From Apostichopus japonicus (Eukaryota; Echinodermata; Holothuroidea; Aspidochirotida; Stichopodidae), in assembly GCF_037975245.1 (NCBI RefSeq), contig NC_092565.1, positions 9,282,499 to 9,346,498 of the forward strand: a stretch of DNA of 64,000 nt, in the 5' to 3' direction. The notes under the pieces were generated by a model. The model saw nothing but the letters and a program-made list of their open reading frames with translations. It had not been told where the DNA came from and made no database searches. Made by a program: the position numbers and the translations under genes. Positions 1 to 64,000 of this stretch are shown in pieces (the stretch's first letter is position 1; each line of letters opens with the position of its first letter).

Positions 1-3000
1 TACCTCACCTTTTAGTCTAGTGTGGGTGACCTTAAATGCTTACGGTCACACTAGTATAATTACCACTTGTTTACCAAGAAAGCCTACTTTGGAGATTGCT
101 GCCTAATATGGTCATGTGGTCATCATTATCATTATTCATCACAGTGGGGCTATATAGGTTCAATCTGCGTACCAGTGAAGGAGGGTGCACAGATATGTGC
201 TTTTCTTTACAAAATATAGTATCGCCTACTTGTGTAGGCTGCAATTAACATATATTATTGTCGTTTTGCTTCAAAGACTAACAATTATACCGTGCAATTG
301 TGTGTCTAAATTTTTTTTCATTCGAGGTGCGATGAATAATCCAAAGCTTGTTTTATTTCTATTTTGAGTGCATCTTGCGGCAAGTATGTGAATATTATGC
401 AGAAAATCGTAGTCACAGATGTCACATAATACAGAGGTTCGGTTCGAATTTCGGGCAAAAATCTTCAAATCCAAATCTACAAATTCTACTTAACCTCTCA
501 AGTTCGTCTAAGAGTCAGATTTCATAGGGTCATATCAATAATTAAAACTTGTAAATAAATGGAAATTTGACGTTCAAAGTGTTGGTAAATACAAAACACC
601 CCCCCCCCCTCTCACCAAGGCAGAAACATATAGATCCAAGCAGGGTATTTTGATATACATAAACTGATACCAGTTTACATCAGAGGTTTTACAATGTGCA
701 GCAATTGTTCCATTCGTGACATATAACTTTGACCAGTGCAGGCACTAGGCCGGTAGGAGCGGTGCTTACTCACGGGGCCCTGACCCCAAGGCGGGCCCGG
801 TGTCAATGACAGGAAAATATGCCCACCAATCGGCTGAGCAAAAGTTTAAATATCAGAAGATTTTATTGGTTTGCTCTATAAATACTGCTAATAAATACTA
901 TTCAGTAATGTTCCACACCGGATACCATCAAATGGGAACTGAAACGAAATTCTGTCCTCAACAGAGGAAGCCTGACAGTGCCATAACTTGCAATTGTCGA
1001 GGTGGCAAAATAAATTCTCACTGAACTTCAAACGATGGTTGGGCTTAAGGAGGGGGGGGGGGGGCGTGGACTCTCCTTTAGCTTTGACTAGACTAATTTC
1101 GGCATAAATGTGATATATTCCGTGCGAGTATCCTACTATGGTGACGTCATTTGTAAGTTTACGTAAAACGATTAAGGCTCAAGACTGTTAAATATACTCT
1201 CTCACTTCTTCAAAGTTAAAAATGCGTTTTACAGACAGACTCATAACGTTTTCTCTTTTCGAGACATGTTATTGTCTTATTTAACATCTACTCAATGAAC
1301 TGTGCCTTGGGCTTTATCCCACTGTATCCCTCACTCTCGTCAGGCCTGTATACATCCCACTCCCCTGATTCACGCCCTCACCCAACCCCTCTACCCCATC
1401 AAATTGATTTCCGCAATGACACCCCCTCTTTATCAATATAGTAAATTTCGGTATCCTTTGTTACCCAGACACATTCAGTAACTTTGTCCACCAATGATAA
1501 TCTACTGCAATCTCTCCTCCTTTACAGTTACGATCTTTTATGATCGTCAGATAAAACAATATAAATATAATTTTTCTTTGCTATACAGATGAGACGGAAA
1601 TATTTTCTTTCAACTAACCTTTGACCATGGTTCATTGGACTTTTTTTCACCCTTTTCTTTCCTTTTCTGGTTTTAATTTTAATTATCTCAGACAGCTATT
1701 TATAACCGGAAAGAACCCATAACAGATATCTCGTTATTTAAGGGTGCATGGTATGTCAAACAACGCCCTATCTCTATATATTAATAATGGATATTGTTCA
1801 GCAATAAAGAGATGTTACATTGCTATCTTGACAAACATCACCAAATTGTTTTATAGTCACATAGTATTATCTAAAGTTGAACATAAACTCGTCTTATGTA
1901 AACATAAAATGACAGCAATTGGTTCATGTTATCGCCTAAAGCAACTTTATTATGAAGATAAAAAATATGACAGGTGATATAATTGCTTCGAGACAAAGAA
2001 AACACTGTTGACGTTAATGTATACTTCTATATATGATCTGAGATGAACAGATGGATATATGCACGTCCAGGGGCCTTAAACTTTGTGTAAGTCAAAAGGG
2101 TTGGTGCATGCTACTATATCATAAAACGGGATGTAGTTTCGGACGACAACGTGTTTAAACAAAGCTGCGTAATTAACTAACCGACTAATTAGTCGAAACA
2201 CGGTACTTACTAATTTATCAATTCGAAGTTGTTTCTGAAGTAGGTGATTAAACTGCGTTGAAATTCGCTTATGTAAACAAATTGTCAGAAGTGCTATTGC
2301 TGTTTGTTTATGGTATATCATATCTCGACAATATCAAACAGGATGGCGCTGAAAGAAGACAATTTTAATATATCGTGTTTCCCAATTCTACCGTGAGTGG
2401 GTTGGGTGAGGGTCAGAGGTTAAAGGGTAAATATTGACTGAGAATGAGATTGAGCAGAAATGCGCTTATTTTCAACCGCATTTATTACTGTCCATACCAT
2501 GGTGATACTGTACCAAGGCATTTTTTTTTTTTAAAATAAAATAAAGTTACGATTGTAAGAATTGTTCGAAGACAATCCATGAAAATAGTCCAAACTGATT
2601 AAAGTGTTTACGCGTATATGCCTTTGTCTCGTAACCCCCTCATCCTCACCCCCCCCCCCCCGAATCACAAACTGCATTTAAACACGTCTCCTACGATATA
2701 AAATCGAAAATGCAAACGGTCCAGCGAACAAAAATATTGCATCTGGACCAACTCTTACCCAGGAGTCTCCTCCCCATACAGCCATCATCTCCAACGACTC
2801 AATATCTTAGGTTTAAACTTGATAGGTCAAAACACGAATACAAATGTTACTGAATTATGTGATTTATTCTTAACTTGTATAGTTATTGGTTAGGCGTTAT
2901 TACATCTTTTCAAACAGAAACATCAAGGAATTTTAATATTACACTTATGAAACATTAAAAACTTGAAATCCAGCTGGCGGTAAGTATCATGTAAAAGTCA

Positions 3001-5707
3001 TACAATGTGGTGACTTTATCAGTTACTGACCAGATGCTCGGTTCCGGATTTCCGGGCAAATGTCTTCTTGCTGTCCCACCCTTCCCACCCCTCCAAGAAC
3101 TTTGACGCCCTCTTTGACCATCGATACGCCTTCAGATTTCATACGCATAGGATGGCACATGATATGTAACTATATGAATAAACAGAGTTCATATAGTAAC
3201 ATTAATGTTTATGTACGTATAAGTTCCCTTTCATAAAGAAGGAAATATATAGGCGCTAAATACCGGTATATTTTATTGCCTCAGTTCGTTTTGCACCTCG
3301 AAGAATCCCCTCTGGATTTGCCGTATCTATCGTTTCATACCAATCTCCTCAATAGTATAAGACCATCAACGCATCGTGACAGAGTTATATACGCAATTTG
3401 CTTTCAAGAATCCAGAGGAACATTGTATTGTCAAACAACAGATGAAAACACATATATTCCTGCGACATCTCTGGGCACGCAAGGAAAGTTACGTAATACT
3501 ATGAAACATGCATGCTCACATATATAGCAATCGGGAATTTCATCAGGAAAAGTGTCTACCTGCTAAGAACAGTATTGCCGCTAGGATCAGAGAAACCGAA
3601 GACGTAGCCAGCTTGAGCTGTTGGGGGCCCCCAACGCGCTAAATGTGGCACATGTTTCAGGGTCCCATGTGCCTTCGGTAAGATCACTGAGCCGGTCGTA
3701 ATTTATGCCTTAGTCCGCCCTCTGAGTGCTTTCCCGGGCAAGTATTTCTAGTTTAAATATCGAACAATCTCTTTTAATAGACTTGGCATTCTATTATAAC
3801 ATAACATTACATAATAACATAACATATTTTCCCCTTCATTTTTTTTTCTTTTACAAGGGTTACAGATTTTCGTACATCCAGACATAGCTGGACATTGATC
3901 TCACAGCTAAATATATCTCTTTTGTCGAGACGTGGTATATAGACAATTGTCTGGTTAATAGATATCTACAAGGCAATTTCATCATGTTTGTATTAGCAGT
4001 GGTTTTGTCTACGTCAAAGACTGTCAATGTATTCATCGCCTTCTTCGAACTTGATTTAAAGTCGTCAGGCTTATTATAATTAATAGGCACCCATGCATAT
4101 TTAAAAAACAAACCAAGTGATATAGCGTTCATATTGGAGACACCCTGAAGAAAATGGTATTCACTCGTGTCAGACGATAGTCAGGAACAAATAATACTAA
4201 AGGAACTGAATGTTTGTTATTTGATAAACAGTACAGACAATAGCATCAAACGAATGCCGCTCTTTTAATAAAGCTAGTTTTCGCATAAAGTAAAGTACCA
4301 CATAAGCACTCTGACATGAATTTCACAACCGTTTGAATCACGGCACAAAGAAATGAAAAATAAAAAATAAAAATAAAAAAACAGAAAAAATGCCTCATTC
4401 GTTATGCTATAGGGAGTGATAATGTATTGCAACGGTTCGTTTCGATCTATTGATCACCGATATTACATACGCAGCAAATTAACATCGAAAATTCTTCAAA
4501 AATTCTATTTTTCACAAAAAACTCAAACGGCAGGGGAAACTCCTCCCCTAATAACCCCTCCCCTAGCCTACACCCGTCAAACACAGGTGCATGCGCACCT
4601 GCTTCACTTTTTAGTTAGCCTATACCCTATTCTGAAGAAATATGCAGATAAATGTGTGCATGTTACCTTGTACTGCCAAAATATTTGGAGTGATTTAACG
4701 ATGCGATATATATATATATACAATAACATATATATATATATACAAATACAATTATTAGAAATGTTTCATGACCTCATAGTGATTCATATAAGAGTAATGC
4801 CTGACGTCATTCTCCCTATACACGTGAAATGCCCCACCCCCTCCCAACTACGTTACTAGTTTCATTTAACCCAGTGACCCTTCCACATCTGGAAATTGAA
4901 ATTTAAGGTTTGGTAACCTTGAATTGAAAAGAAGAACTTATCAGGGTTTGTAATATCTAAGAATTACAAGCCGTCGTCCCTGTGACGCTATAATAATTAC
5001 GGTTTGTCACTCTTTATTATATTCCAACTATTTGTTGCCACTTGGACAATTTTTTACCACATAGGATTATATTCCATTCACGCATTTTCAGTGGGTTCAT
5101 ATATCACAGTTTAATGACCTAAATGGTATTTGTGCTCTGGTACTTTTTTTGTGAAGAGGAATTCTAGTTAAATTATATTTATGAAAAGGTTGTTATTAAC
5201 ACACTCGTTGTCCCTGCATACGCAGCTCTTAGAGACCTACAACTAATTTTTAAAGCGGTTTATACCGCCTACATCGTATAGATTTGTCACGGCATATATT
5301 GACTAATAAGTCAATTGTCGAGATACACATGTACTGAAAGCATGATAATTAATAGATAGCCTTGTTTAAACTTCATATCTGTCTCAAAAATACAACTGAG
5401 GATAGTAGATTATATCGTAGATAATAATTTATCAAATATTTTATGAAATATTGCTCAAAACAATTGTAAAATAGATGCAAACATGACAGTAATATTTACA
5501 GCATATTTTGTAGTAAATAAAACTTGCAAACCTTGAAATTATTTGTGATGAAATTAATTGACTTATGTAAGCTTTAAATTCTCCCTTCAACCACATCAAG
5601 CTCAAATTATTCATTACATGACTTAAAAGGTATATACATAAATATAGACATAAATATAGAATTTATATAGCTACTGATGAACAAGGAGTTACCTCGGGAT
5701 TTATTAG

Positions 5708-5768
<61 letters not shown>

Positions 5769-7200
5769 ATGACGGCTAGATATCACTTTAAACGTGATGC
5801 GGCGCCATTCTGACTTGAACACTGACTGAGATATAGAGGGGCTTTTGTTTTTAGTCTACTGTTTACCGTGTGGCCATTTTGTGACAATTGTAGCATGCTA
5901 GGAATCCTTCATTTACACTTCTGACAAATATAGGTCTATTTTGAGACATTAATTTCAACCCTGATGCCGCATTGGGTTATCTTTCCGAACTAAGAAGCTG
6001 TCGCTATTACTTTACCCATACTGAGGTAACCAAGTTGCACACAACCGTAACCTAAAGACGGAAAAGTTAATGTCAACAATTGGTGAAGTTTCATAAAACA
6101 TGTAACTTCCAACTTCTGGGTGTTTCATCCGGTTACGTGGGTAGGTGTATATATTTATACATATACACAATATATTCACTTAGACAAAAGCTTCGGCGTC
6201 TTGAATGAATCTTTTTCTGTTTACTTAGTAGTATGTAAACGCCCTGTCTTAAATTGTACATAATGTGGGTAAGATTCACCCATGAACTTGTAGTTAGAAA
6301 ACGGGGTCACAACTACAGGAAAATTACAAAGCAAAAGGTCATAACGAGCTACAATAGACCTGCCATATAAGCAAAATGCAAGTTATGTTCTGCGTTGTAG
6401 GTAAATTTGTTCCTTTTTTCGAAGCTGACCAAGTTAAATATTTACTGATTAAGGTTTCCAAGAAACAGCTTGATTCATAGTTAACGTTTCCAGTTTGCCC
6501 TACTTACATGTAATTAATAAGTTAAATATATGAAATAGCGTCTGTGATGGGGTTTGGGTGTGGTTTGGGGAGGGCGTTTCGGATCGATTTAGATTCAATA
6601 ATTAATCGCAGTTTAATATATAGGCCTAAGCTTCATTTGGTGAAAAATAATCTAGGACTTGTCCTCGTTTGTGACGTTCACAAGGTGGGAGGGGGTTCCC
6701 TCCTTTATAGTCAGACAGTCGGTAAATTTGTAACATTCAGTCGGGGAAGAATTAGATCACTCCACCGCGCCCAGGACGCCACTTGTCGGGGATCCAGGAG
6801 GTGTGAGACGATACACCGCCCTATTAACTTAGACACCCCTCTTTTATAAAATCCTGGATCCACCTCTGGCCCTTCCGTGAAAGGTTCCAGCCCTTAGCGA
6901 AATCAATCGAGAGAAATCATCGTCCCACCCTCCTACCCCCCCCCCCCACCTAGAATCTGAATGAGTCAATGATCCTATGCGAGAAACTGTCATTGGTGAG
7001 GAAATCATCAGATGCCGATTTCTCTTACATACAACCATTTGGTCCAATGGGTGCACGAGAGATCTATATTTGCCAATTTAATCGACATATGTCAATTTTA
7101 TGACTTATGGCACGCTTAACGAACCATAAAAGTACTCCATAAACCATCTACTGAGAGCTATCACTGCCGAATAGGCTTTCCGTTTCACCCAGGATTTTTT
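1..7200. other. Intergenic DNA, no supported gene
   Basis: I see no exon with recognisable homology or convincing splice structure here. Open frames are short or, in the longest case (4416–4859), run through (TA)n and show no domain. The stretch contains C/G homopolymers (599–609, 1052–1064, 2649–2661), AT microsatellites and isolated TTCGGGCA-type fragments (for example near 450) that resemble the transposable element at 7.9–9.25 kb. Confidence 0.6.
5711..5765. repeat. (TA)n microsatellite
   Basis: Uninterrupted TA dinucleotide run of about 27 units. It produces a spurious Ile-Tyr open frame on the minus strand. Confidence 0.95.
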
Positions 7201-7208
7201 TTAAGGCC

Positions 7209-7472
7209 GTGGCTATTCTTACAACTAGTCGTAACAATTATTTATAAACTATTCTTACAACATCGGCGAATTCAAGCGCAGTAAAGTAAATAAAGCAACT
7301 GCGCATGTAGTAGGGGTAACACTAACCCTAACCCTAAACTTAACCCTAACCGGAAATTATGGTTACTCCTAGTCGTAAAAATAGTACTCCTTGTCGTAAA
7401 AATAGCCACGTTAAAGCAACTGCGCATGCGTATTTATAAATTATTCTTACAACTAGTTGTAAGAATAGCCAC
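7209..7472. mobile_element. MITE-like element with 21-bp TIRs and internal telomere-like repeats
   Basis: Positions 7209–7229 and 7452–7472 are perfect 21-bp inverted repeats, beginning GTGGCTATTC and ending GAATAGCCAC. The right repeat sits inside a 22-bp perfect palindrome (7444–7465). The interior has two AGCAACTGCGCATG-type copies (about 7292 and 7416), a run of CCCTAA-like units (about 7323–7350) and a repeated TCGTAAAAATAG motif. The ~264-bp size, TIRs and absence of an open frame fit a non-autonomous DNA transposon. No clear target-site duplication was identified. Confidence 0.7.
7323..7350. repeat. Interstitial telomere-like (CCCTAA) run
   Basis: Consecutive CTAACCCTAACCCTAAA-type units, slightly degenerate, inside the TIR element at 7209–7472. 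The TTAGGG complement is the common animal telomere unit. The run is too short to be a telomere. Confidence 0.8.
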
Positions 7473-8274
7473 TTTGTTTTTTTAAACGCAAGTGTTCAAG
7501 TAAGTCGTATATTAGTTGCTTACTACCACTTCCAAAATAAACAAAGGCATTGACAGTTGCAATTAATTTACGTCCAAAATACTACGAGACTGTAGGAAGT
7601 GGTACAGTTAGTGTGTAAAAATCACCATATTGGTACTAATTTAGAATCCGTACTAATTACTTAAGATATATTTTTGGTGTTATGTATGTTTATCTTCGCA
7701 CTTTCTGTGTGAGAACGTCAGGAATGTATTCGCGGAACTAGGCCATATGCTAAACACTTAGCCATTTTTGGTTTGGCGGAGTCGTAAGTTAAACTTACAG
7801 AAGCCCTAGGACCACCCAAAAGATTAGGCCTAGGCCTACAGTATGTACACTTACAAATACTGTATTATCAACATCAAGTTTGCTTTAAATTTTCCTTACT
7901 TGAAGATGGTAGACGCATAGGCGTACGGGACCATTTCAGTTTGGGGGGGCAGAACTTTTTGTGCCCGAAAGTTCCCGTGACACTATCTAAGCGGAGCGCC
8001 ACCATCGGTTGGCGCGTAGCGTACAAGAAAAATTTGGGCACACAATGCCTCTCAGATTGCCGGATACGGCACTTCTGAGGCCTTGCAAGTTGCATCTAAA
8101 CATTCTTTATTTTATAATCTCACGTTTTAGAAATTTACACTTCCCCAAAAATTTGGTATATTAGAAGAAGAAAAACTGGTAACATCACTTTGAAGGGGAA
8201 AAATGGGACAGTATATCCATGAAAAAGAAAATGTTTCTTCCATATACACTCATGTTGGGGATGTCCAGGTCACG

Positions 8275-8862
8275 GGCGGCGGAAGCACTTTTAATCTGGG
8301 GGGCACCTACATCAAAGGGCACTTTGCAGAAATTCGATTGGACTGATGCAGCCCTATATTTAGTACCCTTTATAACTCTTATTGTATTATCTTACTTGTG
8401 TATACACATCACTCCATCAACGCCCCCCCCCCCCCCTATGCATACTAGCACTGCAATATCCAATACGCAAATTGGGAAACAAGGAACAAGTTTTCTCTTG
8501 AGACAAAATGAGGTGAAATCATGCTAGTTGCTAATGTAGGAATCTTCCGAATTAGACTGTTTTTTTTTCTTGTTAATATCTTAACAAATTTTCCATTCGG
8601 AATAGTTTTAAGTTTAAAGTTGTATGCACGACTATCTGAGCGGAGCGCCACCATCGGTTGGCGCGGAGCGTACTACAAAAATTATTGGTTTTACAAACCC
8701 CTCAGATGGCCGGAAACGGCCCTTCCCGAGTGTTCATTATGGTTCCCTGGCCTCTTGCTAACTTGAGGCACCTCAATTTTTATATAGAAAAAAGGCACAT
8801 TTTTAACCTGAGGAAAAGTGGGGGGGCACGTGCCCCTGTGCTCCCCGGTTCCGCCGCCCTTG
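8275..8862. mobile_element. Nested element bounded by inverted GGGCGGCGGAA ends
   Basis: GGGCGGCGGAA at about 8276 recurs in inverted orientation (TTCCGCCGCCC) at about 8850, with G-rich sequence just inside each end. The segment lies wholly inside the composite repeat at 7917–9250 and carries the second copy of its CCACCATCGGTTGGCGCG block. I read this as a later insertion of a related family member. Confidence 0.45.
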
Positions 8863-9058
8863 GTCCAGGTAAACAATTGACTAGTTAGAAAAAAAAATTG
8901 ATCTTGCAAAAAGCGTGGTAGCCCAGATGAACTGCGCTTACAGTGGTGTTACAGGGAAATATTCGGGCATAATGATGCTGAATAAAGAAAATCATGGAAT
9001 TGTCTGGCAAAAATTTGAAAAAGATTCGGGCAAGCTACTGCATATTTATATTCCAGAT

Positions 9059-9102
9059 GACAAGAAATTCGGGCAAAAGTCCTGAAAAATTCGGGCAGCC
9101 TA

Positions 9103-9135
<33 letters not shown>

Positions 9136-9193
9136 TTTTTTTCTCCTCTTAGGCTGCCCGAATTTTTCAGGACTTTTGCCCGAATTTCTTGTC
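9059..9193. repeat. Perfect 43-bp inverted repeat around a poly-A/(TA)n loop
   Basis: The left arm 9059–9101 and right arm 9151–9193 are exact reverse complements over 43 bp. The match continues outward with mismatches. The ~49-bp loop is a poly-A run, (TA)n, then a T-rich segment. The arms contain TTCGGGCA repeats also seen at 8970–9040. A transcript through it would form a long hairpin. Confidence 0.95.
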
Positions 9194-9257
9194 CTCTGGA
9201 AATTTGGGGGGGCAGTCTGCCCCCCTGCCCCCCCGCCTCGTACGCCTATGGGTAGAC

Positions 9258-10257
9258 GTGTTGAACGACAGGTGCTGTCAATGAAAATTTTATGATTTAC
9301 TAAGCCTTATGTCAATTTCCTCATGGTGCAAAATGTCAGAAGACAAATTGAAAGAGAACATATAAATATTGGGGTATTATGCAGGTCCTGCTTAACTCCA
9401 CTTGCAAAAATATTAGGCCTGTCAAAGTATAAGAAACTTAAGTTACTTAGTAGCAAGAATCTTAATCAGAGCAGTTGTTCAACATGATGTGTAGAAGTGA
9501 CCAAAACATCTAAAATTGGCAGTAATTTAACAAAAACAAGGATAGAGTAATTTAAGGCTTCATAATTGCCAAGGATACAGCAGGCAACCTAAACTTTTTG
9601 CAGCGAAGCAGAGTAACATATTTCATGAGATTGGATCCATTTCAGGTAGGCCTATGATGTGATCAATTGTACATTGCGTAGCTACAGAACAATAAACATT
9701 TTGAGATCAGTACATTTCTGAGGAACTATACAGCTATATGAAAAACTCATACAGTTGAGTGATTTGGATTTTTCCTTGATAGACATCGTTGATCAAATCA
9801 GTTTGTCAATTATGAGCCAACCATGCTGTATAACATATCATGCAGTATATGAACACTGTGCATGTATCCAAGCTGTAAATATATAGGAACCCATACCTCA
9901 GCAACATATAACTGCATCTGTTATACTCACATATATCCAACAATATTTATGGTTTGAAATGGTATGGTGATCCCTGATTCTGATGAATTACAAGGTTAAA
10001 TGAAATACTTAAGCCTGTGTTAATATAACACAAGATCCTGGGAGTAGATAACAATTAATTGAGCTCCTAGAAATCTTTCACAGCTATTTCCCATAAATTA
10101 TGTGATTTTCCTTATATTTTTGTTGTTATGATGGAAAATCAAAGTAATGATATAAAATGGAATGCACCCTAGCTACCTACAGTTTTCACTGTTATCTACA
10201 ATGTTTATTAACATGATTTTAATTGTCTAAATATCTCTAACTTTGCTTGATTTTCAG
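9258..10257. other. Upstream region of FAM204A
   Basis: No coding sequence is recognised. The FAM204A promoter and a non-coding first exon probably lie here or further left, because a good acceptor (TTGATTTTCAG, ending 10257) precedes the first coding exon. I could not identify a defined TATA box or initiator. Confidence 0.4.
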
Positions 10258-10364
10258 GTACCAAGTAACCTTCACCCCACAAGCAAAAGTTTGAGAGGAA
10301 CTTGTAAACTTCCTCTCAGAAAAATTTGTCTTAAGCAGCACCCCCCCCCCCCCCAACAAAAAAA
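10258..10364 (+). other. FAM204A: Probable 5' UTR part of FAM204A first coding exon
   Basis: Begins after the acceptor TTTTCAG ending at 10257 and runs to the ATG at 10365. It contains a C14 homopolymer followed by an A-rich stretch immediately before the start codon. The true 5' end of the mRNA is not visible. Confidence 0.5.
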
Positions 10365-13300
10365 ATGTTAGCAATTATACCTGACTATGGTGATTCTGAC
10401 TCAGAGAACAGTGATGATTCAGAAACTGAGGCAAAAGGACAAGATGGTGATGATTCTAGTCATATGACATCAAAGGACTGTCCCAGGTTAGACGTTTGTC
10501 TTCCTCTAGAGAAGAAAGGAGATCTGTCTCTTAGCAAGGCTGATAGTAACTTGAAGAAATCACCAGAAAGGGAGAGGATGGATGCTCAATCTACATCATC
10601 ATTACCACCTCTCAAACCAGAACAAGCATCTGTCATTGTGAGTTCAATGCCATCTTGTTTCAATTCATCTTTAATCTTGTTCTAGCTTTGTTCCTTATTT
10701 GGTCATGTATTTTCAGGACTATATATGTAAGTGCTATTCACTTTCTGTTAGATATAGTGGTCAAGTGTATACTCAACATTGCCAAATATTATCTATTTAA
10801 CTCTTTTAGTTTGAACCATGAAGTTTCATGACCACCATTATGAATTGTGTGTAGTACAATATACCTGAAACCACTAGAACCATGTCATGTAGGAATGTAG
10901 GACAAGGCTTTAAGAAAGCTATAGAAGTGAAGGAAAGTAATGAATTTAGTGCAACAATTCAAAAACTTGTCACAATATACAATGTAGATTCTTACAGCTG
11001 AAGATTAATTATATCATATTAAAATTCTCATCAATTGCACAGAACAGATTGATAATAAGCCTGTTCTCTGGTAAACATAAATTTATATGAGTTGCATCAA
11101 AGAAGTGATAATCTCTTTAGGACACAGGTTAATACTGGAGACAACATCAATCTAGTGATACATTTCTGAGTAAAGCCTGCGTTCAATCAAAGTGGACACA
11201 TATCCAACCATCATCTTAAGTTTATATGACAGAGGTCTTTGTAAAGAAAAACAAAACCCATGCAAACAGCTAAGAAATTTCATGTTCCAGTGGGGAGATA
11301 TCGTAATATATCATTTCTGTGAGCCGTCAGTTACTCATTGTGCAATTATATGGAATCATAGAGTCATAGCAGCCAACAGGATCTGAAACCAATTTTACTA
11401 TCTCCTTGTTTTTTTTTCATATTTGCAAGGTAGAATGTTAACAATTTATACACTGAAAACCAGTGCCATCATAAGGCCATATTAAGAAGTTAAATATGTT
11501 GGAATGAGTGTGCATAATTTGCAAAACCCAGATCTCCATTACAGAAAACAAACTCTGTAATAAATAAGGAAATACATAATACATTGAAGCACATGGGGAT
11601 CAATAGTACACATTTATGAATAGTAAACTAATGTTCATTAGGGGAACCATCAGAGTACATCGTTGTAGTAAGTTCAAATATAGCACATAATGAAAGATTG
11701 AACCATGGCTCATACAAGTTGCTGGTCAAAACAGTTGGATTTAAAATCAACAGAGATTTTCCTTAGCATCGAGGGGTCAAATCGACTTTCCACTTTCGAA
11801 ACACAAATAATACTGACCAGCGTAATACTGATGTACACTGTTGTATGATACACATTTATATCATTTGGAGTGTTGATATATATAAGACATTTATATAGCG
11901 CCATAACTAAAACGTTATTCTAGGAAAAAATTAAAACAAACAAATGAACAAAAACAAGCAACATGACAGAAAATAGAAAAGAGGATTACTTAAAGGCCTC
12001 ATATGTCATGCCAACAGATAACTGTCTAATATTTATAGAGAATTCAGTGTTGATGCATTGCACTGGTTGCTGAGCTGCATTATTCAGTTGACAGGTTGTT
12101 TTGGGGTGCTATATTAAATTGAACAAACCCTTTATTAATGCTGGACATAGATTATTACTGTAGCATTGTAGATAAAAAATATTTGTCTTCATACTTTAAC
12201 ATTTTTGTCAATCACACTAGCTACAGGTTTTACTTTGATTCAGTTAACAGCTGTATGTGTTTGTGCTCTTACTTGATAAAGGATCACCTAAGGGTCTCCT
12301 TTATTTGTGCATTTGACATGACACTTATGGAAGTTGATCTGCTAGATTTTCATGTTTGGTATACATGTTTGAATGCTGTTTTGCTATGCTCTGAGTATCT
12401 ATGCTTAGACAGGTCAATTGTAAAATGCATATAAAGATAAATGTTTAAAAAAAAAAAAATTTGAAGATGCATTTTATTTTTTGATTTCAGTTTTAACTGT
12501 TGCTACAGTACTTGGTACTACATTTTGAATGCACGATAATCTTCATCCAGTCAAATTAGACAGTATGCAGTCTTAAAATAATTCTTATTACTGAAACTTG
12601 TTCATTAAATTTTGTCAGAGATATCTAGCTCTGAAGAGGAGAAAAGATGAAGAACTGAAGGCCCTGGAAGAGGCAGATGAATTTGAGAGAAGACGAGAAA
12701 GTACGAAAAGAAAGAAAAAGAGAGGTAGAAAACAACTTGAAGTGCAACATAAATTAGCTATCGACACACTTAATATAAGACATCAGAAATGATCACAATA
12801 ATACCAAAGTATATCAACTATAGCAGGCTAGTATGTGTGAATATTCATATCTCAGAAAGAGGTTATATCATCAAGGCCTTGTATGTAGTTAAACATTAGA
12901 ACTCTTTCCAAAACACCAGAGGGATATGCTGGTGGCAGATGATATGTCAGTCATATGGAGGAGGAAATTATTGTACACTGTTAGTTGACAGATCCATCTC
13001 GATACCTTGTCCCTAACTCTACATGTGGTTACTTGAAGATAAACTACTCTTTTGTTTTTGTAGCAGATGAAACCCTTGGTTACTCCAGGAAGTGGGATCA
13101 AATTAGATGGTCTGAGATGTCATTACTATATAACAGATGTTCCACATGTTTCCAATTGGAATGTTATTGATTTATCCATAAAATGTGATATATTTAGAAT
13201 GTTTGTTTTGTAGCTGTCAATATTCTCTAAATCTTAGAATTTCATCAATATCCATCTTTATGTAAAAAAAAAAATTATCCCCCCCCTTATCAATAACAAA

Positions 13301-16300
13301 GCATTATAGAAATCTATTTCAGCCTACCAGCTGTCAATGGTCAGTAGCATGTACATGATTGATCATATTTTTTTTAATGAAAAGTTTACTTTTGATGTTT
13401 GCCCAGGTCAAAGGTCAGGAGATTTACGTGCAAGGGAGAGCTCATCTGGAAGTAGTACAGATCCGTCAGATGGTATGAAGATTCTTTCATCTTACATCGG
13501 GATCAATGACCACCTACAGGGATCCAAAGTAGATCATGGTGACCTTGCACCTAAGGTAATTTCATATCATATATTGAGATCAATAACATTGATCTTTAAC
13601 TAGTTGGCAATGTAGGCCTACTACTAACTAATGTCACCAAATACAGGAATAACCAACGATTGAGTACAGGAATAGCTAGCCTAGTGTATCACAGGGACCT
13701 CACACCCTGGAAGTTAATGTCACATCATACGTTGGGTTCAGTGAGCACATAACCTTAACTAGTGGGCAGTGAAGGCCCACTACTAGTGTCACCAAGTATA
13801 TGAATGACTGATCACTTAATTAGTACAGGCTCATGAGAGGATCATTCGAACACACCTAAGGTAATGTGATTGCTTGCACGCTGATCACTGACCATTGAAA
13901 CTTTACTAGTGGACATTGAGGGCCAAGCACTGTCTATAAATGTCAACAATACTATAAGAACAGATGACTACCCACAAATGTCATCTAAAGGTGTGAATGT
14001 GATATTTTGATCAATAACCACTAAAATGTTATCTAGAAACATTGAGCAAAACTACCCCCAAACTGTGCTGTAAGATATGGCATCTGTTCTATGACTTTGC
14101 CTTCAGTTAAAGTAAGTCACAAAAATGGGTCACAAATATTTTTCGGTGGGTCGCAGGGTCTTCCCACAAGTGGGATAATGTATCTGCAGCATGCTTATGG
14201 AGATCCATTAAGTTATTTTAGTCCATGTATTGTATGTATTTAAGATCCTCCTGCAAGCAGGAACTCGCGAAGAAGCCTCATTGGCTTATCAAAGCCGCAA
14301 GCTGGTCGAAGTCAGTCTCTTAGATTCATATTTAACGTCCATGATTATGAATTGTCAATTGTCAACAACTCTGTAACTGGATGACATACATTAATCTTGG
14401 AGTGACGCAAACCGGGGACCTTATGATTGGAAGGCTCCGGCGTTAACCACTGAGCTAACACTCCTATGGATAGTCCAAGCTAGCTTTCATGCCTTCTAGT
14501 ACAGACCTTGTGGGTCTCAAAACTTAAAAGTGGTAAAATATATGCAACCTGGACTGATATAGCAGTGTTTTGTTAACGGTCTACCACATATCAGAATGAA
14601 CACTGTACCCAATAAGCTACACATTCAAAGACCTTTCACATTGTTTCAACCAGATGTATCTCTCCGTGGTATCCATGGTAACAACTTGTTTTTCCATTAT
14701 TCATTTTTAGACTAAGGCAAGCAAACAGTCTGACTGATTTCAACAATTCTTAGAAATCATTTGAGCATAATAAATTCCTTCCTGTTCTTTTAGCCCTTGG
14801 TAATAACATTTCTTTTGAGGTACAGATTTACCTTAATTATGGTAGATTGCCCACATTCATCTCTTTAACTTCCTCGCCTTTCTTTCTTTCTGGTGGTTAA
14901 AAATCTTTGTTCGATCTGTTGGGATGATAGATGACAGCTTAATTACATATATAAGAGAAATACACTCAAAAGTCATACTTATTTGAAGTTGATCAGTTGC
15001 CCTAGTTCAGCTCTCTGTCTATAGAAAGGATTTCAGTCTTGTATGCTGAAAACTCTTGGTCTTTGGAATGTATCATAGGACACAAAATGTAAAACTTAAA
15101 TTGCAAAGGAAAATTTACAAAGTGTTTTGATCGTTATTTCTGGATCGGAGCAACATGGAGGAATTAAGACCTGTATACATTGGAACTTTAACATTTCCCA
15201 GAGGTGAGAAAATTGCCAAAAAATTAAGTATCTTTTATATTCAGTTTGTCCAGTCTTTTATTATATCAGCATTTTTCCTTTCCACAGGTATTTTGTGTTG
15301 TATAAAAATTGGAATATTTAAATTTCAAACAGGCAATTGCTGAAAGTATGTTCCAATATTCAAAGCAAAAAGATGAATTAACAGAGTATTTTTGTATTCA
15401 ATGGAAAGTACTTTCAGGACAGTGGGAGAAAGTGTTGCAGTTTGAAATTTTACCTGTCCATGAAAGCACTATTGGATATCATATCTTCTGATATAGGGTT
15501 CCATATCCTCTGATACATGGTTTCATATCCTATGATACATGGTTTCATGTCATATGATACATGGTTTCATATCCTCTGATACATGGTTTTATGTCCTCTG
15601 ATACATGGTTTCATATCCTATGATACATGGTTTTATGTCCTCTGATACATGGTTTCATGACATATGATACTGGGTCTCATTTCCTATGATACATGGTTGG
15701 CATGTCCTCTGATACATGGTCTCATGTCCTCTGATACATGGTTTCATGTCATATGATACATGGGCTCATGTCCTCTGATACATGGTTTCATGTCCTCTGA
15801 TACATGGTCTCATGTCCTCTGATACATGGTTTCATGTCCTCTGATACATGGTTTCATATCCTATGATACATGGTTTCATGTCCTCTGATACATGGTTTCA
15901 TATCCTATGATACATGGTTTCATGTCCTCTGATACATGGTTTCATGTCATATGAGACATGGTTTCATGTCATATGATACACGGTCCCTTGACCTCTGATA
16001 CATGGTTTCATGTCCTCTGATACACGGTCCCTTGACCTCTGATACATGGTTTCATGTCCTCTGATACATGGTTTCATGTCCTCTGATACAGTGTTTCATA
16101 TCCCTCTGATACATGGTTTCATATCCTATGGTACATGGTCTCATGTCCTCTGATACATGGTTTCATGTCCTCTGATACATGGTCTCATGTCCTCTGATAC
16201 AGGGTTTCATGTCATATGATACATGGTCTCATGTCCTCTGATACATGGTCTCATGTCCTCTGATACAGGGTTTCATGTCATATGATACATGGTTTCATGT

Positions 16301-19300
16301 CATATGATACATGGTCTCATGTCCTCTGATACATGGTTTCATGTCCTCTGATACATGGTTTCATGTCATATGATACATGGTCTCATGTCCTCTGATACAT
16401 GGTTTCATGTCCTCTGATACATGGTTTCATGTCATATGATACATGGTCTCATGTCCTCTGATACATGGTCTCATGTCCTCTGATACAGGTAAAATAATAG
16501 CCCGGCAAGCAGAGCCCATGCAGGGGCTTAGTACATTAATACATTTCACCTCACAAATCTGGCGATAACTGAAGTAATGTACCATTCCATCTTATCTCTG
16601 TTTGTACAATGTGATGATTGGTTTCGTGTACGTCACACAACAATTTAATGAAATATAACATTTTAAAACTAAATAGGTGTAAAACATTGAAGAAATATGT
16701 AAAAAATATGTAAAATATGTAAACATATTAAATTTGATCTGTATATGAGCTGTCACTTTGTTGTACAACAGTAAAGGTAGATGTTCTAATCCTGCACCGT
16801 CTAGAGGAAAATATTATGTTACTCTGCTGGAAAAATATTACTTTATACTCTGGAAAAGTCTTGAATTACTTTATAGTGAAACCAAGGATGGGGTGTATTC
16901 TATCGCTGTGCAGTTTTGAGTTTGTTTCGATACTTCATATTCTCCTCATCACACCCTGTCCTTCAAGGGGAAGGGGCTAATTATCTCTTGAAATTCAATC
17001 TGATACAAATATCATACAGAGTTAACATGAAGCACCATGTCACTATCATTTACAATGTCTGCTATTAAAAATGCCAGGGAGTGCAGAGCTGCAAATTTCT
17101 AACCGGATTATATTTTCATTTTCCAGTCAGGGCTGGAGAAAGAGATTGATGAAGCTGTTGCCGCTGGAGATGTTGATAAGGCTGAAGAGTTGAGTAACTA
17201 TCTAGCCTCAAGGAACTTTGCTGTCCGAGTATCAGAAGCTGCAAATGCGAGGGATTATGCAAAGCGGAAGAAGGTGAGATTATACCCTGGTGTGTTCTTG
17301 CATCTCCATGTGGGAAATTCAAAGATTGCTTCAAGGATAAAGCAGCTCGATAAAGCAACTTATACAAAGAACAACAGGATTTCATTGGCTAACAGCTTCA
17401 GATGCTCTAGCCCTCCCCCCCCCCCCCATACTTCCTGGCTATATAGATGCTCTAGCATCCCCACTTCCCCCTCCTACCCATACGTTAATCTTTTTCTGTT
17501 GGCTTTTATGTAACTTGCTATGCACAGCTTCATTGATAAATAACTTCCAAGGTCCCTCACAATATTGACTCACAGTAATGAGGGATCCTGTCTTTAGCAA
17601 TCATCAATGTTACTGATGGAGGTCTCTCTCCTTAAATGTCTAGAATGAATAATCAAATCAGAGGCCTTGTGACATTTTATTAAAGGCAAACTGTGTAGGT
17701 CTAGTTGCATGAAGAATAAGTTCCCAAGGTAATTGAAGTTGCTGTGTGCACCTTAACTTACGAGTAGAGAAAATGATGCTTTGTGGTAGTTTCTGTTTTG
17801 ATTTGAGCTTTTTTGCAGACCACTATTTTGCTAAAGTCTGATGATGTTTAAGCCTCGCACAAAAGAAAGAAAAGATTATTGAAGTATTTGTTCGGTCAAA
17901 TAGAAGTTAAACTTGACCACTCGCAAGCAAAGCAAAATGTTTTGTGTTTGGTGTTGTTAATTTCAAATGTTTCCTTTTCCCTTTTACCACTTTACTGAGG
18001 ATAGATTCCTAATAGTTTACTCCATCCAGCAAATAGCAAGAGCAATAAGTCTGAAAAGAATCTTTCAAACCATTCATCTCTTTATTATGAACACGATTCA
18101 TTTCAGTTTAATACTCTGTATATTTGTCCTGGTTGTCGGGACACGGGAAGGGATTCTTTCGTATCTTCTTATAAATTTCACCCAGTGGTTCGTGACCATT
18201 CTTGTCGATCTCTCGTGGCTGAAGCAGACAATTTGTAACAAATTCCTTGCTGATAGACAATCTGTTCATAATGTTGGCGTATCCCCTGAAATCAGCTGAC
18301 TGTATCAGCTGCAGCTTTAATGCTGCATTGGACAATTACGAGAGATTAATGAATTCACCCATGTGAAGGCAAACTAAAAATCAGTATACCAAGAAATGGC
18401 ATAAAATACGAATATGAGGCTTTCTGTACCTCTCAATAACTGCACAACAATAGAAAGAGCAGAGACCCTTTGCTATGGTGATGCAGAGTGCATTCTGACT
18501 TAATTATTCACGCATGATTCTGATGATTTTAACCGAGAAAGACAGCTTCCAACTAATTCAGAATTAACAGAGCATGTATTGTAATCTTCTTAAAGTTAGT
18601 GGGTCTATTGGTGATTGTTAAGTACAGAAAGAAAAGGAGAGAGGGGTTTAAACGGTAGATTATTATAACAGTGTTTATTTAAGGAGCTAAGAGCTCTTTG
18701 TTGCCTTTTGCATGCAGACTAGTACCATAGAGACAAAATATTTACAGCTGGTTGATGTTTCCAAGGTTTTTAATTCCCTGGGAAGAAGGCAGAAGTAAAA
18801 AACCCTGGAAATGATGAGCAGAGAATTAAACAAATTTCCCAAAAAATATTTAAGTATGTGATGAGGAGGATTCTTAGAGATACTGAATGTTGATGAAAAG
18901 CATCTGGGTGACAACATTTTGATGATCAAATCAGTTTCATTTATTATACAAGTTACTAATTAACCTCTGTAAACTTGGTGACAATCTTGCAGTGTGCTCA
19001 AATTGGCATTTCAACTTGTGCAGTTCGGTATATAAAACATGTGTTATAAGAGGGGAATCAAAGTGTGTAAATCAGTTCCACACATGAAACTTGCAACAAA
19101 TGTTTCCAAAAATGTCTAATATAATTAGGATCAAACATTTATATAGTTTTAGTGATCAACTCATAGTGCAGCCATCTATGTACTGCTGGTGATTCATTGC
19201 TGACAGTACTAAGACTCATAGCAACAGGTAATTAAGTTTCGTGATACTTGCTAGGAAATATATGACAAGTGCCCTCTCTTGATCTTTGTTTGCCGTTGGG

Positions 19301-20568
19301 GAGCCCCATTGCAATTTTTCTCTGTGTAAAGCTTTGCACTTTTGGCAAAATTACTGATCAATATCTATTCAACACTAATAATTCCCATTTCAATGAATTT
19401 TTATTGAAGTTTAATTTCAAATAAACTGATGAAGAAAACAAACTTGACAAAGTACAATCTTCTTTTTGTAAAATTAAAAAACTCTCGTAAAGAAAATAGT
19501 TATGTAATGAAACCCTCGAAGTACTCAAAAATTAAATAATTTCATTTAAAGAAAAATGGCAGGGAAACTTCCTTACATGGATTTAAGTCTTAGTTTGAGC
19601 AGGACGTAGCAAGCAAAGTAAAATTGTCAAAAGTTGGTAGAGGTGAAGTACAATTCAAATTTTAATTTACCAATGGAGTGAAGTATACTGGTTAAACTGT
19701 TTCGAATAATTCTAAATCTTTAACAAGGTTTGGTTTAGATAGTTTCAGTATAGGATTAGTTTCTTTAAAATTACATGATAAAGCAAAGCTTTATTTTTTT
19801 AAATAATAATTAGACTTAACAGATAAAGCAAAGCTTTTTTTTTATTAAAATAATAACTAGACTTAACAGAAGCTTGGGGCAGTACAGATAATAAAGAAGG
19901 ACCCTGTCCTAATAAAGATACATATTTTTCTGTTTTATTGAATAACTATTATCTTTTTTTCACCGAAAGCTATCCCTGACTGAACTTATATTGCCTCATG
20001 TAAAGACAGTGTGAAATGAACCTTATCATGCTGACCTTGCAGAAAGTTACAGATGTAACTAAAAGAGCTAAATATCAGAAAATTCCTTAACCTTGTCCTT
20101 TTGGTATATGGGTTTCCTTGGAATAAGACCCAATAAACTAATTGCTTTGTTTGATAATGGTTAATAGTCTATACTTTTCCCTATGATCCTTTGAGCAGTT
20201 ATAATCTTTTTTTTTGCTTAAACATATTTGTTTTATAAAGTTGCAGATAATTTTTTTTATGACATGAGTTTCTTGCTTCCAAGAAACTGGAAACTGCAGC
20301 CGATGTAGAAGTTTACTAAGATTAAGGTTTATGTAAAAGCTATATGCTATTAGACAATGGAATGCAGGTTAAAAAATGTTAGCTTACATCAACAAAAGTA
20401 AAAAAAAAAATGAAGAAGGCACTGACTTTTTTATAAACTTTCTATTTTCACTTCTTACTTATTAAGGTCGAAGAGGATCAGCGATTGGCAAGGAAGCAAT
20501 TAAAAAAAGCCAAGCTTGCCTGGGGATTTGAAGTGAAACACCGATGGGAAATGAAGGGTAATATGTGA
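10365..20568 (+). CDS. FAM204A: FAM204A (C10orf84-type) orthologue, 5 coding exons, 258 aa
   Basis: Exons: 10365–10637, 12619–12724, 13407–13555, 17127–17273 and 20467–20568 (stop TGA). All have GT donors and AG acceptors, and phases 0/1/0/0 join in frame. A 5' UTR segment from 10258 is likely. The protein has an acidic, Ser-rich N-terminus (DSDSENSDDSETE), a charged basic centre (STKRKKKRG), then YIGINDHL. The C-terminal block is the diagnostic part: SGLEKEIDEAV, DKAEELSNYLASR and, at the end, AKLAWGFEVKHRWEMKGNM. Human FAM204A has the same order of motifs and a similar length (233 aa). The family is conserved in animals but its molecular function is not established. The start ATG follows a C14 tract (10341–10354) by 10 nt. 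Introns hold a SINE (intron 3), a ~1-kb minisatellite (intron 3) and otherwise nothing recognised. The downstream neighbour is convergent. Confidence 0.85.
14240..14466 (-). mobile_element. tRNA-derived SINE in FAM204A intron 3
   Basis: Read on the minus strand, the element begins GGAGTGTTAGCTCAGTGG, which contains a good tRNA box A (TAGCTCAGTGG, 14447–14457). About 35 nt later comes a degenerate box B-like GGTTTGCGTCACTCC (14399–14413). A ~150-bp unrelated body follows, including an inverted pair around CTGCTTGCAGG. A tRNA-like head with promoter boxes and a non-tRNA tail is the SINE layout. The box B decay suggests an old copy. It is not a functional tRNA gene. Confidence 0.7.
15491..16488. 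repeat. 22-bp minisatellite, about 45 units, in FAM204A intron 3
   Basis: Consensus unit CTGATACATGGTTTCATGTC plus CT. Units vary mainly at TTTCAT/CTCAT and TCCTCTG/TCATATG. Higher-order structure is visible: a 44-bp pair containing CGGTCCCTTG (15981 and 16025), and a 66-bp three-unit period near the right end (CATATG at 16301, 16367 and 16433). A unit length of 22 keeps no reading frame. Confidence 0.95.
19777..19868. repeat. Tandem duplication, ~45-bp unit
   Basis: Two copies of a segment beginning GATAAAGCAAAGCTTT and ending AGACTTAACA, at 19777 and 19822, with a T-run length difference between them. They lie in FAM204A intron 4. Confidence 0.8.
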
Positions 20569-23251
20569 GGCTCCCCAGTGGAACCTCTTCTAATCCAACG
20601 TGGCAGAGGAGTTAGTACCAGGGCGTCCTAGTGAAATGTTGCATATTGGGCAACTGTCGGCATTTATGACCGTTGTACAGACCTCCATTCAACCAGCTGT
20701 AAATTGGGTTTATGCATGTGGCAATGAACTGAATTGAATCCCTCTGAAATGATGTTGAAATCTGATAGAGGAGGTGGCGATAGCTGTCGGTTACAACACA
20801 ATGCCCCTCTATGGAACGCCTTCTTTTATTGTGAATTTCAAAAACTCAAGAAGAACAGCCTCTGCAAGGACATAAAAGGTCATATGATTGGACATATAAA
20901 CTGGAAAAAATGGTGACTGGATTTCCATGGACAGTCTCTGGCTTTCATTTGCCGTCCGTCCCTAGATTAAAAGTGTTTCCGGAAATGTCCCCAGATTTTA
21001 TAAACTTGCCCAGGGGTATCTCCAAATTTGTAAAAAAGGGCCCAACATTATTTCCACTTGTTCTGTCGCCCTCCTATTCATAGAGACGGCTTGAACCTAA
21101 GCTTTGATAGTTTACAACCACAAACGTAAAGTTCATTCATCGCTCACAGCTTAAGGCAACCTAGATCATTGCATAGTTTCATAGTGTGTAATTCACATGA
21201 AAAGTGTCATGTTGCACTAAGTGAGTATAATAAGACTTCCAGGTACCTTCAGGTTTTTTCTGACATTGGATTTTTATCTTGAACAAAATTGTTTCTGGAT
21301 CAGGTGTTCTAAACTTGGGCATTTGACTATTATCCTTGACACATAGAATTGGCGAAACACTTGAAATGCTACTCCTCCCTTTCAGCATACAAAGTAGGTT
21401 CAATTGGGGGTGGGGGAGGGGGGGTCAAATGCAACATTTTCCTGGATTTCCTGGAAAAAATATGTCCACTTAATTGTAGAAGATTCCATGCAAAAATGTA
21501 TACTTTTTTCTTGTGGTCAGTGCAATAAGCTGCTTAATGGTAAATAATGCAGTTAATTTTTGACCTCATGTTATTGACCAAGAAACCTCCAGAAACAAAA
21601 CAATGTATTCTATGAATGCAAAGTTGGTTTGAGTCACTGAGAATGTTGTTAAGAGTACTCTTTGCAGTAAGCAGTAATAATATGTCAGAGTGCAGCTCTT
21701 GTTGTTTTCCAAACTTTTAAAGAGGTTTACAACTAAGTACAGAATTTTAATTAATAAATAAACATTGGATGAATTTTAATGGGCCTTTGGCCACCACCAT
21801 GCACCACCATGGTCTGTTGAGACGGTTGTGGTGTTTTTTGCCAAAATGTGTTTTCTCATCCAATACTGCAATTAGATAACACACTTCACATTAAAGTAAT
21901 CTGTTTCTTCAAAGTCATGAAATAAAAAATAAAATAAAGAAATAACTTTCAAAAACTGACCAATTTGTTGTGTTCATATTATTTTCAGTTAACAGTTTTT
22001 ATTAATTCATTTTACTTTGGTGGGAGTGGTTGGGGAAACTAACATGAAGTCTTAGTTATAGGTCAATACAACACCAATGGACTGTGATATATAACACAAG
22101 AAGAAAATAAATGCAATGATATGGTTGTATAATTGTAACTGATATAATGCCAACAAATAGCTCAAAGAAAGAAAAAAATTAATACCCTTGAAATAACCCT
22201 ATAAATTCCCAAATGGTGCTTACACTTATAGAATTTATTGAGATCTCGTAGAACACTTACTTATAACAGTAAGATGTTGAGATCCTATAAAACAATTTGT
22301 ATTCACCATTCACCAACATACAAGAAATCATGAATAAGCAAATTCCATGGTTACAATAATAGCTGTACCTTGCAAAACCAAAAGAATGTCAAGGCAGTTA
22401 ACAACATGATAAATATGAAAACAGGCATCATCTCTTGGATTGATCTGTTGCTATAAATGTAAGATTATTACAGATTAAAGAAAAGAGTTGATTTACTTCG
22501 CTTCCATTTTCAAATCTCAAACGATATTTGCGACTGATTTTAAAGTGCAACGTTTTTGTTTCCAAGGTGATATACAGTGGAAGAGGGACTCTTCAAACAC
22601 TCTAATGATGACGATTCAAACACACACAACTTTACCGTTTAAGGTCGTGTGTATTTCAATATTGATGAAAGTGTCAACAAAACAGTTGAGTGATCAAACT
22701 CCAGTGCAAGAAATAAAAAATTAAAAAGTATAAAAATATGTATTCCTTACAATGTATGTAAAAACTCTTCCCTTCTCTACCAAATTGCAAATTGGTAAAA
22801 TACTAAACATTAATGTAATGTTTATAATGGTAAGGTACTAAAGTTATGATGCATATTATAATCAAGAAATCATAGGAAATCAAAAAGATCAGAATTCAGC
22901 ACCAGAAAGCCAAAATGCTTCATATTTACTTGCCCTATTTTACAGTATCTGAGTACATTTCATCTGAATTGTGCACAGACAGTGTAAATACTGAATATAA
23001 TGGATCACATACCAAGTGAAAAGTTCATCTATTCACCACGTTTTTTTTAGTTAATACCCTGTTTACATTGATTATAAAGACTTTTTAACCAATATTGACA
23101 GGTCTCAAAAAACCCTTTTCCTTTCAAGAAGTAGAATATGGATCATGTATCAGTATGGTGCATTCAAATGCAAAGCATGGTATTCATGAAAGCTTTACCC
23201 TTGCAGGTACGGTGTTTAAAACTGACTGTTGAATGACCTATGACCTCTGCA

Positions 23252-23530
23252 GAAAACAATATGGTTCTTGTAATTGACAAGGTGAATCCACATAATAAGT
23301 ATGAAGATCATGCAAGTTTTATTTTGTATGTTATTGTGATTACAAGGTTTTCAGACTGACCTCCAAATGACCTTTGACCACCATAGAAAACAATAGGGTT
23401 TTTCTTCTCAATAATGTGGATCCATTTAGCAAGTATGACGTTCATACAAATTTTAATTTTTGAATTATAGTGTTTACAAGGTATTCACACCTTGACCTCA
23501 GTTGACTCTCAAATGACCTTTTGTCTTCAC
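23252..23530. repeat. Two to three diverged copies of a ~133-bp dispersed-repeat unit
   Basis: AAAACAATATGGTT at about 23252 recurs as AAAACAATAGGGTT at about 23385. Both are followed by a related series (AT-rich, AAGTATGA, GTTCAT/GATCAT, TACAAGGTxTTC, CAAATGACCTTT). A third partial copy runs to about 23530. I infer an old tandem or dispersed repeat. Confidence 0.6.
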
Positions 23531-23650
23531 AGAAATGTGGATGCATCACAGCGCAATGACTGCTTTTGCTCCAGCAATAAATAAAAACTTAAAAGAAATT
23601 GGGGGAAAATAGCACACAATATGATGGGAAAGAAGATATCATAAAGACTA

Positions 23651-23975
23651 CATGAAATGATAAACTTATCAATCCAGAATCAAAAGAACTACATAGTCAT
23701 AAGGTTTCTTGTTATCGACCTCTGATCCTAAAAATATTTGCAAACTGGGAGCAAGTTGTGGCAGAAATACTGTACTCAAATTGGCTAAATAAGTTTGTTA
23801 TCACAACAATTACATGAAATGATAATATTATCAACTTAGAATCATATGAAATCATAAGAACTAGGTTTCCTATTATTGACTTTTGATTCTTATAGTATTT
23901 TCAAACTGAAAGCAAGATGTGGCACAAGTACTGTACTACTGTAGTCAAATTGGCTGAACAAATGAGTTTTTACCA
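23651..23975. repeat. ~162-bp tandem duplication, diverged
   Basis: CATGAAATGATAA starts copies at 23651 and 23813. Both contain ATCAACx-AGAATCA, a GGTTTC(T/C)T-TTAT-GAC block, GCAAG-TGTGGCA and TACTGTACT followed by CAAATTGGCT. The second copy has small indels. Confidence 0.7.
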
Positions 23976-25914
23976 AATCCTTAAATTAGAGAAAGAAACA
24001 TTAACATTTTCAGTTACGTGTGATGTACTTTAAGTTCATGAATTCATTAATGAGCCAGCCCCACTTTAGAGCACAACCATCAATTTTCTTGTTTTTGAAA
24101 TTTTGTTTGCATGTAAAAGTATTCCTCTACAAGTAGTAACATACAATATTCTACTCTGGGCCAGGGTTAGCACTAGGATGTTAAAAAAGGGGAGAGGTTA
24201 ATTCCCCCAAGTCAATTAATTTTTTGGGAGGGATCTTCAAATTTTGGAAGGATTTAATTTTTTTTTTAATTCTGGGGGGAAGGGGGTACTTCATGATGAT
24301 AGTAGTTAGATGCACGTACATATGCCCGTACCGAGATTTAGCGCACATATAGTACATACAGTGCAGTACACATAATCGACCAATACAACATGATGTAGTG
24401 CAGCACTAACAAAGAAAGAGTTTTCTTTTTGGAAAGATTTGACCAATCACATCACTTCTTACAAACATCAACAAAACTTTATAATATCCAGCTTGTTATT
24501 GGCAAGTTTTGTAACTACAGTGATGGTGCAGGTTGCAGGACATACAAGGAATTGTTGCGTGGAACTATTCGCCCCCCCCCCACCCCAAGAGAAAATATGT
24601 TTGCGGCACATCTCTTAATGCAAACACTGCTCCAGGCATCAAATATTGTCTAAATGCAAAGCATGCTAACATTGCTTAAAGTTTTCAAAACACTTTTACA
24701 GTAGAGAAACCCTGCAAGTTATTCTCAGACATAAAACATCACCTGAGTAGCTTAGTAAAATTGTCGTAAAAAAAAATGAAAGATATGGGACCGTTCTTGG
24801 TCCTTTTAGTTCATTTAAAATTGAAGCAGTTTAAGCATGATAAAATTAAGTATACATATATTCATTTCAAGCTGAATTCAATTCTTATTGTAACTTTTCA
24901 GAACACTGAGATGTATAAAATGTAAATATATTGATCAATATGATCCACAACAAAAAGAATAGCAAGAAGAAGCAGATAGAGACCGTGACAAAGAACGAAG
25001 AAAAAACGTAGAAATTCACAGCTGATATGTAGACCCACAAAGAGAGCAAGAAAATTGTTGAGAACTTGAAAACAACGATAGTCAAAACTTGAAGACCTTG
25101 TATCCCAGATAAACTTGATATTCTTAATCATGTTGGCAAGGAGTGGTCCACCTATTTGGTTCTCTGGTAGTACATGTACCACTTTTAAGCCACCCTTATT
25201 AGTCTGTGGACTGACTGTAGCACTTTCTAACAACTGAAGCATTTTGAAATATAGCGTGAAACATTTTATTTTTTACCTACAGGAACAGTTTGTAATAAAG
25301 TTATATAGCTGATCTTTATTTTCTATTTCTGTTAGTTTTTTGCCTAATTTTATTGCCTTAGAGAGCTTTAACCCGTGGGGGTATTAACCTTTGACATTTG
25401 TTTGTTAAACGGTCAGTGGGATAAAGTCAAGTTCTCATGCTGATTTATGATATTTTCATTGGTGATTTTTAGGTAATGAAGGAATAGTGTCAGCAGTTAG
25501 AGTTTTCAACAATCATTAGTTTCCTGATTCAAATGCTCATCGGGAAACATATTCTCTTGATTTTTCAATGGTTTCAAATAAAGCTTTGTTAAACCTTAGC
25601 AGCACCTCAGTGGTGATGAATGAGGTGCCTTCACATTTCTCAGTATTTTTTAATTGGTCAGATGCCGAGCTTTAATTTGTCTCTTGGATTGGGACTTTTA
25701 AGTGGCATTCTCAATCGCATTCCTGCCAGTAATGAGCGCGACAATTATACCACAAAGCCTAGTAAAAGGTGACAACAATTATTCTTACTGGTACTGTTTC
25801 TATATTTGGTATTGACATAGCAAACAATATACCAAAATGCACTAGAACAGTATGTACAAATCAATATCATCTCTTCTGCAGTATCATAATATGATAGCAT
25901 GAACACAATACAAG

Positions 25915-26190
25915 CAATAGCATCAACACTATGCAGATGATAGCATCAACACAATGTAAATGATAGCATCAACATAATGCAGTTGATAGCATTAATGCAA
26001 TTTGGCAAAAGTGTCAACACAATGTGTATTACCACCAAGTCACACTGGGTGATAGCACCAAATATAATGCTGAGTGATTCCACCATGAGTGATAACATCC
26101 ATATGCAGGTGGCAATAGCATCAACATACAGTAGCAATAGCATCAACACATAATATAGCATCAACACACAGTAGCTATAGCATCAAGATA
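25915..26190. repeat. Degenerate ~23-bp tandem repeat (GATAGCATCAACACAATG)
   Basis: Repeated TAGCATCAACA cores, spaced about 23 bp at the left and irregularly further right. The tract ends just downstream of the PLPP-type stop codon, so it may lie in its 3' UTR. Confidence 0.7.
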
Positions 26191-26233
26191 GCTAAGAAAA
26201 CTTGGAAAGCCTTTGAAAATATTGAACTATTAA

Positions 26234-27785
26234 TCACATTTCTTTAACTTCTAGCAAAGGAACACTTTTTTCTGCAGAATCTTCTAATGCCCAGGTCCTA
26301 GTTCCTTTAGATAGCCGTGAATCTGACATTGTCCGGTGAAATTTTGGCGAGGATTTATGTCTCAGCGGTAGATGACATTCTGGATGGGTGAGTTCTGGGT
26401 AATACTGGTAGTAGCTGATGGTAGCACAAAAGATCCCTAGGATTGACCCCACTGAGACATCTATAGCAACAACAATGAGAAGAAGAAGAATACAATAATA
26501 AATGAAAAGAGTAAATAGCAACAGACTACATACAAGTATCTTCTCCATGAAAGTAAATCATTTATAAAATCACAAAATTATCAGAGTTACATGATGGGAA
26601 TGTGATTTTCTTCCTCATCTGACTTGCATGGATACTATGGAAGGCTGTAATGTTCAAATGAATATTATGTTGTGGTTATAAGAGGTACATTCTGGTGGCA
26701 GACAATGGAAAACTTAATATTGAAGAGATACAAAAATATCTTCTCCCTAACATGATGTATGCTAGATTGAATGTAAGCTATCATGACTAGCTAAACTCTC
26801 TTTTACCTCTCTTCATCTAAATACAACTCTTTTGTACAAATATGATTTTTCTCTGTGGATAAATGATTGAAATATTATCAAGATAAAAACAAAGATATTT
26901 TGACCTTTAACTTGCCCTGATGACATCATTCAATCTGCTGTTGCCAGATGCTTATCACAAAATATTATTCAATTTTTTTAAATTTCCTGTCTTTGCCATA
27001 CAAAATGCTATAAGGATGTGGTTTTATCAGTTTTAGTCACCAGAAGACCATTTAATGAAATGACAAAGTTATAGCTGGCTCTCTCGTTTATTCCCTTTTT
27101 ACCTTCAGTCTTATTCCACTTGTTTGAACTATTTCATAACACTAGGCAAGATGCCCACCAAAGATAAAAATGAAGATACCATTGAATAAAAAAACCCAAC
27201 AATATGATATTTGGTCAATTTTAAAAATATTAATCAAGAGGTTAAAGTCATTATCAATGAAGTAACTGCACCTAAGGATCATTATCATTTCATAATGTCT
27301 GTGATATTCTACAGATCAATTCAAATATGCCTGATTGCAGCAAATTGTTGTGATATGTTATTTAATCAAATATTAACTTTTCTCTTAACTGATACTTCAT
27401 TTATAACCTTCTTTAACACAATAAAGAAAGCCTACCTTGCCAGTGATGGTGATAATCCATGGTTCTAGATATGGCACATAATAGGGCAAAGAATAACGGG
27501 AAACCTGCAAGAAGGAGCCGAAGTGAATGACCCCTGTGTCGACTTTCAAAGATGTGTAGTTTACCAGCCAGGTACAGAGACAGAAATGTATATGAAGCAA
27601 AGATAACTGGAGAGAGAACAAAATGAAAAATTAAAATATCTACAAACAACAACAAAACACCAAAAAGATAATATATACATAGATACATACATATATATAT
27701 ATATATATCTATATATATATCTATATATATATATATCTATATATATATCTATATATATATATATCTATATATATATATATATATA

Positions 27786-27822
<37 letters not shown>

Positions 27823-30800
27823 TTGCCATAAACATTTAGTGAAAGATTCTGACCAGGAAAGCTGATAATATTATTTTATAACAATTTAATCCATCCAATC
27901 AGATATTTATGTCAATTTATACTAACTGTGCAATATAATAGTCTATACAACTAAGCAATATAAAGCACTTCTTCTTATCCTTGTGGCTAAAAATTAGATG
28001 GTCATTTTCCTGATGAGACAGGCAGCTTTAGTTCCATTTCCTATATATGCAAAGAAGATTAAGTTTATCTGCTGTGATGTTGTAGTGGTATTTAAAGCAT
28101 TATTTGTTCGTGATTCTCTTTTAAAATAATGTCGTCCCTTTCTCAAGACCTTAATGCAACTTTCCTATGTCGATTTATATTTGTAAGGTGTTTTTAACAC
28201 TACTGTGCAAAGTGCTGAGGCAAGAAAATATTGGGGGTCAAAACTGAAATTAATATTTCACAGTCCTTAACAGTCAGTTGGTGAAGAAAAGATGGGAGGG
28301 TGTGTCTCAGTGTAATCATTTGTAATCTTTAATATCCAAGAAATTCCTTGGAAGATTTGATAAATAGTTGCTTGGTTTGGGAGATATCCAAGTTGAAATG
28401 CCATGTCCGGAGGGCTGTCATTTCTGTTAATGCGTGATGTCATAGTGCCTATACTATCTGAAATCATCGACAAATTCTTTGTTCTCTTTTCATATTTTTT
28501 TTGCAAATTCGAAATATTGGCAGATGTTGACACCTGATTTTTTTGCCATCTTTAGGTGACATTTAAAGTTTCAATATGTCACATTCAGCACACTTGCAAC
28601 ACCATCTCCAGTACAGAAAATAAACATTGGGATAATGAAGGAAAACTTGATTATGTCATATTTTAGACTTGCTCAAAATCTTCAGCTTTGTGTATGAAGA
28701 AACATTAAATCTGATGATGTGTGATATCTCCAAATGAAAAAAGATGTTTTGATTGTCATGGAAACAACACAAAAATAACGTAGTAAACTATCTACTCAAG
28801 TTTACTGGTATTTTAGGGATATTCTTGCAAAGTCATAGTGATATGCGGGTTTATTAATTTTTCATAAACTGAGATAATGGTTTAATAGGTACAGCAAATA
28901 TGACAACTCCAAATATTGGAGAACCCGTTGCTGAGACTTGTAACCAGCAAATCTACGACGTATTCAACAGACCAGCTTCAAATTGATTTGTTGTTGGTTG
29001 TGCTGTGTTCTATTTTCTGATTAACCTGCTTCTGTGCACCTTACCTTGTGTTATCAAACAATAGCTGTTTACGCTCCACCAAATAACCATGAGCAGTTCT
29101 AACATAATCTCAAACACAAATTTCACACACAAATGGTGACAAAGGTTGGGTTTTCACTGGAGGATATATTGCATAGCATAGTAGATTGTGATTCGGCTGG
29201 TATGCAACCCTTGTTACTGACAGAAATGTACATATAGCTGGTATTAACCAAAACAAGATCATCTTTGTGAAAGTAGATTTCACTGAGATAGAGATATCAG
29301 TAGACCTTTTCCACCGTATACAGAATACAGAATCTATAGTTTGCTGTTTGTCTATGCATGCTGGAATAAACCTGGTAAACTTTGACTATACGTTATACAG
29401 AATCTACAGTTTGCTGTTTGTCTATACACATGACTTCTTGGTATATGTTTCATGGTTACCTTCTATCATAATTACCATCATTTGCACATTGTATTATATA
29501 GTGACCAAAGACATACAGAAATTACAGGAAAAAACATTCAGATACCAAACCTCCAGTATGCGACTGTGTAAAGTATATATACCTCCAGTATGAAACTAAC
29601 TATAATTATAACTTCCATCCTGTAACTAGTGATAATTATGGTACAAGTTTACCCATTTCAGAATGTTTCAAAGTTGGAACCAATATAAATCTGACCTTTA
29701 AAGTATACACAATATTTCAGACAAGTATATACATATACATACATGATGAATGCCCACTGGGGAAACTCTTCTGCCCTTCATAAATAACCTCTTCAATTCC
29801 ATTGCATGAGGTAGCTGCAGTAATAATAGTTGGCACTTTGGGCACACCGTTGGGAAAACATCTCTCTAGAAAGTCCGGTCTTGGTCTGCGAAGAAAAGAC
29901 AAGGATTTACTTGATGATCAACTGGTGGTATATACAGGAATAACTTTTCAGTCCAAGTTCCCACCACTTGACTTAGCTAGAGATACAGTACATAATTTGG
30001 GACACATTAACACGCACTGAGACGCAGACACAACAGACATCAAATCAAGGAAACGAGGACATGTGTAGTCATGGTGACAAATGTAGAGCGAAGAAAAGCA
30101 AGGGATGAAAGGTGACCTATGACCTAAAGACTACTGTACAAGTGCTGTTGCTAATGCTCCACAATGGGCTGTGGGATACCTAGTTGAGTACAAATTACAG
30201 ACTATCAGTATTGGAGATCTAGTTATAAATTTTCAAGAGAACTTTCCTGGAGGTTTGAACTATCCCAATCATTCTGAGATATTGGAGAGAGTACGAATAG
30301 ACAATGAAATGTGTCAGTGTTATGATGAAAAAGCTTTCAGGGTGGCAATGAAATGACTGTTAAAATTTGAGAATGAGTGAGTGATTATTGTATCTTCTGA
30401 CACATGTAGTGGCTATACTGATGGCACTTTAAAGCTACAGTTTGGACTGAATTGACCACAATCTAGTGGTAGCATATTCTCACCATAAAGAAAAGAAAAG
30501 GTACCTAAATACATAATCTGTTAAGTTTAGCAACTTAAGAAAAGGAAGAGTGAATAACGACACTTTTGCAATGAACCTGTGGAAGGGAACGATTTCTGCT
30601 TGGGATTAAACTGTGAATAACAAGTTATAAGGAAGAACAGCCGCATTGCTTTAAAACCATGTGTGGATCAGCTACCAATATTGAGCAGTATCCAGTTGTG
30701 TACAAATATTAGGTGACTCGGTCAGAATTACGAACAGTTACAACCTATTACAAACATAAAATCATCTACATTCCCTCCTCCAGCCTGGAGGAAACGTTGA

Positions 30801-33638
30801 GGAAAGAACAAAAGGAAGGAATGGTGAAATAAAAGCACATTACGATCTTCTCTGCCTATAGTATATACCAAATTTGTCTACACACAGGAAAGTAGTGTTG
30901 GCCATTTGAGCACTTGTTCTTACAATCATATGGTGGCTGGTCAATTAATTAGGTGCACTCAAGGATGAAACCTAATGGCAGTACTTGGGGTAGTTTATGC
31001 TATCAAGTTACAAATTATACATGCTCGAGTGAATTTGAGGACTTGGCAGGCTTGACCATCATGTACAGCAACACTGAAAGCGACTAAATCATAAAGGAGT
31101 CTTTCATAGGGATAATAAGTAAACTTAACTGAGTTACCAAAGCAAAATATACATGTTAAACTTCCGTTTTGCAATATCTGCTTGAAATGGACCAAGCTCT
31201 CTATGGGATGAGAGGTTTCCCTGTGAAGTCCTCTAATAGACATCAAGAGTAGGCAGTCTCATGCTTAGAACTATGTAATCAAACACCTAAATATCATCAG
31301 GAACATTGAAGACAAAATGGTGATAAATAGTATTCATAACGTTAGAAAAATGTGAGAGAGTCAAGTGCCGTACAGCTTACCTGCCGACTAACAGCTTCAT
31401 AGCATTAGTGAGGGCACAATTTATACCAAAACCCAAAGAGAGAGCTGTAAAATAAATGAGAAAAAAAAATGGAAACTTTAGATGCTAGAGGTAAGTGGTT
31501 ATTAGTTCTGGTTTATCTGCTTTAAGAAATTTGCATAAACAGAAGAAAGTCAGATAGCTAAAGGAGCCAAACTTAGGTCAAAGTTTGAGAAAAACCCTTT
31601 TAATAATTGTTGAGAGTTACATGAAATTGTGAAATATTTTTTAGAAAATGGCCAATTTTTCCAGCATTTGACACACCTATTTTTTTATTTGTTTTTTCAC
31701 AACATATATACAACAAATGAAGAGAATACAGAGAGTTATGGAATGTGAAAGGAAGTGTATCAAGAAACCCTTGTGTGCTTATCTAGTGATACACTCCCTG
31801 TACATAGAGTACACAATTGGCTTACCAAAAAGAATTAAGAAAAGAACTATCAACAATGATGAAGATGATTTGATAAATGGAAAAATACTTTACCAAGGGT
31901 GGCTTGTTTCGCATCAACTAGATGACGTTTTAAACCAGATGTAATAATTATGACAGCCATTGGTACCACTGAAACCAAGACCTATAAGGATAAAACAAGA
32001 AGAAAAATTATATAAGTTGAACAATGCATTAACTTGACTTAAAATGGTGATGAACGAGGAGATAATATTGAATCGTAATCGAACACAAAACTCTTGCAAG
32101 TGATAAACGACTCAAATCTCCATCAGCCAAATCCAGATTCAGAAGGCAAAAGAGCAATAAGACACCGATGTGTCTTTCCTTCGATCGAAACAAACACTTT
32201 TGACACTCACAAGCCTGATCACAGATTGCAGTGTGATTGCGACGAAGATTGAGTGACCTCTGACCTATTTTAGTGGCTTCTTTGGGGTGTGTCATAACTG
32301 GCATGTCCATAACAATAAGGTACATCATTAATGGTTTAATTCTGGCATGTGTTTTTCCTCTCCTTCTTGAGGCAAGGGAAGATGATTATTGTACGTGTTA
32401 TAGATGTCTACCACATTAAGATTTCAGATGATGGTGGGACATCTTTCTTTCACTGTTCTTTTGGAGAATTTTCTTTTGGAGGCTCCAATGAAGCAGCTAC
32501 TTCTTTACAAAAGCTTTTCGATGACATTGATATTATTATTTAATAATGGCATGGTGTCTCTCCCCTCACATCTGTTTTGGGGAGGGGGTTTAACATTATT
32601 ATTGCTGTGCCATTATCATATAGCTATATTACAGTAGGGTTATTATGCTGGAGACTTTGATTGGATGTTTGTTCCTGTAACAGCTCTACAAGGGGTATAT
32701 TTGTGTCTCACAGGATTAAACTGATCATGGTTTAGTGTCTCCTAAACAGTTTGGTGAATACAAGATGTGATGGTCAGAAAATAAGAAAGAAAATAATCAT
32801 AATCACAGAGAAAACAAAACACTTGTCACTCACATACAGTGAATTTGTAGATACATAGGAATCTGTACGAGGGTTGTTGTAGAGCCACCATTCTTCTGGT
32901 TGAATGATTCTTTGAAATGGTTTCATTTTATCTGTAAACCTTCAATGAGAAGCAGAAAATATTTTATAGTCATATTTTTTTTATTCAAAACTCTCATGTA
33001 CCATTCTTTGCTAATATCCCAAGAAGAACCATTCCCCCAAATTATGGGACACACAATCTAACAGTGCGTGAAAGAAAAAGTATTGGTTGATGGCGAGATA
33101 TTTCCAGACGTCGTTAATTTTATCCAAATTTAGACCTGATTGCTGCATCCTAGCTATTAAAACACTTAACCTAGCTTGTCATTAACTTTGACATAATCTC
33201 CCATCTATGTAAAATATGGATTCATCTTCAAAATATTGCAAAACAGTTTCAAACATGATTCAGGCTATTCTTACATTGAAGTTGCTGGTGTGTATACATA
33301 TACAGCGGGTCACAGGAGATGGATGTAATGAACGAAATATTTGTATAATGTGTACAATGATTGACGGAATGCGTACAATTATTACAATGATTGGTATAAT
33401 GTAAACAATTATCAGGATAATGTGCAAAATGAATATGAATGCATAATGAGTACAAATATCAACAAATTGAGTACAATGATTGGTATATGAATACAATTAA
33501 GGGTATAATGAGCGAAATGTATCATGAGCACAGGTATTCTATTGTACTGAACAATGGCTTGTATGACTCATTAAATCAAAATATTCCTTACACAAATGCT
33601 ACAAACAGCAGTATCCTTAAGAGGATTTCCACAGCCAT
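26234..33638 (-). CDS. PLPP5: Phospholipid phosphatase, PLPP4/PLPP5 type (PAP2 superfamily), 7 exons, 281 aa
   Basis: Exons in transcript order: 33592–33638, 32834–32939, 31894–31981, 31381–31444, 29743–29885, 27436–27606 and 26234–26460. All join in frame. Family knowledge: multi-pass membrane enzyme that dephosphorylates phosphatidate and related lipid phosphates. The N-terminus [18 protein letters not shown] is the first membrane segment, then [14 protein letters not shown] as in the vertebrate proteins. PAP2 motif 1 is K97-x4-R102-P103 (KLLVGRPRP), motif 2 is PSGH at 144–147 with the proposed His147, and motif 3 is S196-R197-x5-H203-x3-D207 ([12 protein letters not shown]). Length agrees with human PLPP4 and PLPP5 (about 265–270 aa). 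SRT, DVSVGS and PECH look slightly closer to PLPP5, but a single invertebrate co-orthologue of both is likely. The C-terminal ~45 residues are polar and unconserved. Introns contain an AT microsatellite near 27.7 kb and no other gene. Confidence 0.88.
27689..27820. repeat. (AT)n/(ATCT) compound microsatellite in PLPP-type intron
   Basis: TATATA runs interrupted at intervals by TATC, about 130 bp. It lies just upstream (in transcript sense) of the 27436–27606 exon. Confidence 0.95.
33216..33510. repeat. Degenerate tandem AATGATTGGTATAATG-type repeats
   Basis: Short imperfect units containing GTACAATGATTG, GGTATAATG and ACAATTAT recur between about 33340 and 33505. They are downstream of PLPP-type exon 1, inside intron 1. 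The open frames over this stretch are low-complexity and I do not call them genes. Confidence 0.5.
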
Positions 33639-36600
33639 GGAATCAAGGAAGGAAGACTTTCCAAAGGCCATGTTTTGATATCTTGGGTAACTTTCCTCTT
33701 CAATGTATCATCCACTATCCAGATTTATCTTGCTCCTGTTATACAAAAAGAAATAAAGATAAAAAAACCCCCATAATCATAGATATATCACCATAATTAT
33801 ACAGAAGGCCAGTTTACTTCTGTGGATTAAATTCAAATTCAAAGTTATTATAGTTCTCATCTTTTGGGTCTATGTAATGTTCCTTGTCTTAAAATCATGA
33901 AAATAAAACTGTGCATGGTTTTGTGAACCATACCTGCTTTTTTGCATAGTTTTAATTTTTTCTTTTGACAGTCCCATTAGTCTCCATAAGAGGTTCACAG
34001 TAAATTTTGTAAAGTAACATCAACACTTATATGACAGTAGTTATCTCACTGGCCCACCACCATCCAATGTAAACTGTAGGAATGCTGCTCTTTGAGAATG
34101 ATATATCGGTAATTTTAGCTTTTTATGTCATATGTATATTGTTCGGATACATTAAAAATGTGTATTAGTTTGCCCTCTTAGCGGTCCCTGGAAATTCTCA
34201 GAATCAGCTCGCATTCCAAGGACTCTCCAGAATGAGCCCGAAGTTTCTAGAACTTTAACTGCACTGTGTATTAGTAAATCACTCCTGCGGAGATCATGCA
34301 TGAAACATCCAGACCGTGTGCTTCTTCTATCTATAGAAATCGTTCAACGAGAGAATGCCAGAAATATCCAGAACAAAGGTGAACTGGTATATAGATGCTT
34401 GGATCTTCACACAAGCAAGAGAGAGATTAACATAAACCTACAGGAGACTGTCATATTCCTTTTCCTTTACTGTGAAGGTGACTTAAGGAGAATTACATTT
34501 GATTGAAACCAAAAAATGACACTACTTTTCCATTTTTGTCTACCTGAGTACTTGAGTTATTTGCATGCTTTTCCTGTTGCTAGTCCGTAACAATATGGTT
34601 TGATATACCATACCCGTTCTAAACTCCACAATGTTCCAGTCTGCTGCACATATTGATAGACCAAATATCCATGACAATACCACTTGTATTTGGTATCAGT
34701 TTCTCTTTCCAGACAATCACATATTTCAAATTCTCACAAACTTACATTTTCAAGTACATCTACAGTAAAGTTGGTACTGTATACTTGTCACATTCTATTT
34801 CACAATGAACTGGTTGGTCAACTTTTACACTGACCAATGAAAAAACTTATCATCGAAGGACTAATATATAAATCTGAGAACAAAATGCAGAGTAAGTTAC
34901 AAGACACATATTGGTCCAACTCACATCTCTGGTCATTCGTTACAAATTACTGACATACAAATTTGTGTTAGATAAATACGTAAATTTTATTCTGAAAGAA
35001 TATTACACAGTAATTTGTGGCACAGAACAAATCAACTCAAGTCACTTGTTTACTCTTCACTGTTGTGTTGTTCACTCATGCAAGTAGGACAGCTGTTCAA
35101 TTTGAAATTATGTTAATTCTGATCAAGCCACATGATCATTCAACTGCCAATCAACAAATGATATCACCGGCCAGCAAGGGGAATAATACATTGTTTAAAT
35201 TTTGAAGACTGAACTTCATCCTTTATGAGGTACCATATGTGTGGTTTCTGGATAAATTATTCCCTGTGGCAGAACTGTGGTTTTCTAAGCTTATTGTATA
35301 TATACAGACTAATACAGTATACAATGACTGGAGTTTTAAAGAAAGCTAAAACAACTTGTGGGTTTAGTATTTACAAATTGTGTGGCAGTTTTTTGTAATT
35401 AATGATTTCATTTCTCACAAAATAATGAAATAGAGTATTCTTCCATGCACAAAGACTCTGTCAGTTATCGTTGCATTTGCATGCTGGATAAATCATTCCC
35501 TGACCATTGCATGAATGACATGATAGGTTTCTGTTGTCCATGTTATGTAAGGATTAAGTGATCTATGACCTGTGACAGCTTTGAGTACTCCAAATGAAGG
35601 CAATTAAGTAGTTAAACTGTTGTCGATTTACTCTCTGAATTTGTGGATAAGGAAATAGGGAACAGCATTATCTTATGTATTTCTCTTTTCGGTACACACG
35701 TAATAATACACATCTATATACAGATACAACACATGCTCCGTGATCACATATGGCAATTACAGCAATGCTTGTATCAAACAAAAACAACATAGAAACACAT
35801 ACAAATTACCTACTGTAGTGATGCAATTTTCACATCGCCTGAATGGCGTTGAGCAACGTTTTGTCAATGTTTGGATCGCTAACGCTATGCCCATCCTGCT
35901 ACAATTGGTTAATTTAGGATTAGCCTAGAAGTTAGGCTACGGTCTAGGACTAACTAAGTTAGGGTATAGCTACCCATTTCAAGCTGTCCTAATCCCAGCA
36001 ATCAAACCACAGTAAAATATTAATTACTTTATTAAAGGCAAGAAAAAACAATTGTGAGATCAGCATAATTATAACTTTTCAGCCATCCACAGAAAAAAAT
36101 GATGGCAAGTAATTTTGTACTGTAATGTTTATTGTCGATTCGTGAAACCCATCCACATAGCGGTCTACTTAGCTAATAATTCACAGGGTTGAAACCTTAG
36201 CCTACCAGTACCACAAAGTAAGCTACTCCTAACGTTGCATGCAATTTTTTATTGTTGACATTAACCTTAAGTACAAAAATATGAGGTGAGAACTGCCTGT
36301 GTATTTCACCAGTAATTTTTGGCTTTTCGGAATAGGCCTGCAGGCTGGTGTCCCGTCTGGTCGCAATCGGCAACTTCCACAGGGTACCCCAGGCTCAGAT
36401 TTTGCTGCAACGACAAGACAGATGTATACATTTCTGTGTATAAATAATATTTCTGTGCTACATACCTGCAATGAGCTCATTTTGAAATTCGCAACAAAAT
36501 CAAACCGTAACTCGTAAGTGAGAAATGTCATCCAATTTCAGTGACCAGCCCACCATGTTCTCGTCGTTCAGTTGAGCAGAAGAGAGAAGTCTTAAATATT

Positions 36601-37959
36601 AAGGAAGGTTTTGAATGGGTAAATGTCCAGTGATATTTAACTAAGTTTCATGCGAAGATTAATTTTACAATAGGTGACATCGGAGTCGTTCCTAGTCAGT
36701 TACTGTTGTAACCTGTTATGCGAGATACGCACGACAGAGGTACATGATAAGAAAGGCAAAACAATCTCATGTTTACCTCAGTCAATGGTATGTCACCAGC
36801 GATGTTTGGTAACCAGATTTACTAAACTGTTGACGAATAAAGTCATCTTTACAGTAGGCTAATAGTTTGGTCGTTCAGACCAACCATTTGATTAGTGTAG
36901 AGGCTAATAGTAATACTAATGGGGATATTAAATTTATTTTGTCGATTTGTGAAGCTAGTTAATAGGCAGTTATTACCTCAAGTAGTAAAATGGTAAACTT
37001 CATAGCTTTTCAACATTTTCTCTCATCCAAAACATTTATAGATCTTGGGCCTATAGGTATCATCCAAAGGCTATCTGCCATCTGGCTTAAAAGTATTGTC
37101 CAAGATTAAAATCTAATTTATGAAAGTAAAAAAATTGAAGGCAACTACCTACTGTAGAACTTGTTTCATATAAATCAGGTCAAAATGATCTTTCCATGTT
37201 AAAGGCATTGAAGACTCGCCCCAAGCCGTGTGCGGCCATCTGAAAAAGTAAACTTTCTATTGCTTGCAAGTGACGTTTTGTTTGTGTCACCACAAAATGC
37301 AGACAGAAATGAACCCGTAATACCTTGTTATCTTTGGCTGGACCTGAGATGTCCATCGTTATATCGTTTATACACTGTGCTGTGAGTATTGACCGCAGCT
37401 GTATGTACTGACTGTACACTAGTGTCTAATTACCGATGGTAGCAAGCTGTGTGTGTATTTTCTGGGATCGATGGTGGTGTCTAACACTTCTGTTACACCT
37501 CATTCGAAATAAGGTCAGATTACCGGCATTAGACGTTGTCTTTGCGCGAGTCTTCACACCCTTTAAATACAGAATTATAGTTTGTAGTTGTATACAATCA
37601 CGTTTTATGTTTAAGCTGTTTCTAGTACAAATGGAAGGCCAAACAGGTAAAATTGAAATTAGTCTGAGCCTTTTAACAAATTTGATGATATTTCCTAGTC
37701 GTCTTACATTGAGTGACTAATTGCATAGATGTTAAATAACAGAGTACAGCAGCTCAAAAGGTTTTGTAGACCAGGGCATTCTTATCCTAAGGGATCAGAG
37801 CTGAGAGCAACTATACAGTAGTAGAAGACACCCAAAGCCAAGAAAGTGACCTACAACAACAGGTCAAGAAGTATACTTAATTATCTCTGTATTAAGCTTT
37901 TATACATGTACAGTGCCATTTCTTTTTGTAGTTGCTTGAGATATTACAGTGGTTATAAA
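33639..37959. other. Divergent promoter-side region between PLPP-type gene and ANAPC10
   Basis: No recognised protein. The promoters and non-coding first exons of both genes should lie here. On the minus strand two splice-consistent candidate exon pairs are visible (36466/36404 and 37324/37239); they could be 5' UTR exons or small transcripts. On + a donor-like CAG|GTAAAA follows 37646, and acceptor-like TAG/CAG sites precede the ANAPC10 ATG, so an upstream ANAPC10 exon ending at 37646 is possible. Confidence 0.4.
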
Positions 37960-38938
37960 ATGACTTCAACTGGAATAAGTCAGAAGGAGTTGGATGAGTA
38001 TACATCTGGACTACAAGAGATTGGAGAGCAAGCTGTCTGGTCTCTTTCTTCCTGCAAACCTGGCTTTGGGATTAAACAATTACGAGACAATAGCACAGGT
38101 GAATTTACATGAGATAACAGTAAAGAACTTAAAAAATTATTTGGTTTGTTCAGAGCTAGTTCCTACAGTATCATTGTAAGTAAATTTAGTTAGTAGAACT
38201 ACATTGCAACTCTGCATTATGCAAGCAGATAGACAAAGTGCTAGTTCCTCAAGTATCATTGTAATAGTGAATGAATGAATGCTAGAATTCATATCAAATT
38301 AGAACGCCATGTAAACAATATAGACTTTTCTGGCTCACTCCACTCACTTCTTGGACAAATTTAACTCACTCGCTATTGGAATTTTGAGCAAATTATATGG
38401 CAAGTAATCACTTTCTGGTTTTATTTTTAACGTTGAAACTCTCCAGATGTTTTGTATAGAATCAAATTTATGCAGCCAGCTACTTTAAGCAGTGAGAAAT
38501 TAATTATGTTGCTTTTTGTATATTCTAGATACTTACTGGCAATCAGATGGGACTCAGCCTCATCTAGTTAACATCCAATTCAGAAGGAAGACCACAATCA
38601 ACTGCATCGCTATCTACGCCGACTTCAAATCGGACGAAAGTTATACCCCAAACAAGGTCTCCATACGAGCAGGTAACAATTTCCATGACCTGCAGGAAAT
38701 CGAAACAAGGGAAATAGGGGAACCATGCGGCTGGATCTGCATAGACTTGAAAAATTCCAACGGCAGTACTTTACGGACATTCATGCTGCAGGTTGCTGCC
38801 TTGTCTAACCATCAGAATGGCAGAGACACTCACATGCGACAGATTAAAGTGTTTGGCAAAAGGAAAGAACAGTTCTCTGTTACGAAAATGCCAACTTTCA
38901 CTTCCAAAGAGTTTTCTGTTTTCAGCTCCGTCAGATAA
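37960..38938 (+). CDS. ANAPC10: Anaphase-promoting complex subunit 10 (DOC1), 2 coding exons, 182 aa
   Basis: Exons 37960–38098 and 38529–38938 (stop TAA) join at phase 1. Family knowledge: APC10 is the DOC-domain subunit of the APC/C ubiquitin ligase and helps the co-activator bind D-box substrates in mitosis. The N-terminal ~20 residues are unconserved. Then come QAVWSLSSCKPGFG, LRD, DTYWQSDGTQPHLVNIQFRR, IYADFKSDESYTPNK, GNNFHDLQEI, GWI and ANHQNGRDTHMRQIK-type segments (here SNHQNGRDTHMRQIKVF), matching the human protein (185 aa) almost throughout the jelly-roll domain. The start ATG (37960) is chosen because conservation begins shortly after it and the length matches. The upstream in-frame extension is not conserved. 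The protein ends in Val-Arg where vertebrates have Ile-Arg. The small 430-bp intron holds nothing else. Confidence 0.95.
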
Positions 38939-39552
38939 TACAACACCCAACAAACTCAACGGATGGTGGATGTCCAGTCCAAGGATGTCACAATAAGACT
39001 TGAAAGATGTTAACCACCAATGAAAGGCTCAAATTCAGGACTCTTTATATGGAAGATGGAATCATGCCTCACTGCTAAAGTGAAAAGTCTAAAAAACAGT
39101 GTCTTGATGATCTTGAATGGTGCAGGTTATGATTGCAAGGCAAATGTTACAAAGCAATCTTGAATTGACTTGTGAATGACTGAATATGTAAATATACTGC
39201 TGTAAAGATTTTTACCTCACCTATGATATTTGGTATGACTGGGTCAGTTCTGCTCGACATCTTAAAGATATGGCTTTCATCATAAGGAAGGTGCAGAGTG
39301 GAAACTGTTGTACAGTCGTTATACCACAAGTGGGTAGCCTGAAGCCCAGACTCATGTGGCCCACAAAGTTTTCAAAACCCTACTGATGAGGCCAGTGGCA
39401 CCCTTAGTTATCCGAGTGATGGTTTCATTAAACCATAAATCAACTGAAACAGTGGTTGTGTGTAGACTCTGTAGAGGAAACCTTTGGAAGGTTTGGACTT
39501 TCCTGTGCTAGGAGATTAACATATATATATATATATATATAGATATATATAT

Positions 39553-39618
<66 letters not shown>

Positions 39619-42600
39619 ATTCTTGCCACAGGAGTTGGAACATCCTTAAGTGTTGTGGCCTGTAGATTGGATACAAAACTTTACTGTGGTTCAGGTTGCT
39701 AACATCAAATTTGTCCCCACCACTGACTTATATTGTAAACAAGTTTATGTCTAGTTGTAATATGAAAATCAAGGGTACATTTTCAAGATTTACAAATATT
39801 ATCATGTACTATATTAATGGTTTTCAGCTATTTTTGAGATGTCAGGACAAAGTAAGACAAACATGCTCACATCTGAGGTGATGTGTACCAACTCCTGAAA
39901 TTTTTTATTGCTTTATCTGTTGGGGATGGTTACTAACCTGCTGGAATATGAAACAGTCTCAGGATGTGTGCCTGTTTTGAATCTGTAGTAATGCTCTGAT
40001 TATTCCTGGGGTAGATATATCTTCATGACTTGAATAACCAGATACTGTATTGTCAAATCAATGTTTATAAACATTACATGATAAAGTTTCAATGAAAGTG
40101 ACCATATAGAGATGCTGTTTGCTCGTAAGCAAACTGAAAAACATGACATGAAAAGAAAATATCATCTTTTTGTTAAATTTATTTCAGCACATTTTAATTT
40201 ACCTGCACCGTTTCAAATACTTGCAGCTTTATCTACACAACTTTAACATTACCTCAAGTCCAGACTACTTAGAATCATAAATTCAAAAACCAAATGAAAA
40301 ACATGTCCTTTGTTCTCCTCCCCACAGCTTTCTTAGTTTTCAATAAGTAATTTCAAAGTGCAAACTTTTTTAACTTGATCATTTTAACAAACAACTAGAA
40401 ACAATACACTCCGAGGAAGATATTTGTGCCATGTACAAGGTGCAAAACTGGTCAGTTCAAGGACGACTGAATCGCCTGTTCATCTACATGAAGTGTTGAT
40501 AATACCTTATCCACATTAAATGTGCACCAGATGCTTTCAACAGTTTGTGCGTGTTTAAGAAGTATACAGGAATCATTCTATTGTGCTGGTAAGGTAATTA
40601 TTATAAAGCAGAGGACCAAAAATGGTGAAAATTACTTTGAGCAAACAGATATTGATTATCAACTAGTGAACTTGGCCTCATAAAGTAAAATAAACATAAC
40701 AAATTCAACATTCCTGGTATGGAAGAAGCAAGCAGAACATGTTGTGAGAAGAAATACTTCAGTTAAATCCCAGTTTTGGACAACTTGTGCTTCATAAAAA
40801 TCCTCCAGATGGGGAAGGTTTAAAATTTCTTGAAACAGCCTTTTACGGCCAAATTACATTTGAAGGCTGACGTTCACAAAAACATAAGTGTTTACCACTT
40901 GGCTGGAATGAGAAAATTTTACATAACTATATGCATCACCACCTCCCCCACCCCCAAGGAAAGGGAAAATCCAATCCTCGATAGATTTGTGTCCCATTTC
41001 TTCTGCTTCACAATTATTTATGCTTATTAATTTATACATTACGTACACAAGAATTAGAATGAGATTATTACAATGTAATACATTGGATACCATTGTACAT
41101 AACAATAACAAACCATACACAAACAGATCAGTAACTGCTATTTACAGAACCTCAAACGACATGTTATAGAACTTGTTCTATTCATAGCGTAACAACGTTG
41201 TATATTTTCCCTCTCAATGCGTTTTAAGTGAACAAGAGCTAACTGTTCATATTCAAATTGTCCAATATTCCACAGCATACCCAGATGAAAGTACTACTTT
41301 CTTTCATTCCACTTCTATTATTGCAAGTCTTTGGAAGAAAAACATTTCCTTGTGCAAAGTCTACCTTGCTTGGATATAATATATATATAAACACGACAGG
41401 GAGTAATTTTCCTTAGTGATAAATTTATATTTTCACTCCCACTTGAGAAAGTAAAAAGTAGTGTTGTAAATAAGCAGTGACTTGTGCAGTAACAAACAAG
41501 CAGTAAAAAGCAGTGTTGTAAACAAGCGAGGTGATTCAAACAGGTCTGTAACTTTTTTCCCCTTGATTTAATACAGTACTTCAGGTCGGGTAAAATCACT
41601 GACTACAACACGACTACCATAATAAAATGTAGTGATTTGTTACATTTCTGGTAAAAAGCACCTGGTCATTTAATAACAACATCATGAAAACAACCAAAAC
41701 TAACCTTCATGCATCCAGAGTTACAGCTGCAGTTATCGATAGGAATTAAACAGCTCTGAAATTGCAAATGGATCAAGTCACAATTTCATACTTCATTGAT
41801 GATGTAACTTTGAAAGTTTCTCAACGTCTTCAAGACGTATAACACCATGTACAACCAATCGAGTAATAAACAAAAATATTTGTGAGTTTCCTTACAAATT
41901 TTCAGAAGCCCTTCCAAAGAAGACTGACAGCCATGATCCAGTTACACTGTAAGATCATGTAGCCTTGGGAGCTATTGGCTGGGCCTCCGATTATGCTAGA
42001 GTGTTAAATATAGGCCACACATAATCAACATGAACCACCATTTTTGAAGTATGTACACTCACTTCAGGCATTTCCTCAACTAAATGACCACTCTTCAAAG
42101 TCTTAAGAATACTCTGAGAGATCACCCCTTCCTGGAAACCTTTATTGTAGCAAGCTTCCATTGGGTCCAGTGCGGATGACATTTGGAATTTACCATACCT
42201 CAAGCAAGATGGAAGCAAATGTGCTCATTTATTAAACTACCTACAAACTCCAGAGAAAGGTAAGGGACAAGAGAGGTGGCCATCACTAACTAGTCAAAGC
42301 AGTTGTCTTTGGTTAGGCTTGAAGACAGTTTTAAAGCTTGTTTGAAAAGTTCTTGTAATATCTATGACATTACAAGTTCAGTGGGATCCTACCTTGAATT
42401 GGACTTTAACAAATCCTGTGTTTCTCCATTTTTGATTTGATGACATTTCTCCATCAAGTGGGTATAAACTAAGCATCAACCTCATACACCAAGAGCCTCA
42501 AGCTATTGCTTGTTGGATTACCAGAATCTATCCCTCTGACCCTATCCCCACCTCAACTCCCCCCCCCCAATCACCCTATCTTAAGTAAAATCAAATATGC

Positions 42601-43753
42601 TATTAGGGTTACCAATCTAACAAAGAAGATAATGAGATAAGTGTCTAAGGCAACCATATTGCCCGTTTGACACAAAACATAAATGGCATGAAACTGACAA
42701 TATTGCAGTTTTTGGCAAAGCTGCTAATATACTGAAAAACATTCATAAAGCATCGTACCCAGGAACTAAACCATCAACATTGCTTCAACAACATAAATCA
42801 AATAAAAAAAACACTACTAAAAGTGAAGAAAACAAATAAATAAGACTAACATAATGCCAGCATTGTTTACTATGACACAAACAATAAATATCATATTGGT
42901 TAAGTTTGTACCAGCATTGCACCTTACAACCCACTGCACAGAGACATCCAGTTGGTCACTACTAGTTGACAAAACTATGAGTTTAGCTGACTCTCGCAGT
43001 TGAAAATGGGGGTGTTCAGTTCCTCCATACCTCCTGGATACAAACCTGAATATCAATTCTTCCATTTGTAAAAGTCTCCATATTTTTGACAACAAAGTTG
43101 TCTTTTTGCGAAAGCAATGTATATACCCTGCTCTAAATTATGTTCGCTGAGAGACTAACAAAGTAATTTCTCTGCTCTGTTTCCAAACTCACTATCAAAT
43201 TGCGGAGTACCCATCAAACTAAGGTCAGATTTGCAACCAGGAAACTAATGGCGAAGACTGACAATATATAATTTGTAACAACAGTAAAAATAAGAAGGGT
43301 TACTTCAGCTTCCAAGAATCACTCTTCTAGGCATACACCACGTTGATGATGCCAAACAAGAACACAGACTACTTCATTGATGGAATCTCAAAAAAAAAAA
43401 AAAAAAAAAAAAATTAAATATAAACCAAACCACACACATTATGATTATTTTCCTAAATGGACAATGCATGGATGGCCATCGAGAAATCAAACTTTTCATT
43501 TTCTCAGTTTAATCACAAATGATATTATTGTGACATAACAACAGACATCAATACTTAGTACTATGTTACCTCAACGAAAACATGAAGGAAACTACAAAGT
43601 CTTTGGAACCAGGGGATCACACACTAAATGTTACTTTTCTATTAAGGTAGTGTTTCATTCATTTGAAACTCTTGCAACTTTCTGATGAAGATATTTTCCC
43701 AAATGCCCACACATATGACAATATACTAAGTATTATAACTGACAAAATTAACT
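38939..43753. other. Convergent intergenic region between ANAPC10 and ALDH18A1
   Basis: Expected to hold the 3' UTRs of both genes. It contains an (AT)n microsatellite at 39521–39616, an A21 run near 43391–43411 and AATAAA on + near 40689. Minus-strand frames at 41991–42218 and 42817–43095 have no recognisable domain and may be ALDH18A1 3' UTR or intergenic sequence. Confidence 0.45.
39521..39616. repeat. (AT)n microsatellite
   Basis: About 95 bp of AT dinucleotides with two single-base interruptions (AGAT near 39540 and AAAT near 39565). It gives a spurious Ile-Tyr frame on the minus strand. Confidence 0.95.
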
Positions 43754-46700
43754 TTAAGATGAAGTCGTTGTTCCTTCTCCTTCTTCTTCTGCCTCTACTT
43801 CAGCGTGCAACGGTAATTTCTGATGGAGATACGTTTTACCTCCAACTTGGGAGAAATCCTGGACGCATTCTCCTGTCCCTTCCAGAATCCATTTTGTGGT
43901 CAAGAGACCTTCGACGCCGACAGGACCTCTGGCGTGAATTCGAGTAGTACTGATGCCGACTTCTGCACCTGTAGGTTGACCCGAACCAAATCAAGAAACC
44001 GGTTAAAAATAGCCGCTTCATTGAGGTTTAGTTTTTGTCAAAACTATTTATTCAAGGATAATCTAACAATTATAGAAGCTTGCATGTATTGCTGATATAT
44101 TAAACTTCCATGACAAGAATGTGAGCAATAGATGCTGAATTAAAATTGAAGTAATTATGGCTGGAATGAGATGGTAAAGAATAAACCCTTTAAAAGCAGT
44201 GTTTCTTAACCTTTTCCCACTGCTCCCACCTATTAGCAATTGAAAACAAAACATTTGCACCTCTTTACCAGCTCTGTAAAATGGGGCTAATTCTTTCAGG
44301 AAATAAATTGTTTATGCCTGTAGCTTCGGACCCCCTGGAGTCCTACCTAACATCCCAGGAGGGTGCCTTAAATGGGATATGCTGGGGGCTGACAATGATT
44401 GCTCAACAAAATAACTGAAGTTTTCAAAATGGTGATATTTTGTGCATGCATCTGGCAACAACAAAGTGAGTGATGTAACCATGGCAATTGAGATAAATAT
44501 GCCTTTGTTTCTTTACTTTATATAACATTTTCCCGCATTTAGAGGAAAGTAATATTTCTACAGAAAAGTTGCATTATTGATGGACTACACATTAACAGCT
44601 AAAACAACATTCCGAATATAATGTATCAGGGTTCAAGGATAAATGAATGAGAAGATTTTACTGGGAAAGTAAAGTGTTCTGAAGACCATCTACAGTAATG
44701 ACACCACAGACTGCATACTGTGATCCACCTCCTTGAGGAAAGCATGGTTTAACCAGTCAGAATAGGTCACATGCAATCGACCATACCTCTCAAGTTAGGG
44801 ACAAGATATCGAAATGGCATTTTCAAATAACGGTGTGGAATATCATTTCTTTACTATATGTGTGACATTATTTGCCGTGAGAATTTCAGTTCAAATTAAT
44901 GGGGCAATCCCAGAATTACGACTGATTCTAGCCAGACCGTGTTTGGCTTACCGAGACCAAATCTGTACCCATCAGCAAACCTTGAGCTGGCATTATGGAA
45001 AACACAAGCACTGTCAACAGATTCCAGGAAATGGTTAGCAACTGATTCTGTTAAAAGGAAAAGGAAATTGTTCAATATGATCGTGTCACATGTTTTCAAC
45101 ACTGCAATAATACCAGGCAAACCTAACTACTGTAACCGTACCAACCTATAAACCGCAACAATCTTTTTAAGTCCCACACCTAGCCTAACAGCTTAAATGA
45201 TCTCTCTCAATTCCCCTTGGTAGCCGGCAGTCTCATTATCATGACGAGGAAGTCTTTTTCCTATAGTTGATCACAGCCTCAAAGAATGGGCACATCAAAA
45301 CTTTAAGGCCCAAATACTGATATTTACACAAGCTTGTATGTAAACACATACACTGTAACATTTCTAATTTGTCAAAACTTGTGTTACAAGATCATTCTTT
45401 CATGGATGGTTTCCTCTTCACCCAGCTATGAGGTAATAACTTCACAATGCTCTTTTAAATATGGGAGGGGTGGTTACTATAGCAACATTTTCACTGTAAC
45501 ACATCTTCCATTGTGTGATACTATACACACACTTATGGATGGATGTTTGTTTACACATGGGGTATAGGTCTCCCTCGATGAGGGTGTGTAATTGTCTGCT
45601 TGACTGACTAAGGTTCTTCCAAAGTCACTAATTGGGATGTATACCAAGTGTGATAACAAAACACATGCACCCAGTACATCCAAAATAACACTGTTTCAGA
45701 GTGACTATCATCAGACAGCAGCAAGAAAAAAATAAATGGATGGGCTATAAATGTCATAAGACTCCCATTCTGTGTTTGAATGGCCACAGTTATGACAATG
45801 TTTGGCATACCCACCCCCTGTTGTAACTACAGTATACTTAAGGCTATAAGAACAAACTGTTTGAACACTAACTTTAATCTTCTGTGACAATCACAGCTGG
45901 GTGTGGACTGTGGACTGCCACACTCACTTATGATTTATGATAAATGATATTGAGTGACATATCCACACCCTGTCATAAGTAGAGACTGCTTAAAGGGAAT
46001 TAGAAAAGCATATTTTAAGACTAGCTTACCATCTTCTGTGACTATCACATCTGTGTGTGAGCTGCCATATTTATGGATGTGGTCAACAGCACTGTTCACT
46101 CCATCTACAACCTCTACAGCACACTCCAGTCCACTGTACTCAACCTTCAGAGATTTGGCCTCAGCTGGACCAAACTTCAAGGAACATGCCAACCTTGGGC
46201 CTGGATGAATTTTGACCTAACAAAATTAGAACAAGAATAGTCAAAATGGCAAGGTCACATTATTTGTAATTGATTGTAATGTCTTATAGTGTCCATCATT
46301 GCCTGAATTTTTATCAAAACTATTAAGATATATGCTGGAATTGTTTTACCAAAACTATTCAAATATATGCTGGGATAGTCTCCCAAACTTTGAAAAGACC
46401 ATAATGAGCTGGAAAACTACATTGGATAGCTACCCAATGTGAAGTGTAAGTTAACAAGCCATTCTGATTCTCCCCCATACACATACACATGGGGCTGATC
46501 AACATCCTAAAGTAACTGTCTTCTTGGTCAATTATTATTTTAAGATTCTGTTAGTTTTTGAATAGCATTCAAGACTGGGTTAATCTATTCAACAACATAA
46601 TCCCACATGAGTAAGACATCAATATGGAGAAAGTCAAGCAACAAAAAATTTCTGAAAGATTGCATCATCAAATACGATGGAAGCTTTAACAACTAAAATT

Positions 46701-49700
46701 TGTATAGAGGGTTAGATCATCACAACCTGTTATTACATATCCTGTATTTAACAATGTTGCACATAGCATGACACACAGCATTAATCAGACAACATACTTG
46801 GGGTGAATATTGCTTGGAATTATTTACCTTTTCGGCTCGTAACATATCCAAAAGTTCATCAAAGAGAGGGGTATCTTGAAGATTCTTGTGAATTAAGAGC
46901 GTCTCCATGGCATTGCATGCAGCAGGGTAGTCACATTTAGAATCACGCACTGTAAGATGAGTCCAATATAAAAACAATGAGTCTTGACACTCTGGTAGTC
47001 AAACTATTCAACTTGGTGACCCTAATTTTCATCATTGTTTGCTGGATGTTGTCTCCTGAGGATGGGAGTCTATCGGAAGGAGGCCTTTTTGTATGATTAT
47101 GGGAGAGTAGTCCCAAAATGGTGTTACACTTAGCAACTTTTGAAGTACTTTATGTTCAAGTATTTCCCACATTTTTTGCCACAAGTATAAAAAAATTGTT
47201 GTTTCTTCTGAATTTTCCGGCTTTTTTTTTGACCTCCATAAATTTTGGCGACTCTGAACAGGGTTACACCCGAAAGTTTGCATATCAAGGTTTTAACAGA
47301 CATTATAGGAGTAGGATATTCTACATTCGTCTTTCTCGAGAGGTTCAATATATAGGTTAACTTAAAGCCATAATCTTAATCTCCATCAGCACGCCAGGGA
47401 ATGATAAATTTTTCTAAAAACCTGACAAAAAATCCTTCGACCTGCCGAACGGTTTTTGCAACCCACGTTTGGTTCACAGCACATAGTTTGCGGACCATCG
47501 CTTTGACATTTGAAAATGCGCTCTTTAACACCACTGCCATAACAGTTTACTTGCCTCGGGATTGAATAGGCTCTCGCAGTAGATTGGGGGAAATTTGAGC
47601 TGAGGAAGTGACTTTTCCATGCTCGTTCCCTTTGCTAGGCTTGGCGAATTGATTACGTAACACACAGGCTAATGTTCCAGACTAATAACCTTGAAAGGTG
47701 CAGAAGTGGCCAGTGGCGAATAATGAACGGCAGTCTTACTAAAGGGTGGATTTTAGAACGACATTTGTGGGTCAACATAGTGACTGATTACTGACTGATT
47801 GATAATCTCACCAATTTTAACCGCCATGTCTGGATCAGCCTTCTTGTCGATGTAAACATGGCAGATGCCATCAGCATGGCCTAGGACTGGGATGGCTTTG
47901 CTCTCCTTCTTGATCCGAGAGACCATTTCGTTGGATCCTCTAGGGATGACCAGGTCTATGAGTCCTTCCAATTGAAGTAAATCTCCAATCTGTTCTCTCG
48001 TGTTGATCTTTGATATCAAGAATTTAAAGAGTTACCATGACCACCAATCATTTCGTTTTAACTTTTTTACTCCCTTTTATCTCTCATTCAAAATCAAGCA
48101 AACAGTTTTGTATTTTTTTCCTTGGTGTATTTAACTTGAATGTTATCCCTAACTTTTGCACCTATTACAGGTATTTGTAGTAGATGGATAGATGTAGCAG
48201 AAAATATATTGAAAACTATGATAGTGTAAGAAACATGATTGTGAGTTGGAATAGTTCATTTGCCTGAGCATCCTCGCTACATTCCCCAACAAATAGATTA
48301 AATTTATGTAATAATCAGGCAACAATGTACTGTGTATAGAACGAAACATCTTAAAAATTATTCCTCTCAGAGCAGCTTTGCAATCTTTTGTGCCAGACGA
48401 TATTGGTCGTACTCGTATCTATGTATTTCTGTGCCAACCACTTCCTATCTCACTCCATGAACAAAACAGCCAATTGACACTATAAATGTATGAGAGCAAA
48501 CTAATGATTACTATAAACTTTGAGAACATTTTGTTATTTACCAATTGCACCGCATCCTTGGCACCGTGTAAATCAAGGGCTTCTTCTACTAGTGAATGGA
48601 GCACCTTGTTACTCTCTGTGGCTTCCTTTCCACCTTTCAGGAGGATACCGTTCGCGCTACTGATAGCCAGGGAGGCAACCTAAATGGGTAATAAAATAAA
48701 TGTGTGGTATCAAGACAAAGATTCAACGTTAGATGGATGAAGACATTTTTATAATACACAGAAAACTTAAAAGGCTGACCGTATGCAGAATTTTAGCCTT
48801 GATATATCACAGTATATGCCACGAGAAAGGAAAAATTTCAGTGCTAGAGATGTTCTTATTTTCAAGATATTCAGCTTCCAAATATTAAAAACTCTCTGGT
48901 ATGCTCCTTCAAGGCTAAATTGTTGATGATGTGCAGGCCTAAAATATTACTGTTAATCTATTGATTTTAAATCCATTGTTCTTTTTTTAAATTTTAACAA
49001 CTGAATCACTGCATGTTCTTTTAAAGTTCATATGAGCAAAAGAACCCTGCATGGATATAATTCAATACCATGTGTCTTTACAAATTATATGTAACGCATT
49101 ATAAAACTTATATTTGAGGCCACAACATTGTCATGATCTCCGATCCAGTTCTGTGTTGCATCCGAGGAAGTGACCTACAGGTCTGGATACAAAAATATTT
49201 TCAAACTCATTTGAAAAGGGAAAAATATGTTGGCTTCATCAATAAAAAACAGTACATTTTGAACAACATTGAAAAGAAATATTCAACTTGAACTATTTGG
49301 AGAAAAAAAACCGTCTTTTAGGGGGAATTCTTTACCTGAGGGAGACAGTCCGGACGAGATTCGAATATGACAATGAGGACGCCGATCGGAACCGTAATCT
49401 TCCGCAACACCATTCCCTCGGCAACCAACGTCCTACTTATTACTCTTCCAACTGTGTCACTAGAGGAAGCAGCAATCTGCTTCAGACCCTCTGCTAGACT
49501 CAACAACTTGTGTTCGTTTAATGATAACCTGGCTACCATTGGTGGAGCCATAGAAGCTGTTTGAATATAAAAGAAGAAAAATGAAGAGAATCAAAGAACA
49601 AGGACATTTTTGGCCAGAATGGGAATTTAGCAAGTGAATTCAAGAATACAAAGGCCTGTCTGCTCTACTTACTACGATAAATGGTTTAAAAAGGTTAAAG

Positions 49701-52700
49701 TTCAAGGTTTTCAGTCTTGTATTGATTGAGGCAAGGGCATTCTGACACAACTTTGTAACAGTTAACCCCTGGTCACTGGTAACTTGTCAAACCCACACAC
49801 CCCCCAACTATGTACAATTCAAGCAGTTGTTTTCAATGGCACAACTTTGCTTTTGCTCTGTAAGGCTTAAACAGTCCAGACCTGTACAACATATGGACCG
49901 GGAGGCTTAAACAGTCCAGAACTGTACAACATATGGACTGTGAGGCTTAAACAGTCCAGACCTGTACAACATATGGACTCTGAGGCTTAAACAGTCCAAA
50001 CCTGTACAACATATGGACTGTGAGGCTTAAATAGTCCAGACCTGTACAACATATGGACTGTGAGGCTTAAACAGTCCAAACCTGTACAAAATATGGACTA
50101 TGAGGCTTACATAGTCCAGACCTGTACAGCATATGGACTGTGAGGCTTAAACAGTCCAAAAATGTACAACATATGGACTGTGAGGCTGAAGCAGTCCAGA
50201 CCTATACAACATATGGACTGTGAGGCTGAAACAGTCCAGACCTATACAACATATGGACTGTGAGGCTTAAACAGTCCAGACCTACACAACATATGGTCAA
50301 ATGTATGACATTGTCTCTGTTAAGCCTACCATCACATTGACATAAATGCTTCAATGGCGGAACACATCAATGTTCGAGATATTAAATTCCTTAAATTTGC
50401 TTTATACTCTAATTCTGTTGATTCTGCATGCTACTTCTGTTTGTAAAATGAATGGCAATGAGGATCACAGTGTAAAGACATACTCATTCGAGCTCTGTTC
50501 AAATCACGCTTGTTAGCAGTCAGGATCACTTCTTTCCTCTCAATGAGTAGATCTGCCAGACGATTAATTATTTCAGCTCTCTGTCGAGAAACAGGAAAAG
50601 AAAACACACAATGATAAATATTCTGCTTTTGTGATGTCATGATGAAGGTACCAACAACATAACAAAGCTCATAAACTTGTCAACATGCCAGTTCTCTGCA
50701 TATGAGCAAATGAAGCTGAAGCAATAACAAATTATGAAAGATGCAGAGGAAATTACAACAGTACAAGTGGAGACTTTTTGTCTAATATTTTTGTATTTTA
50801 CCTTTTCAGGAGTCAAACTTTGCAAAAGTCTACCACCATCTCTCGCTCTGGTAGCTTGGATGTCTGGAGCAAGGCCCGCAGGCTTTGTCTCGGTGAAAAA
50901 CGTTCCCACATTGCGGCCGTTAACGATGTTTAGGACGACGTCATCTTTCTTCATGCCGTTAGCAATGACGACCGAACAGCCTCTCTCTAGGGTCCAGACC
51001 GCAGACTTAACCTGACACACAGTAAAATAAATATGTGTAACTTAGAAGGTTGAACATCTTTCATTTTTATGAACAATCTTTGAGATGGTTTTTAAATTCT
51101 GAAGAATTTTTTAAGGGAGTCTAGATAACTCTACTACCTTTAATTTAAATATGTCAATACAAGTATCATACCAAGGTTACACTGAGTTTTGTCTGATTAT
51201 TTATTCATCAATTTCATGTAGTATAGCACATAGCTAGAGTAAAGGTTACTTGCCATACATTTCTATAAGTAATTTCCTTCATTTTGGTGATGCTAGGTAT
51301 CACCGACCAGATGGTACGACTCCAGATTTAAAGTCATGTCACTAATACCATAACCTATACTGTTAAGTAAAGGATATTAGTCAAATTTGGTCATAAAAAA
51401 TTCATTACACATCACCATCAGTTTTAAAACCTCACAACAAATGAGATCAATTTTAGGACTGAAGAAAAATAGACATGATCACTCCCTCGTCAGATATTTG
51501 CCAAATTAAATCCCAAATTTTCATCTACACGTCTAATCCCTTTTGAGAGCATGCTAATATTATTTCACCACTGCCAAGTATAATACCTTTGATTCCATGC
51601 CTCCGAGTCCGACCCTCGATTTGCCTCCAAATTTGATGCCAACAACGTCACCGGGATACATGACATCATGTAGCCGGGATCCTTCCTCCTCCGGTGGGCC
51701 GCTGTAAATACCATCCACATCAGACAAGAGGATGAGCAGGTCGGAGTTCACCTCGACGGCCAATCGAGCGGCAAGGCTATCGTTATCTTTGATGCTTATG
51801 ACCTATCATATGGATAAATAATGTTAATATGATCACTTTAAAGCAAAAACGTTGATTTTCATATACAAAATAGTTCACCAAAGTAGAAATATGAATGAGG
51901 AAATACTTTAAAATACATCAACCACATGTCAGACATAATTATTTAAAATTAATCTATAAGTCTAACAATTAGAAAGAACTTATTCCCAAATATAGTTCTG
52001 CTTTAAATGAAAAAAAAAAAAAAAACACCAAACCAAATTTGTGTTTGGTATTTGAAAAGGTTGTCCAATACTGTAACTGTTAATTTTGTTGAAACAATAA
52101 TCATGTAACTTAAAGGGAATAATAATGGCATTGCAATGAAAATTGACTTATGAATGTTACTTTTCAGGTTTTGCAGTTTTTATGTTCAAATGAAGTCATT
52201 TTCTATCTTTACATGATCTCCTTTAAAAATTCCTACATAAAGCTGCTCATATTATGCATCAGTACTAGTCTTAAAACTAGAGGTGCGTGTCAGTAAATAA
52301 CATCATCATATTAGTCTATAATGAAAAATATCATCAGTTACAATGAGCGACTCTTTCCTTACAGATCTCAGGCTTCCAGACAAGCTACATTAGATTAACA
52401 TCCGATACAATGGATACATAATTATGTTAAATGACCTCTGGAGAGCATAGATTTGTGATGATGGAATTAAAATGAGCGAGAAAACACTCAGTGGTCAGTT
52501 GGCTACCATGAACCACAATCTGAAGAAAAACAACAAAACAGATACACTGATACAAGAAATAGTGTATGTCTTAGCTACAACAAACTTCAATGTTAAAAGA
52601 CTTTAATATGGTAGGCAGAGAAGTAGGCATGAATATGAGCTCCATGATAACAATGCACCAAATAAAAACTGACTTAGTGTTTTTGACTTTTTGACCCAAC

Positions 52701-55700
52701 CAGTCATTGAACTTGAGTGTATCAAACTAGTTGCACTTAAAATCTTGATCTCCTGTGAAGTAAACAAAACCAATTTTACAAACTATATTCTGGCACATGT
52801 TCATGCAACGCTTCCCACCTATAGATCCCACAAAGAGTGTTTCCCTTCTGCTTCTTAAGCAATGTAGCTCTTTCATTTTAACCTTGCCTGAGGTGATGTT
52901 AACTTGAAGTCAACTAGAGCAAGTAATTATTGACGTTTGATAAGAAATTTGTACAATATGCTAGAGCCATCTTCGGGATCAATCACACAAAATATGGCAG
53001 TCTGATGTGTTTAATGCAGAGAAATTATTATTACTATTATTAAATCCTATAAAGGACAGGGTAGTTAAAAACCATTTCCTTCCCCAAATAAGCACCCAGT
53101 GATTCTTTAAATGTATTAAGCCAGCCATCATCATATTAGATCACATAAGAGTTTGTTCAAATGCATCAAAAAAACTAAAGAAAACTGCACTTATATCTTT
53201 TGTCATATTATATGCTTGTGAACAATGATCTTGTGTACAGTGGCAATGACACTAGGCTTCAACTGTAACCCTTAGCTAGTATAGCAGGACCCTTCTGACT
53301 TTTATATTCAACAGATCATTTGAATGACTTCATTTTCATTTTCTGTTTACACTCTTTTGGATTATATCACCATAATTGTCTCCTAACTTCAAGTTGTTAA
53401 GTCACAAACTAAGTTTTCTTAAATATTTATTATTAATTTGTTACAGTTATATTATGATGACAAAGACATTATCAATATTGCTTGCCTGCATGGAGTTTTT
53501 GTTGCAATACATGATGCATGAATGTGTAGGAGGTACGTTAAAGGTCTTTGCCTTACCCCAGGGCTCCTTACCCCATGGAGATCCATATCTGCCTCTGGGG
53601 GTGGAGCAATCACATCGTTGGCGTTCACAATTGGAATGATCTTCATCCGTAACAGTTCAGTTAGGGTAGCCCGCAGATTACTCCTAGTGTAATCGTGTTG
53701 GAAGTCTGCCTTGGTGACTAACACCTTGAGAGTTTCGAACAGGGAAGTGTCAAAGTTACATAGACAGTCAAGGCATTTTCAAATTGCTATCAACAGTGAC
53801 GTTTACCACTGGCATTGCCAAAGGGCCAAATGTCTGTATGATATAATATATATCATATTCATATGTCCCTATAAAGGTTAACCATGAAACCAATTCTGGG
53901 AAAAATTCTCTTAATCCTACGTTCACCGTGCTTTGATGTGTTATCCACTGTCTATTTGCAGTACGATAATTGTAACTCTTTATGCTAGTGCTCGACAACA
54001 AATGGTAAGTGATAAATTGGAATGGAGCTTCACAGCTTAACCTCATTATTTCTACAAGGCTCTATTAGCTTCCCAGTAGGACACCAAAGCATGCAGCCAA
54101 AGAACACATGATAGTATACACACCAAAAAAGAAAAGACAGAAAAAGGTATTTTTGGTTACTTCTCGTAGCTATAAAATATTACTATATTGTTCAGGCTCA
54201 TGTGGTATCTTTATCCTCTATATCCCTTTTGTGTTAGGTGACCCCAATGTAAAAACTGTCATCATCTTGGTGACATTCCATTTGGGGGATGTGGTGGTCT
54301 GATCTGGGGTCTATTGAGAGGAGGTATCCCCCCCCCCCCCCCGGATGAGAGATTTTATTTGATTCAGGGTACTAAATTCCAAAATGATGAACATCTTGCG
54401 ACATAAGTATTTAATATTCACGATTGTCTCCCTTCTTGTCTTACTAACTTTTTGTGGCGACCATCAAACATGTTTTCGGGTCACCCCCCCCCCCCCTCCA
54501 GTTTGAATCCAGGGCTCTATGTGACATTGGACTAAAACAGTTTGAAACTATGAGGGTTTGTTTAAAGAAAGCCCCCAGCATTCCTGTCAAAGGGTGAAGA
54601 GTCACTTAAAATAGAGCATATGCTTATGAGACGGACTGACTGGTTGTTCATTAATTACCTGTGCAGTAGTCAAGCCATACTGGGAGAACATTGACTGGTA
54701 CATGGACATAAGTCCACTCTGCCCTGCGGCTGCACAAGCTCTGGGATCCAGCAGAGACTGGAACTGTAATCAAAGGTCAGAAGTCTATTCATTAGTTCTG
54801 TAATAAGTAATATACAGCACTAGTAGCAGTTTGCCATCACTGACCCTATCACTTGCTCAGATATTTACCAATGGCAATAATTGCCACAGGTGCCATCATA
54901 ATCATCTCAATCAAAAAACTGTGACTTGTCGATGCTAAATCAAAAGTGTCCAGAAAGAACAAAAAGTGTCATCTTCCTGTTTTCTGTTATTCCTGTAGTT
55001 TCCTAACACTTTGGATAAAGTACCATGGTTTCCTTTCAAAAACTAGAAAAATTGCTGTGGGACTCTGCCGTTTCAAAATCCAAGACCTGTCGATCCTTCA
55101 TTTTAGTCCTGGAGCTATGTTAAAGTGCCAAAGGAGCTGGATACACCAACTCTACTTGAAATGAGAATGGCACTGTAAAATGTTTGTGATTTATTATTTT
55201 TTTCCATCCATGCAAAACTTTGTCCCATGCACATGCAATATTTTAACAGTGATATCTCAATGTGGTCAATTTCAATATCTCTGCATGAAGTTTGTAATGT
55301 TTTCTTAAGGTTTATTTTTATCCACTTGTATCTATTCAATTGCAACTACCTACAATACTAATAGCCATTAACACTGGAGCTTACATCCGATATACCTAAA
55401 TTTCTGTCTGATTGTGTACTTAAATATGCGCTGGCACCAACATCTGATATATATAAACTTCTGACTGATTGTGTACTTAAATATGTACTAGGGCCAACAT
55501 CTGATAAACATCAACTTCTGTCTGATTGTGTACTTAAATATGCCGGCAAGTACCTCTTTGAGAACAACTACCCGAAAAAGCAATTTCAAGAATCACAAAT
55601 ATTTGCATCTGGCATGCACACTCTATTACATTTTGTCATTGTCATTACAGTACATATCTTAACCAGTATTTTTACTGCTATTTGTGATTAAATATTGAAC

Positions 55701-57885
55701 TTCAAACATTTCCACTGGGAATGAAAATTAAAGAGGGCAAAATTGCACAACATTATTAATTTAACACAAAGATGATATATGCTTCACACTTATTACTAAA
55801 ATTGAAATAGTAAATTAATGAGGACTTTCTAAAACTACACTCAATGTACATTCAAAATTCATTGTCAGAAATTAGGGGTTGCCAATAAAAGTTTTCAGTA
55901 AAGAAACATGTTCTGTTGAGGGCAATTAGAAAGAAACAGAATGATAACAAGCTCATTGATTCTTTGCTAATTTTTTCTGGGAACATTAACTGTAAACTGC
56001 ACACTAGGCTCTTATACCTAAAGTACTACAGACTCTTCTGAATTTACGATATGCACTCAATCCACCTAGTAACATAAAACTTTAAATTGGTAAGATTTAT
56101 CACTGCAGCCCATTAACCCACTTTCCCATCACTGTCCACTGCCTTATTACTCAGAGTCTACAAGTTTGTAGCCTTACAAACTGTAATAAAAGACATTTCT
56201 TCATTTGCTCAGATATAGAAGGGATTTAACAACTTTTGAAGTTCCAGTAATCATATTCAAGTATTCTTCCTTTCATAGTGTTTCATTAAAAGTGTTTCAT
56301 AATTTGCAATCCTGATTTAAATTATGACCTAATTTCATTCTTTATGGTAAAATTTTAATGGACACGAAGTGGTCTTGAATTCCGACTCTAGATGTCTTGC
56401 TGACCTTATCCTAAACGTGGACACTGTGGCTGTTAATTTATACCAGGACTTACTCTTTCATTGGATGGAATAAGAGTTTCCCTCATACTCTGAGATAACA
56501 TGACTTCTTGCTGTAGCCTCTGTTTGCCAAAGGCTACTGCACCACTTGTGACCACCAGCATCTGTCGGTCAGCCTGCTGCAGTTCGGACACCTATCAGAG
56601 AAAGACATGAGATCACCAACTTTAGCCAAGTATATGCAGTATTTACCAAGTGTTCTACGACCAACTGACTTACAACATACAGTATGTATGTACATTACAT
56701 ATAATATATCTATATAGGGAGTGGCTGGGTGAGCTGCCATTTTGTCACATATGTGATGACGATGATAAGACAATGAAGGAAACAACTAATGCCGTTGGTT
56801 TTACAAACAAGTTTCTTGCAAAGGCATTTCTATTGATCAAAATAATCCATGTAACGCATGAAGCGAACCATACTTAAAATAAAAGCACAGATGACTCTCT
56901 TTTTGATTTTTTAGATTTGACATCATTGTCCCAATTTTTAGTCTTGCATATGAAGAACATTGGAAACATTCTACCCTAAAAATGAATAAAAGTTTGGCTG
57001 GCTATATCAATGAGTTCCTCTTTAGCAATAAAAGAAAGGTATAAGTTTATTATGATCTTTGGCTTTTTTATGTCTGGATTAAATACTTCAGAAAATATAA
57101 GAGCACCAAATCATCACTTTGAAAGAGAAGTTTTCATAATGGTTCAAACAGAAACTGCTCTGAGTTACATCTTAGTACAATCAGTATCTGCATAATCAGT
57201 ATCTGAATATTCAGTTTAAAATGCTAATAGATAATTGACTATTCAATAAGGATAATCTCTGATTATTCGACTAATCTAAGAATCAAGAAAGTTTAAAATC
57301 CCCAACTTCTCACCTTTTTTGTCAAATACGAAGGTCATAATTTACAAACTATGCTCATAAGTGCCACGGTTAATGTTATGAATGGAACAAATTTGTGCAG
57401 TTTCATAGCATTACGAGAGCCTTCCTTTACCAATACTGTTTTCCTTGTTTAGGAACATGTTTCATGTTCTGGTACTTTCTTAATACCTGTTCAACGATGG
57501 ATGCTAATCTCCCAAGTGCAACACCGCATTCATCGTCCCGGGTTATTACTGCACTGCCAAGCTTTACCACAATCTTCTGACAGTGTTTCAGATCAGATCG
57601 AAAGGCAGCTGCTCTTGTTCTCGGAGTGCTGGTGGAAATGTTCCTTATTTGAGAGCTTTCACATGACCTCAATGGAGTGTTTCTTGGCAGAATGGAACGT
57701 TGATGGTGTGATGATATATTGCAACTGCTGAATGTAGTACAGTTACGCCAACCATGGGATTTGGTCAAAATCACATTTTTCTGAAGTAGGGGAACTTGTC
57801 CACATCGAAAAGTGAAATTGTTCTTTCCTTGGTAGCACCTGGACAACTTAGTCTGAAAATACTGCACTTTATGACAAAAAGCCAT
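43754..57885 (-). CDS. ALDH18A1: Delta-1-pyrroline-5-carboxylate synthase (P5CS), 14 exons, 830 aa
   Basis: Exons: 57487–57885, 56454–56591, 54659–54763, 53572–53724, 51587–51802, 50802–51011, 50484–50580, 49336–49556, 48542–48679, 47812–48007, 46828–46949, 46030–46216, 44952–45047 and 43754–43968. All are in phase. Family knowledge: bifunctional mitochondrial enzyme. Glutamate 5-kinase, then gamma-glutamyl phosphate reductase, make P5C for proline and ornithine from glutamate, ATP and NADPH. The N-terminal ~95 residues are Arg/Ser-rich with few acids, like a mitochondrial presequence. Kinase motifs: [12 protein letters not shown] (from 104), [43 protein letters not shown] and [12 protein letters not shown]. 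Reductase motifs: [40 protein letters not shown] with catalytic Cys636, [14 protein letters not shown] and [17 protein letters not shown]. Human P5CS has 795 aa; the excess is mostly the presequence and an acidic tail. Exon 4 has two in-frame donors. Intron 7 carries a 40-bp tandem repeat. Confidence 0.97.
49862..50296. repeat. 40-bp tandem repeat, ~11 copies, in ALDH18A1 intron 7
   Basis: Unit begins GGCTTAAACAGTCCAGACCT and continues GTACAACATATGGACTGTGA. Starts are spaced exactly 40 bp (49864, 49904 … 50264). Substitutions are few and there are no visible indels, so the array is young or homogenised. It lies 188 nt (in transcript sense) past exon 7 (50484–50580). Confidence 0.95.
53557..53586 (-). 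promoter_or_regulatory. ALDH18A1: Tandem in-frame splice donors of ALDH18A1 exon 4
   Basis: Read on the minus strand, the exon end is CATGGG|GTAAGG followed by AGCCCTGGG|GTAAGG. The two donors share GGGGTAAGG and lie 15 nt apart (exon ends at 53572 or 53557). Use of the distal donor would insert Val-Arg-Ser-Pro-Gly after Gly265 without changing the frame. Confidence 0.7.
55385..55550. repeat. 57-bp tandem repeat, ~3 copies, in ALDH18A1 intron 2 or 3 region
   Basis: CTGATTGTGTACTTAAATATG recurs with exact 57-bp spacing (ATTGTGT at 55411, 55468 and 55525), joined by ACATCTGATA-type sequence. It lies between exons 2 (56454–56591) and 3 (54659–54763). Confidence 0.85.
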
Positions 57886-58578
57886 CCTTCAAAAGAAGTA
57901 CTGCTGGTCTTCAGATGATAGAAACTTTAGGAACCAAACCTTGACAACAAATCTGTATGAACAATAAGAATTATGAAAAGATATCAGTGAAAAACTATCC
58001 CAATTATTCTGTCTGTCTGGGCCAAAGCCTTTCTTGTTGCACTTGTCATATTTGCTTTATACTAACATAGCCTGAAGAATGTATTTGTAACTCCTGTAAG
58101 AATGAACATGTGAAGTTTAGACAAATTCCACTCATTAAAGAAAAGTTAGACTGTCATGTACTACAACTGCATCAATACTGGCGATGATATAGATCTACAT
58201 AAATTGCCTAGCCTTTCGTAATTTTATAATAAGAAGATGTAGCATACAACTAGGTAATACATTGCAAAAGTTAGTTAGAGGGCCCAATGTTTGGCATTTT
58301 GGCTTGAGAAATAGCATGATATTGTTGTGTAACGTTACTGTAATTTAGGCCATAGCTTTCGATACGAAGGTCTAGTCTAGGCCTATGCTAACCTTGATTT
58401 TGTCAAAGTAAGTTCTAGTGGTATACTATGCTGTCCCAAATATAAATAGTATAGCCAGCCTAGGCCTAGCCTGAGCACTAATATAGCAAAGCAACGTACC
58501 TGACGCCTGTGCTACTACCACTACAAGTTGTACAACTGCTAGTATCAATTAGCATAGTCAGTATTGCGAAGTTCGGAA

Positions 58579-58786
58579 CACTGCGAAGTTCGGACACCCC
58601 TAAGAAATACACGATTTCACCATGACAACCTACGGCAAGAGCCAATTTCACGAACAAATACGAAGCTACAGTTATTTTCTCTCCAAAATGACCCGTGTGC
58701 AAGCAATTGGTACTTAAATATTTGTCAATAAAAGAAAGTTATAGGTTTGGGGTGTTTTAAGGCTTAGGTGTCCGAACTTCGCAGTG
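58579..58786. mobile_element. MITE with ~24-bp terminal inverted repeats
   Basis: The left end CACTGCGAAGTTCGGACACC (58579) is matched inverted by GGTGTCCGAACTTCGCAGTG at the right end (ending 58786). Homology continues into CTAAG/CTTAG with a small indel. It is 208 bp, non-coding, with a partial extra copy of GCGAAGTTCGGA just outside the left end (58566). It is about 0.7 kb upstream of the ALDH18A1 start codon. Confidence 0.8.
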
Positions 58787-59493
58787 TCCATGCTACGTGC
58801 AGTACTATTTACTGCTTGCTACAGTAGTATAAGCCTAGCCTTGGCCCAGGCTAGTTGCGACTCTGATTTTTTTCTTATTTACTTTCTACTCTGTTGACCG
58901 ACATGAGCTTCCATATTATGAAAATTTGTGGTGAAAAATTAGATACCATTCACAGTTCCGTTTTCATGTTTCAATTTGGTTGATCTTGCATGAGCAGGAC
59001 GGAGACAGCTTCGTGCCAAATAACTTGTAAGGCTACCACTACAAATACCAGTAACACGATTTTCCCTGTGTCAAAGCATGACATATACTGTAAGAAACAG
59101 ATAGTCAGAGTTGACCTTGTTGTCTTGTGAATTACTTTTCATTTACTTTTCCACTAAGTGCTATTTCCATTGCGAGCGGATACATTACAAAAGGTCGCTA
59201 CTTCTATATAGGTTGATTAATACTTCCTTTGCAGCCAAACTATAATGAAGTTTCCATGGAAGAGATATTTAGACAATGAGACGCAGATTCTATAGAAAGA
59301 GAACTCAAATTACTTCTTATAATGGCGGCTGTACTCTGACTAAGAGACGTAAAACAAATCGGACAAAAAACGGCATGATCAACCCTTGCTATTTTTTCAC
59401 GCTGCATCGTCAGCAAGCTACATCGGTATGATGCAATACTATGGAGAGCCAAATATGGAAAGTTAAGAGGACAACAGGTGGCGCTGCTACAAT

Positions 59494-59770
59494 ACCAGGA
59501 TCAGAGCCGTATATAAGGCTCTGACCAGGATCAGAGCCTTATATAGAGATATAAGGCTCTGACCAGGATCAGAGCCGTCTAAATATACGGCTCTGACCAG
59601 GATCAGAGCCTTGGCTCTGACCAGGATAGACTTCCTTTATAGAGGAACTCTAAACCAGGACAGATCCGTATATAGAGTGATATAGGCCTACGGCTCTGAA
59701 CCAGGATATAGCCGTATATACCGCTCTGAACAAGGATAGAGTTCTCTATAAAAGGAACTCTACAATAGGA
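59494..59770. repeat. Cluster of palindromic GGCTCTGACCAGGATCAGAGCC repeats
   Basis: CCAGGATCAGAGCC occurs four times between 59495 and 59611, often preceded by GGCTCTGA so that GGCTCTGA/TCAGAGCC form 8-bp stems around CCAGGA. TATATA or TATAAGG links them. The right half has diverged units with a second palindromic motif (TTCCTTTATAGAGGAACTC near 59632 and a relative near 59740). It is not a single simple period. Confidence 0.8.
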
Positions 59771-61599
59771 CCATCCGAGACGCCCTCTAATTTTCATTGC
59801 GCGAAAGCGCTATCTCTGTTGCAAAAATACAGCAAAATCCCTTATAATCTTCTTAAGTTAGATAATTTGCCGACGAAATCCCCAGATAACATCAAACTTC
59901 AATGAAGAAACTGTTTCTCTAGGAATAAACGGTGGATTTATCAGTTTCTACATCATTTCTGTCATATTTTTTTAATAGGGTTAAGGTAATTATAGTCCCC
60001 ATTTTTGTATGAATGACCAATATTTGGCAGAAGATTGGGATTAATGATGTAGAAGAACGTCCCCGTTACATTATATGTTTAAATTTACCATTTCATTCCG
60101 TTTTGGATTACTAGACAGCTCTTTAATGTAGCACTAATCGCCAAAGGGACTACACAAAGCACTTCCAAATTTTAGAAAAATTGACATCACGGAAACATAC
60201 TTCATTGTAAGTGTATTGGGTTTGAAACCATCATGGATTAGAAGGAAAAAATACTAACAGTACCAAATTTAACACATTTGCACGATGATATAAAAAGTTG
60301 AATATATATATATTGGGTGGGGGAAGCTGATATGGGGAGGGTTTCCCCTCGCCCCTGGGAGTTGTTCACAGGTAAAATGACTGTGCACCAAAAGGTGCTA
60401 TCATTTGACAATAATTTCACATGAATACATTGGAAATTGTTTCTAATACAAATGATTAGCCTAGCTCTATATATTTTGGATATGTACCAGCTCTGGTGGG
60501 AGAGAGGGAAACAGGCTGGGGGAAAGGAAAATTCTGAGGGTAGCCCTCGTGTTCACCCCCCCCCCCCACCCGTATTGCGCCGCCACTGTTCGTATGTTAT
60601 CCGTTTTGACATGGAGCCTGGGACGAAGGTGGGGAAGGGAGATGGGGAGAGGAGAGAGCAAGAAGGGGAGGACGGCGGATGACGAGCTAGATGGCGGTTG
60701 GAAGGGGCGGGAGCCAAAGGAAAATGGGAGATAGATTGGGATTTTATTAGTGTTCTGCCAATTGACATATGGTGATAACTTCGCGTGTCCTGGAAATATG
60801 TGTTTCACACATGTATATCTGCACTGATAGACACTGTTGTTGCTGTGTTCGTTTCATTACATAAAGGTTCGTGCCCCTACTATACATCTGCAATGTACGC
60901 CATTGGCACAATGTTACATAGATCTTTATTTACTTCTATACATGTGCATGTCATAGAATCTGACCAGGAGCGACGTTTGTGTTTTCTAATCTAAGCATAC
61001 TAAATATAGAGGTCGTGCATTTAAAACTAAGCGCGACTAATTCAGCGTGGATGCATTGACGCAAATGCTTTCCTCTATGGCTTGAACAGATGAAGAAACC
61101 GTGTACTGTAAATACACAGCTCTGAAAAACCGACGATCGGGTAATAAACTGCAACCTGGTACAATGGCATCTTATGAGGAAGTGAAGTCGACATAATAAT
61201 ACCCTGAATATGACCTTCAGTTTAACGTAAGTTAAGACAAGTCATTGCTTCGCATTCCTCGTAGTAAGTCTTGGATAGGCTGTGCTCCTTGGCGAGGCCT
61301 AGCTTACACTAAGTTACAGTTGCATTAATATGTGTATGTATAACTGCAGCCTAGCCTGCAACAGTTAAATGTTGTTTATTTGCAGGCTGAAGTAGTGCTA
61401 GGCTAGGCCTACATGGTAACAAGGTACGCATTAAAAGCCCATTGAGATTTATTGCTATGAGACACCAAAGTTTTCGTCACTTGAAAACAAACCTCTTTAC
61501 TCAGTAGTAAGCAATTTCGTACACTGCTCCTGAGCCCTGGCAGTGGTAGGCCTGAAGGGTCTAAAATTGCCTCATTTGACCTATTTTTTTCACCATGCT

Positions 61600-62130
61600 C
61601 TCCATTCATGCTCTACAGCATGCAAGCCACTATAAAACCAGATCCTGGGTTGATAACATATCAAAACAGATGTCCTCCTGCTGCTCTTTAGCATTTACCT
61701 GGAGGAGAACACTCTCGTGGATTGATACACTCGTGGGGATTGATATAGACTCTAGTAATAGGAGTATGCCACCTTAAGTAACACTAGATGAACTTGTTTA
61801 TTAATTCCAAAATGTTCCTTTTTGTAATCGTCACAATATATAAACAAGAATAGAATTCTATGCAATTACCACTTTAGTTCCTTAACGATGTATTTTCAGG
61901 GATTTCATAGCGTGTAATCCACATGTGGGCAATACTGTGTATGCAGTAATCAGGTATAAGTTTGCAACAACACTTCCAGTTACCCATGCTCTTCAACTTG
62001 CAAGCCACAAAAAACAAAAACATACTGATTGATAACATATCAAAAGAGATGTTCTCCTGCTGCTTTCTGGCACTTTTCCTAAAGGAGAACACTCGGGTGG
62101 ATTGAAATAGACTCTAATAGGAGTGTGCCA
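61600..62130. repeat. Diverged direct duplication (~150–170 bp, ~385 bp apart)
   Basis: Copy 1 (about 61605–61775) and copy 2 (about 61987–62132) share CATGCTCT, TTGATAACATATCAAAA, GATGT-CTCCTGCTGCT, GGAGAACACTC, GTGGATTGA, TAGACTCTA and ATAGGAGT-TGCCACC, in the same order and orientation. They lie upstream of the FBXO41-type gene. Confidence 0.75.
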
Positions 62131-62549
62131 CCAAATAGGTTAACTTGTGCTGTTCTTGTAAACGTGTTCACTGCTTGCTACCCGAGTTAGTCAAGGTTGA
62201 TTTCCATGTGAATGATAAATTTAAAGTGTGCATCATACTTCCAAAAACTATCCTGGCTGATGGACACCTACTCCAATACCTTAACTTCAGCCTTAGGTCT
62301 CTCAAAAGCCTAATATAACAAAGAATGTTCTTAAATATTGTGGCAAGGGATCACTTAATTAAAGGGGACACAATACCTGACACACATCTTAAGCTAAGGT
62401 ATTTGTGTTTTGCTCTACATAGAAGAGATAGTGAAGTTTAAAATTTATGTCTGAGAGCTGTCACTTCGATGAGATGTGCCATATCTAAGGCCTACCTATC
62501 TTATTCTTTTCTTATTCTTTTGATTGCAGTTGTACTACACACAGTACAG

Positions 62550-62648
62550 ATGGCAGACCCTCAAGGTGTTGGAACTGATGATCAGTCAGTCAACATTCTA
62601 AAATCACCGATTGTGGATGTTAGCGAAATGAATAATGTGACAAAATGA
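62550..62648 (+). other. Upstream 32-codon ORF overlapping the next ATG (ATGA)
   Basis: It starts 20 nt after the acceptor of the exon (TGATTGCAG ends at 62529) and begins MADPQGVGTDDQSVN. Its stop TGA (62646–62648) overlaps the ATG at 62645 as ATGA. The peptide looks protein-like (acidic, few hydrophobic runs). It may be a regulatory uORF, or the true N-terminus separated from the zinc finger by a one-base indel in an A4 run (62642–62645). Confidence 0.5.
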
Positions 62649-63589
62649 TATGCCCTGTGTGTCATTTAGAACTGAGTAAGGCAAGCTTGAGGTCACATTT
62701 GTCGGTAGACCATTCTGAACGCCAACTTCAATTGACGCTGCAAGCTGACGCTGTTCCAGTCTCGAATGCTAACAGAGAGAAACCTGTTGTATTCACACCC
62801 GAAGCCAAGGAATTGCTTTCGCAATTAGACCATGCCAGACGTCTCCACAACCAGAACTTGCTGTCTCAAAGAAAAGCCCTCAGTACATTGTCAAGGACGT
62901 TAATGCCAGCGTCACCTCTGAAAGGGTCCATCACCAAGGAAGATGTAAAAGGATATCCCCAACGATTACAAAATGGATCATACAGCCCACGAGAATCCAT
63001 CGACCAAATGTTGGTACAATCAGCACAGGGAAAGCACGCAGGAACCAATTTTGCTGCAGATGTAACAGCATGTAGTTGCAGAATGCACCAGCGAACCATA
63101 AGCAGTCTTGAAGTGAGTCTGAGGGAGAAGAAGAAACAGGTCGTTGAACTGACCCAGAAGCTGAAACAAGAAATGGAGAAACTCGAAGATAAAGATATGT
63201 AAGTATGCAAAGTATGGCTGTCAAATGTCAGTTATAAAGATTTCTTTCATTTTTAAGGTCAAAGTCACTAGGTAAATATTTAATCTTCGACACCTCTTCA
63301 TCAATAAAAAAATTAATATTGGAATTAAAAGCCTGTATTTTATATTTATCATGTATTAAGCCATAGCATATCTTGTCTTCTTAAAGAGTCCTCATCTCCG
63401 TTTCCCTCCAGGGTCATTTCTGATCTCAACACATTCCTACAAGAAACCGCCGAGAAGCAGTCTATCGCCAGAGCTCAACTGGAAGGTTACATGGATAATC
63501 TGATCACAAGGACAGTACAGGCGGAGAACGAAGTCAAGAATCTACAGATGCTATCATCCCCATCCTCATCAATGAATAGGTCAAGGTGA
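62645..63589 (+). CDS. FBXO41: FBXO41/ZNF365-type protein, N-terminal exons (partial)
   Basis: Exons 62645–63198 and 63412–63585 or 63589 join at phase 2. The N-terminus is a single C2H2-like finger (CPVC then H-x4-H within MICPVCHLELSKASLRSHL). A low-complexity Ser/Pro linker follows, then a long coiled coil ending DLNTFLQETAEKQSIARAQL and LEGYMDNLITRTVQAENEV. FBXO41 and ZNF365 of vertebrates have the same architecture, a single RCPRCG-type finger and a coiled coil with FLKETA/FLEAAAEKE. FBXO41 adds an F-box and leucine-rich repeats further on. An AGG TCA AGG TGA stop lies at 63587–63589, but TCAAG|GTGATT is also a usable donor, so I think the gene continues beyond the window; no further exon is seen before 64000. 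Role inferred from family: SCF adaptor or centrosome/cytoskeleton-linked protein. Family name is a moderate-confidence call. Confidence 0.55.
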
Positions 63590-64000
63590 TTTGTTGATAT
63601 TGTCATGTCTTCCTTGAAGTTCAAAGCTGCGTTTGTTGTGCTGTTTTGTATCAAACTTTGTATTATTCTGACCAAGCCATGTACTATTCATACGTAATTA
63701 AAAAATTTGTAAATCTACCCATGAAATTTACATGATTGCAACCCTTCGACTGAGCATATCAAGTCACAGCAATCGACCTTTAGGCTAATTCAGAAAAGTT
63801 TGTGTCCCACACATATAAGCATATCATCAGTACCCATTGCTTGGATTTTATAGTTTGTAATGACTCCTTAATAATTTGTTTTCCAAAGATGAGGGTATGC
63901 AAACATCCCAGTAAAGAAATAGCAAGTAATAAAGAGCCCCCTAAATGTAGAAAGAATATAAGAAAAAATGTTTTCAAATGAGGCCACTGTACAAAGCTGG
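63590..64000. other. Right-edge sequence, no exon seen
   Basis: AT-rich sequence after the last recognised exon. If the FBXO41-type gene is spliced onward this is the start of a long intron; if the TGA at 63587 is used it is 3' UTR. No AATAAA-type signal decides between the two. Confidence 0.4.

Follow-up and report, generated by a model that had tools for sequence, protein, structure and literature searches.

The P5CS (ALDH18A1) gene of Apostichopus japonicus carries two identical splice donors at the end of its exon 4, spaced 15 nt apart and in the same reading frame, so that the exon has two possible ends and the product may or may not contain the five residues Val-Arg-Ser-Pro-Gly (VRSPG). 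Aligned to a solved enzyme of the same family, these residues fall into a loop over the glutamate pocket of the kinase. The analysis covered a window of 64,000 nucleotides (C5:9282499-9346498), and genome-wide searches were run on the 671.6 Mb of the same genome, held in 35 contigs.

The identity of the gene was established by family membership. The model on the minus strand of the window is complete, running from 57885 to 43754 with GT-AG at every intron and its sole stop at the very end. Its product matches the NCBIfam equivalog family for P5CS, TIGR01092, with 1007.9 bits over residues 96-815, well above the cut-off of 796.75, which upholds the assignment to ALDH18A1/P5CS made in the original prediction. 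The solved P5CS chain 7f5t likewise matches the gene product, with 920.8 bits over residues 95-813. If the downstream donor is used, the product grows to 835 aa. We also searched the animal's own genome with the 299-aa spliced product of exons 4-8, scoring the best candidates only. All five matches correspond to exons 4, 5, 6, 7 and 8 of the gene in the window, and at the sensitivity of this search P5CS therefore appears to exist in one copy and to lack a retrocopy. A processed copy in which the spliced junction could have been read directly was considered as a source of evidence and dropped, neither a retrocopy nor a paralogue being among the matches to this query. The coordinates of the gene and of the features at the junction are collected in the table.

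Table. Features of the P5CS/ALDH18A1 gene and of its exon 4 donor site, in positions of the window.
Feature	Position	Strand	Basis or remark
Whole P5CS/ALDH18A1 gene	43754..57885	-	14 coding exons, 830 aa in the short form
Exon 4, short form, ending in ...DMDLHG	53572..53724	-	
Exon 5, starting with VISIKDND, acceptor common to both forms	51587..51802	-	
Upstream donor GGG/GTAAGG, intron from 53571	53566..53574	-	exact 9-mer, donor score
Downstream donor GGG/GTAAGG, intron from 53556	53551..53559	-	exact 9-mer, donor score
Optional 15-nt exon extension, Val-Arg-Ser-Pro-Gly	53557..53571	-	translation

Several further features of the window were recorded. A family scan of open frames gave one match in four, an ANAPC10-matching frame at 38504-38935 on the plus strand (Pfam PF03256, E 2.2e-56), which marks a neighbour gene on the strand opposite to P5CS. 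Two introns of the P5CS gene contain repeats, namely a minisatellite in intron 7 (49858-50296, 11 copies of a 40-bp unit) and a tandem repeat in intron 2 (55383-55543, 2.8 copies of a 57-bp unit). Another tandem repeat, the unit of which includes an inverted repeat, lies upstream of the gene at 59494-59612, and at 15479-16487 a 22-bp unit is repeated about 46 times as a minisatellite.

Exactly two copies of the donor motif GGGGTAAGG are present in the window; they lie on the minus strand at the end of exon 4. The expected mean is 0.21 copies per window, and two or more copies were seen in 3 of 100 shuffles. The exon end reads GAT CTC CAT GGG/GTAAGG AGC CCT GGG/GTAAGG. Both resulting junctions with exon 5 are in phase 0 and keep the frame, their translations differ by VRSPG alone, and read-through with neither donor used leads to a stop inside the intron. 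The tandem-donor observation at P5CS exon 4 is thereby confirmed: the repetition of the motif at 15 nt, the two exon ends at 53572 and 53557 and the in-frame insertion of Val-Arg-Ser-Pro-Gly had all been predicted, and the GT positions and translations agree. The range originally assigned to the pair was right as to the exon ends and too short for the second 9-mer, which extends six bases past it.

Both exon 4 donors score 10.1 bits, and the other 12 of the 13 donors of the gene range from 2.1 to 9.2 bits. These scores were obtained with a matrix of vertebrate weights applied to all 13 donors; because the two 9-mers are identical, the equality of the exon 4 scores does not depend on the weights. 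A GT site of equal or better score within 45 nt accompanies 2 of the 13 donors, one case being the exon 4 pair and the other exon 5, whose weak donor (51587, minus strand, 2.5 bits) has in-frame GT sites of 3.9 bits at -27 and +18. Judged by sequence, exon 4 ends in two donors of usable strength that are in frame and close together, and it can be classed as a putative short-distance tandem donor.

We estimated how often such a pair is expected by chance by counting the 9-mers in the window that score at least as high as the donor; besides the pair there are 17, at roughly 128,000 positions on the two strands. On the basis of these 9-mers, a given junction is expected to have an equal in-frame donor in the next 30 nt downstream in 0.13% of cases, and within 45 nt on either side in 0.40%. 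In 71 of 20,000 shuffles of the local sequence with its dinucleotides preserved, an in-frame donor at least as good arose between +3 and +45. An equal donor pair is unusual at one named junction, but a genome with its many introns is bound to contain some. As to the origin of the pair, 12 of 13 nt match across the donors at the 15-nt offset, which suggests a short tandem duplication over the junction with later drift; a chance match is also possible. Tandem Repeats Finder reported no repeat at the exon 4 donor site. In a survey of the window for 11/12 matches at offsets of 12-30, with low-complexity 12-mers left out, the donor pair is one of 33 groups, many of which lie in the minisatellite at 15.5-16.5 kb. 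The exact tandem pair was found five times in the animal's own genome, two of these matches lying 270 nt apart on one contig, and with three matches for the reversed-pattern control the tandem motif itself is hardly enriched.

For the position of the insert within the enzyme we relied on 7f5t, taken to be the Drosophila enzyme of PMC8963878, in agreement with its residue M213. The comparison of this P5CS with animal sequences consisted of that protein alone. Residues 171-298 of 7f5t align to exons 4-5, and the long form is gapless there. In 7f5t the residues SPP are followed by M213, and residues 214-228, FIRDDEPAGGARRGI, are aligned to the insert site. According to the passages of PMC8963878 available to us, region II of Drosophila P5CS is disordered at residues 214-228 in the P5CS-Mix filament and at 211-232 in the P5CS-Glu filament, it is open with G5P, which is contacted by M213, and it was speculated to be a closed loop trapping bound glutamate; the same passages support the idea that region II has a role in regulating catalysis. 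The VRSPG insert sits, by alignment, in the stretch corresponding to this region II loop, proposed to open and close over the glutamate pocket; this placement is a new observation.

Counted from ND to DND, this loop has 19 residues in the short form, and both the long form and 7f5t have 24. Two plant P5CS chains have 17 residues, and 10 were counted in two glutamate 5-kinase chains as well as in three ProB loci of bacterial MAGs, which came from 63 pattern stretches in genome contigs and were used for loop lengths only. In human P5CS the loop comprises 19 residues in the short and 21 in the long form. The counts from solved structures refer to five of the eight matched chains (7f5t, 8j0e, 8y2h, 2w21 and 8zpj, with 2j5t, 4q1t and 2ako not counted), of which 2w21 and 8zpj are hardly independent because their loops are identical; the species assigned to these chains are presumed, in part on the basis of papers. 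Searching viral contigs with exon 4 as query returned 68 pattern stretches and no confirmed relatives. Taken together, the compared lengths place the junction in a loop that varies naturally in length, with both forms inside the range seen. Seven of the eight solved chains score the short form above the long one. The sole exception is 7f5t, with 118.0 bits for the long form vs 114.7 bits for the short form.

A donor switch is known at this place in mammals. The choice between P5CS.long and P5CS.short was reportedly described by Hu et al. in 1999. The junction studied here is apparently the same as the mammalian one, presuming that the human junction letters given in the original prediction are correct. 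Alternative donors of mammalian ALDH18A1 give rise to forms that differ by two residues, Val-Asn, and the short form is found mainly in gut and is sensitive to ornithine; these points, of which the original prediction had drawn on the first, are borne out by passages of PMC1779574, PMC8584052 and PMC12523316. The insensitivity of the longer form is described there and, together with the properties of the short form, in PMC11061531. The second mammalian donor lies 6 nt downstream of the first, GTAAATGT (PMC1779574, in part).

Our best explanation, to which we give an even chance of being correct, is that a tandem donor born by duplication is spliced mostly at its upstream site and yields some long isoform with a longer lid. 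Most likely, a local tandem duplication of the exon 4 junction would have created the second identical donor 15 nt downstream, and U1 would be able to recognise either of the two. By a rule of 'first come, first served' the upstream donor would then give most of the mRNA, encoding the 19-residue loop, and the downstream donor a minor share encoding 24 residues. A preference for the first of two equal tandem donors was observed in a library of designed sequences in human K562 cells (PMC6783452, in part). In predicted accessibility, donor 1 is more unpaired than donor 2 in six of seven sequence contexts and less so in one. Since first-site preference and accessibility both favour donor 1, the short form is expected to predominate, accompanied by some of the long one. 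RNA structure as the switch itself was considered and rejected, given ordinary folding (z -1.10) and an accessibility difference that is small and depends on context.

In the protein, VRSPG would lengthen the flexible lid over the glutamate kinase pocket, and a longer lid may alter how readily substrate and a feedback inhibitor, either ornithine or proline, reach the pocket, much as the mammalian Val-Asn alters ornithine inhibition. Such control by lid length is plausible. Inhibition of bacterial and plant kinases by proline is reported to be competitive, and the inhibition of the human short form by ornithine is called allosteric (both in passages of PMC11061531); a proline pocket is predicted beside the substrate site (PMC6099280, in part). 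We infer that lid length could act on such an inhibitor. Counting against the best explanation as a whole are the scores of the long form with seven of the eight chains, the hardly enriched motif, the negative result of Tandem Repeats Finder, the alternative sites at exon 5, the ordinary folding and the one context with reversed accessibility. Two findings from the literature count against it as well, namely the selection on human tandem sites cited below (PMC2279118) and the frequent occurrence of unused tandem-donor motifs in constitutive exons (PMC2423196, in part).

A simpler reading is that one donor, probably the upstream one, is used nearly always, and that the second is a recent neutral duplication or a chance product without a role. 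We consider this somewhat improbable, although it has to be taken seriously. The first-site preference of PMC6783452 agrees with it, as do the five genomic matches of the pair vs three of the control and the lack of visible similarity, apart from length, between the VRSPG loop and that of 7f5t. In human, selection acts against in-frame tandem sites with shifts of 3, 6 or 9 nt where the encoded protein region is ordered (PMC2279118, in part), which again speaks for a silent second site. However, the two 9-mers are identical, so that the donors themselves offer no difference that would explain exclusive use of one, and the site lies in a loop that varies in length and is disordered in Drosophila P5CS, a place that would tolerate an insert.

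The opposite case, in which the downstream donor is spliced constitutively, leaving the upstream GTAAGG as a silent decoy within the exon, would fit the equal length of the 24-residue loop in 7f5t and the slightly better score of the long form with that chain. The seven remaining chains favour the short form, however, and the short end resembles the mammalian short form, as far as the presumed human letters go. First-site preference (PMC6783452) points in the same direction, and we regard a constitutive long form as improbable. Less probable still, and in our view very improbable, is a conserved, regulated and ancient switch common with mammals in which the insert alone has drifted. The gene is the same, the junction apparently so, and both inserts begin with Val; this residue is shared because the donor itself supplies GTA. 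Mammals shift by 6 nt and add Val-Asn, whereas in this animal there is no GT at position +6 from the upstream donor and a copy-like donor stands at 15 nt instead; the 7f5t loop carries neither insert sequence. The downstream donors are not one feature, and therefore an inherited switch is unlikely and an analogous one possible. Of the two origins that the original prediction had left open, the ancient one with a drifting insert is thus disfavoured as far as the downstream donor is concerned.

If both forms are made and are inhibited differently, this lineage would have evolved its own feedback switch, independently of mammals, in the same P5CS loop. Its mechanism would be the length of the active-site lid. 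The placement of the insert also connects the mammalian switch with a structural element, the region II described for Drosophila P5CS. A wider and rather unlikely proposal is that the P5CS kinase lid is a recurrent target of splice tuning in animals, and that in this lineage the duplicated donor toggles a lid of 19 or 24 residues and sets feedback sensitivity, convergently with mammals. A link between the mammalian switch and region II was not met in the passages of the cited papers available to us, and the letters 'splic' never occur in the main text of PMC8963878. Among the matches listed in literature searches, titles and abstract openings named no tandem donor in an invertebrate P5CS, which leaves its absence unproven, and for ALDH18A1 with 'echinoderm' they concerned only unrelated topics; the available passages of PMC5500668 contain nothing on P5CS isoforms.

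Among the known systems closest to the one described here is mammalian ALDH18A1, an orthologous gene that also has tandem in-frame donors at a kinase-domain exon end and an insert starting with Val. Judged from the sequence, this animal shares with the mammalian switch a pair of in-frame donors where an exon ends within the glutamate kinase loop; a parallel switch is a candidate only. The 6-nt shift adding VN is absent and is replaced by a shift of 15 nt adding VRSPG, and the two donors are identical here. Short-distance tandem donors such as the GYNGYN type (PMC1779574, PMC2279118 and PMC2423196, each in part) share with exon 4 two close, competing donors and a subtle in-frame insert, but the classes treated in those passages span 3-9 nt, less than the 15 nt found here, and the copies in this gene resemble a duplication more than overlapping GT motifs. 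P5CS of Drosophila melanogaster (7f5t series, PMC8963878) is a member of the same enzyme family with a loop as long as that of the long form; outside the flanks, its loop sequence is unrelated to the loop containing VRSPG.
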